NCBI GenBank assembly: GCA_951217055.1
Contig: OX578276.1
Span: 68,828,144 to 68,892,143 of the forward strand
Length of the DNA: 64,000 nt
Direction of reading: 5' to 3'
Source: Gerris lacustris
Lineage: Eukaryota > Arthropoda > Insecta > Hemiptera > Gerridae
The position numbers and the translations under genes were made by a program. The notes beneath the pieces are model-generated. The model had not been told where the DNA came from. It did not search any database and saw only the letters and a program-made list of their open reading frames with translations. Of this stretch, positions 1 through 64,000 are shown piece after piece (the stretch's first letter is position 1; each line of letters starts with the position of its first letter).

Positions 1-892
1 TTCTCAGGGTGGTATAAAAGATATATACATATTTGTAAACCAAATTTCAATACCTTTAAAAAATATGTATATATCGTTTCCAAAATATCGGCCATTTTAA
101 TCCTAAAATAACCAAATTAGTGCATACTACCGAAGATAGTAATGGATAATATATGCACACCTTGTTTCTTAAAAGTGATTTTTTATACATATTTTGGCTA
201 AAAAAAAAAAAATTAAATTAAATTAAAAATAAAATTTAATTAAAATTAATTAATAATAATGTACTTATGAATTCTTATGACCGAAGAAACCCTTTTAGTA
301 ACTTGCTGGCAAGTGCTTGACGGGATTTTTTATGTTATGTTTTTATACATCTTTTTTTTATAAAATTGTTAATAACTTTGGTTCTACTAAATATTTTTTG
401 ATGAAACCATGCCTACAAATTGCGCAACATGTTTGCGCTCACCTCTGAAAAAAATGATCGATATCGTTTTTATCCAGTTTTGCGCTTATAAAATTTGACT
501 GGGGTGACAGACATACACATACATGAATAAAGTTAAGGCCGGATTCGTTTTTCAGAATGTATAAAATGAAAAAGTATCCAAGAAATTTTCAATTCTGGCC
601 AATGTACAGACAAAACTTTAATTTTATATATATATATAGATATTATTATGCAGTTTTATTTTATGGCTAGAGGGGGTCTTCAAGTAAAAAAATGTAAATC
701 TTGTTTTAGTTGTCAAGTTACTATAGCTGTGGCGTGGCTGGACTGGTTTGGTTAGCATTGCTTTGATAAAATTGAATGCAGAAACCGAGCTACCGTTTTA
801 AAAATGTGGTTTTGCAACAAAACTCAGTATGGTTCTGCATATTTGATTCTTAAAAAAACAATAATGAGTATTTATTTAAATTAGAGATAGTA
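1..892. other. AT-rich intergenic DNA, no gene seen
   Basis: I see no coding region here. It is AT-rich sequence with A runs near 198-240 and a short TA stretch near 625-640. Around 460-620 it carries phrases (such as a 'gacagacatacacatacatg' stretch) that recur near 25040-25160, so it belongs at least in part to a dispersed repeat family. Confidence 0.5.
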
Positions 893-1080
893 ATTCATAT
901 TTTACGATTTTGGTAGTATTCATACTACGGAACGATTAAATTTTAATTTAAATCAAATTATAGTTATTATTAACTACGGGAAACAGACAGAGAAAAATAG
1001 ACTCCAGCGCGGGGATTTGAACCACCGGCCTCTATATTTCCAGTATAGCGCTCTAACCAACTAAGCTAAGCAGGAGAATG
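893..1080 (-). repeat. tRNA-derived SINE, full copy
   Basis: Read on the minus strand this begins with a tRNA-like head (about 1013-1076) holding an A box (TTAGCTTAGTTGG) and a B box (GGTTCAAATCC), then a tail ending in a CTCTGTCTGTTTCCCGTAGT phrase and an AT-rich stretch. The same head plus tail recurs at 61027-61190 and 61228-61345, and the tail alone at 1241-1358. A conserved non-tRNA tail marks this as a pol III SINE and not a free tRNA gene. Confidence 0.7.
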
Positions 1081-1240
1081 AATTTCTCTGACTTTAATGA
1101 TACTTTGACCTGAATTTAAAGCTTTCAATTTTTCCACAAGTCTGAGAAGTCAACATTAATGACAAAGAACCAGACCGAGAAATAACGCTTATAATTATAT
1201 AGTACCCAATTAGTACCTGTACCTCGTTCAATCAATTAGA

Positions 1241-1358
1241 AATTCATATTTTACGATTTTGGTAGTATTCATACTACGGAACGATTAAATTTTAATTTAA
1301 ATCAAATTATAATTATTATTAACTACGGGAAACAGACAGAGAAAAATAGACTCCAATG
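1241..1358 (-). repeat. SINE tail fragment
   Basis: This matches the tail of the SINE at 893-1080 almost base for base, then stops at the start of the tRNA-derived part. It is a truncated second copy in the same orientation about 350 bp away, perhaps a local duplication. Confidence 0.65.
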
Positions 1359-1452
1359 ACATTTTTCTTCTAATTTTTTCTCTAATTTTATCGGATTGTT
1401 TTATAAGTAATTTGTTTTAAAAGTGTGTATGTATTAAATCTTAAACATGGAA

Positions 1453-1591
1453 CTAGGTTTTAAATTAGGCTTTTCAAATTAGGTTTTTTAAATTAGGTCT
1501 TTTTAAATTAGGTTTTTTAAATTAGGTCTTTTTAAATTAGGTTTTTTAAATTAGGTCTTTTTAAATTAGGTTTTTTTTAAATTAGATTTTT
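1453..1591 (+). repeat. AAATTAGGT minisatellite
   Basis: A tandem run of about eight imperfect units of roughly 15-17 bp with core AAATTAGGT and T-rich spacers. It contains TTAGG in each unit but is not a (TTAGG)n telomere array. Confidence 0.75.
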
Positions 1592-3800
1592 AAATTGATG
1601 TTTTCTTAAATGGAAAATACTTTATTTGTTAACTTGTACTGGAAAAAAGAAACAAAAAATGCAAACTCCAAACTTTTTCCTCCTTGAGGAACCACAGCCA
1701 TCAAGGCTGATTTGCATGAATCATTTATAAATCTTAAATGTATTATACTTTGTAATACTTTATAAGCAATAAATGGTAATAATAATAATAATAATAATAA
1801 TATAATGAATTTTTATAAATATTGCAATATAATATTTAATAATCAAATTGTAAGAACAAAAAAAGCCAATTAAAGGCAACAAGCTCGATAAGGATAAGCT
1901 CGATAGGGCCCTGAGGCACAGTAGACTAAAAGAAGTGGTAAATTACTAATGTATAAAAGCTCAGTAAAGACCCGACTTTGACGCGATCCGAAGGTTAATT
2001 AAGCAGAGATAGCATACCTAGCCTTCGGAGGATGAGTTAACGCTCTTTCAGTCACCCAATCGAGCAGAAACTTGGTACATAAACTCTCTACCAATACAAC
2101 AATATTTCAAAAAATTAATTAATTATTTTTTAAATTCAATTAATTATCTTTTTAAAAATGAATAGATTAATTAAATTTAAAAAAAAGTAATAAAAATGTA
2201 ATTAATTAATGAATTGGTAGGTAAAATCTTTGAAGGGTGAGTTAACCCTCTTCCAGTCATCCAATCGAGCTGAAACTTGGAATATCGACTCTACCAATAC
2301 AATAACATTCTAACAAAATAATTAAATTTTACTAATCTATTAATTTTTAATTAATTATTTAAAATTAAAATGAATTAATACCAATATTTGCCCTTACAAC
2401 CAAAAGGGGAAAATATAAAGGATTTATAATAAAAACTTGGTTTTAATGGGCTAGTATTATTACAAATTAAGCGATATTTGAACAAGTAAAATAAAAACAA
2501 AACATTGCCAGCTTGAATATCGAACGATAAGAAGTGGGTAATACAAAAACTCTAAATCGACAGCTGATAGATTTTTTTTTTTTTTTTTTTTTTTTAAGAA
2601 ATCAGCACATGTGTTTTGGTGTTATACCACGCAATGTTTCCATATACTAAAGAAGAGTTTGTATTTTGTTTTTTGTCTAAATAACAACTCTTAAGACAGG
2701 AATATTTATTTCAATGTGCTTTGGGGAAAAATAATATCACACTAATATATATTAATGTCATAATATTCTTTTATCTTAATTTTAATTAGACAATGGGATG
2801 TTATCCCATTTATATATACAAGTGTTCCTTTCTCCCAGGATACATTGGAATAAATACCCCTTTGTCTTAATAGGAATTGAGACCTAAGGAATAAATACTA
2901 TTCTGCATTTATTCTAGTCTAAATAACTGTTGAAGAGATAATTAGTCCAATGTACTTAGGGACAAAAGAATATCACACTTCTATGTATAGATGAAATAAT
3001 ACCCCTTTATCTTAATAGTTAATTAGACTTTAGACTAAAGGATATTAAAGGACTAAAGGATAACAAAAAAACAACAAATAAACAGGTCAAGTGTGTGCTA
3101 GTCAGCACACAGCGAGGGTCCGTAGGCAACCCTGCGTATAGTTTAAGTAGTACCCTATTGATGGTGTTTTTTAAAATGCTAAAAAGCTTACTTTGAACTA
3201 TCCTATGGGTCTGATATTCTCAAAACACATAAACAAACTTCTGCTAAAGTATTTTATTGCCACTGAACCGGACTACAAACATATAAATACATCGAAAAGA
3301 CCATAGTTATAAAAAAACATATTTTGTCAATAAAAAATAAAATAATATTTTTTTCGAAATTTCCAAAAAGTGATATCTTCACTTTTGGTCGAAGAATATT
3401 CAGGATTTTTTTCAGATTTTTTGCACTTCACATAAGCGAGATAGAAGGGGGGGGGGGGGGGGGGGGACACGTTTCACACCCACTTCAAACTTGCCTACGC
3501 TCGTCCTATCAAAGTTATAACCAAAGAATTATATATTTTTGTAATCAGCTCGATGTACCCTTTCATATGATACCCCTCACGGTGTCGAAAAAAAATAAAA
3601 AAATTTTAACCCTTAAGTTTTTTTTACCCTTGGTTTTGCCTACGGACCCTAAAAAACATGTCAAAATTCCTTAACAGATATTATCATTTTTATATACATA
3701 GGTTTGATATTCCTTTGACCCAAAATACATTGGATTAAATATCCCTTTGTATTAATAGTTAATTAGACCAAGGGATATTATCTTTTATATCACAGAAGTG
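1592..3800. other. Non-coding repeat-rich DNA
   Basis: No gene is supported. Two related stretches at about 2010-2110 and 2225-2310 share 'gagttaac.ctctt.cagtca.ccaatcgagc.gaaacttgg' and mark a dispersed repeat that recurs near 9588-9660. Other content is a trinucleotide run (aat)n near 1775-1800, a T run at 2574-2595, and a 20-base-plus G run at about 3448-3470. Confidence 0.5.
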
Positions 3801-3832
3801 TGACATTCCTTTGCAATAAGAAACGTTACGGT

Positions 3833-3985
3833 CAGTGGCGTAACTATGGGCCCGCACGGGCCTGCAATTCGGGCGGGCCCCCAGTGGCAGGGGCCCCAAG
3901 TCAACGTCGAGGGGGCCCCCAGATCCAAACGCAAGTTTTTTTTTTTGCTCATCAATTTTGTTTTGGCGAGGGGCCGAAAATAAAT
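3833..3985 (+). mobile_element. hAT-like transposon end, fragment
   Basis: The sequence CAGTGGCGTAACTATGGG at the start resembles the well-known CAGTGGCGTA-type termini of hAT elements, and the following GC-rich, GGGCCC-rich tract stands out in an AT-rich setting. I could not find the matching far end, so this looks like one arm of a decayed non-autonomous copy. Confidence 0.4.
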
Positions 3986-3989
3986 GGAA

Positions 3990-4795
3990 AAATATAGCTA
4001 TATCTTATATTAAAAGAAGAGTTTCTGTATGAGGGTATATGTCTTTTATACAAATCTACAGTTTTATCCCAATTTGATGAATATTTACATACTTTTCCTT
4101 CAAAACAAGGTGAAGGTCACTGTATACATGAGATTAAGAAATTAAAATTTTGCTACACAGGAGTACGGGGTATAAATGTCAAATTAATGGATACCCTTCA
4201 TGATGCATATCGTTGAAAAGCTCTTAAAGAGAAAATTAATTGTTGTTATGTACATATTTGTCATATTTTCATTTAGGAGGGGGGTAAAATGGAAATTTAT
4301 ATCTATATATCTTATCTATACCTATAAAAGTCAACGTATGAGTGTACATGTGTATGGTATGTATGTATGATCTTAATACGAATCTACAGTTTTAGCCCGA
4401 TCTCGATGAAAATTGGCACACTTAACCTTCAAAGCAAGGGGAAAATGAATTTCGAAATTTTAATTTTGGTACTCAAGGGTACGGGGTACAAGTAATGAAT
4501 ACATGGGTCAAAGTAATGGGTACCCTTCATGATGCCTATCGTTGAAAAGCTCTTTAAAAGTACAGTAATTGTTGTTATGTACAGTTTTGTCATATTTTCA
4601 TTTATAGGATGGGGATACATTTAGGATATTTGCAAATTATCTTATCAAAGAGGAGGGGGTATGGAAATAAATGGTAGGGGTAGAGTCTAGATATTCTCGC
4701 ATAGTAAAATAATTTAAATGTTTCTTGAAGGTAGTTTATAACCTTATCAAAATAGAATAACACTCCATAGCAAAGCACGGGTATGCAGCTAGTAT
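3990..4795 (+). repeat. Possible Helitron-like repeat, two partial copies
   Basis: Two similar stretches (about 3995-4265 and 4300-4610) share phrases such as 'acgggg', 'gatgc.tatcgttgaaaagctct' and 'ttgttatgtaca'. The block ends at about 4793 with 'GCAAAGCACGGGTATGCAGC' followed by TAGT. A CTAGT end after a GC-richer stretch resembles Helitron 3' ends, but no replication gene is present and the assignment is a guess. Confidence 0.3.
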
Positions 4796-6624
4796 TCCTA
4801 TAAAATAAAGCATCTACCTGGGAAGTCAAATGCACTAGCTGATGTTCTCTCCAGGTTGCCTAGGACCTCTATCATACAGAACAAGGCTGGAAGAGCAGGA
4901 AGAGGTGAGAAGATACCATGCCGAACTGCTTCGCACGAGGCATCAGGCTGAAGATAAGGGGAAGATATGTAATATCCTTTGACATTGGCATGACTGACAG
5001 AAATACTCAAGTTTATATTTCAAATTAATTTATAAATGTATTTTTCTTTTCTTAGTACGCTCTACAATTAAACATATAGATTTCATTATTACTAAAGAAA
5101 TTACACTACTAAATCTTGAAATTTGGAATTTAGCTTGCTTTTATGATATAAATGACTTAAGTGAAAGGGTTTTCCAAATTGGCCATTTTTATTCAAGTTG
5201 GCGGGCATCTATGAATATTTGAAACTAAGTTCTCTCACTAACGTATTTATCACTACATCTTTGGGGCGCTGAAATAAAATCATGGTATTTGGTATAATTT
5301 CTATAATAATATTTATGACTGCCAAAAAGGGGTCTTCTTAGGGGCCATGTAAAAAATAGGAGAACTGAGCTGATTTTATAAAGCTGCAAGGTTAATATTT
5401 GGGAAAAAGGGCGTTTCTTTAGGGTTTAAGTACCTAGTAATAAAATATAATTTCAATTTAAACCAGGTATGCCTGGGAGGTACTTTTTTACTTTGTGACC
5501 CACCCTAAGGTGGGTAACAAAGTGAATTAGGTCGGATGTGGCAAGATTTTACTTGGTTACCTACCGTTTGTTAACAATTATTGTGTTTGACATTTATTTT
5601 TTAATTAATTGACAATCTTAACTGGGGATTGTTCAAATACCCTTTGGGACAAAGGAATATCACACTTCTGTGACTAAAAATTACAAATCCGTTAGTCTAA
5701 TTATCTAGTAAGGCGAAGTAACCATTAATCCAATATATTTTGAACAAAAGAATAGATTACTTGGATTTGATAATAAATAAAAGTAATCGGAATTAGTTAC
5801 TTATTAGGGAGGTTAAAAAATTATATTTTATCTATGGTACCTAGTATCTACGGTATTCTCGTTTAGCAAAAGAATTGTAATGTGTCTTGGATCATGTCAA
5901 ATATGTTAAGACAAGTCGTGCTTTTAGATGTGAAAATTTTTCACCATCCTGATTAATAATATCAAGAAAGAGAGTGAGAGTAGGGTTTATACTTCTTTTT
6001 GACTAAATGTATAAGTTCTAGTAAGATAATTTTACCAGACCTTAAGGGTGCCATATGAGGCCACATATTGCCCGTAATGTTGCTGTTTATATACTATATA
6101 CAACGCAGAAAACATGTGTTTTCTGCGTTGTATATAGTCTCATAATATATACACTATAAATTAGTGTATAGTATTTGACAGACTATTGCTTTCAACATGA
6201 TGCTTTATATACGTAGCTTCTAACTTTTCTTTCATAATTATAGATATTAATATAGCATGATTTACATCAGTAGTAGGATAGTAGAATAGTAATTATGTAT
6301 ATAATTATTATTATAAACTATTTTTTTAAATAAATATTTAGACTTTATAAAGATCTTAAATGTATGTGCTCATATCGTTCTTTTGATGTTTTTTCCTGGA
6401 AGTTGAAACAAAAATATGTGAAGAGCATAAACTTCCTCTTGGTCTCTCTTCTCTTCCATGGCTCTCCACTTTTCATTACTCTTCAGTATGTAATATCTAT
6501 ATAAATAATATTATATTAATTTAAATTGAGTGCTTTAAGTTATTTTAACATTAAATATTAAAAAAATAAACTAAAATAATAATTACTTGGTAAATAAAAT
6601 AACATTTTTAATTAAATTCTATAA
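4796..6624. other. AT-rich intergenic DNA with hairpins
   Basis: No gene is supported. A hairpin built on CCCACCCTAAGGTGGG lies at about 5500-5516, and a 46-bp palindrome lies at 6093-6138 (listed separately). Confidence 0.45.
6093..6138. repeat. Perfect 22-bp inverted repeat
   Basis: Two exact 22-base arms starting ACTATATACAACGCAGAAAA are separated by only two bases. The DNA could extrude a cruciform, and an RNA copy would form a tight hairpin. Function unknown. Confidence 0.85.
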
Positions 6625-7095
6625 TTAACTTTCATGAATTTTTAAAAACAAAAATGTACATGTAAGAAAAACATCAATAACATGGAAAAGAACAAAGACG
6701 CTAAACATCACTAAGTCCATGAAAGTTCCTTCCACCCAATAGCTCATTGTAGCGGTGTAGTAAAGAACGCACATTATCAAATAAGAAATAAGAATGGCTA
6801 ATTTTACAATTGCCAACACTGTTATGATAGACACTGTTATATTCACTTCTGTATCTTCTTCTACAAATGCTAATGCGAAAATAGAAACGGCGACTACAAT
6901 AAATAGCGTTGCAACAGTGGCGTCTCCATTTTCTGAAGGTGTTATATAAATTCCGCAGAATAGCATTACTACATACATAATAAAATTACAGAAATCAAAC
7001 CCAAATATAATAAACCCTAAAAGTTGAGAAAGAGCCATCATATATATTTTTTGTTGACTCTTAATAGGCTGAATAGATATTAAACGTACTTGCAA
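6625..7095 (-). CDS. Putative four-pass membrane protein
   Basis: This single-exon reading frame gives 156 residues with four strongly hydrophobic segments at about 23-51, 61-78, 87-112 and 126-151. A short acidic loop (EEDTE) sits between the second and third. I do not recognise the family. A TATA box (TATAAAA, 7119-7125, minus strand) lies only about 24 bp before the first ATG. A transcript starting about 30 bp downstream of it would therefore miss that ATG, and the likelier start is one of the two adjacent Met codons at residues 19-20 (7041 or 7038). The length and regular spacing of hydrophobic segments make a chance frame unlikely in AT-rich DNA, but AT-rich sequence does favour hydrophobic residues, so this stays a prediction. 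No neighbour gives a clue to its role. Confidence 0.5.
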   Translation of the reverse strand: MQVRLISIQPIKSQQKIYMMALSQLLGFIIFGFDFCNFIMYVVMLFCGIYITPSENGDATVATLFIVVAVSIFALAFVEEDTEVNITVSIITVLAIVKLAILISYLIMCVLYYTATMSYWVEGTFMDLVMFSVFVLFHVIDVFLTCTFLFLKIHES

Positions 7096-7118
7096 TTAGT
7101 GATTCTTTTAGCCCACAA

Positions 7119-7125
7119 TTTTATA
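7119..7125 (-). promoter_or_regulatory. TATA box of the membrane-protein gene
   Basis: TATAAAA on the minus strand, upstream of the 6625-7095 frame. Its position argues for the internal Met at about 7041 as the true start. Confidence 0.4.
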
Positions 7126-7129
7126 CAAC

Positions 7130-8680
7130 TTTGATTAAACTTGGACCTAAATAATTAAAAAGCACAAAAATCACTCCAAGAAACACAAGATTGAAAAGAA
7201 ACAGAAAACATAAGTCTATAGTGTATTATGTACACAAGCACAAGTCGAACGCGTCACAACGGGGCTTGACAATCGGATTTTATTGGTAATCTTTCACGTA
7301 ATTGCTTTACTACAAAAGGCTTATAATAATCTACTAAACGTATTCTAAATCGGCTCATCTTTGTCAATTTTTTCTAATTTTGTTGACATTAATACAGGAC
7401 AGGTTTGTTTCGAAAAAATAAAAACATTTTTCCAGAGAAAAAATAAGGAATGAACAAAAGTATTAGAATTTGAAAAAGATGCAAAAAATATTAAGAACCA
7501 GATGTAAGATTGCCAATAGGGCAATAAAAAAATAAAAAAAGTAGTAAAAAATATTAAGGGTTACTCACCCCTCTTAAGAGAACGACCTCCTAATATTTAT
7601 AATTTTAAATGCCCCGATTTCATAATTTTAATGAGATTTAATAAATTTGTCAGGAGCTCCTACCTTTAGATATATTTTGATAATTCTAATTTAGCTTAAC
7701 ATGGATGTATAGCGATGCTCTTCGACTGATTGTATAACATATTTGACTTATAAAACATTAAGTATCAGGTATAGCGACTGCAGTAAAAAAGAAAAGCAAT
7801 AACAATTACAGAACATTCTAGTAAACATATTATATGTTAGAGTAATATTTAAGGAAATAAGAATATAAGTTCAAATTGAAACATTTTACTTGTTAAGCTG
7901 ACAAGTTTTTTTCTCATTTTACATAGCAGGTTTACAACAGTTGCAATATTAAAAGTACTTTTGATAATGATACTTAACGCTATCGTCAGCTACATAACAG
8001 TTCTTTGCATCTCCGCTCATTCCAATGTCTATACTACTTATATGTTGTATCCTGTGTTCAGTCTATAATAAGATATGATAGGGTATAGGTTCTGACCTGA
8101 TAGAGGTAATTAGAGAAACATGGTAAGCACCAATGCAGGGAAATCTTTTTTCTTTCTAATTTATTTATTCAGTGAAACATTTATAACTCAACTTTAGTTT
8201 AAACATAAATTGACAAACATTAATTTAGTCCAGTCGGAGAGTCCTCAAATCTGGAATAAAAGCATGTCTTTAGTAAACAACAGGCCTTAAAGGCGCAATA
8301 TAATGTATTAAAATTAACCTTGACTTTTTGGCGACCCCAAAGCTTATTTTGGTCTTAGTTAACTTATTGACTTAGTAACCCCTTGTCACTTGATATTTTT
8401 TTCTGTTTAACCTTTGTTAAAATACAATTCTTATTCCGAAATATCTCATAGTCTAGGAGGCAGCGACACAAATTTTGGTCCATATCTACAAAGCTAATTT
8501 TTGCTTCAATGATTGTTTAAAAGTTGTGAATCATGAAAGCTGGTGATCTATTTACCGACATTTATAACAATTACTGAAAAATTAAAAAAACAAAACAAAA
8601 AACAGCATGTAAATGTCGTGAGGTCTATTTAGATTTAGAAACCTCAGTCACGGAGTGTCTCATTTCATTAGTTCCGAGAT
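7130..8680. other. Intergenic DNA, no gene seen
   Basis: AT-rich sequence without a convincing reading frame, RNA gene or recognisable transposon end. Confidence 0.45.
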
Positions 8681-9259
8681 AGTCCACAGGCCACCATAAG
8701 AAGTGAGTCGCTGATTGATAAAGTTTTCTTACCTTATGGAATCGCTTATTTATGCCTTGTCCACCGATGAATTGGGTATATGGTAAATGGGCGCTGGGCC
8801 ATTTCTTTTTTGTTGACATGCCAAACTTGCCCTTCTGCGGGACCATTGAAAAGAGATAGATAAAGTTTTGATTTTCACAGGATCGTTTAATTAAATTATT
8901 TCAAAAACAGTGGTAAAGGTGGCCACCGATAAGAGTGGGCCGTTTGGGGTGGCCACCGCCCCAAACATATCGCTCTGCGAGGACGTTGAAAAGAAAATGG
9001 CCCACTCTTATCGATGGCCACCTTTACCACTGTTTTTGAAATAATTTAATTAAACGATCCTGTGAAAATCAAAACTTTATCTATCTCTTTTCAATGTTCC
9101 CGCAGAAGGGCAAGTTTGGCATGTCAACAAAAAAGAAATGGCCCAGCGCCCAGTTGCCATATACCCAATTCATCGGTGGACAAGGCATAAATAAGCGATT
9201 CCATAAGGTAAGAAAACTTTATCAATCAGCGACTCACTTCTTATGGTGGCCTGTGGACT
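8681..9259. mobile_element. Foldback element with 260-bp arms
   Basis: The arms at 8681-8942 and 8999-9259 are near-identical inverted repeats around a 56-bp centre. The outer ends read AGTCCACAGGCCACCATAAG on each strand. The small open frame in the left arm is mirrored in the right arm and is probably not a gene. No clear target duplication is visible, so the superfamily is unknown. Confidence 0.75.
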
Positions 9260-9989
9260 AAGATGTATCACCAAAATATTCTTTTTTATAAGTTAAATGA
9301 GGTTCTACACTGAGCCTGTGCCGTTCCGAATCAGACCGCTCAGTCCCGTCTCCTTTACCGAACCTTCAAAATCAAATTTCCCTTCAATGATAAATTTTTG
9401 TCTTGACTGGCATGTACCGTGAGTTTTCTTAGTTTTAAAAATAGGCCATGAAACATTAATTGAATGTGTACGTATGTACCCAGTACTGTATGATTCGTCC
9501 AATGTGAAGTACATAAGCGCTAATTGAATCCTATATATATGTTTCGATTTGGTTTGTTTCTGTGTGGCTGGCTGATGACAAAATCTTTTGAGGGCTAATT
9601 AACCCTTTTCTGGACCTCCTATAGAGCTGAAACTTAGCACAGCACATTGACTCTGTACCTTATGATTTATGATATGGCCTCGTTAAATAATTATTCTTCG
9701 TAACTAAACCTCAATGATTTTTTTTTTTTTCCGTCTACCATTAGTTGCAGAAGAATAGATTATGGTTCAAACAATTAAGAAAATGTATATTTTACTGAAA
9801 TAATGTATATATTTTACTAAAATACGTGTTTATTCTGAAGGTAACTCATATTTATTTAAGGGTTATTGAATAAATAAAAAAATATCATTTATATTTAAGG
9901 GTGGATAACGTCTTAAACATTTTCTAAGAACCGGAGATCATGTTGAATTTATTTTTTAAATTTGAAGCTACTGGAAAAGGAATCGTGCT
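9260..9989. other. Intergenic DNA with dispersed-repeat fragment
   Basis: No gene is supported. The stretch 9588-9660 (aatcttttgagggctaatta, then gagctgaaactta) resembles the repeats at 2010-2110 and 2225-2310. Confidence 0.45.
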
Positions 9990-10028
9990 TTAGTAGTGTC
10001 CATGATGGTCCTGATCCAACTTGAAGTG
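9990..10028 (-). pseudogene. Relic of cuticle-protein exon 3 (3' end)
   Basis: On the minus strand this encodes [12 protein letters not shown] and a stop, matching the last residues of the cuticle genes in this window ([11 protein letters not shown] and stop). Nothing of the RR domain precedes it. It is a fragment of a fifth RR-2 gene or a partial duplication near the gene at 11454-16627. Confidence 0.6.
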
Positions 10029-10559
10029 ACAGAAAGTTAAAATTGATATGGGACTATCCATAGCCCACATAAAAATGTAAGTCTTAATAAATATATAAAA
10101 ACAAATATGTGTGAGACTCTCACGCATTAGAAGTAAAACTTAAGTTCTAGAAACAGAATAAACATAAAATATGTGTATGAAATAGCACAATAACCCTTAT
10201 TTAAGTAATGCATATTATATAAATCATTTATTAAATATACGCAACATACAAATTTATAAACAAGAGTTTACAATGCCGGGGTCGGGGGTTCGAAACTCGT
10301 CCAGATTGAAGATTTTTACAGGTAAATCAACTGCCGCCCTGAGTCGGTTGCTGATTAAAATATCTATCACAGGCGAGTCTTAAAACAAAAACTTGCAATT
10401 TCGTTAATTTCACATAAAAAATGTTTCACTTGGACGAGTCTCGATACGCGACGCGAACTTCGTTTCCAGATATCAATTTCATCCAAGAAAATTTACTCTA
10501 CCGCAGCTAAAGAAATTTCACTTCAAAACGTTTGAGCACATGCGAGAGAGAAAGCAATA

Positions 10560-11453
10560 GACGCAAAGTACTAGGACAAGTAGTCTTTAAGGTACTGTGG
10601 TGGTTCGTAAAAAAGTAAACTGACAGACAGACATGAGATCAAATATATTTGAAATTATGTCGCATTTTTGACTGGGGAAATTTAAATTTGGAGGAACATA
10701 GAGCTTTCGTTCCTTTGGCAAGCTCATAAGTATATAATAGAAGGGAATAAAATTAGATTAAAACTATTAAATTCATATAAATGTCAATGAAATAATACTC
10801 ATACTTCTATAGTGATATGTAAACAAACCATAACCCTTTTGGAGCCGGGTGCGAAACAATTCTGATTTCAGTTTAATTCTGTCATTGCATTTATAATTAC
10901 AATTTCTATTTATTTAACTGTTTCTAATCTAAATCTGCTTCCGATCACAAATATTTAATTTTAAATATCAAATATTTGACTATAATAAACATGTAAAAAT
11001 TGAATGCTAATATGTTGTTAAAATCGTTGGTAATTATCATCGTGATTAATTTTTACAGATGATAATTTGCTGGGCATAGCTAAAAATTCCTCACGTTTTA
11101 TTGGATTTAATTTGGATATATTCTAGAATTTATAATAACTAAATAAAATTAAAATTTGGTTATCAAATATGTTTTTGGACATTTAAATCTAGTCATTTGC
11201 CCTCAAGGCTAACAACTCCTAGAAAATAATATACTGTAAGTAGAGTGACCCTTCAAACTGATAATTATATGTTTTGAGGTTTTAAAGGGTTTATAAAAAT
11301 AATCATTAATTAATTGGAGCCATGTAATCAGTATATTTAGGAACAATTTCGATGAGTTATATGCTATAGTATGTGTTGTGAAAGTTCTCAAATCTGTGAC
11401 AATTTTGTATGAAGGTTTACTGCTGTTAAAGGTGAACAATGGCCTTTCATTTT
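10560..11453 (-). repeat. Inverted duplicate of 30615-31560
   Basis: Read on the minus strand, the 3' flank of the cuticle gene at 11454-16627 matches the 3' flank of the gene at 27054-30614. Both contain the 'gtgacagatttgagaa' to 'acctcaaaacatataattat' tract just after the stop codon and, about 800-900 bp further on, a 'ttatgaaccacc.cagta' phrase. The two cuticle genes and their downstream DNA are therefore an inverted duplication. Confidence 0.75.
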
Positions 11454-16627
<5,174 letters not shown>

Positions 16628-16652
16628 ATTGTTTGTGGGTTGGTTGTTGTTC

Positions 16653-16693
16653 ACTGAATGATACCAGTTAGATTAAACTGTTTGGTTTATATA
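16653..16693 (-). promoter_or_regulatory. Core promoter of cuticle gene 1
   Basis: On the minus strand, TATATAAA (16686-16693) is followed about 30 bp downstream by an ATCATTCAGT initiator (TCAGT at 16653-16657), then a short leader and the ATG at 16627. The same arrangement precedes the other cuticle genes. Confidence 0.75.
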
Positions 16694-16699
16694 TTAGTC

Positions 16700-18133
16700 A
16701 GTATTCTGTGCGTGAAAGCCTGGAAATTAGTATAAGTAATGTAACTTTAGGTTAAGAACTAACACTTCCGAAACACTGCAATATCCTATGGTTAGTAATA
16801 TCATTGAGTCTGCATGCTACACGTGTTCCTGTCCAAGATAACATATTATAATATAAAAAGATTTAACGTATCCTTTATTGGATAACTAGATTTTATTTTT
16901 AGCCTGATAGGGAAATCCTGGTTATACTAATGAAATTTTGGCAGATACAGACATGTCGAGGAATTTATTACAAAAACAGCAATCATTTCCGTACACTAAC
17001 ACAATGACACCTAATATTACCGAATACATATATTTATGCAAAAATTGGTTCAGAACTTAATAAAAAAATAAAAATAAAATGTAAAATAAATGTATATGTA
17101 CTTAAACGTAGTAAATGTAAACAAACGTAAAATGTAGTAAATGTAGAAACGATTAAAATAACTTAGGATTGTAAATTAAATACATATTTCAAGCCTATAT
17201 TACTTTAACAATCTTAATAGAAAAACTTTAACTACCAACTATTAAATATTTACAATTCAATAAAAATATATATATATTTTTTTAATTAATAGGATATTCT
17301 TAAACAGTATTATAATATTAATCTATGCGTTGGGAAAAAATTAACCCATACAAACAAAGTTTTTGTTATAACTCTTTTAAATAATAATGATAATAACCCT
17401 AAAATTTGATTGATTTTGTCTATGTACCAATTTTTAGCACTATTGGAATATTGGGTCAATTAGCTCTCAATATTTGACGTCAGCCTGCCACACACAAACT
17501 ATCAAAATCGAAACTATTATAAGTAAAGGTTTTTTTTTTTTTTAAAAAAAAGTTATTTTATTAACTAAGGATTAATGCACCAAAGTTAAAGTTTATTTTT
17601 AACAAGTAAAATAGTAAAACAAAAAACTGATAACACTCTTTATAGATCTTAATCCAACAATTTTATAACTTAATTAATTAACTAATGATTTAATTTGTAT
17701 TTTAATCGTAAATACCTAATGCAAGTTTCAGCTTTCTAGGTAAATGCGAAGTGAGTCCAATTTAGATAACAAGATTTGAAGACAAACAAATTAATTAATA
17801 GTTAATTGATTATTGCATTTTAATTGGAAATAGATCATCTGGTTAAGTTTTATCTTTCTAGGTTGCCTGGAAGTGGGTCTATTTTAGATTTCAAGTTTTG
17901 GAGACAAACAAAAAACAAATAAATGAATTAATTAATTATCTAATGACACATTATTGAATTGTAGGGTATACATTATCTTGGCAAGATACATCTTTTTAGG
18001 TTGGCGGGAAGTGGGTCAAATTTGGAGAAAACAAAGAACTACTTATTCTGTACTTATACTGCACTACTTACAAGCACAACTAATTCTAGTGAATAGCCGT
18101 ATTTTTAATGATGGAACTCGGTCTTAGTTCATC
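16700..18133. other. Intergenic DNA, no gene seen
   Basis: AT-rich sequence. Stretches at 17700-17780, 17825-17890 and 17960-18020 each contain 'agtttcagctttctaggt'-type phrases followed by 'agtgggtc.aattt' and may be three decayed copies of one repeat. No reading frame is convincing. Confidence 0.45.
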
Positions 18134-18136
18134 TAA

Positions 18137-18577
18137 GGGGCCTTTCACACCGAAGTAGCAAGTCGCAGGATGCATGCGTCCTGGTGGCAAGATGCATGCA
18201 TCTTGAACACCGGACTGTATAACTGAACGAGAGCTTTCACACCGAAGTAGCAAGTGCGACGTGCAACCTAGATGCAAGTGGCACGTGTGACTCGAGAACC
18301 AGCCGGCTGGTGTTTTATTAGCGTGCGCCCTTATTATTATTTACATGCCGCCCTACATACATTTACATGTGCCCTACATATGCGGAGAGTCGGATGATTG
18401 ATAGTTCATCATTTTAACCCAAATGCACTGAAAAAACTGAGGAGTTCAAATAAAAGATATAAGAAGATGCAAGTAGCACGTGCCACTTCGGTGTGAACGC
18501 TCGTGTCCATAAGGATGCAAGACGCACATGCCACTTGCGACCAGGACGCAGAGTGCATCTTTGGTGTGAAAGGCCCC
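18137..18577. mobile_element. PIF/Harbinger-like MITE (441 bp)
   Basis: The ends are inverted repeats starting GGGGCCTTTCACACC, flanked on both sides by TAA (18134-18136 and 18578-18580). A 3-bp TAA/TTA target duplication and GG-rich ends suit the PIF/Harbinger group. Inside are repeated AAGATGCA.GC and CACACCGAAGTAGCAAGT motifs in both orientations. It has no coding capacity. Confidence 0.75.
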
Positions 18578-18704
18578 TAAAATTGAGATAAAGTAACTCA
18601 TTTACTGAAAATAAAGCTGGTACAGATTTATCGCATGAACATACAATTTCACATACTGATTAAATAATGATGTTCATGGTGTATGTGTTCCTTATGTTCA
18701 TTAA

Positions 18705-18900
18705 TAGTAAGTAGAGATTTGGGCAGAAAGAGGAAAGACTTTTTTATTTAATCTGGTGACTATATTTTGTCTCCATCTCGAGGCATATTCATGTTTCTGA
18801 GGTTTAATTCATAGATCCATTTTTTGGTTTGTTGTGCCATAGAAACAAACACATGAAATAAAAAAGTCTTTCCTCTTTCTGCCCAAATCACTACTTACTA
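18705..18900. mobile_element. Small MITE with 45-bp inverted ends
   Basis: The left end TAGTAAGTAGAGATTTGGGC is repeated inverted on the right with one mismatch over about 45 bp. The terminal TA on each side may be the target duplication, which would suit Tc1/mariner-type insertion. Non-coding. Confidence 0.75.
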
Positions 18901-19738
18901 TAATGAGGTTAATATTCAAATTGATTTGAACCACATGTTTACGTTGAAAGCTGGGATAAAGCTATATTAATTTTGCATTTTATAATCAACTTACAAATAT
19001 CACCAGATGTAAACTCTCATATTGTGATTGCCAAAGCTACTCTACAAAGGAGATTCAAAATCATACAACGAGACTAAATCTAATTCCTTCAAAAAATGTA
19101 CATTCTTTAACACTGTTTTTCTTTTTTCTGCTCATATTAAAAAATTAATCGCTTAAGTTTTAGAGAATATGGCGACCATTTTAACTAATAAGAAGAAGAA
19201 AAAATCAGAGATTGTACAAAAAAATAGTTGAAACAGTTATATCTTAAAATAGTGTAATATAAAATAAGTGTTTCTCTCTCTCTCAAACAAGTTCGGTTTG
19301 TGGTTCAACTAATACCTTTTCATCCTATCAACAACTTATTAGGGTAATCATAGATAAAGAAGAAAGTAGCAAAAGTAGCATATTCTAATTAAGGCTAATA
19401 TTTATTATAAAATAAATAAATATAGAAATAATTTAAGGTCGTTAAACTTCCGTACTCAGACGGCGCGGCGCGGCGTGGCGCATGCAAACTTTAATTGAAA
19501 CAAGGTAACAAATTATATTCATCAAACACCTCTGGTAGAAATGTTAATATTATACATAAATACTTATTAATAATATCATTATTTCTTATGAGAAATAGAA
19601 TATAAAATAATTTAATCCTATTTACTTCCTTTTTTTTAAAAAAATGTATGGGGATATTAAACAATATTCAAAATTTAAAAAAGAACTACTGAAAGAATTG
19701 ATCGATCTATTTCATAATAGTTCCAAACTGAATATATG

Positions 19739-19745
<7 letters not shown>

Positions 19746-19822
<77 letters not shown>
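19746..19822 (+). repeat. (TA)n microsatellite
   Basis: About 77 bp of TA repeats in intergenic DNA. Confidence 0.95.
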
Positions 19823-19827
<5 letters not shown>

Positions 19828-20177
19828 GGTGGACGTAAAGGAACATTAATTAATGAGGAGAATGTGGTCACGGAGCTCTGAGTACAGATAATGAGCCATG
19901 TTATAAAAAACGAATCTAATCTTTTTAAACCTTGTAAATCCTTTCGTTTTTTACAAACAAATAAAAATGAAAAGGATATGATTTTACCTATGTAAATTAT
20001 TAAATAATATTTGGGTTTTTAACAAATTATTACATTACATAATATATTTCTTTGTAATATCAAAAGTGTAACATACTATGAGTGTACAGTAATGAAATGA
20101 GAATGAGATGTCTCTTAAGTGTCCTAAGTTAAACAGCATCGGCCTTAGTCACTACTTGGATTATGACCATATAGATC

Positions 20178-20210
<33 letters not shown>

Positions 20211-20325
20211 TTTCTTTATTTCTTATAAATAACAATCCTCATGCTCTTCACCCTATGATCTATTTGGATCATCAGGGGGATAGATCTGAGTTTGGATCCC
20301 TCGTTCGCTGTTTACCCAGTATCAC

Positions 20326-20388
<63 letters not shown>
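20326..20388 (+). repeat. (TA)n microsatellite
   Basis: About 60 bp of TA repeats in intergenic DNA. Confidence 0.95.
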
Positions 20389-20392
<4 letters not shown>

Positions 20393-21479
20393 AAGATACA
20401 GTTCTTCGACATCCTCAATCTTAAGTCCTGTGATGGTATGCTTGATTTCACAGATTTATATTTCCCAGTGCTTTAGCTTTATTTTAAAGGTTTAATGGCC
20501 TTTTGCAAAGTTTCCACTGAAGGTGTATCCAGCTCCTTGTCATAACATTGTACAGCTTTTAAAAATTTAATTAATAATTGTAATATTGTAATAATTGTGT
20601 TTCAGCCATCCTGCTGGTTTTTCTAGTTACCTATTTTTTGTTATAATCCAGTTTACCTATTTATTATCCTTAAAGAGAGTAGAATTCACTGTTGCTAACC
20701 ATTATATAAAACTGTAACCAGTTACAAGTATAAACCAAACTGATATAAATACAATTAATAAATAAAACTATGTTTTAGATTCATATCCATATAAAATTAT
20801 AATGCTAGTTCTTTATATATATATATGTATATTTTAAATAGAGAGAAAATGTACTCTAGGATGTATAAGTAGCTCTATAGGAGCTGTTAAACACTATTAT
20901 TTACGAATTACAAACTCGAAATGTGTTCGAGTCATTTATAGTTACAGATAAGTTATTGAAATGATTTTCCCATTGAGTTTGGAGTATTAATATTTAATAT
21001 TTAATTCCCATAAAGAGAGTTTGCTCAATTAAGACAACTGTGTTTGAACCAGCATAGTAAAAGAAAAGACGACTGCTCTGTTTTAAAATAGAGAAATTGA
21101 AACATTTGTTTTTGTACACAAATAAGTGGGTGTATGTTTGTACAACTAAGGAAGTGGTTTATCGACGGATACCCAAACTTATATTATTATCGTAATTGTC
21201 TCACAATCATAACATTAGATCCAGAGATAACACATAATGTAATCTGTAATGGAATGTAAAGGTTTGCACTTGTTAGTTACGTTGTTAAATTAAATGAACC
21301 TAGCGAGACGAAAGGAAGTAAATCTGCCTGACCATCTTGTATTTTTATCTTATAGAGAATTACAATGTTCCACACTATAAATATATGTATTTCCCTAAAT
21401 AAATTTACTCATTGTGGATTAGGGCAAAAAATTATACGATTCAAGATTGAAATTATACATATATAAATATATATATATG

Positions 21480-22639
<1,160 letters not shown>

Positions 22640-23208
22640 ACAACCAAAGTAATTAATATGGTTATTATAAATAATAACCAGGCATAATGTATAATAACTA
22701 TTGAATTTGGTCAAAGTAATTAATAAAGCAAAATTAATCACTTTATCTAGTCATTATGCATAATATCAGACCCAAGTCAGAGAATGTGATAATATAAGAC
22801 TGTATTAATCACTTTGTCTAGCTATTATGCATAATAATAATAACGGTTGGAATTTGAAAAGTTAATAAAATACACTACATTTTTATTATAAGTATAATGT
22901 ATTATAAATAAAAAGTTGTACTTAAAAAAGTTTTACATGAAAGAAGTTATTCATACATCAAACTTTATTAAAAAAAAAAGAAGATTTTTAAAAAAGGTTA
23001 AGTAAGAAAAATAATGGAACAGAGGTAAAATTTCGAGTCTATCTTCTTATCTATTTATTTTTGCATGTAAGACTTTTTGTGGCTTTTGGAATTGCACAAG
23101 TCACTAGCACACAAAATTAACTAAATCTATCAAAACATGATACAGATCTGAAATCACAAAGCTGTAAGTCACAGAAGTTTAGTGTGTATATCGTCCAAGC
23201 TATTATGA

Positions 23209-23256
23209 AAAATGACCAGACAAAGTGATTAATTAATCACTTTGTCTGGTCATTTT
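23209..23256. repeat. 48-bp perfect palindrome
   Basis: AAAATGACCAGACAAAGTGA is followed directly by its inverted copy through a central TTAATTAA. Half-copies of the same motif (taatcacttt.tctag.tattatgcataat) lie at about 22733-22770 and 22803-22832, so this is a local repeat family. Confidence 0.85.
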
Positions 23257-23292
23257 AATAATTGTATATAATATCTGGCCAATATTCATAAT

Positions 23293-23296
<4 letters not shown>

Positions 23297-23372
<76 letters not shown>
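23297..23372 (+). repeat. (TA)n microsatellite
   Basis: About 76 bp of TA repeats. Confidence 0.95.
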
Positions 23373-23373
<1 letters not shown>

Positions 23374-25335
23374 CCAGAATCGTAACACCCTTAAACTACA
23401 AATAAGAATTTAGATAATAGTTTTATCGCAACAGGGATGTAGATTTTAGTTAAAATTTTGAGACAATGATTTTGTTAAGAAAACCTACAACTATGGAAGT
23501 TAAGAAGAATAAATTTTTTTTTTTTTTTTTAATTTCCTATAAAAGTCAAATATCGTGGGAAAATAAATTTGATTTCGAAATTTTATACGATTAAAAAGCT
23601 TAATGTCTGTGAGGATTTTTATAAGGTAGCAAAACAACAATATTAATAATTTAACTGACATAACACCATCTAATTAATATTTATTTTAGTGACAAAGAAT
23701 ACTTTGAGGATATTGTTGTAGTTTTGATGACTTTTTTTAAAATAAATAAACTGGTAATTTTATACCCTACTCTACATTAGTTATTTATTAACATTGCCTA
23801 ATTGCCCTTTTGAACTTCCAGCAAGTTGGTGCAGTTTCATCCTGATTCCAAATTATTTCTGGAGGAAAAGGGAAGAATCGTTTATGAGCAACCTCTAAAT
23901 TGTTGAAAATTGTATCAACATTATGTTTGTTAAAACTTGTTTATCTGGATAAAATGTTTTATCTGGTTTTCTTATGGACAGTTCGTGTGCATTTATTTTC
24001 ATGAACCATCGCAATCTACTTTTCTCTCGCAAATTTAATCTACATTTTATTATGGTGGAATTTTTCGTTATTATGCCTATCTGCAAGTTTATATACTAGC
24101 ACTCAAACATTCTTCTTACTTAAACCATAATTAATTTTTGTCACTGTTTCTATGTAATTTAACAACCTTAAACAAATCTCAGAGGCTCCTCATATTTATA
24201 CTTTCCTTCCCTAGAGACCAACATCTTCAGCGTTATTATTAGCCTTGACCCAAGATACAATAAGGTATGGTTTTAAATAAAACCACTTCACAATCCAAAG
24301 GATATATATATTATATTATTTAAAACGAATATATTGGTTCTACTCACCAGGAGTTTTAGACTATATACAGTCAAAGAGATTTATTTCCTTTACTACCACA
24401 AAAGTAAAGAGTACTTAATCAAGAATTAACACAAAGAAATTAATTTGGATTAAAAAACAAAACAAAAAACTAAATAATAATAATACAGAAGACATGGAAG
24501 AGGTTAATGTTTAACAAACGATGCAGTGTGTACAGCAGATCTATAAGGTAGACTGACTCTTATCTCTTAAATATCTGTACATTATAATTAACATAAAAGT
24601 GATGTTTAAAAACATCACCAACAAACATCGTCCAAGTTACATGTTTTCCTTACATAAGTTTACTTTCTATGGGTTTGATTGTTTGATTGATTCATAAAAG
24701 GTCCTTTGAGTCCAAAATCGTTATTTTTAATAAATGCCTTTGGTGTGTGCAGATGAGTCAAGCTAACCTATTCGATCTTAAGGCGGCTTTTCTTTTACAC
24801 TGTACGTGAGTCCGAGAGAGACCGAGCGAGGCCAAACGATGCGAGACAGAGCCTGAGCCTGAGTGCGTATTCACACTGCGGGCGAGTCCGACGCCAAACG
24901 GCCGATCATACACGAAATGAAAATATTTTATTTTATAAATTTTTTAATAGCTTTTGTTCTCAATATTTTTTGATGAAACCAAGTCTGCAACATGTTTACA
25001 AAATAATTGAATGCGTTTAGCGAATTTTTCGCCTATAAGGTCGGACTGGTGGCGTCAGATGTACACACACATACATACCGAAAAAAGTAATGGCTGTATT
25101 TGGTTTCCGGAATGTATGGAATGAAAAAGTATCTAAACATTTTGCAATTCTGATCAATGAACAGACAAAATAATATTATATTTATAGATATTTAATTATT
25201 CTACATCCCACACTAATAAATTTATATTTTATAATTAAATTAATTACATAAAATTAGCTTAAGAAGTTTTCATTTTCAGAAAAAAAAAAAAAAAAAAAAA
25301 TGAAAATAATAACAAATATATATATACTAATAAAT

Positions 25336-25339
<4 letters not shown>

Positions 25340-25391
<52 letters not shown>
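25340..25391 (+). repeat. (TA)n microsatellite
   Basis: About 52 bp of TA repeats. Confidence 0.9.
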
Positions 25392-25399
<8 letters not shown>

Positions 25400-25689
25400 T
25401 GGTACCCATATCGAATTAATTCCTAATATAACAACATATTAATATCGAATAAAGCCCTATTAATATCGTAAAGGAGGCCTGAGCTCTTCAAAGGCCGTAG
25501 CGCCACGGAGTAGTAGTAGTAATTATAAATTATTAGAATAATAACTACTACACAAAAGACATATTAGTCTGCAAATGGGTATGGTGAAATCCGTCCAATG
25601 AGATCCAAATCTCATGTGACTATCCGTCCAATAATAGGAGCTTCCTCGCATCCTATTATTACATTTGGATCTGTTGTAATAGGTTTTTT

Positions 25690-25990
25690 CGACAGGCAAA
25701 GAAGACGAATTTAATATGAAACCATCAATGGGCTAATTACAACCTACCATTCAAATTTCATGAAAATCGGAAGAGCAGTTTTTAAGTTATGGTGTTCGCA
25801 AATATGTTAAATTACCGACTGATAGACATGCGACCAAAACTGTTTCTTGATGTCTGAAACGGATTTCAGTCCAGAAATTTTTTAAATTGAAGACAAAAAT
25901 ATGTTCTTCAGAATGATCACAATGCTTTGAAGAAAAAATGATGGCAACTTAATATATAGAAAGAGATTTGAAGATTTTAAATTCATATCT
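25690..25990 (+). repeat. Dispersed repeat copy
   Basis: It contains 'aatttcatgaaaatcgg.agagcagttttta' and 'ctgaaacggatttcagtc', phrases that recur at 28440-28700, 45985-46330 and 61960-62275 with about the same order. It is a decayed, non-coding interspersed family of unknown class. Confidence 0.6.
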
Positions 25991-26987
25991 ATGTTCCATA
26001 AACACAAATATTCATCTTACAATCATAACAATTCGAGAACAAGTTAAACATAACTATTGAATATTGATTATGAATTAGCTATAATATATTTTTAATATTT
26101 TTTCAATAAACTATAAATTTGTTTTAGTGAATTAATTATTGAAAGAAAAGTATCGACTGGGTACCTGCAATACCTCGTAACCCTCAAAATCGATTTTTTT
26201 TTATTGCATTTTTTGATAGATATGATTAATATCTATCTAGTAACCCTTAAGCAATTGTTTTATAGAAATTATTGTAATTCTTCGTGTTCATCATTTAACT
26301 AAAGTGTACAAAAAACCTTGTATACGACAAGGTTTCAAACCTCTAAAAAAAAAAAAATCAAAATAAATATAAAGAAAATATAAAAATAAACTTTTTTAAA
26401 ACAACATTTTTTGCTTCTCCTGAAAAATTTAGTTTTTGGGGTTACGAGGTTTTGCAGATACACAGTCGATATATTATCGTATGAAAATAAGATGTACATA
26501 AATTTTGAACATTATTCCATGTCTATATTTTCTTCCAAACCCAAACTACTTAATTTTAACTTTCCCATAAAAAATTGTATTCTTCCTGAAAAATATAATG
26601 ATGAAAAACCATTTGTATACTAAATTAGCGTTGTCTATAACCTGGATCTTCCTACTTTCTCTCATTCTTGCCTTCAAAAGTACACCACGAATCACTGCGC
26701 AAAGGAAGGATCAGACACTCCACGAACCAACGATAAGCAAATTAGTGAGTATTATCAAAAATAGTAATATGTCTCTTTTGTCGGCTTAGATTTCATATTA
26801 AGATAAGATCTCATGTTATTACAGTTGTTAAGACTTTGGTGAGCGAAGAAAGTGAAAAAACGCCTTATTAACCTTGGCACTCACCAACTGTCACGCAAAT
26901 GCTAGCACAGCCGCAGTTTAAAATTATTATAAGGATATTGCGCTAATCTAAGAATGTTGGCCCACTCCAGAGTAATACAAGAGCTAC

Positions 26988-27030
26988 TATATAAACTAAA
27001 CAGTTTTAACTAGAAGCTATCATTTAGTAA
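26988..27030 (+). promoter_or_regulatory. Core promoter of cuticle gene 2
   Basis: TATATAAA (26988-26995) is followed about 30 bp downstream by an ATCATTTAGT initiator-like site (about 27019-27028), with the ATG at 27054. Confidence 0.7.
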
Positions 27031-27053
27031 ACCACAACAAATCAACCAACAAC

Positions 27054-30614
<3,561 letters not shown>

Positions 30615-31560
30615 AAAATGAATGGCCATTGTTCACCTTTAAAAGCAGTAATACTTCATACAAAATTGTTACAGATTTGAGAATTTTCACAACACATACT
30701 ATAGCATATAACTCATCGAAATTGTTCCTAAATATACTGATTACATGGCTCCAATTAATTAATGATTATTTTTATAAACCCTTTAAAACCTCAAAACATA
30801 TAATTATTAATTTGAAGTAGAAGTGTTACACTACTTAAGTATATTATTTTCTAGTCGTTGTTAGAGCCCTGAGGGCAACAAGCGTTGGTGTGGAACAAGT
30901 GTCCTTATAATAGACGAAGCAAATGATTATAGATTTAACTGACCAAACCAAGCTAGTTATGGTAAACTAATTTTAATTTTATTTAGTTATTATAAAAGCT
31001 AGAATATACCCAAATATTAAGTTTGAACCTATAAAAGGTAAGGAATTTTTACCGAGGTCCAAATAAATCATCTGTAAAAATAAATCACAATGATGGGTGT
31101 TTTATAGACAAATATTTGATATTTAAATTTTACAATCGAAAGCAGATTAAGATTAGAAACAATAGAATATATAGTAATAATTATAAATTCAATGGCAGAA
31201 TAAATGTGAAATCATAATAGTTTCGAACATAATAGTTTACATAACATTATATAAGTATAATTATTTTTTCATTGACATAAATATTAATTAACTAGTTATA
31301 ATTTAATTGTATTAAATCCAAAGAACGAATGTAGTATATAACAAAGAAACGAAAACTATATGTGCCTCCAAATTCAAAATTTTTCCAGTCAAAAAATGAG
31401 TTTCAGACATCATTTCAAATACATTCAGTTCGTGTCTGTCTGTCAGTCAACATTTTTATGAACCACCCCAGTATCTTAAAAACTACTTGACCTAGTACTT
31501 TGCGTCTATTGCTTTCTCTCTCGCATGTGCTCAAACTTTTCATATTTATTGACACTAACA
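30615..31560 (+). repeat. 3' flank duplicated with 10560-11453
   Basis: Downstream of gene 2 the sequence follows the minus strand of 10560-11453 with indels: first a 200-bp near-identical stretch, then a decayed stretch with the 'cctagtactttgcgtctatt' phrase. Confidence 0.7.
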
Positions 31561-32727
31561 TTGTGAAAAGTACTTATCTTCGATGGTTTTTCGAAAGTAA
31601 CCCACGGATATGTCCTATATCAATTTTGACTTTCTGCCCATATTTAAAAATCATTAGAATAAATGCGAATGGATATGGAAATCTAAACAGGGCTAAACAA
31701 CCGCATACTTTAAATTTTAGTGGGGGTCATATTATTTTTATGGAATTTTTTAAAGCTTACACCCTAAGCATATTAAACAAATCTATCTCATTATACATTA
31801 TTTTATTCTCATGTCACTATTTGTCCAATGATAAGGAAGCTATATGCCAATCATATTAGCAGACGTTATTTCTATTTATCTCTTGATAATCATATGGAAA
31901 TTTAGAGTTGAACGTTTTTATAAATTCTCTTCTAACTTTAATTCTGAACTTACCGAAGGTAACAGACGCATTGTGATCATTATATTCATGCAGATCGAAA
32001 CGATATTGTGTTTCCGAATCCAAACATTCCTTGGCAGAAATCCGTATCAGAACATTTTGACCTCGTGCCTGTCTGTCTTCAATATTTTTGCAAATCACCA
32101 TATTTTCAAAACCTCATCCATTTTTGATGAAATTAAGATGGTAGGTCACAATTAACCAATTGTTGATCATTTATTAATTCAAACCTTCTGCCTGTGCCCA
32201 CAATCATATTATTAACAGCATACAAAAGATGTTTGGCTCTAGAAAAGTACTTAATATGATTCTGAAGAAATGTGTTTTTTTTTTTTTTTTTTTACAAAAA
32301 GTAGCCCACAGGTAGTTTTATATTAATTTTAACCTTTTGAAAATTAATGTTATTATAAATAAAAATAAGTGAGACCTCTCTGAGAATTGAAGCAGATAAA
32401 ATTTCAAACCCTTTTCAATTCAAACAAGGAAGCAAAAAAGTATCAACTTAACAGTCCTTAAGTTAACCTTGAAGTCAAGAGCCCCAGAATAGGTTAGCAT
32501 AGATTCAAAAACTGGAAATCACCTACTGAGTTAAGTGTCGGGTCAGATGGAAGTATAAAAGTAGATGAAGTAGATAAAGTATAGAAGATCACCCTGAATA
32601 TATTATTATAAATGCTGAATAATAGTTGAGTTCTGCAGGCAGCTATATTGATAATTTATTTATTTTTTACCCGCTAAATTTTATATAATATATGAATTCA
32701 AAGTAGGACACAACTTGGTTTCCAAGT
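31340..32727. other. Repeat-derived DNA, no gene seen
   Basis: Two related stretches (31340-31640 and about 31980-32330) share 'tgcctccaaattcaaa' and 'tgtctgtctg' type phrases with 27215-27420. The 60-120-codon frames here follow these repeats and show no domain, so I leave them out. Confidence 0.5.
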
Positions 32728-33880
32728 TGACATCAATTTGGTTTCCGTACACATCATTCCACTATCCAACAATGCCATCGCATTGTCGATGTCATTGCAT
32801 CCTCCCTTATGAACAAAAAGTACTGTTCAGCTGTCTTCCTAGACGAGTCACAAGCTTTTGACAGAGTATGGCATTCTGGCTTGCTTTGGAAGCTCAAGGG
32901 CATCCTACCATTCACCTATTACCTTATCCTCAAGTCCTATCTCACTGACAGATTTTTTCGTGTAAGTCTTGGATCTTCCTTTTCTGTTATTTGCCCTGTG
33001 AGTGCTGGAGTACCACAGGGCAGTATCCTAGGACCTCTTCTCTACTCCCTATATACTCATGAGTATTTCCCCAGCATCCCTTGCCACATTCGCAGATGAT
33101 AAGGCAATCCTTTCTGTCCAAGAGAACCACCTCCTTGCATCTGATAATACCCAAAGTCATTTGTTACTCCTCGAACCTTGGTTAAGGAAATGGAGGATAA
33201 AGATAAACGAACAGAAAAGTGTTCATGTCACTTTTGCTCTTCGTCACAACACCTGTCCTCCAGTCACCCTTAATAAAGTTCTCATTCCTCAGTCCGACTC
33301 CGTCCGATACCTTGGCCTTTTCCTTGACCGACGATTAACGTGGCAACTACACACAAAAACAAAACGTACTGACATCACACGACGATACAAGTTACTGCTC
33401 GGTCTTCTTGATCGTATGTCTAATATTTCTCTTAACAACAAGCTTCGTAATGTAGTTCTAAACCCAGCTTGGACCTACGGTCTGGAAGTGTGGGGCAGCA
33501 CCAAGCCTTCCAATTCCCATCGTCTACAAATCCTGCAGTCAAAAATCCTTATAAAAATAACCAATGCTCCTTTCTATGTTTCTAACCTTACTCTCCACTC
33601 TCCACGAAGATTTGAATGTGCCCTTTGTCCGAAATCTAACCATATCCCAATATAAAAAATTCCATGAATCCATATCCCACCATCCAAATCCTCTTGTACA
33701 ACTCTTGTCCTCTATGTTCATCCCTAGCAACCCACCAAGACGTTTGAAGAGGAGGTGGCCTAGAGATCTCTTACCTTAAAATATATTTTTCCCTTAAATT
33801 ATGTTACCTCATTTTAATATTATTATTACTGTAATTTATTTAAAAAAAACAAAAAAAAAAAAACAAAAAAAAAAAAAAAA
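32728..33880 (+). pseudogene. 5'-truncated, frameshifted Jockey-type LINE
   Basis: This is the 3' part of a non-LTR retrotransposon reverse transcriptase. The frame starting about 32728 carries FLDESQAFDRVWH (palm motif) and SAGVPQGSILGPLLYSLYT. A shift near 33060 leads to the next frame with FADDKAIL (the catalytic FADD box), then VRYLGLFLDRRLTW and TYGLEVWG, typical of the Jockey clade. A second shift near 33595 moves to a third frame with SQYKKFHESISHHPNP and a stop at about 33777. A poly(A) tract with a few C interruptions ends at 33880. Two frameshifts and the missing 5' end make it dead. The Polinton at 33888 lies immediately downstream. Confidence 0.85.
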
Positions 33881-33881
33881 C

Positions 33882-33887
33882 CAGTTA
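33882..33887 (+). repeat. Left 6-bp target duplication CAGTTA
   Basis: CAGTTA directly precedes the left terminal repeat and recurs at 44674-44679 directly after the right one. A 6-bp duplication is the rule for Polinton/Maverick integration. Confidence 0.9.
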
Positions 33888-34275
33888 AGTAGTATGTTTT
33901 TGGTGATACTGGCCAGTCCAGTACTGGCCCATTTTTATATACGGGAAAATACTGGCCCAGCCTTAGAGTGGCGCGCATGCGCAGAACGATGGCGCCACTC
34001 GAGGGCAAGCTCGGGCCCGCCCGCGATGTGCGTATCGCCCCCCGCCCGCGCCCCGCGATGTCGATATCGCCCCCGCCCTCGTCCCGCGATGTAGGTATCG
34101 CCCCCCGCCCCCAGTTATATTTTTGAGCCTCTATACGAGGATTCTGGCCCAGATATGTCAGGGGATTCTAGCCCAGATCAGCACTAGCCCAATTTTATAC
34201 ACGGGAATTCTAGCCCAGATATGTCCGGGGTTTCTAGCCCAGATCAGTACTGGCCCAATTTTATATACGGGAGGT
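33888..34275 (+). repeat. Left terminal inverted repeat with subrepeats
   Basis: Bases 33888-34159 match the reverse complement of 44401-44673 with about one indel. Within lie an NRF-1-type site (33972-33983), three GC-rich tandem units of about 32 bp (CGCGATGTnnnTATCGCCCC, 34019-34111), and toward the inside two units of about 65 bp with GATATGTC and CTAGCCCAGATCAG. The phrase GGCCCA-TTTTATATACGGGA occurs both near the outer tip and in the inner units. Confidence 0.9.
33972..33983 (+). promoter_or_regulatory. NRF-1/Ewg-type motif in left terminal repeat
   Basis: CGCGCATGCGCA fits the NRF-1 consensus YGCGCAYGCGCR exactly. The same site occurs at the mirrored place in the right repeat (44578-44589). 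Confidence 0.5.
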
Positions 34276-34734
34276 TGTAATTTCATATCGGAAGTCCGTT
34301 AATGATTTCAAACCTGTTTGCTATCCCTCTTATAAAAAATGGACTCCTATAATTAAGTCAACCTTGATCCTAACCTGTTTTATTTTGCACCTGTTCCAAG
34401 TTAAAAACGGACGGGAGAATTAACTGATATTCCAATGACCCTCTCTAATTAGCTCTGAATACATTTTTTATCCACCTGATCCCTTATTTTATAGTAAAGG
34501 AAATAGACACAAAAGAATAAATTAATATAATAGAATGTGTTTATTTATACCTATAATTACATTCATAAATAATAAATTAATTACATTCTACATTTTAAAT
34601 AAAATAAAATTTACTATAAAATATAATGCATATGTTAAAAAAAAAAAAAAAAAAAAATTATTTAAAAAAAATTAATAATCATTCTTTCGTTACTTTTTTT
34701 TTAAAGCATTATACAAAGTTCAATCACTTATACA
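34276..34734. other. Non-coding left spacer of the element
   Basis: AT-rich DNA between the terminal repeat and the stop of the exonuclease-BIR gene. Read on the minus strand it has an AATAAA signal (34540-34545) that could end the transcripts of the minus-strand block. An A run lies at 34634-34657. Confidence 0.55.
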
Positions 34735-35490
34735 CTAATTTTCGAAATTATTTAAGGGGCAGCTCGAAGAAGACCATGAGTGATGAGATGAAATATTATC
34801 ACAATTTTCCCAGTCATTGATGAGGGTATTACAAAAAATACACCTTGTATATCCTGCATGCCAATGGGTCAGTCCAAATTCCGCCATTTTCTCCGGGTCT
34901 GTATTTTGTACGGTCCAATTTCTAAAAGTCAAGAGTCTAGTGGTATAATCATGTAGACTTAAACTGTTGTCTTTACACCAGTAACTGAGTACCATAGCTA
35001 TGGACACGGCTGATTTATTTTGACTGATATTATATTTCTTGATCAAACTGGTGATAGGAGGACATCTTAACTCATCCAACAGGTAAATTTGATGCGATGT
35101 ATACAGTTGTTTTATATATGATCCTTTGCCGAAACCTTTCATGAAAATGAAATCGTATCGCGAAAGGAAAGTATCCACTAATTGATAGAGGAGATTCTTC
35201 ATATATTCTTGATTATATGTGCAAGGAGACCAGCGATAACGAATTTCGGGTAATCTGATCTGTTGTCCACTCGTAAAGGAATTTTGGTATACGATTTTCA
35301 ATTCGTTCACGTCTACTATGGCAATCTCACGTACATATTTGGTACCATGATAAAACTGAATATCCAATACGGCGGCGCAACTTTCACTCGTGCAGTTATT
35401 ATTTTCGGTTGGAATAGAGTATGAAGACGACATGTTTCTTGAATAAACCCTTGACATAAACTGATTGCCTGTCCCTCCGTCTGTGACCAT
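34735..35490 (-). CDS. Possible exonuclease-like protein with C-terminal BIR domain
   Basis: The frame has 251 residues. The C-terminus (about 185-246) is a BIR zinc domain: RLLTFRNW, AEFGL, then zinc ligands C217-x2-C220-x16-H237-x6-C244 with the W-E-x-x-D spacing of IAP proteins. The N-terminal part (about 38-175) has VLDIQFY, VREIAIVD, FIFMKGFGKGSYI and LLDELRCPP. By eye it resembles a DEDD/RNase H-like family common in insect genomes; this part is uncertain. BIR domains in IAPs bind caspases or their activators, so a role in blocking host cell death is an inference. The stop of the capsid gene touches this ATG (TAAATG). A TATAAAT at 35489-35495 covers the junction, so Met12 (35457) or Met20 (35433) may be the true start. 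Confidence 0.75.
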   Translation of the reverse strand: MVTDGGTGNQFMSRVYSRNMSSSYSIPTENNNCTSESCAAVLDIQFYHGTKYVREIAIVDVNELKIVYQNSFTSGQQIRLPEIRYRWSPCTYNQEYMKNLLYQLVDTFLSRYDFIFMKGFGKGSYIKQLYTSHQIYLLDELRCPPITSLIKKYNISQNKSAVSIAMVLSYWCKDNSLSLHDYTTRLLTFRNWTVQNTDPEKMAEFGLTHWHAGYTRCIFCNTLINDWENCDNISSHHSWSSSSCPLNNFEN

Positions 35491-35495
35491 TTATA
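35489..35495 (-). promoter_or_regulatory. TATA box before the BIR gene
   Basis: TATAAAT on the minus strand spans the end of the capsid gene and the first ATG of the BIR gene. If used, the transcript would start near 35460 and use Met12 or Met20. Confidence 0.4.
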
Positions 35496-36723
35496 CCACT
35501 CGATGGATCATTCCGTCAGAGGGTGTGTACTGTATGAGTCTGTCGTGTAGAATTAAACAGTAGGCACTTGTGTTTGCGGGAAAATTCTCTCTCGCCGAAA
35601 ACTCGAGACGTACGTCTACCGCAGACGATTTTATCGCATCTCTTTGCTTACTGCAGTCGATCACTATTATCGGAGCCAATTTCTTAAACTCTTCCATGTT
35701 TAACAGTGGTTCTGAATTGTCCTTGTGGTAGTAGGAAACTTGAAATTGTGTATACATTTCGTACAGAAGAGCGTATCTGTTGTTATCGAAATCGAGGTTC
35801 AAATCGTCATAAGGATAGGTATCTCCGTTTAAATACAACTTGACGTTACGGAGATTGCAATGGTCGAAAAGACTCGAAGACTTATGCATTTTATTCCTCC
35901 GGTCGGTTTGAAAGGCCAGAATTATGAAACGAGGTTTTTCCAAATTGCTCGAAAGTTTTACCGACCAAGATTGTCGGTCACTCACAGGAAGTTGAGGGTA
36001 GTGCAGACATTCCCAGCTTCGAAAAGCTAATGTAATTGGCCGATCCCTTTCGAGAATTTTCAAAATGTCTAATCGAGCGCGATCATTCAGCTCGACGACA
36101 GGCATCATCCAGCTGACGTTAATTAACTTCATGGAAAATGTATCGTCCGTTTCCCCTTCCTTTCGGTAAATCGCGTCATTATCGCTCTGGGCCCTGGCTA
36201 AAATCAACTCCTGTTTCATGTTGATAATGAGTCGTTTATAATCATCGGCGAATCCAAGTAAATGTTTGAGAGGTACCATAAACGTAAATTTTCCATTCAC
36301 CGGTAAAGTCGAGTCTGGTTTTGACAGCCAGCAGGCGTTTCCCAAAGCATTTGCGTGTACAGGATCGAGTGAAACGAGAGCTTTTAGAGTAGTAGCTACA
36401 CCTAAATGACGCACAGAATCTACTTCGATCCCATTCAATTCATAACGGATTTCACTAAACAAGTGGGCAACCGCATTGTTTACTAGTTGTGTTGTTACTT
36501 GCGGTGGTTGTCCTTTTAAAGTTGAGGTAATGGTTACTTCTGCGACTATATAACTTTTTTCGGGGTGACTCTGCATATCCTGTGAATTGGCGGCGATTCG
36601 TATCACATCGTTGTTTCCATACTCGCCAGTTGTAATAAAAGGTTTGAATGTGTGCCACTGGTACCGGGTCACTTCCTCTTGAAAAGAAGGAGGTTGAGCA
36701 ATGTCCAACAATTCACCCATCAT
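35491..36723 (-). CDS. Major capsid protein (double jelly-roll type)
   Basis: A 410-residue protein with the signature stretches of insect Polinton/adintovirus capsid proteins: IRYELNGIEVDSVRH (about 92-106), FMVPLKHLLGF (148-158), PRFIILAFQTDRRNK (264-278) and the FDHCNLRNVKLYLNG - YPYDDLNLDF region (286-312). Two beta-rich halves (about 20-210 and 225-405) fit two jelly rolls, which would form the trimeric hexon-like capsomer. It is shorter than many Polinton capsid proteins but has no stop or visible gap. A TATA box lies about 50 bp upstream, within the end of the preceding gene. The assignment rests on remembered family motifs, not a search. Confidence 0.85.
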   Translation of the reverse strand: MMGELLDIAQPPSFQEEVTRYQWHTFKPFITTGEYGNNDVIRIAANSQDMQSHPEKSYIVAEVTITSTLKGQPPQVTTQLVNNAVAHLFSEIRYELNGIEVDSVRHLGVATTLKALVSLDPVHANALGNACWLSKPDSTLPVNGKFTFMVPLKHLLGFADDYKRLIINMKQELILARAQSDNDAIYRKEGETDDTFSMKLINVSWMMPVVELNDRARLDILKILERDRPITLAFRSWECLHYPQLPVSDRQSWSVKLSSNLEKPRFIILAFQTDRRNKMHKSSSLFDHCNLRNVKLYLNGDTYPYDDLNLDFDNNRYALLYEMYTQFQVSYYHKDNSEPLLNMEEFKKLAPIIVIDCSKQRDAIKSSAVDVRLEFSARENFPANTSAYCLILHDRLIQYTPSDGMIHRVV

Positions 36724-36750
36724 CGATTGAGTGTCTAGAGAGACTGAAGC

Positions 36751-37080
36751 CTAGTCGTAGCGGTCCTCATAATTTATAATTATTTTTTGGTCCATTTTTA
36801 ACTGCTGTAGTTTTTCCTTGAAATCATAAAGAGCCATACCGATGTGACAACACATGCATGTATCGGGACCGTCACTGAACTCATCTCGCGACCTTGAACA
36901 AGCCTCGTAATGACATCCATTTTTATTATAGATCGGCTTTCCGACATCTTCACATTTGTATATAAGTTTGTTTAACGCTCTGTTGGCCTCTAGAAACAAT
37001 GAAGCACGCGAGTCACTCAACAGTATACTGTTGTAAATTTCACGAAATTGTCTTATATCAATTTTATTTAGAACATCCAT
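36751..37080 (-). CDS. Cys-rich 109-residue protein, function unknown
   Basis: I do not recognise the family. The first half is predicted helical. Residues from about 43 to 80 hold Cys and His in a possible zinc-binding pattern: KCEDVG, NGCHYEACS, then DTCMCCHIG. It lies between the 48-residue peptide (13-bp overlap at its start) and the capsid gene (27-bp gap), on the same strand, so it is probably expressed with the virion block. It could be a small regulatory zinc protein or a minor virion part. Confidence 0.65.
   Translation of the reverse strand: MDVLNKIDIRQFREIYNSILLSDSRASLFLEANRALNKLIYKCEDVGKPIYNKNGCHYEACSRSRDEFSDGPDTCMCCHIGMALYDFKEKLQQLKMDQKIIINYEDRYD
36772..36778 (-). promoter_or_regulatory. 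TATA box of the capsid gene
   Basis: TATAAAT on the minus strand, 49-55 bp before the capsid ATG at 36723 and inside the last codons of the 109-residue protein. Confidence 0.55.
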
Positions 37081-37214
37081 AGCGATCGCACCTCGTATCC
37101 TTTCCGCCTTAACAAGTCCACGTACCTATTGGGTATGTATTGAACCAAACCGCTTCCGCGAATGGTATGATGAACCCCTCTACCTCGCTTATATGCGCTA
37201 AAATCCAGCCCCAT
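37068..37214 (-). CDS. Small basic 48-residue peptide
   Basis: A short frame overlaps the end of the penton-like gene (17 bp) and the start of the Cys-rich gene (13 bp). It starts MGLDFSAYKRGRGVHHTIRG and is rich in Arg, Gly and His. The stretch IRGSG fits the adenovirus-protease site pattern [MIL]-x-G-x|G, and an adenain-type protease is encoded next door, so it could be a processed core peptide. Tight overlaps on both sides and the basic composition argue for a real gene; the function is a guess. Confidence 0.55.
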   Translation of the reverse strand: MGLDFSAYKRGRGVHHTIRGSGLVQYIPNRYVDLLRRKGYEVRSLWMF

Positions 37215-37932
37215 TTTTCTCGGTCAAGTGTAATACTACTGTAACCGTTTCTCCTCTGAAGTCCAACAAATTATTTTTCTGATCCAGCAAGCGCAGCCTG
37301 ATGTTGTCAATCCTTCGAGTGTTGACGGGGTAATAAATCGGTTTAGGGGGTACCTCAATCAATTTATACCCAGGTGGTACTCGGGGAACAAAGGAATAAA
37401 TAATATGTGTTCTGACGCTCGAATTATCCTCTCTCAATAGGTTACTATAACCTCCCTCGGCAATGTTACATTCAATCTGTACGTTCATAACGGGTGATAT
37501 ATCCACAATACGGTCCGATTCCAATCGCCATTTTCTGACCTCGGGTTTTGGATCAAAATCGAATCCGAGCAAAGGACCGATCGAATTCGGTTGAGAAAAC
37601 GTAATTCTTACATTGGTTTTTATCTCAGTTTTTAGAGTGTTGAGATTGCCGATAAGAGTTATAGAATATTGTTTGTCGAGTTTTCGATTTAAGTACTTAT
37701 TTAGACCGTTGAGTTCGTAGGCTCCGGTGGGGAAAGATATAACTTTTAACGTGTTATCAAAGTCATAAAAGTGTAACAAGTTGTTTACGTTTTCGACAAC
37801 ATTTGGAAAGGAATTGAATCCTACAAAGCTGACGAGAGCTATTGAATACTCATCGTTCTCTAACGCGATCGGAGGGAAGACGTCAGACGTAAGTTCCGAC
37901 GAGGAGCCTGTTAGGGTGAAGGTGTGGTTCAT
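37198..37932 (-). CDS. Penton-like minor capsid protein
   Basis: The protein of 244 residues starts MNHTFTLTGSSSELTSDVFP and continues to a stretch with ISFPTGAYELNGLNKYL (about 75-91) and a Gly/Pro-rich C-terminal half. The F-x-L-x-G-x-x-S-x-L...FPPI start and PTG-x-Y-E-L-x-x-x-N motif are typical of Polinton and adintovirus penton (single jelly-roll) proteins, which fill the capsid vertices. An upstream in-frame Met at 37995 exists. I prefer 37932 because this ATG overlaps the protease stop (ATGA), the family begins here, and a TATA-like box lies 30-37 bp upstream. It sits between the protease and the small peptide. Confidence 0.8.
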   Translation of the reverse strand: MNHTFTLTGSSSELTSDVFPPIALENDEYSIALVSFVGFNSFPNVVENVNNLLHFYDFDNTLKVISFPTGAYELNGLNKYLNRKLDKQYSITLIGNLNTLKTEIKTNVRITFSQPNSIGPLLGFDFDPKPEVRKWRLESDRIVDISPVMNVQIECNIAEGGYSNLLREDNSSVRTHIIYSFVPRVPPGYKLIEVPPKPIYYPVNTRRIDNIRLRLLDQKNNLLDFRGETVTVVLHLTEKNGAGF

Positions 37933-38285
37933 TTCTGATACTCGTCGATATGATGCATTATAATATATAGAAAAATCAGACAGAGCTGTCCGCAAAGCTC
38001 GCCATCAAACTGAATCTGTTCGGAATTGAAAAATACGTAACAGTCAGTAAGATAAGTCATTACACTCGGAGGTGGGGGTAAACCATAGCTGTCAAATACC
38101 AGGGCAATGTGATAATTTATGACGATGCAACACCAATGAGTCCCCGGGTTAGACGACGAATCCAAGTTGTAAATCAAACATTCAACCTTCTTTCTTTTCG
38201 CCGGTAATGCGTCCCTCATGTACACACCTCGAAAGTGTGGGATTTTTAATATGCCCGCGTAGTTATCGATGTCGTAATTACTCAT
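37929..38285 (-). CDS. Adenain-like cysteine protease
   Basis: A compact 118-residue protease of the Ulp1/adenovirus-protease fold. The catalytic set is visible: His50 in GTHW, Asp65 in FDSYG, Gln92 in QIQFDG and Cys98 in ELCGQLC. The N-terminal FRGVYMRDALP is also typical of adenain-type enzymes. In Polintons this protease matures capsid and core proteins, and candidate [MIL]-x-G-x|G sites occur in neighbouring proteins (48-residue peptide and DUF8207 protein A). Its stop overlaps the ATG of the penton-like gene. A TATAAAG at 38359-38365, inside the preceding gene, could be its promoter. Confidence 0.88.
   Translation of the reverse strand: MSNYDIDNYAGILKIPHFRGVYMRDALPAKRKKVECLIYNLDSSSNPGTHWCCIVINYHIALVFDSYGLPPPPSVMTYLTDCYVFFNSEQIQFDGELCGQLCLIFLYIIMHHIDEYQK
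37962..37969 (-). promoter_or_regulatory. TATA-like box of the penton-like gene
   Basis: A TATATATTA stretch on the minus strand, within the end of the protease gene and about 30-37 bp before the preferred penton ATG (37932). Confidence 0.4.
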
Positions 38286-38308
38286 GGCTCCCGCGGGCAG
38301 GAGCGATA

Positions 38309-39097
38309 TCAGTTTTTTTGGGACTTGCGATGTTTCGCGTTGTGTACTGACGATCCCACTTTATAGGGAGCGAGAAACAATCCTCTTCCATGTTGATATG
38401 GGTTATACGGTGCCAAGAACAACCCCTTACCCTGTTTACTACTCTCCATCGCTCGGTTATGTCTCTGTAACTCTTCCAAAGTCTTTTGCGATATTTTCGA
38501 ATCCTTGTATGCTTTGACAGCAGTCGAGGAGCTCGCGATCACGCTTCCCAATGCACCCAAACCTGCCAAAAGAAGTGGTAAAAATCCACCGGTCTTTGGT
38601 GCCTTTAACCGTCGGAATGATCCCTTTTGCGAAATAGGTTTACTTCGTTTGGAGACTCCGATGACGCCACCACCGCGTTGCTTCCTGCTATGACGTTGCT
38701 GCTTTCTTACCATCTTGTCTTGTTTTAGCGTCAAACAACCCATACCTTTCTTCATTTTACCTCCGAGTTTCACTTTTCCCTTCATAATGTTAGTCACCAG
38801 GTATGCCGACGCTTTTTCTCCCAGCGATGAGTTAGGAGCTTTGACTCGTTTCCAAGCCTTTTCAATGAGAAATTTATCAGCCTCTCTTCTGTATTTGGGC
38901 TCTTTGCTTTTGGAATAGGCAATGTCGTGCTCGAGACAAGCAGTATCTAATTCGTTGACGGGTCTATCACCCCGTTTTAATCGATCTTCTAGTTTAGTAC
39001 CGGGTCCACAGTAGTTGTAGGTGGGTAAATGAACTTCAAATGGTAATTTATCGATAATGCTGTTTATCAGTCCTTCTCCTTTGACTGTCCGCTTCAT
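38309..39097 (-). CDS. Parvovirus-type PLA2 domain fused to basic core-like tail
   Basis: Starting at the Met at 39097 the protein has 262 residues; an upstream Met (39172) lies before the TATA box and is unlikely. Residues 1-85 form a compact PLA2 domain like that in parvovirus VP1: calcium loop YCGPGT (29-34) and catalytic pair H58-D59 in EHDIAYS. Residues 105-170 are Lys/Arg-rich, residues 170-190 are hydrophobic (GGFLPLLLAGLGALG), and the end repeats GLFLAPY twice (225-231, 239-245). The hydrophobic-plus-tail part resembles pX/core-like proteins of Polintons. Inferred role: a minor virion protein that breaches endosomal membranes and binds DNA. It is the first gene of the minus-strand block. 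Confidence 0.82.
   Translation of the reverse strand: MKRTVKGEGLINSIIDKLPFEVHLPTYNYCGPGTKLEDRLKRGDRPVNELDTACLEHDIAYSKSKEPKYRREADKFLIEKAWKRVKAPNSSLGEKASAYLVTNIMKGKVKLGGKMKKGMGCLTLKQDKMVRKQQRHSRKQRGGGVIGVSKRSKPISQKGSFRRLKAPKTGGFLPLLLAGLGALGSVIASSSTAVKAYKDSKISQKTLEELQRHNRAMESSKQGKGLFLAPYNPYQHGRGLFLAPYKVGSSVHNAKHRKSQKN
38359..38365 (-). promoter_or_regulatory. Possible TATA box of the protease gene
   Basis: TATAAAG on the minus strand, 74-80 bp upstream of the protease ATG and within the PLA2 gene's last codons. Confidence 0.3.
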
Positions 39098-39125
39098 AAT
39101 GATCCCTAAATAATTTTGTAAGTAG

Positions 39126-39156
39126 TATTTATATGATTTACTTTCGTGTATAAATA
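39126..39156. promoter_or_regulatory. Divergent promoter with two TATA boxes
   Basis: Two identical TATAAATA boxes face away from each other: minus strand at 39126-39133 for the PLA2 gene (ATG 39097) and plus strand at 39149-39156 for the ATPase gene. The spacing means the plus transcript should start near 39180, so the ATPase ATG is the one at 39190. Confidence 0.7.
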
Positions 39157-39189
39157 CAGGGGATTTGCACAATGATTTTGCAGTCTAAA

Positions 39190-39906
39190 ATGGAGATCAT
39201 GCAGCATAACATGTCTTTGGACATTAATGATATTATGCCTGAGGAGGACAACAGTAGTAAATCATTCATTAAACATTCACCAATGTTACCGAATAACATT
39301 CGATGTCTCGTAGTCGGCTCTTCGGGTTTTGGCAAAACTCACCTTACTTTGGGACTGTTGTATCATCCGGCAGGATTGCGATTTGAAAACCTATACGTGT
39401 TTTCAAAGTCATTGTTTCAACCGAAATATAAGATGTTACAACAAGTGATGGATTCGATCCCCGAATGTGGATACTATACCTTTTCCGACAGCAGTGAACT
39501 TATTTCACCTCAGGATGTTAAGGAACATTCTGTGATGATTTTTGACGACATTGCTTGTGAAAAACAAGATAAAATATTAGAATTTTTCGCTATGGGTCGG
39601 CACAGAAATGTCGACTGCTTTTACCTGTGTCAAACATACTCTAAAATACCGAAACAATTGTTGAGGGATAATGCTAACATGTGTATGATATTTCCACAGG
39701 ACAAGTTGAATTTAAAACATATTTATGACGATCATATTTACGACTTGGATTTCACTGAATTTACTAACATGTGTAAATACGCTTGGGGCGGACACAAAGG
39801 CCATTCGTTTCTCACTTTATGTAAAGATTTGGAAACGAGTAAAGGGAGATTCAGGCGAAATTTAGATCAGTATATAATACCCGGCGGTAGTGGAGAATCA
39901 TCATAG
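39190..39906 (+). CDS. DNA-packaging ATPase (FtsK/HerA type)
   Basis: A 238-residue ATPase starting MEIMQHNMSLDINDIM. Walker A is GSSGFGKT (43-50), Walker B is VMIFDDI (115-121), and the following CQTYSKIPKQLLRDNANM (147-164) is the usual sensor/arginine region. This family pumps genomic DNA into capsids of Polintons, adintoviruses and related viruses. An ATG at 39172 is in frame but lies too close to the TATA box. It heads the plus-strand block and is followed after 6 bp by the DUF8207-like gene. Confidence 0.92.
   Translation: MEIMQHNMSLDINDIMPEEDNSSKSFIKHSPMLPNNIRCLVVGSSGFGKTHLTLGLLYHPAGLRFENLYVFSKSLFQPKYKMLQQVMDSIPECGYYTFSDSSELISPQDVKEHSVMIFDDIACEKQDKILEFFAMGRHRNVDCFYLCQTYSKIPKQLLRDNANMCMIFPQDKLNLKHIYDDHIYDLDFTEFTNMCKYAWGGHKGHSFLTLCKDLETSKGRFRRNLDQYIIPGGSGESS
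39871..39878 (+). promoter_or_regulatory. TATA box of the DUF8207-like gene A
   Basis: TATATAAT lies in the last codons of the ATPase gene, 35-42 bp before the ATG at 39913. Confidence 0.45.
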
Positions 39907-39912
39907 TATGTC

Positions 39913-40842
39913 ATGGATTCTGACAGCGTCACAACCAAAAGAAAGGTAGCCGAACTAGCCGAAATTGTGCGGAAAAAAATTAAAACATTAAAAAGAGACT
40001 TGGCAGATCAGCAGGAGGCTACGGAACGACAAGTGGGTCCGCTTAAAAAACCCTTGCAATCTATCGCTGATACACTGGCTGATACAATTGCACAGAAAAA
40101 AATTAAATCAGGTCCATCCGAAGAACCTCCCATGATAAAACCAAAGAAGGAGGAGTTAACTGAAACTAAGATGGAGGATGAATCAACTGAGGAACCCAGC
40201 GGAACTGAAGTTGAAGAAATAAATGAAAAATATGAAGAGTTGCCAACTGAGGTAGATGAAATTATTGAGGAATGCGACGAGTCGCAAACTGATTGTCCTG
40301 AGGAAAAAATAAAAAAGGATAATATAACCTCACTTGATTTCCAAGAGGCGGTTCAGAGTGAAGAAAAGCCTGATCATATTTATGGTTTTCGTTACGATGG
40401 AAGTAAATATTGGATTGGCGACTCTCAAGCGCGCATCGGTAAAAAGTATCTTAATATAGGTGACTCAAAATACCGCTATACCACGGGACTTTTAGAACTG
40501 CTTACGCTTCAAAGACCCAAAAATTACAATCAAAATGATTTGGATATGTATAAACTAATTTTACAGCAGACCAGCGCGCACAAAAAAACATTCAGCAGCG
40601 AGAAACCAATCAACTCAAACAAAGGTTATAAATACATTAATATTGTCAGACCGCTGTTTAAGAAGGGGAAAATAAAGGGGAAAGGTCTCACTTTTTATAA
40701 ATGTGATAATAATAACGATAGTATTCTCGATATGTTGTCTCGCTTGGAATTACTTTGGAGCTCTGAAGAGGCGGGTAACACTCATACTGATGAAATAAAC
40801 GCCATTATAAACAGTCTTAGATATTATGGCGTGATATATTAA
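39913..40842 (+). CDS. DUF8207-like protein A
   Basis: A 309-residue protein. Residues 1-150 are highly charged and probably unstructured or coiled coil (Lys/Glu-rich, with KKIKTLKRDL early). Residues about 154-258 form a folded domain with YGFRYDGSKYWIGD, IGDSKYRYTTGLLELLTLQR and DMYKLILQQTSAH, which from memory matches a domain of unknown function (DUF8207) found in insect Polinton-type elements. The sequence IKGKG near residue 256 fits an adenain-type cleavage site. A related domain is present in the protein at 43258-44034. Function unknown; a virion or DNA-binding role is only a guess. Confidence 0.75.
   Translation: MDSDSVTTKRKVAELAEIVRKKIKTLKRDLADQQEATERQVGPLKKPLQSIADTLADTIAQKKIKSGPSEEPPMIKPKKEELTETKMEDESTEEPSGTEVEEINEKYEELPTEVDEIIEECDESQTDCPEEKIKKDNITSLDFQEAVQSEEKPDHIYGFRYDGSKYWIGDSQARIGKKYLNIGDSKYRYTTGLLELLTLQRPKNYNQNDLDMYKLILQQTSAHKKTFSSEKPINSNKGYKYINIVRPLFKKGKIKGKGLTFYKCDNNNDSILDMLSRLELLWSSEEAGNTHTDEINAIINSLRYYGVIY
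40835..40842 (+). promoter_or_regulatory. TATA-like box of the fibre-like gene
   Basis: TATATTAAAA begins here, overlaps the stop of the preceding gene and lies about 40-46 bp before the ATG at 40881. A TCAGTC initiator-like site (40869-40874) follows at the usual distance. Confidence 0.45.
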
Positions 40843-40880
40843 AAAGAACCGGTCGAAGCCGTATTGTAATCAGTCTCATA

Positions 40881-41321
40881 ATGCCTATCGACAAGTTCGG
40901 TCATCACCACCTTGAAAGGTTCTTGACAGGAGAAACAGTGGATGTTAACGGTCGCAGAATAGTCAATACAGCCCCACCGGAGGAGGATGATGATGTCGTT
41001 ACACTAAAGTATTTCCGCGACTCTGTTAACGAACAGTCTTTTGACTCTAAGTATGTGAAGGAGAAATCAGTAGATCTGAAGAGTAAACGAATAGTTAACT
41101 TGGATGAACCGATAGAACGCAACGATGCAGTAACAAAAGAATATGTAGATAGGTATTTTGTGAAACTAAAATTGCCCTCTCCCAAAGGCGAAGTTGTAAA
41201 AACATTTCAACATAATTTTGAAGAAAGTGATACAGTGACATACGCCGATGTTTTCGCTCTTATGTCTACGATATTTTTCGTCAAGTTTGTAAAGAGAACC
41301 CCAGCACCGGACAACCAGTGA
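40881..41321 (+). CDS. Fibre-like repeat protein
   Basis: A 146-residue protein starting MPIDKFGHHHLERF. Two repeats of about 28 residues are visible: VDVNGRRIVNTAPP then DDVVTLKYF (20-47), and VDLKSKRIVNLDEP then NDAVTKEYVD (64-91). This V-D-L-x-x-x-R-I-V-N-x-x-x-P...D-A-V-T-K-x-Y-V pattern is the shaft/neck repeat seen in phage tail fibres and in some virus attachment proteins, where it forms trimers. The C-terminus holds a hydrophobic segment (FALMSTIFFVKFV, about 125-137). I infer a virion spike or its anchor. Receptor specificity cannot be judged. The gene ends about 20 bp before the integrase ATG. Confidence 0.65.
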   Translation: MPIDKFGHHHLERFLTGETVDVNGRRIVNTAPPEEDDDVVTLKYFRDSVNEQSFDSKYVKEKSVDLKSKRIVNLDEPIERNDAVTKEYVDRYFVKLKLPSPKGEVVKTFQHNFEESDTVTYADVFALMSTIFFVKFVKRTPAPDNQ

Positions 41322-41338
41322 TCAGTACATCACTAGAC

Positions 41339-42256
41339 ATGGATACTGTCAAAGCTCAGATTGTGAATGAAATCTACCGTCCCGCCAGGAGGAATTTTCC
41401 CCGGCGTAGAGTTACAATAAAGGGTTATGACGATCTATTTGAAGCCGATTTAGTCCAAATGAATACCCATGCTCGTGTAAATAAACAATATAATTACATT
41501 TTGACTGTTATAAACGCTTACAGCAGGTACGCTTGGGCTGTACCTTTGAAAAATAAAACAGGTGTCCTAGTCGCCTCGGCATTGAAGAAAATATTTAAAG
41601 AGTTAACACCACACTACCTGCATACTGATCTCGGCAAAGAGTTTTATAATTCAAGTGTGAAAAAACTTGTAAAAGATCTGGGAATTATCCATTATTCTAC
41701 GCATTCAGGTCTCAAGGCGACAATGGTGGAAAGATTTAACAGGACTCTCAAAGCAAAGATGTACAAACAATTTGCTCTTAATGGGAGCTACAAATGGTTA
41801 GATATGATGCCTGCTTTGGTTAGACAGTATAATGATACTGTGCACTCAAGCATAAACATGAAACCTCGTGACGTAACCGCTTTGACTTTAATAGATCCTC
41901 GCAGTAAAAGGAAAGTAAAGTCCAAGCCTCCTAGATTCTCAGTCGGCGATAACGTTAGAATTTCAAAGTATAAAAATGTTTTTTCCAAAGGATATGATGC
42001 TAATTTCAGTACCGAGATATTTCGAATTGCCGAGGTCAAACCGACTTTACCCCCTACTTATACACTGCGGGATGCATCCGACCAGCACATAGTCGGTTCG
42101 TTTTACGAACAAGAACTCACACCAGTAAAGTATCCAGACTCATACCTGGTGGAAAAAATTGTGCGCAAAAATAAAAATAAAAACAAAGCTCTTGTTCAGT
42201 GGCTTGGTCTGAAGGAAAGAACATGGGAAGATTTGAAGAAAATGTCAAACTTTTAG
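41339..42256 (+). CDS. Polinton integrase with chromodomain
   Basis: A 305-residue retrovirus-like (rve) integrase that inserts the linear DNA into the host chromosome. The catalytic triad is D37 (EADLVQM), D97 (HTDLGKEF) and E131 (MVERFNRTLK). The start IYRPARRNFPRRRV is typical of Polinton integrases, which lack a clear N-terminal zinc finger. Residues 268-305 (YLVEKIVRKNK...ALVQWLGL..RTWEDL) form a chromodomain likely to bind histone tails and guide insertion. An in-frame GTG lies upstream at 41318; the first ATG is at 41339. The intact triad suggests the enzyme is active. Confidence 0.93.
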   Translation: MDTVKAQIVNEIYRPARRNFPRRRVTIKGYDDLFEADLVQMNTHARVNKQYNYILTVINAYSRYAWAVPLKNKTGVLVASALKKIFKELTPHYLHTDLGKEFYNSSVKKLVKDLGIIHYSTHSGLKATMVERFNRTLKAKMYKQFALNGSYKWLDMMPALVRQYNDTVHSSINMKPRDVTALTLIDPRSKRKVKSKPPRFSVGDNVRISKYKNVFSKGYDANFSTEIFRIAEVKPTLPPTYTLRDASDQHIVGSFYEQELTPVKYPDSYLVEKIVRKNKNKNKALVQWLGLKERTWEDLKKMSNF

Positions 42257-42526
42257 TACCCGTATTAGACGATCTGACGACAGTAAAGTAATCCAATAAT
42301 ACTCCTATCTAATCATGAAGACTGATTGAAAGAAAAAAAAAAGAAAAAAAAAAAAAAATCCTAATTACTGGAATAGAAGGAAAGGACGAGGGAAGAAATT
42401 AAGAAAAATTACAAACTTTTATTGTATGTTTAAAAAAAAAATAAAAAAAAATCCAATATTGTCGTTTTGTTTTTATTTATTTAACATACCTTTTATATTG
42501 ATACAACAGGTAACAAATAATAATTT
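42257..42526. other. Convergent terminator region
   Basis: The region lies between the integrase stop (plus) and the stop of a minus-strand gene. It holds A-rich tracts, an AATAAA for the plus strand at about 42434-42441 and an AATAAA for the minus strand (as TTTATT at about 42471-42480). Transcripts from both sides probably end here. Confidence 0.55.
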
Positions 42527-43237
42527 TCAATCGAATTGTGAAACGTCAAAGTCAAAAATTCTTTCGACATTAATATCATTAACTATATCCTTGTCAATAT
42601 TTGACAGCCAAGTGTCAAGTGAATCTTGATAATTCTCCTGTGTAGACAGTTCTTGGATCCTCTCTTCCGAAGTAGTTTTCTTGTCGACGAAACCAATGGC
42701 TGTGGGATTGTTGAGTATCCATGTAACAAGACCCTTCGAAACTGCTCGAGTACACGAGATATTAGGTTTATATTTGCTGTGGAACTCACATTTGTCTCCA
42801 TCCTTCTCGATGTTGTCTTGAAAATTAACCAGATTGATCATATTTATGACAGGTCTTTGTACTATTCTTTCGATTAATTCCATGTTACCATGTGCAAATA
42901 CAAAGCGGGCTCTGTCCAAGTGAAAAGGTTTAGTCTTGTTGAACTTAATTAGACTTATGGTAGAGTATACTTTTCTATATCTAGATTTATGAGTGTAACT
43001 GTAGTCGTATTGAATCAGCTTTCTCGGCATGCGTAGTACGTAGTGATACATCATGTCTGGTGTGGAGACAGTCAATTCTTTGGGAAGTCTCGAATCGTCA
43101 GGTCCAGTCACAGTTTCAAGACACACAATCGCCCACGGATAATCATACTCTATATTTTCTCTCATTCCGGGGAAACTAAAAGACTTCTTCACTGGAGGCA
43201 TAGTGTCTGTTGCGGAATGCTGATAAAGACTGAACAT
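42527..43237 (-). CDS. Possible exonuclease-like protein, no BIR domain
   Basis: A 236-residue protein of uncertain family. The order IVCLETVTG, LPKELTV, YHYVLRMP, FVFAHGNMELIERIV and the Cys/His stretch CEFHSKYKPNISCTRA parallels the N-terminal part of the BIR protein (VLDIQ, REIAIVD, FIFMKGFGKGSYI). This by-eye match suggests two paralogues of a DEDD/RNase H-like family, but key acids are not all clear and the enzyme activity is unproven. The C-terminal 60 residues are acidic. The gene follows DUF8207-like gene B by 20 bp on the same strand, so they may share a transcript. Confidence 0.6.
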   Translation of the reverse strand: MFSLYQHSATDTMPPVKKSFSFPGMRENIEYDYPWAIVCLETVTGPDDSRLPKELTVSTPDMMYHYVLRMPRKLIQYDYSYTHKSRYRKVYSTISLIKFNKTKPFHLDRARFVFAHGNMELIERIVQRPVINMINLVNFQDNIEKDGDKCEFHSKYKPNISCTRAVSKGLVTWILNNPTAIGFVDKKTTSEERIQELSTQENYQDSLDTWLSNIDKDIVNDINVERIFDFDVSQFD

Positions 43238-43257
43238 AAACTAAATTAGTCAATTAG

Positions 43258-44034
43258 TCAATAGACTGTAAACTCAGTCGGGTTGTCAACAAATTTACCG
43301 ATTACAGTTTTGAATTTATGAGACAACCTATCTGTCCCAAGACGTGCCTTTGATATCGCGTTGGAAAGAAGTAGTATTTTTCTGTAATTTTCCTCGTCTC
43401 TTTCGGTATAGTACCCCGGGTTTCTGGTGAATAAAAGCGAATAGAGACCGGAAGTACCTTCAAACTCCCCGACAAATTGACGTGTAACATTTCCGACGCT
43501 ATCCTCGATATCCTTAGTCAAAATTATATCTGCTCCGATGGGATCGATTTCTACCGCAGCGTCGCCTATTTGCAATTCATTATTCTCGTTTAATCGGACA
43601 CCGTAGACAGGGTCCAAGTTGATATGGTCCGAGAGAACCATTTCGATATAAGGACGTGCGAGAACGGGCAATTCTTCCATTATTTCAGACTTTTCCTGCA
43701 TCGACTGTTCGGCAAATGATTCGCGGACCGATTTTTCCGGGCTGTACTCGAAAGATTCTTCTTCTCGAATAATTTTTTTTTCGGGTTGAGGTGCTGTCTG
43801 AATACCGATCGACGTCTGAGGGTATTCTGTAGTCGTAGAAGCGTCATTAACGTTGGTACGCGGTCCAGGTATTGATTTGTTAAAGTTGTTACTGTTAATT
43901 AACTGTATTATTGGCGAATATGCTTCCACCAACTTCCTTGACCACACGTCTTTCGCCATTCTGTTCTTGAAATACTTAGTTTTCAAATTGTACCTAGTTT
44001 TAATCAGATCCGAAAGTAAACCTTTGCGTCCCAT
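43258..44034 (-). CDS. DUF8207-like protein B
   Basis: A 258-residue protein. The N-terminal 35 residues are basic (MGRKGLLSDLIKTRYNLKTK), residues 45-130 are low-complexity and acidic, and residues about 138-225 match protein A in pattern: YGVRLNENNELQIGD, then EGTSGLYSLLFTRNP and ENYRKILLLSNA. The two proteins thus share one folded domain with different charged N-termini. Function unknown. A TATA box lies about 45-50 bp upstream. Confidence 0.7.
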   Translation of the reverse strand: MGRKGLLSDLIKTRYNLKTKYFKNRMAKDVWSRKLVEAYSPIIQLINSNNFNKSIPGPRTNVNDASTTTEYPQTSIGIQTAPQPEKKIIREEESFEYSPEKSVRESFAEQSMQEKSEIMEELPVLARPYIEMVLSDHINLDPVYGVRLNENNELQIGDAAVEIDPIGADIILTKDIEDSVGNVTRQFVGEFEGTSGLYSLLFTRNPGYYTERDEENYRKILLLSNAISKARLGTDRLSHKFKTVIGKFVDNPTEFTVY

Positions 44035-44078
44035 GAGACTGCCTACGTTAAACTAATTGAGTAGTAATAATTACCTTA

Positions 44079-44086
44079 TTTATATA
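44079..44086 (-). promoter_or_regulatory. TATA box of the DUF8207-like gene B
   Basis: TATATAAA on the minus strand (within TATATATAAATAAG), 45-52 bp before the ATG at 44034. It would drive this gene and the exonuclease-like gene behind it. Confidence 0.6.
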
Positions 44087-44301
44087 TAAAATGGCTAATT
44101 AGAAGACTTTAAGAGGACTATATCTTTTTGATTTAAAATAATATTAATGGAATGCGTTTTTAAAATATAATGTTTACCTATTTTTAAATTAAGATCTGTC
44201 GACGAAAGAGGGTCAGGTGTTCGTAAGACAGAGGACAGGCCCGGACATAGCTTAGGCTAGAAACTCCCTATTATTTATTAAAAAATGTGATGGAGGGTAC
44301 A

Positions 44302-44673
44302 GGGCCAGTACTGATCTGGGCTAGAATCCCCGGACATATCTTGGGCTAGAACCTCCCGTATATAAAATTGGGCCAGTACTGATCTGGGCTAGAAACCCCG
44401 GACATATCTGGGCCAGAATCCTCGTATAGAGGCTCAAAAATATAACTGGGGGGCGGGGGGCGATACCTACATCGCGGGACGAGGGCGGGGGCGATATCGA
44501 CATCGCGGGGCGCGGGCGGGGGGCGATACGCACATCGCGGGCGGGCCCGAGCTTGCCCTCGAGTGGCGCCATCGTTCTGCGCATGCGCGCCACTCTAAGG
44601 CTGGGCCAGTATTTTCCCGTATATAAAAATGGGCCAGTACTGGACTGGCCAGTATCACCAAAAACATACTACT
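44302..44673 (-). repeat. Right terminal inverted repeat
   Basis: The inverted copy of 33888-34275. The outer 273 bp differ by one extra C in a C run. Further in, the 65-bp units differ in number and sequence from the left end, so the two ends are not fully homogenised there. Confidence 0.9.
44578..44589 (-). promoter_or_regulatory. NRF-1/Ewg-type motif in right terminal repeat
   Basis: TGCGCATGCGCG on the plus strand is the mirrored copy of the site at 33972-33983. Confidence 0.5.
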
Positions 44674-44679
44674 CAGTTA
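44674..44679 (+). repeat. Right 6-bp target duplication CAGTTA
   Basis: Matches 33882-33887. Confidence 0.9.
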
Positions 44680-45451
44680 TTATTGTCTATTCCTAAACGT
44701 GTAAAATAAGTAATATTTATCTACTGTATCATTATTTTATTATCAAAAGTTATCTTGTATTATAATTATTTTACTATTCTTACTGCTAAGGAAGTGTAGT
44801 CACTGGACTACTTCTTCTTCATGTCTTTCCCGCCACATAACCTATGTTATCATTATCACTTGTTACAATTTAAATTTGTAGTTGTGTTATCGAATAAAAA
44901 TTATAAAAAAAAAGTTGTGACATATTTTTTTGACCACTCTTTAAAAATCTTTGGCCTTATTATCAAATATGTAAATTTGATTTATTATTAGATATGATAC
45001 GTTATTTTTTACGTTGCTATATTAAAATGTCGCTAGATTTTGTTTTTCTGCTTAAGGACCGTATCGAGCTGGAGTTGACCCATTAAAACTGCGGATTTTT
45101 ATCTTTAATTAATTAATTATGTTCTTGAATTCTTACTTCACTTTCAAAAGTCAGGCTCATTTAATTAATGCAATCATCACCTCATTAAATGAATTCATGA
45201 CTATTTAACAGTTTCATTACAACATACTGTATAATTAACATGTAAGAGTTGTTCCAATCATATGGATTCTTGAAGAATTGTGCAAGAGAACCATCTTCAT
45301 ATTGTATATACCTCTGTTTTGACACAATTTTATACGGCAGGTGATCTATTATGAGTTGTTTTATTCTTATTATTGATCAAGAAGATCTCCAGATGTTGCG
45401 TGTAATATATAACATATGGACAAGTGGAGTGAAACTGTTATGAAGAAGTTG
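44680..45451. other. Host DNA right of the Polinton, no gene seen
   Basis: AT-rich intergenic DNA up to the promoter of the gene at 45514. Confidence 0.5.
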
Positions 45452-45489
45452 TATAAAAGATATGACGCGGAGCTTAATCAGATCAGTCA
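45452..45489 (+). promoter_or_regulatory. Core promoter of cuticle gene 5
   Basis: TATAAAA (45452-45458) is followed about 30 bp downstream by a TCAGTCAGT initiator-like stretch (about 45480-45489), with the ATG at 45514. Confidence 0.7.
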
Positions 45490-45513
45490 GTGGTGGATCT
45501 TCATAGGATAACC

Positions 45514-48500
45514 ATGGGATTTCTAAAGGCAAGTCAAAGTAAACAATCATTTTTATTTATAAACAGTAGAATTTTTTGTTGGAATGTTGGGTAAATAAAT
45601 GTAGTTTGTAGAATTTACATGATTTTAAAATCAGTGTAATGTTGTCTAAATATATTACATTCGTCTTTCGAAGCTAATTTCCTGTCATCCAATCTAGTGT
45701 ATAAAAGCCATTTTTTTGGGGGGGGGGGGGCATATTTAGTTCATTAAAATTATTTGTTAGTAAAAGTGTACCTTCTCTCTAGTAATTACTTCTTTAAATC
45801 CTATTTTGCTGGATTTTTATGGTATTTTATCTTTATCACGAACAAAACAAGCCATAAGGGAGAACATATTTGGGACATAACTTCTTCGCGTCCAATTTTA
45901 GATGAATGGCCACTTGAGTTAGAAATAATGAAAATAAAAGGTTTGGTTGTTTGAACCTGTTTTGCTTCCCAGTGGGGTCACATTTATTTGATTCAATATT
46001 AAATATGTGCAGACGGTTAAACTTAATATGGAACCATCAGTGGGACTTTCGACAAACCATACAAACTTAATTAACAACATATACGAATTTTGAAACGTAT
46101 AGGTAACATAATAAATAATAATTAAGGACCTGTTCCGTTTCCCAGTAGAGACACATTTGTATTATTAAATGTGTGCAGACTTTTAAAATTAATGTGGGAA
46201 CAACAATAGGCTAATCATGACCTGCTATCTAAATTTCATTAAATCTAGACGTGTAGTTTTTAAGATATATAGTTCGTTAAATGATGAACGACAGACCGAC
46301 AAATGTTCTCTAACATCTAAATCTTCCAAGCTTACCGAAGATAACGGAAGCATTGTGATCATAGATAAACGCAATTTGTTTTATCAAAACAAGGACATCA
46401 GAAAATACTGTCTGTCATATAATGTTGCTCAGTTGTATTAATTCACAGAAATTTAACTTTCGCGGGGTTACTAATGCTTGAAAGTCTCGCGGATGTGAAG
46501 ATATGGCTGTATTGATTCATACAAACTTCACTTTTACGGGTTCCCCAAGGGTTCAAATGCTCGCGAAAGTAAAGGTTTGATATCATTGATTAACCACGTA
46601 TCAGCCTATCTGACCCAGCTATCCTTCAAGGCAACCTACTTTTGCTTAAATGTAACATCATTTGGCTGTACACTATATATATTTATTTATTTATAATTGA
46701 AGATTATATTTTTAATGACTTCTTAAATTGTATATAAGTTTTTATTAATTTGAATTATTCTTGAATTATTTATTTCCCTTATATCATTTTTATAATTTTT
46801 ATTTACAAAAACGAGATAATTTTATAAGGTACATTTTTTCCAATAATAAAAAAAAATAATAACAAACAATTATAATTCTTGTTAAAGTTATGTATATACA
46901 TACATACATTTTATTAAAAGGATTTTATTCTACATAAAAATTCATATTGAGCAGTGACCTAATTATAATTATATAATTCTGTATACTTATACAGTGAATT
47001 GTAGATTCATATCGTAACAGCTCATGTATATTAATATTTATTTTTTTGAGTTCTAGTGGAATTCGTCTATATTATTTTCCTATTATCTAATAAAGATTTT
47101 TATTTAATCTGATTTTTTTTGGAAAAGAATGTATAGGTAGCTAAAAATTCATTGCTTCTCTTGTCGTATTACTTATCAAGTCTACATGAGTCATTAAGTC
47201 TACATTGAGTGCAAACTTCTTCACTTTTTAATCTTAATAAATTGGAGAGAAACAAAACAAATTACTCATTAAGCGTAGGTTATAATACATACAGATTATA
47301 ATAGACATTAATACACATGTATTTTTATATGTATACCCATCGCTTAAAGCAAAATAAGAATGTAGTGTGCAATGTGAAAATAAATTAATTATGGCGTTCC
47401 ATAGAAGTTACTTTATATAAATAAATCTTTCTTTTTGCAACATAATTCCTAGTAATTTATATGTTGGCTTATTTGTCGGTAAGTTTAATCGTTTTAAAGA
47501 AAGGATGCTTATTGCCTCTTTCCAATATGTGTCAATCACTTAATTGAACTTACTTCCTATTTCATGATGCAACTAGTTATTTAATTTTTTTAAAAATACA
47601 CATAAATAATTAATCATTTACATTTTAATTTATACAAAAGATTTATTAATTTTACATTTCAATTTAGGTTAGCATGTTATTGCTTGGAGCAGCTTTTGTA
47701 AGCAGCCACAAAATTCATTTTCGAGGATATAAAGCACCAATGAGCTTTGGTAACAGTGACCTGGACAGTCCTCTTTTCAAATCGTTACCATTAAATAAGT
47801 ACCACATTTCTGACGGCGAAATCTGGAACCTAGACTCCACTAACCCTTGGGCCCCAAAAGTAGTCGAGATCGAGGTTTCCCATGAAATTCTTCATGAGGC
47901 CAAGCCTGAAGTCGAATCTGGTGGTTGGAAACCAATTATTCCTTCCTGGAAACCAAACACTAAGACTGTAGGAATATGGAAAGCCAGTGACTACAAACCT
48001 AAAGATCTTTACCATTGGAAGTCGGAGCCAAAGTACACGGCGAATAAGGACTCTTGGAAACACCATAGCTGGAACGAAGTACAAAAACCAGTAGTCACTA
48101 AACCCTCGTGGTCCATGCCTGAGCACGAGAGATCACCTTACATCAAACTCCAGAAGTCCTACTGGAAATCTTCAGATTATCAAAATGACGATGACGACCA
48201 TAATGACGAACACCTTGTAAGAAATTAATCTTATTAATTACTGTAACAAGCGTATATGTTACATTTTATAATGCCTTCTTAGATTCAGTATTTTTTCCGG
48301 TGGTTCAGAGTAGGAAATACTAATATTGGAGCTTAACACTCCTTGCCATATCCTTCATTGAGAAACAAATTTTTTATTTTTTATTAATATTTTTTTAAAA
48401 AAGAATTAAATAAACAAATCGACAAAATGGGACCAATATATAATGTATTCAGAATCCAGGTTTTTACTTTCTTATAAATGTAGTAGGTTAATATTAGTAA

Positions 48501-49411
48501 GTTATAAATTCAATTTTGAGATGTTGACGGATTTCCACGTTACAAGGTCTCTGAGCCCAAAAAAGTTGTTTTTAGGAAACGTGCAGACGCCTGGTGCCTA
48601 ACCTACAAAATTGATGAAATTTGGAATTCATACCCCGAGGCGTTAAGGCTCTAACGCCCTTTGACGTTAGAAAAATCATTAAAATGAAAATGTTATTGGT
48701 TCTAAGCAAGATATCAAAATTCTAAATACAGGCTTCATTCCTAATTTTAATTCTGCACAATTTGAGCCCTATTCCAACTCCCTACTACAATAAATTCGAC
48801 AACTATTTCAATACAACGAGTTTTATCGCTGTATTGAAATGGCGCCTGTATACTATTTATCATAGGAAGTTGAAATAGGGCTCAAATTGTGCAGAATTAA
48901 TATTGGGAATGAAGCCTGTACTTCGATTTTTGATATCTTGCTTAGAACCAATAAAATTTATATTTTACTGTTTTATCTAACGTCAAAGGGCGGTAGAGCC
49001 TTGAGGGAAAGTTTGCTTAGTATTTTTGTATGATCTACATTTTTTTTGTTTTTTTAGGACCGAGGATACAAGTTTAACTATAGAGTTGAATCCTCTGAAA
49101 CCGGAGATGTTAAGACTCATGAAGAGAGGAAGAATGGAGATTTAGTGCAAGGCAAATATACAATTAAAGAAGCTGATGGAAGCACGAGAGAGGTTCTTTA
49201 CACTGCAGGAAAGCACACTGGATTTAACGCTGTAGTCCTCAACCACGGAAGCATTCATAGCGGTCACGATTCCATTGCTCCAACACACAGCTCTTGGAAC
49301 AACCAGCATAATTCTAAACACGATTATCACCACGCTCTCTCTCACCAACACATGTCTAAGGATGAAAATCCTCATCATAACTTTCACGTTGAGCACGCGT
49401 ACAAACTATAA
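45514..49411 (+). CDS. Long RR-2-like cuticle protein (gene 5)
   Basis: A three-exon gene for about 305 residues. Exon 1 (45514-45528) encodes MGFLK. Exon 2 (47668-48216) starts VSMLLLGAAFVSS, which completes a signal peptide, then a Trp/Lys/Pro-rich stretch with repeated WK-P and W-K-S motifs and an acidic end (DDDDHNDEH). Exon 3 (49058-49411) holds the chitin-binding RR domain: GYKFNYRVESSETGD, then IKEADGSTREVLYTA, and a His-rich tail ending HAYKL. Intron 1 (2.1 kb) begins GC, not GT (AAG|GCAAGT), a known minor donor class. Intron 2 is GT-AG and contains a foldback element. It acts as a secreted structural protein of the cuticle. It is the most divergent of the five loci. Confidence 0.85.
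45715..45730 (+). repeat. Poly(G) run
   Basis: About 14 G in a row after a T run, in intron 1 of gene 5. Similar G runs occur at about 3448-3470, 22501-22516 and 50147-50160. Confidence 0.7.
45985..46330 (+). repeat. Dispersed repeat, tandem pair in intron 1 of gene 5
   Basis: Two stretches (about 46000-46080 and 46165-46260) share 'gtgcagac.gttaaa.ttaatatgg' and 'tttc' phrases with 28440-28700 and 61960-62275. Confidence 0.55.
48647..49000. mobile_element. Foldback element in intron 2 of gene 5
   Basis: The ends are inverted (GGCTCTAACGCCCTTTGACG on the left, its reverse on the right), with arms of about 150 bp sharing 'cttgctta/taagcaag' and 'ctcaaattgtgcagaatta'. The centre contains 'tttcaatacaacgagtttta'. 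No coding capacity and no clear target duplication. Confidence 0.7.
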
Positions 49412-51958
49412 CCATTTTTATTTTTTAAGTTAACAGTTGCTGTTTAGTGTTAGCAGTTGTTGTTTAGTGGCATTATTGTTGTTATATTACTTTAGTATCA
49501 AATATTGAACGTTGAGAAAAATATTTTTTCTTTATTAAAAGGAGACTGGCTCTATCTTTTTCAATATTTTATATAAAAATAAAATAAAATTATACCAAAT
49601 ATTTAAAATACAATCTCTGTGATTATCAATATGTTATCTAAGGTTATATTCTGATAAAAATAATAACCTTAATCTTTAAAGCATTCCATGTCTTCAATAA
49701 TAAAGGAAAAAAATGATTGTACCGTTGTTTAAACATGAATATGAAAATCTTTTCATTAACATCATTAGTACAAAACCAGGTTACAAAATCATAATATTTC
49801 TTTTTTCTAGTCCATTTTCGTACAAGTTTTTTGTATAGGCAATCAAATAAAATTAATCTTAAGTATTGTTGAATTGTTCATTTGTACATTTCTCATTATT
49901 TTGTTTGTAATTATACATGTTATTTTATATCCTTTGTTATTTTTCTCTAGGCTCAATAAATAAACTACTTTACTTAACATTTACTAATTACTTATAGGGA
50001 TAGCGAAATAATTTTTGATGAATTAGAGTACAATATAATTTATACCTTTAAAGTGACAACGGAGGTAAATAAATTGGTTAAACGTGAGACCTCACGTACA
50101 ACTACGGTTTTTGTTGGTATTGTGAACATAAAATTAGAATAAAGAAGGGGGGGGGGGGGGCGTAAATTTTGATGTTTTTTGACAGAATGTCATGGAAAAT
50201 GAAACAATTTCCACAAGTATTATATATTTTTGTTAATCTACTCTTCAATACCTTTCATTTGATACATCACTCAAAATTTTTAACCCCCTCCAAAAAAAAC
50301 CTTATACTTTCGTTCCTGTGTCTGTCTGTCACTCTGTACGATTCCAATAACTTTTGAATCAAAAGAGATAAAACCATGAAGCATTCCAATATTAAAGATC
50401 GTTTTTGACGCGCTTACAGGAAATATATAATGAACACAAAATAATCAGCTGGATAACTCATTTCTACCTATCAAATGAAAGGAATTGAAGAGTAGATTTC
50501 AAAAACATATAACACTTGTAGAAAGTGTTTAATTTTTAAGGCCATTGAGTTCACTCTGTTCGGTTCCAATAACTTTTGAATCAAAAGAGATAAAACCATG
50601 AAGCATTCCAATATTAAAGATCGTTTTTGACGCGCTTACAGGAAATATATAATGAACACAAAATAATCAGCTGGATAACTCATTTCTACCTATCAAATGA
50701 AAGGAATTGAAGAGTAGATTTCAAAAACATATAACACTTGTAGAAAGTGTTTAATTTTTAAGGCCATTGAGTTCACTCTGTTCGGTTCCAATAACTTTTG
50801 AATCAAAAGAGATAAAAACATGAAAATTTCAAGTATTAAAGATCGTTTTGACGGGAACACAGGAAAATTTATAGTGAACTCAAAATTACCAGCTGTTGGT
50901 TTAACAACAAAACCCAAAACATTTTTCTAAATGAAGTATAATTTTTTAATTTTTCTAAATCGGTTGAACACATTATGAGGAACAATCCCTGTATTTCTTA
51001 CTACTCACTAGAAAGCCGTGCATAAAAGTTATAACTAGTAGGTCTACTGTTTACACCTCACTCGTTAAAATAACAAATCGGGTTTTGAGCTTAGGTTCAA
51101 AATAGTGAGCCAGTAAGGAAGTAAGTAGAAGCTAAACCAGTGTAAAATTATTTTGAAATTTATTTATTTTTCACTGTTTCCAGGGACACCGGACATAAAA
51201 TGTCTCTCGGGGAGGTATCTTCCATATCCCCATTTTTTTTTTTGTTTTATATGTTTTTTTTTTGTAGTTTTTAAGGATTTTTGTATTTATAAGTAATTTC
51301 AACAAAAAAGACCTGAAACTTAAGAAAGTAGAAAATGTTTTTACACAACTTTAGAGTACTCTTAAAAGGGTTTCCAACGATACCAAACACGGCCGGTCAG
51401 CTACTATTTTTACTATTTCTAAAACAGAGGTACACAATTATGTACCCCTCATGGACAGGGTGCAGTAATAAATTTAAGGTTCTCCTTTTGCGCACTCTTT
51501 ACTACTATAAAGTAGTAAATACCATATGAGTTTCTGGCCGATCCTATGAAAAGCAAAAACGGTACTGAAAAACAAATAAAAAGTAGAGCATTTTTGCATA
51601 TTTCGACAAACCGGTACCAAAAGTATCCTTTTATGAACAGAAATATTTTTTTTTAGTACAACCACATTATAAGGCCTCAGTAGGCCTACTAAATGCCTAC
51701 ATAAAGATACCTTTACAAAACACATTAAATTATAAATTTAGCCTGCACAGCACAGTACCCAGACTTTAAGAAGTACCTTTTTTACCAAAAGTACTAAAGG
51801 TACTTAAATTAAATGCCTATCTTGGATTGAACAATATTATACTGTATTAGGTTCTAAATGTACAATATTGTCACATAATTATGTTAGAAGCAAAAAAGTC
51901 AACAGTGGACTCACCTCCCACTTCTTGAGAGCCCGAAAAACTATTTATCGTTCTAAAG
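49412..51958. other. Intergenic DNA with tandem repeat, no gene seen
   Basis: Apart from the G run near 50147-50160 and the 222-bp tandem repeat (listed separately) I see nothing coding. Reading frames here are short and have no domain. Confidence 0.45.
50349..50930 (+). repeat. 222-bp tandem repeat, 2.6 copies
   Basis: The phrase 'aacttttgaatcaaaagaga' begins at 50349, 50571 and 50793, an exact 222-bp period. The first two units are nearly identical; the third has diverged and stops part-way. A related unit occurs once near 63645-63860. Confidence 0.85.
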
Positions 51959-52070
51959 CAGCGGTTCCCAACCTTTTTTGACTCGCGTACCCCTTAGCGT
52001 TTAATTATTCTAAATCATACCCCCTAATTCAAATTATACTTCCTATATTAATTTTATAATTGATGCTTTC
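51959..52070 (+). mobile_element. hAT-like MITE end, fragment
   Basis: CAGCGGTTCCCAACCTTTTT and the following 'gcgtacccc' resemble the CAG.GGTTC.CAACC termini of hAT non-autonomous elements. I could not find the opposite end. Confidence 0.4.
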
Positions 52071-53407
52071 ATGAGTTTGTAGTACCTTAAAAGGAAATTG
52101 TCCCCCCTCCCCGTAATAATAACTCAAATGAGGAGTTAAGAGAAACTCAATGAAAAGGAATAATAATTGTAAAAGTGTATTGGTAGGAATTATTATATTA
52201 TTTCTGTTCAATCAAATTACACTTAACACCAGTTCAGTGAGACCCTTGGACTTGTTTTAAAGAACTAGCTTTTTATAATCTGGTATGATATTTACGTTTG
52301 AAAAAAAGTGTTTTTCCGCTTTAAAGGGCCTGAAACGTGAAATTTTTAAAAATGTTTTTGCATCAATTTTGTACTCTTCCCAAGGGCTTTCCGACGACAT
52401 ACGACACCCCGTACCAAATATCTCAGGTTTTCTGATCGGCGAAAAATGTTTTCCCCGACGTCACCCCTAAGCGGGGGTGCACTTAAATTTTTTTTATCGT
52501 TATCGGCTTTGGACCTCTGCGGGATCTACAGTAGCCATGAAAAAAAAATCAATTATTTCAAAAGTTATACGTAAAAACGTGTAAAAAATCTTCCATTTTG
52601 ACCGTAAACGATTTCCCGTTGAAAATAAACCCATTTCCCGGCACGTAACATTTTTCCCTAAAAATAAACTATAACCTTAACAATTTCTAGAAAACTGCAT
52701 GTCTCATACGACAAACACGCCATCAGTATAAAAATCCAAAAAAACACTCCCTTTAGGCCGATTTTGATTTTTTAAGGGTTTAAGGAATTAAGGAGTGGTT
52801 TAAAACTGCCCTTTGTTTGGTCAAGCAATTTTTAAGGTTCCTAACTGATTTTGACATTAACAACTCAAAATGTTTCCGAAAATCAAGAGGCGGGGTATAA
52901 TTATTTTTTGTTTTTTGCCGTGGTGCCTTAAAATAGAATACATTTTTACTCTACCACTATAAGTAACTTTATTCCGTCAAGCTGGCAACCACAAATTGCC
53001 ATTTCCAATCAAGTAATATAGAATGGAGGAACTAAAAGCTCTATCTTAATCCTTGCACTCAATACTTTGTACTCCTTTCCGTCCAGCATTGATATTGTGG
53101 TTGAAAGCCAGCCTTATACTATTCAAGAGATAAAACATATCTTTTTGTTTTAACCAGTACATTGTCAACTAATTGATGAGAAGTTTAAACTTAAGTTCTA
53201 CAACTGCAACACGTAGAATTCTTAGATGATTTTATTTATAAATTTTATATATCTTAGGTTAATATAATAATTTAATTTTAAGGATATAACAATGCAAAAT
53301 TAATCTTTTTGTTAAAATTATTAATTTTAACATTGTAACACATTTAACCAAGACGTTGTTACACCATCTACTGCATTCATGAAATAAGAGTAGTAATAGG
53401 GAAATAA
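52071..53407. other. Intergenic DNA, no gene seen
   Basis: AT-rich sequence; short frames only. Nothing recognisable. Confidence 0.4.
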
Positions 53408-53930
53408 TAGTACATTACGCGTCGAGTGCGGAAAGTAGCATTTTGCATGCGAGTGTGGAGTTTGCACCCGAGCGATAGCGAGGGTGGTAAAACCACACGA
53501 GCAATGCAAAATGCCGTTTTCGCAGGAGTTGCGTACCGTACTTTATCTACGATTGTTAGATTTAAATAATAAATACAGAAACAAATAAACTTGCTGCATG
53601 TAAGTTCGTATCTCTCTCTTGATAAAGATGGCATTAATTCATTAGTTGTATTTTTTGCCGAATTAATTATTTCTGGAGGATTATAATTCTCCACATTTTC
53701 GTCAAAGTCACTTGATTCACTCATTGTTTTTCACTAAAAACTCGATATAAACAGTTACTTTAATAAAAGAACACCAAATTAGTTTTGTTAAATGTAAACA
53801 AACTCACTAATCGTGCGTAAAGCTGAAGAATTCCTCTTCTTTACCGCACTAGTGTGGTAAAGAAGAGGAATGAATCAGAACTATGAGACGTGCATGCGCA
53901 ATGATTATATTTCGTATCAATCGTAGATAA
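53408..53930 (-). repeat. Repeat with recombinase-like start, copy 2
   Basis: A minus-strand copy of 27381-27954. Its frame starts at 53724 with MSESSDFDENVENYNPPEII and continues with NELMPSLSRERYELT. It runs on into repeat sequence without the catalytic domain. The NRF-1-type site is degraded (CGTGCATGCGCA). A hairpin of TTCCTCTTCTTTACC and its complement lies at about 53832-53868. Confidence 0.6.
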
Positions 53931-54343
53931 AATGTTTTTTTGGCTGGAACACTTACAATAAAGTTATTGCATAATTATAAGGTAAGTAAATTATTCTCAT
54001 TAATTTATTATACTATTAATCAGTATAGTTCTATATTCAGTATATTAACTCTCTGATCCTTCACTTAAAAATGAATTTCTTAGTAAATTGAATTAGTTTT
54101 GTTGTTTCTTACTGATTATGTCATTGCACCGTTTATGTAACAATAGACGGGGACGGGTTTTTTAAAAACAATTATTAGACATTATTAGTAGTTACTGAAA
54201 GACAGTGCATCTATTTTGAAGCTATCACCATATTTTAACATTAAATAGATTTATTCGATAGTCTGCAATTATTCTGTAGCATTGAAAATAATTTATAATA
54301 TAGATGTTTTTAAATCTGAAGTAGCTTCAAAAGAAATTGGTCT
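53931..54343. other. Intergenic DNA downstream of gene 3
   Basis: AT-rich DNA with no gene. Transcripts of gene 3 probably end here. Confidence 0.4.
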
Positions 54344-56250
54344 CTAGTAGTGACTGTGATGATCCTGGTCCAACTTGAAGTTAGCATAAGAGGAAGCATG
54401 ACCATGTCCATGACCAGATCCGTGACCATGTCCATGATGTTCAGAATGATAATGTTCAGGATGATTAGCGTGTCCCTTCCTCTCGACGTGAGCAGTGAAT
54501 CCGTTGTGTTTGTCAGCAGAGTAGTGTACGATTCTCTCCGTTCCGTCAGCTTCCTTCAGCTTGTAGTAGCCAGTCACGTGACCTCCGTGACTCTTCTCGC
54601 TCTGGCTCTTGATGTCACCAGTGTGAGCGTCCTTTACTCCGTACTCAAAATTATAGCCCTAAAGGTGCATCAACAAAATCAAAAAAATATTCAATTAAGT
54701 ATGGCCGTATAATTTTATGAAATATTTATTAATGTTTTTGCATAATGATATACGAAACTTCTAAATTACGAGTACATATTATATACTTATCATAATAAAA
54801 AGTATCCAATTTATTTGTAAAAAGAATCCATTGAAACTTTTGGGACACAAATAAAAGGCAAAATAACTCTTAATGTATGTATAGTTATATAACTCACATG
54901 GTGACTGGCAATTGTGACGGCTACTCCTGCGACGCAAAGTACAGCGAGAACCTGAAATTATTATTATAAAAAATTAAAAGAAAAATGTAGTACCAATCAT
55001 GTGTATCTATAAGAAGAATATTAACTAATTAAAGTACATGAAATACATATTTTATTATTATTAGGTATTACTATAAGAGGTAATTGTTCATTCCCCTGCC
55101 AGAATGAGTTGATTGATATTTTAAAATACTATGCAAGAATATGTAAAAATGGTAACAAGTCCCTACTAATGTGAGTGTGTCGTTTGAATGCTGGGTGTTA
55201 TTGTCACCATTTGAAGAACCAAATAAAGAAGATTTTTAACATTAAACCATTTACATAGATAAACTACCATTAGCTTAAGTTATTATAACCGAGTGTTTAT
55301 CATAGCTTATTATTATAATTTTACTTGATGAAGCAATAAAGCCACCGATCGCACTCCAAAGGAGATTTACAAAGTAATCAAAAACAACAATTTTGAACTT
55401 CTACTAAGCAATCGTGGAGGCAAACTTGCTAGAAGATGTAAATTTAAGTTGTTAAAGAGGTTCTGTAAATGTATTAAACTAAATAAAATATTTATAAGTT
55501 AAATGTTTTATCACTCATGGTTGGATGGAAAGGTTCTACTTTTTACAGTTTGTTGCTTTGAGTACAACATTTCTTTCAACAGTAAAAATTCCATATCCAA
55601 TCCAATCCCCCATATCAAAAAAATGAACTAAACATATGACATTATTAATGAGAGATATTATTAGTTTCTGTTTTTTCTTAATATAATACTACAATATTAT
55701 TTAATTTGATGAAATTATTCATAGGAAAACTAATTTGTATACAGTATATTTCTTGAATTATTATTATGATAGTTAAATCTATATATTACCATAAATGTTC
55801 ATTATAAAAATGTATATATGTACTTTGTTTGTGGATCATTAAAAGGTGAGTAAAATTAACAATGAGTTAATTTGATAATAAGGTTACATTTCACCCAATA
55901 CGGGCATTATCAGAGCTCAAGTCTGTGTACACCAGTGTGACTCATATGATCATGGTGTATTTCTATTTTAATTTTTTATACATATATGTATTATCTTTTA
56001 AATTGTTCAGAAAATATGTAACATTTTAGACACAATCATAGACTCTGATGATGACCGTAATGAGTGAAATATAACCATATTTTCAAATTAACTAATTGTT
56101 AATTTTATTCACCTTTAAATGATCCACAAATAATTTAACCAAAAGTATCAAAAGTAAAAACTAGTAAGAATAATTTTCAACTGAAAATGTATATACTTTC
56201 TGTTAAACTCTAAAAATGATGGAATTTAAAAATACCTGGAAAGTGTGCAT
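54344..56250 (-). CDS. RR-2 cuticle protein, gene 3
   Basis: A three-exon gene for 127 residues. Exon 1 (56236-56250) encodes MHTFQ. Exon 2 (54898-54951) encodes VLAVLCVAGVAVTIASHH, completing the signal peptide. Exon 3 (54344-54658) carries the RR-2 domain starting GYNFEYGVKDAHTGD and a His-rich tail one short repeat longer than in genes 1 and 2 (HSEHHGHGHGSGHGHGHA). Introns are GT-AG, phase 0. A TATA box and TCAGT initiator precede exon 1. It should be secreted and bind chitin in the cuticle. Intron 1 contains a foldback element (55825-56133). Confidence 0.9.
55825..56133. mobile_element. Foldback element in intron 1 of gene 3
   Basis: Inverted ends TTTGTTTGTGGATCATTAAA and its reverse, with arms of about 70 bp including 'ggtgaataaaattaacaa..agttaattt'. 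The inner phrase 'ctctgatgatgacc.taatgagtgaaat' recurs inverted near 55885. Non-coding. Confidence 0.65.
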
Positions 56251-56275
56251 GGTGTTAGTTGGTTGATAGTAGATT

Positions 56276-56316
56276 ACTGAATGATACCAGTTAGCTAAAA
56301 CTATTTGGTTTATATA
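56276..56316 (-). promoter_or_regulatory. Core promoter of cuticle gene 3
   Basis: TATATAAA on the minus strand (56309-56316) and an ATCATTCAGT initiator about 30 bp downstream (about 56276-56287), before the ATG at 56250. Confidence 0.75.
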
Positions 56317-56319
56317 GGA

Positions 56320-58930
56320 ACCTTTCTCCTTACCTGGTGTGTTGACCAATATTCTTAGAGCAATATCCTTATGATTGTAATGTACTAATATATTAATATT
56401 TGTATTACAATATAGAGCGTAAAAGATTAGTATAAATATTTCAGATTATTCTTGTGGTTCCAAACAAAACTAAGATCTAAAAAAGGAAATAGGATAAGTA
56501 AGCTACCCGATTCCTAGTTCCGTACGGTAGCAAGTTTCATAGAATTATTTTAATTTATATTTAAGAACATAGTACTTATTTATTTTCTCCACAAGGATAA
56601 CAAAAAAATCTCAATGAAATCAAAATATGTACTTAAGTTAAATCATAAATATTTCCTACATACAATATGTATAATGCATATAAATATGTCCTACATATAA
56701 TATGTATAATGCATATAAATATGTCCTACATATAATATGTATAATGCATAAGTACAGGGAACTGTTCCGGATATTTTTGACACATGTTAAATTGACAGCG
56801 ACGATTAATTAGTCTAAATATAAGAGTTTATTTTTGACGTTTCACACAAGAAACTAAGATATCCATCCGATTCCTTGTTCTGTATCATAGCAAGTTTCAA
56901 AGACTTTAATAAAACTTAAAAAACATATTTTATTTTCTTCAGGTGGATATCCACACATTTTTAATGAAATCAAAAGTATTAAATCTTAAATATACGAGGA
57001 TAGGTACAGGGAACTGTTTCGGGTATTATTGTCAAACATGTTGACTTTACATATACCATTGAGCAATAAAATAGCAATTAAAAAATGTTTTTTATTCTGA
57101 TATTTATGTTTGATTAAAAATGTTATGAGATTGTAATGGACGGACGAAAAGAAAGTCTCATGGGAAAATTTAAGGATCATAAGGATAATACATCCTCAAA
57201 ACCGTTTTTACTTCGGTAAAATATTCCGATTTAAAGAGTTACTCATAGCACTTAATCATAGCATGATAATACTAGGGGTGATCAAAAATTTAACCTTACA
57301 TTGATTTCTATAGACTTAGCTTAAAGCGTTTCGCATCTTCACTAAAACGCATGGCTGGAAAATTCTTTAGACATAATTTTTAATATTAAAATTAACAGTT
57401 TCTTACCACAATATCTTATCCATAGCAGAATTAAAAAAAATAAATGGTCATAAATTGATTTTTACACGTCAACATCTCTTCGTGTTTATTACTTTTTACT
57501 ACGTTTTTATTAGCTTGCTTTCTTGTTTGTTTGTTTGTTTGTTTGTCCGGTACAAATCTGGCAATCGATTTCTAACTAACTTCCCGAATAGCTAGACATT
57601 TGTAACTTTTAGCATAGCTCAGAACACGATGACAATGCATTATTTTAATACTTTTAGCCATCTTTCAGCAGAATTTAATTGGTTTTCAGCAAATTTTGCT
57701 GTACGGAAAGTTAGTTCGGAAAAAATCCGCAAGTTATTTTATTTGTTTTGACATATCCCATAGTATTTGCAATCTTCATTTTGACGGGTCTCAAATTTGT
57801 GATTGATAAACATTGAATGACAGCAAAACAGGAAATATCGATTATATTATTTATCGATTATATTATTTTATTATTTCAAATATATCGATGGCACGGTTTA
57901 GATTTGGTGTTGGGGAGATCCGTTGTACAAAGATTTCTCCTTTTATAGGTTTAAGATCAGCTCTCTAGATTGTTGTCATTTATCTGAAGTAAATAACTTT
58001 TTCACTAACATTATATATATTATATAACAATAACAATTATATTATCAACATTACATACGATTTAACAGAAAATTTAAAAACTTAGTATATAAAAAGTCCT
58101 TTTTATCTTGAAATTATTCATATATGTAGTATTTATGTAGGGAAAGTATTGTGGTGGCCCAACATTCGGATTTGAGATTTTGATGGATTTATATTCCAAA
58201 CACGGTGATTATTTTAAATTGTGTGTCACAGGTAGTCTGGGCGGGCGCTGTTTGCCTAGAAATCGAGTACTTTTAGCTCTATACTTAGTAGTGCTTCCTT
58301 CCAAAAAACCTAAAAATCAAAATTATTTAAGAAAAAAAAAAAAAAACAGAAATGATTCCGACAATTTTTAAGAAGAAAACCTAAAAATTAGTTAATTTCA
58401 ATGTGAATATAATTATATAAATTAGTTTTTCTGAAAAAAAAACTCGTTTCCGAGATATTGATGAAAATAAATCTGTGTTAGCTGAAAATGAAAAATTTAT
58501 AAAAGTGCAGCGTGTCCCCGGCAACACATGTAAAGGTGAAAAGAAATACTTTTTTTAAATTGAACCCGCCTCCTTTTTAAGTTGAATCCCTGCTTTAATA
58601 TAAACTAATTAATATAATAATCATATTTAGTTTAGTTTCATAAATATTTCTGTTATTAGTTAGAGTTATAACTATTTTAGTTTTGAAAAAACAAGTATGT
58701 CTAGGAAATTTACAAAACTATTTTTCTTTTTTCACTAGTAAAGTGCTTTTTATTAAAGAAATACGATAAAATGTTGTTTAAAAAAGTTGTTCAGAAAGAA
58801 AAACTGAGTAAGAATACAACATTTTAAAACCCTCCGCCTACTTTGATATATTGCAATATTTACCATTTTTTACCTTCTCATATACAGAAAAAGAATTGAA
58901 ATGGAGCAAAAATTAGATTTTGATGGATTT
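56320..58930. other. Intergenic DNA, no gene seen
   Basis: It holds a short tandem repeat with 'catataaatatgtcctacat' about every 45 bp (about 56650-56755) and a (gttt)n run near 57523-57545. No supported gene. Confidence 0.45.
56650..56755 (+). repeat. Short tandem repeat, about 44-bp unit
   Basis: Two to three units of 'tacata.aatatgtataatgc' followed by 'atataaatatgtcc'. Confidence 0.7.
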
Positions 58931-59502
58931 AATAGTACATTACGCGTCGAGTGCGGAAAGTAGCATTTTGCATGCGAGTGTGGAGTTTGCACCCCAGCGA
59001 CAGCGAGGGTTGTAAAACCACACGAGCAATGCAAAATGCCGTTTTAGCTCGAGTTGCGTACCGTACTTTATCTACGATTGTTAGATTTAATTATAAATAC
59101 AGAAAAAAATATACTTGCTGTATGTAAGTTCGTATCTCTCTCTTGATAAAGTGGCATTAATTCTTGAGTTGTATTTTTTGCCGAATTATTTCTGGAGGAG
59201 TATTATTCTCCACATTTTCGTCAAATTCACTTAATTCACTCATTGTTTTTCACTAAAAACTCGATATAAACAGCTACTTTAATAAAAGAACACCAAATTA
59301 GTTTTGTTAAATGTAAACAAACTAGCTAATCGTGCGTAAAGCTGAAGAATTCCTCTTCTTTACCGCACTAGTGTGGTAAAGAAGAGGAATTCTTCAGAAC
59401 TATGAGACGCGCATGCGCAATAAATACAAGTACGTAAATAATTACTTTCAACGCATCTAAACAGAGATATAATGTTTATATTTCGTATCAATCGTAGATA
59501 AA
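58931..59502 (-). repeat. Repeat with recombinase-like start, copy 3
   Basis: The third copy (minus strand). Its frame starts at about 59243 with MSELSEFDENVENNTPPEII and then shifts frame, so even this short ORF is broken. The NRF-1-type site is intact (CGCGCATGCGCA, 59408-59419). A perfect palindrome of GAATTCCTCTTCTTTACC and its complement lies at about 59347-59392. Confidence 0.65.
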
Positions 59503-61026
59503 CGTTTTAACGTACCTTGAGTAAAAAAAAGTAGTTTTTAAAAAATGTCTGTAGTCTGTCGTTTGTACAGACGCCTGAAGCCTAAACTGCTGGGCCGATT
59601 TATACGAAATTGTCATACATCAGAAAAATCATACCCCGAGGTGAAATCGAGAAATTAATTTTAGCTCTAAATTAGGGGGCGCTACCTCCCAAAAACTCTA
59701 AAAAAATTATTTCTCGAAAAAGGTTCCGACTATTTTGATAAAAAAATTCTAAAATTTATTCCATTTAAATACGAATCTGACGATATAAATGTTCACCCAC
59801 TGTTCTGCGATTTTTCCGAGAAAATCTAGTTCCTGAGAAAATTGCTTTAAACGCGGACGGAAAGAGGCCGGGCTCGATTTCCCGCCGAGAAGTTATTTTT
59901 ATGATAAATTTTGATGAAATGTTTGATATTAATTAAATGTACCTCCAAACTAATAAATGGATAACACTGGGCTAAGTAATTATGAACTCATATATGAGAA
60001 AGTTGGTCCAGAATGTTGATTTTTTGGATTGTTGATGATATTGAAAAATTTCGTTAGGATAAGTTTTTACAAATTTGATAAAGTATTGCAAGTGCAAAAA
60101 AGATTTAGCTTATGTACTTTCATTCGTCTCTTAAGAATTAAGTTTATAATAAATAATAAGAAATTTAATAAATTTATAAGAAAAATAAAAATAACAAAAT
60201 AGGGAAAAACATCTCTTTAATAGTGAGAAAAATATTTTACCTCCAGCGGGGAGAAAAAGTGAACTTTCCTCCCTAGTTTACAGGGAGGGAAGTTACTCAT
60301 TGCTCCCGGTCGGGTTAAACAGGGAGTAATGAAAAATAATGGAATCATGAACTCTCATGATTCCCTCCAGTGTTGCCCTAGATAAAGCACGAGTAAATAA
60401 GATTGGTGCTAATACACATTTCATTTACTAACTTTTGCTTAATGTCGAAATCTATAATGTCATCTTCACACATGTCATGTAACCTCCACAACGGTTGCCA
60501 TAATGATTCATCAGTGAAAGAAACAAACAAGTTAATAGTGGAAACATAATTTCTAAATGTAGATTAACTAATCCATATTTAAATACATCAGTTGTCAACA
60601 CCATTCAATACACGACTCAGCTTCCAGCTGATTCTCCCATTTAATTTTAGCATTGAAATTCAAATAATCATTACCTATCTATAATTTAATTTTAACGTGA
60701 TTAAACTTATTTAGAGAATTGTTAATATTATATCTAACTATTTTTTTTTTTTTTAATAAATATAAACCTATGTATTTTTTGTCGAATAACGTAATTTAAA
60801 ATTAAAATCTTTCCATATTTTTTTCTCCCTTCTGGAGGTAAAATCTTATAAGTACCTTGAGAGTAAAAATCACTTGCACCCTCGCGATAATTAACTCCCT
60901 CGGCTCCGCCTCGGGAATGAACGTTATGAACGTTATACCAACTTCATCGCTCAGGGTGCAATCACTTACTTTCCTCCCTTGGTGCGTAAATAACTGTTTT
61001 TGTAAATTTCCAAAACATAGTTGATT
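59503..61026. other. Intergenic DNA, no gene seen
   Basis: Mostly AT-rich. A 'cagacgcctga.gcctaa' stretch with 'cataccccgagg' (59567-59640) resembles 48580-48650. Near 60240-60310 are short inverted stretches around CTCCCTAGTTTACAGGGAGG. Confidence 0.4.
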
Positions 61027-61190
61027 TTTATATTTTACGATTTTGGTAGTATTCATACTACGGAAAGATTAAATTTAAATTTAAATCAAATTATAATTAT
61101 TAACAACTACGGGAAACAGACAGAGAAAAATACACTCCAGCGCTGGGATTTGAACCACAGGCCTCTATATTTCCAGTATAGCGCTCTTAT
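61027..61190 (-). repeat. SINE, left half of an inverted pair
   Basis: A copy of the SINE at 893-1080 on the minus strand, ending within the tRNA-like head. Confidence 0.75.
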
Positions 61191-61227
61191 TCGGGACAAG
61201 GTATCATTAACGTCAGAGAAATTCATT

Positions 61228-61345
61228 CTCCTGCGTAGCTTAGTTGGTAGAGCGCTATACTGGAAATATAGAGGCCTGTGGTTCAAATCCCAGCGCTGGA
61301 GTATATTTTTCTCTGTCTGTTTCCCGTAGTTGTTAATAGTTGATT
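61228..61345 (+). repeat. SINE, right half of an inverted pair
   Basis: The tRNA-like head (61228-61301) has an A box (TAGCTTAGTTGG), an anticodon-like loop CTGGAAA closed by CTATA/TATAG, and a B box (GGTTCAAATCC). The acceptor and T stems are imperfect. The SINE tail follows. It faces the copy at 61027-61190. Confidence 0.75.
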
Positions 61346-61767
61346 TTTCTAAACATAAATTATAACATAAACTAGTTTACATTCAAGCAGGGCTGTTTCC
61401 CAGAAAATAAAATTTAATTCAAAACATTTTACTCTTTTTCACCTATTCATGCCGGGGACACTTATATACATTGTACGTTTGCATGCAAGACTAATGTCTC
61501 TAGAAAGTTGAGTTAAATTCCTTGGTTATTAAGATGAAATTTTCCATCGAGAATAAGGAATTTAAAAAATTGAAATGCGATTCTAAAGAATATGTGAAAC
61601 AAAAATTAAATCGTTTTTGTAGGAAATGAGTTATTAATGAAAGAAACTAAGAAAAAACCCCTAATGATTTTTTACTATCATGTAAATGATTTCAGACTCA
61701 TATCACAAATTTTTAGGATATTGCGTACAGCAATATTGGCCCACACCATCAGGTAAAGAAATGTTCC

Positions 61768-61808
61768 TATAAAAACTAATCAGTTTAAACCAACAGGTAT
61801 CATTCAGT
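61768..61808 (+). promoter_or_regulatory. Core promoter of cuticle gene 4
   Basis: TATAAAAA (61768-61775) with an ATCATTCAGT initiator (TCAGT 61804-61808) before the ATG at 61827. It is intact although the coding region is broken. Confidence 0.7.
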
Positions 61809-61826
61809 TAACTAAAACCAACAAAC

Positions 61827-63406
61827 ATGCAAGCCTTTCAGGTATGTAAAAAATTATTAATCAATATATTTTCATAATTAATTTAAAAAAATATATTTTC
61901 ATAATCTATCAACATTGTTTTGATTTTTCACATGAATTAAAATACCAATATAGCAAAATTTAAAGAGCTCAGACAGTTGAAATTAATCTGTGGCTATCTG
62001 CGGGCTACTTTCGACAAACCATCAAAATTTCATAAAATTCAGAAAAGTGGTTTTGAAGATGTGGATGTAAATAAATGTGCTAATTAGGAACTACTATCCA
62101 AATTTCAATAAAATCGGACGAGCAGTTTTTAAGGTATATTGGATCGCAAAAATTTAACAACAGACCAACTGACAGACTCGTAACAAAAAAGCTTCCCTGA
62201 TTTCTGTCTAAGAATTTTTAAAATCAGAACGGTCACACGCTTCCGTTTCCATTTGGTAAGCTCGGAAGCAAATATTACTAATTTATGTTCAGTGTTCTTA
62301 ATGGTGATGTAATTAATTGGCCAATTATAGATTGCTGCTTGATTTTAAACAAATATAATTTTAAATTACAATAAATTCTATAATATTTCATTTTCTTGCT
62401 TGATAGGTCAGGTGGTAAATTAAAAAGAGGAAAATGAGATATGTAAATACACTTAATGGCTAAACAGAGTTAGATGAATATAATACTCTGACTATAGCTC
62501 AACTTCCCCAGGTTTTGTGGGATTCTAATTCTAATGGGATTTTAATTTTAAATCAGTGAATTTTATATTAGAGTGTAAGCCTTGCAAAAAACACTTTGAA
62601 CTGATCTGTAAGATAGTTTTTCCTAAACCAAGTTAAAACTGAGGAAAACCAGGTCCAAATAAGAATCTATGAACTATCAACTCTTACCTACAAGGAATTT
62701 ATCCCATTTAATAATATTTAATTTTCTTGGTTAATTTAGGTTCTCACTGTTCTTTGCGTAGCTGCAGTTGCTGTTACCCTTGCAAGCCATCATGTATGTT
62801 AAATATAATTTTTTTTTATTGAAATAATTTAATTATTTTAACGCTTTTATTTTAAGAGCTAATTAGTTTAAAGCTAAAATGCAAATTTATTAGTAAAAGA
62901 ATAACTTTGCCTCGTCTCAATGCCTAGAATTATTATTAGTATGAAACATCATTTGAACGAATATGGTTTCCTTATATTTAGTATAAAGTATAATCTATGG
63001 TATTGAAACATAGTTCGTTCATATATGTTTACGAATAGATTTATCAGTTTACTACCTAATCTAACAAATTAAAATTAAATTGCTATTTAAAATTATTTCA
63101 AGGGCTATAACTTCGAGTACGGAGAAAAAGGATTCCCATACTGGTGACATCAAGAGCCAGAGCGTGAAGAGTCACGGAGGTCATGTGACTGGCTACTACA
63201 AGCTAAAGGAAGCTGACGGTACAGAGAGGATCGTACACTACTCTGCTGACAAACACAACGGATTCACTGCTCACGTCGAGAGGAAAGGACACGCTAATCA
63301 TCCTGAACATTATCATTCTGAACATAATGGATACGGTCATGGACATGGTCATGCAAGCTCTTACCAAAACTTTAAGTTAGTCGATGAACATCATGGACAC
63401 TATTAG
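61827..63406 (+). pseudogene. RR-2 cuticle protein, gene 4, frameshifted
   Basis: The gene keeps the standard layout: exon 1 (61827-61841, MQAFQ), exon 2 (62740-62793, VLTVLCVAAVAVTLASHH) and exon 3 (63103-63406), with good splice sites and promoter. Exon 3 is 304 bp, not a multiple of three. An A5 run at 63125-63129 carries one base too many compared with the sister genes. Read as spliced, the protein would stop after GYNFEYGEKGFPYW (about 37 residues), while the frame after the run encodes the whole remaining RR-2 domain and tail. It is either a recent pseudogene or a sequencing error in a homopolymer. Everything else looks functional. Confidence 0.8.
61960..62275 (+). repeat. Dispersed repeat in intron 1 of gene 4
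   Basis: It contains 'ctatctgcgggctactttcg', 'aatttcataaaat' and 'aaaatcgga.gagcagttttta', as in 25690-25990 and 28440-28700. Confidence 0.55.
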
Positions 63407-64000
63407 AAAGCCATTTTTAAAAAGCACAGTCAGTTGAAAATATGTCTATAAATATTTAAAATACGTATCTGTTTATTTTTAAAATGTAAATGTTTGTTTA
63501 TTTCATAAACAGTGTTCCTAAATATATTGACCACATGGTGCCGTTTAACTTGTCGTTTTTTCATTTTAGGGTTTTGTTGGTAAAACCAAAAATAGAAACC
63601 CTTATAGTTTCGTTGCTGTGTCTGTCTGTCACTCTGTTCCAATAACTTTTCAATCAAAAGAGATAAAACCATGAAACATTCCAGTGTTAAACATCGTTTT
63701 TGACACGGTCACAAGAAAAATATGGCGAACTCAAAATAATCTGCTGTTCAATTCCAAAATGGAGGATAACTCATGTCCTGCGAAAAAAATATTTTTTATA
63801 AATTTTGAGTGGGGTATCAAATAAATAGTATTGAAGAGCAGATTTCAAAAACATATTGCCCTATAAAAAAAAATTGCCCCCTCACAAACATAAATTTTAT
63901 TTTCACCTACATCTTCATCTGATTTTTATGAAATTTGGAGGGATTGTCGAAAGAAGACCGCAGATAGCCCCAGATTAGTAGTTATGTAGAATATCAAATC
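63407..64000. other. 3' flank of gene 4 and dispersed repeat
   Basis: The first 120 bp are the 3' flank of gene 4. From about 63640 a copy of the unit found in the 222-bp tandem repeat appears ('caatcaaaagagataaaacc'). No gene seen to the window end. Confidence 0.45.

Follow-up and report, generated by a model that had tools for sequence, protein, structure and literature searches.

Polintons and related systems

Polintons owe the label self-synthesising to the DNA polymerase B (PolB) that they carry. Virophages, among them mavirus and Sputnik, have a polymerase gene of their own, and a giant virus is the agent on which they depend. The window analysed here, a stretch of 64,000 nucleotides from Gerris lacustris (C1:68828144-68892143), holds a Polinton-type element that belongs to a set of closely similar copies, named group A below. 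Its penton shares a fold with those of virophages, the mavirus penton being the best PDB match to the penton structure model. Dependence of group A on another agent is a proposal that we develop below, and in its case, in contrast to virophages, it is the polymerase that would have to come from outside.

Several described systems resemble group A in part. Sf-Maverick 1 and 2 from Spodoptera frugiperda cells are likewise compact insect elements. They have an integrase with a chromodomain, an A32-like ATPase, a CAP protein of phospholipase A2 (PLA2) type and a protease, as in group A, together with ORF2 of 305 aa and ORF7 of 404 aa, the latter similar in size to a capsid protein (PMC5803895). 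From size and order alone, we infer that ORF7 is a double jelly-roll (DJR) capsid protein. In both elements, however, POLB is present as an ORF some 3.5 kb long (PMC5803895), whereas the window element has none. Adintoviruses share with group A a hexon-type MCP, a penton, a protease, a packaging ATPase and an integrase with a C-terminal chromodomain (PMC11071296, PMC8363768). The insect adintoviruses in these accounts measure 13-14.6 kb and contain PolB (PMC8363768), and the viruses are defined in part by a PolB with an OTU-like domain (PMC11071296), which is absent from the window element.

Polymerase-free relatives have also been described. Some genomes are reported to encode adenovirus-class virion proteins with no recognisable PolB or integrase (PMC11071296), whereas group A keeps its integrase. 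Polinton-like viruses (PLVs) without pPolB have, like group A, the capsid module minus the polinton pPolB, but they mostly lack a retroviral-type integrase and carry other replication proteins (PMC11071308), while group A has the integrase and no such protein was recognised in it. The bidnaviruses are insect viruses with two linear segments, a polinton-derived PolB and short tip repeats; GTGTGTGT tips have been reported from both a polinton and a bidnavirus (PMC4061559). Bidnaviruses have ssDNA, a parvovirus-type capsid and conserved segment termini (PMC4061559), whereas group A and the PolB-bearing group D introduced below consist of dsDNA integrated in the genome and encode an integrase in both cases. 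In the open-licence literature we recognised no description of animal Polintons that combine a full capsid gene set and an integrase with the absence of PolB, and scans of viral contigs and genome contigs found no relatives.

The element and its genes

An intact Polinton-type element of 10,786 bp occupies positions 33888-44673 of the window, with the following features.

33882..33887: left target-site duplication (TSD), CAGTTA
33888..34112, plus strand: left terminal inverted repeat (TIR), 225 bp, perfect, tip AGTAGTATG
34735..35490, minus strand: 251-aa protein with a BIR domain at its C-terminus (PF00653, 1.1e-8)
35491..36723, minus strand: MCP, DJR type (PF21738, 4.1e-120)
36751..37080, minus strand: 109-aa ORF, no Pfam or PHROG match
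37198..37995, minus strand: penton, 265 aa, assigned by structure model
37929..38285, minus strand: adenain-like protease, 118 aa, assigned by motif only, Pfam search without a match
38309..39172, minus strand: PLA2-domain protein, 287 aa (PF08398, 3.5e-15)
39172..39906, plus strand: A32-type packaging ATPase, 244 aa (PF04665, 2.7e-8; P-loop GSSGFGKT)
39913..40842, plus strand: ORF2, 309 aa, no Pfam match over the cut-off
40881..41321, plus strand: fibre-like protein, 146 aa (PF03906, 1.9e-6)
41318..42256, plus strand: integrase of retrovirus type, 312 aa (PF00665 (rve), 1.3e-10; PFV integrase, 3e-8)
42527..43237, minus strand: p236, in the interval that holds PolB in group D
43258..44034, minus strand: p258, common to groups B, C, D and D0
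44449..44673, minus strand: right TIR, 225 bp, perfect
44674..44679: right TSD, CAGTTA

Diverged sub-repeats extend past the left TIR to about 34279. The MCP has 1,819 homologues at E<=0.001, including relatives in assemblies outside this genome with 74% (P0001) and 72% (P0002) identity, and a sequence search of the PDB with it gave no match. The top PDB match of the BIR protein is Apoptosis 1 inhibitor (1.6e-8), the fibre-like protein matches PHROG tail-fibre families (best 8.6e-8), and the C-terminus of the integrase has a weak chromodomain match (PF00385, 0.0023) that falls under the cut-off. A further 184-aa ORF at 47674 has no Pfam match.

An earlier sequence-only reading had held the ends, the 6-bp duplication and the capsid, penton, protease, integrase and ATPase genes to be intact. 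The perfect TIRs, the paired CAGTTA, the matches to PF21738, PF00665 and PF04665 and the penton model bear this out; the protease call is by motif only and had no match in Pfam. The absence of PolB, also claimed there, was confirmed in that no frame of the element exceeds 410 aa and none matches a polymerase family. Pfam at E<=1 recognised no replacement replication protein of the helicase/primase fusion kind in the element, in which several ORFs are without assignment. No homologue of p236 turned up among the proteins searched at E<=0.001, and the single-sequence structure model of p236 reached a pLDDT of 30, too low to use. The idea that p236 is a detectable remnant of PolB was rejected: the best E value against ten frames from the PolB loci L001-L008 was 0.18, and p236 homologues adjoin the D-type PolB, which also counters this idea. 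Because the other Polinton features tested are found here, except for the protease with its assignment by motif only, and PolB is not, we class the window element as a PolB-free relative that falls outside Polintons as strictly defined.

Sister copies and recent spread

The genome comprises 937 Mb in 69 contigs. It was queried with the window MCP, and 102 of 323 candidates were scored, so that the resulting counts are lower bounds; grouping used 102 of 104 rows, the two dropped being second pieces of loci already counted. By identity to the window MCP there are at least 13 loci in group A (97-100%), at least 31 in group B (86-95%, fragments included), at least 29 in group C (76-78%, fragments included), at least seven in groups D and D0 together (67-71%), at least 11 in group E (47%) and at least 11 in group F (42-43%). 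The MCP of the related capsid lineage B is 94-95% identical to that of A.

Ten elements with A-type termini were retrieved as separate stretches for comparison. All twelve genes are present in five of them (L041/42, L043/44, L053/54, L055/56 and L057/58), and the proposed search for other copies with the same gene order thus found what it sought. These five differ from the window by 1, 2, 2, 3 and 9 substitutions over about 8.5 kb of coding sequence, with p236, which is split between stretches, compared in part. L047/48 has no match to the right TIR and shows 38 coding differences from the window, counting a 14-nt gap in its penton gene; L039/40 matches group A as far as the start of the integrase and then diverges; and L045/46, L049/50 and L051 are gene-poor derivatives with A-type termini that showed neither an integrase nor PolB. 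Exact 6-bp TSDs flank eight of the ten elements with both ends read, the window element among them and L047/48 lacking the right end, and in L043/44 the TSD TCTCTA appears if an extra AGT unit at the right tip is allowed, L055/56 being the other element outside the eight. The group A integrase is open and 100% identical in at least ten full-length copies.

The alternative that the sequence-only reading had entertained, a recent deletion private to the window copy, was rejected since the five sister copies have the same layout. Given near-identical full copies with exact TSDs, lineage A has spread very recently.

Distribution of PolB in the genome

PolB was located in the genome with the family PF03175, for which 88 of 240 candidates were scored and the counts are again lower bounds, and with 1,518 bp of PolB taken from an element of group D, for which 85 of 128 were scored. 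The latter query revealed D-type PolB in at least 17 places at 98-100% (D1) and at least 14 at 85-86% (D2). Frames of 1,253-1,260 aa occur at 27 of these 31 listed places, and one of these 27 has a stop inside the match. When the 88 PolB places were compared with the MCP loci, a listed PolB lay within 20 kb at none of 13 loci in A, one of 31 in B (19 kb off) and none of 29 in C, which upholds the claim of a distinct PolB-free lineage.

The gene p258 served as a second landmark (147 of 597 candidates scored), together with p236 (150 of 249) and the integrase (127 of 2,200). The p258 position test used 103 of 151 rows, those dropped being mostly fragments and a few longer degenerate copies, and ran against 33 PolB places (31 of group D and two more) rather than the list of 88. 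Among the matches listed, PolB lies within 14 kb of p258 in 0/11 copies of A, 0/26 of B, 0/26 of C and 30/31 of D. D-type PolB fragments were listed down to E 1.8e-6 (85 of 128 candidates scored), none of them near the p258 of A, B or C.

The spacing of genes follows this pattern. PolB of group D sits between p258 and the integrase, which are 5,626-5,894 bp apart (17 of 31 listed copies with the integrase listed). Only p236 occupies the corresponding interval of group A, which measures 1,007-1,014 bp in 10 of 11 listed copies and 4,352 bp in one. The interval of group B is about 1.3 kb in most listed copies (25 of 26 with a listed integrase) and ranges from 1,154 to 3,916 bp, the largest value being due to a second p258 at one locus. 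In group C, which appears from the position lists to be without PolB, both p236 and p258 are found towards the MCP and not beyond the integrase, and three loci of D0 have a gap of 3.09 kb with p236 inside and no PolB among the 33 places. The sequence-only reading had named sisters with PolB between these genes as the finding that would count against it; in the strong form, with this copy alone having lost PolB, the objection fails, and in a weaker form it stands through group D. Because this sister lineage bears PolB between p258 and the integrase, PolB was probably lost at the level of the lineage.

Distribution of the capsid genes

A 600-bp piece served as the D-type MCP query (150 of 231 candidates scored). 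The matches listed comprise three D-type MCPs (100%), four relatives from D0 (87-88%) and two degenerate fragments (85-86%; C1:97982168 and C9:44661994), besides copies belonging to A, B, C, E and F and still others, with identity falling to 36%. When the penton was the query (144 of 292 candidates scored), the D loci listed were these three again, and each match contains two stop codons.

Gene neighbours of PolB were counted from the lists for MCP, penton, p236, p258 and integrase, using the subset of each that had been assigned to a type. Within 15 kb, both MCP and penton are listed at 3 of the 31 D PolB places, where p258 is listed at 31, p236 at 23 and the integrase at 19. Non-D PolB places have a listed MCP within this distance in 38 of 55 cases and a listed penton in 15. 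Conversely, a listed MCP is found within 15 kb of p258 in 11/11 copies of A, 19/26 of B and 26/26 of C, and the open full-length MCP genes among the matches listed come to 59 (10 in A, 22 in B and 27 in C). By these position counts, the capsid genes and PolB lie largely on different elements. The view of D as capsid-negative is drawn from position lists, and its stretch of about 4 kb between integrase and p236 may contain a capsid gene that is unrecognisable.

Proposed replication in trans and its alternatives

We propose, at a probability of roughly 0.6, that group A consists of many near-identical, capsid-bearing, PolB-free Polintons that are copied in trans by the protein-primed PolB of elements in the same genome, most likely group D, which bears PolB and is mostly capsid-negative. 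PolB of another element would start at the TIR tips (AGTAGT) of A and copy it into linear DNA, and A's own integrase would insert the linear copy, making the 6-bp TSD. The precise ends and TSDs at new sites lead us to infer such an insertion, and trans action on A-type TIRs must take place because the gene-poor elements bear these TIRs together with 6-bp TSDs. PolB supplied in trans is the likely copying enzyme since A has an integrase and no polymerase, and since its tips are repeated, with one copy (L043/44) showing an extra AGT unit at one tip. Protein-primed replication in adenovirus and phi29 involves tip repeats with sliding or jumping back, and by this analogy the extra unit fits slippage at the tip. 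The capsid protein, penton, protease and ATPase of A would permit packaging of A, and perhaps of the polymerase elements too.

Replication of A in trans is thus more probable than not, and the helper is likely to be either D or the full Polintons of this genome. D is the PolB-bearing group closest to A by its integrase and has both p258 and p236 in common with it. Its flanking sequence gave no such link: in one D element, the 600 bp lying beyond p258 matched the outer 400 bp of A with nothing better than E 0.06, and part of this piece matches host repeats, so that the D boundary may lie elsewhere. Likewise, of the A-type TIR ends from the genome search (40 of 130 candidates scored), 0/40 had any of the 95 listed PolB places at a distance of 20 kb or less.

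Since most members of D, the PolB-bearing group closest to A, show no capsid genes, the dependence could run both ways and not in one direction only. A split Polinton might then exist as a two-part virus-like system, with capsid elements (A, B and C) and polymerase elements (D) that have their own integrases, borrow PolB and capsid from each other and do not spread between cells alone; we regard this extension as tentative.

A second possibility, which we also consider rather doubtful, is that an ordinary full Polinton, equipped with PolB and capsid genes, acts as helper, and that A is a classic one-way satellite with D uninvolved. Groups E and F are such elements and could serve, as the frequent listing of an MCP beside non-D PolB indicates, and many of the non-D PolB frames are open at about 1,250-1,312 aa. 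Among the matches listed, however, the integrases of E and F are merely 47-51% identical to that of A, against 63-65% for D, and p258 (D-type list) was found within 15 kb at 0/55 non-D PolB places.

It is improbable that A moves without any PolB, its integrase using host-polymerase copies or excised DNA. The open, identical integrases and the missing polymerase would suit such movement, but the long perfect TIRs, the repeated tips and the extra AGT unit suit protein-primed copying better, and no retroviral-type integrase is known to excise DNA. Least probable is a recent loss of PolB with a short-lived burst of copies and an autonomous parent still present but missed among the matches listed, for although the layout of D shows that PolB can fit between p258 and the integrase and the genome searches scored part of the candidates, B and C (94-95% and 76% MCP identity) have many open copies without a listed PolB within 14 kb of p258, and the D-type PolB fragments listed lie away from the p258 of A, B and C.

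Implications

In a single genome, A, B and C have 59 open MCP genes, none with PolB listed in the vicinity except for the one distant case in B, and at least 31 D-type PolB places exist beside them. If replication in trans by the PolB of other elements is true, the elements of A, B and C would not be self-synthesising, and the order in which PolB and capsid genes were lost would be readable inside one genome. Furthermore, the formation of particles by animal Polintons would become testable through selection on capsid genes in elements that do not copy themselves.

Insertion site and accessory proteins

Window 32809-33880: reverse-transcriptase ORFs (RVT_1, Pfam) of a LINE-like element
Window 34735-35490: ORF encoding a BIR (IAP-type) domain, inside the transposable element
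Window 40881-41321: ORF for a fibre-like protein, immediately preceding the integrase

Because the A-rich tail at the end of the LINE-like ORFs directly adjoins its left TSD, the window element was integrated beside a LINE 3' end. The nearest PDB match of the BIR protein is Apoptosis 1 inhibitor (1.6e-8), and its N-terminal 180 residues carried no Pfam label in the Pfam search. The fibre-like protein contains phage tail-fibre-like repeats (best PHROG 8.6e-8) and is a candidate vertex fibre.

Gene-poor and chimeric elements

Three gene-poor elements of the same genome with A-type TIRs, L045, L049 (5764-7008) and L051, retain the BIR ORF together with the final 300 nt of the MCP gene. Each also harbors an ORF of 414-537 aa with a psq helix-turn-helix (2.6e-8), the C-terminus of which resembles ORF2 (62% over 40 residues). 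Both ends of L051 (1001-1225 and 9705-9929) have the same four TIR variants, at positions 80, 85, 103 and 146, that were absent from the other eight elements compared; judged by sequence, its two TIRs look as if they had been homogenised with each other. A further element, L039/L040 (C8:47112089-47123437), has an intact TSD, CAGGAC; group A sequence spans its left TIR to the integrase start, past which it changes to a type resembling the gene-poor derivatives.

Rearranged p258 loci and further PolB places

At the group B locus C3:16110901-16132334, p258 is present twice and an A-type TIR end is situated between integrase and penton, as if the locus had received an insertion of a gene-poor element. 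Among the matches listed for the own genome, p258 homologues (48%) are also found paired in inverted orientation at a spacing of about 9-10 kb, as if p258 sat there within long inverted repeats.

Inverted p258-homologue pairs
C1:157468541 and C1:157477811
C3:86738720 and C3:86748470

Outside D1 and D2, the subsets of the PolB-bearing sister group, at least five PolB places in the own genome lie no more than 15 kb from a p236 homologue among the matches listed.

PolB places with nearby p236, outside D1 and D2
C4:44136947
C2:29452634
C2:13457321
C1:125422086
C5:54793983

No MCP was located within 15 kb of these places among the matches listed, and they perhaps represent additional capsid-negative polymerase elements.
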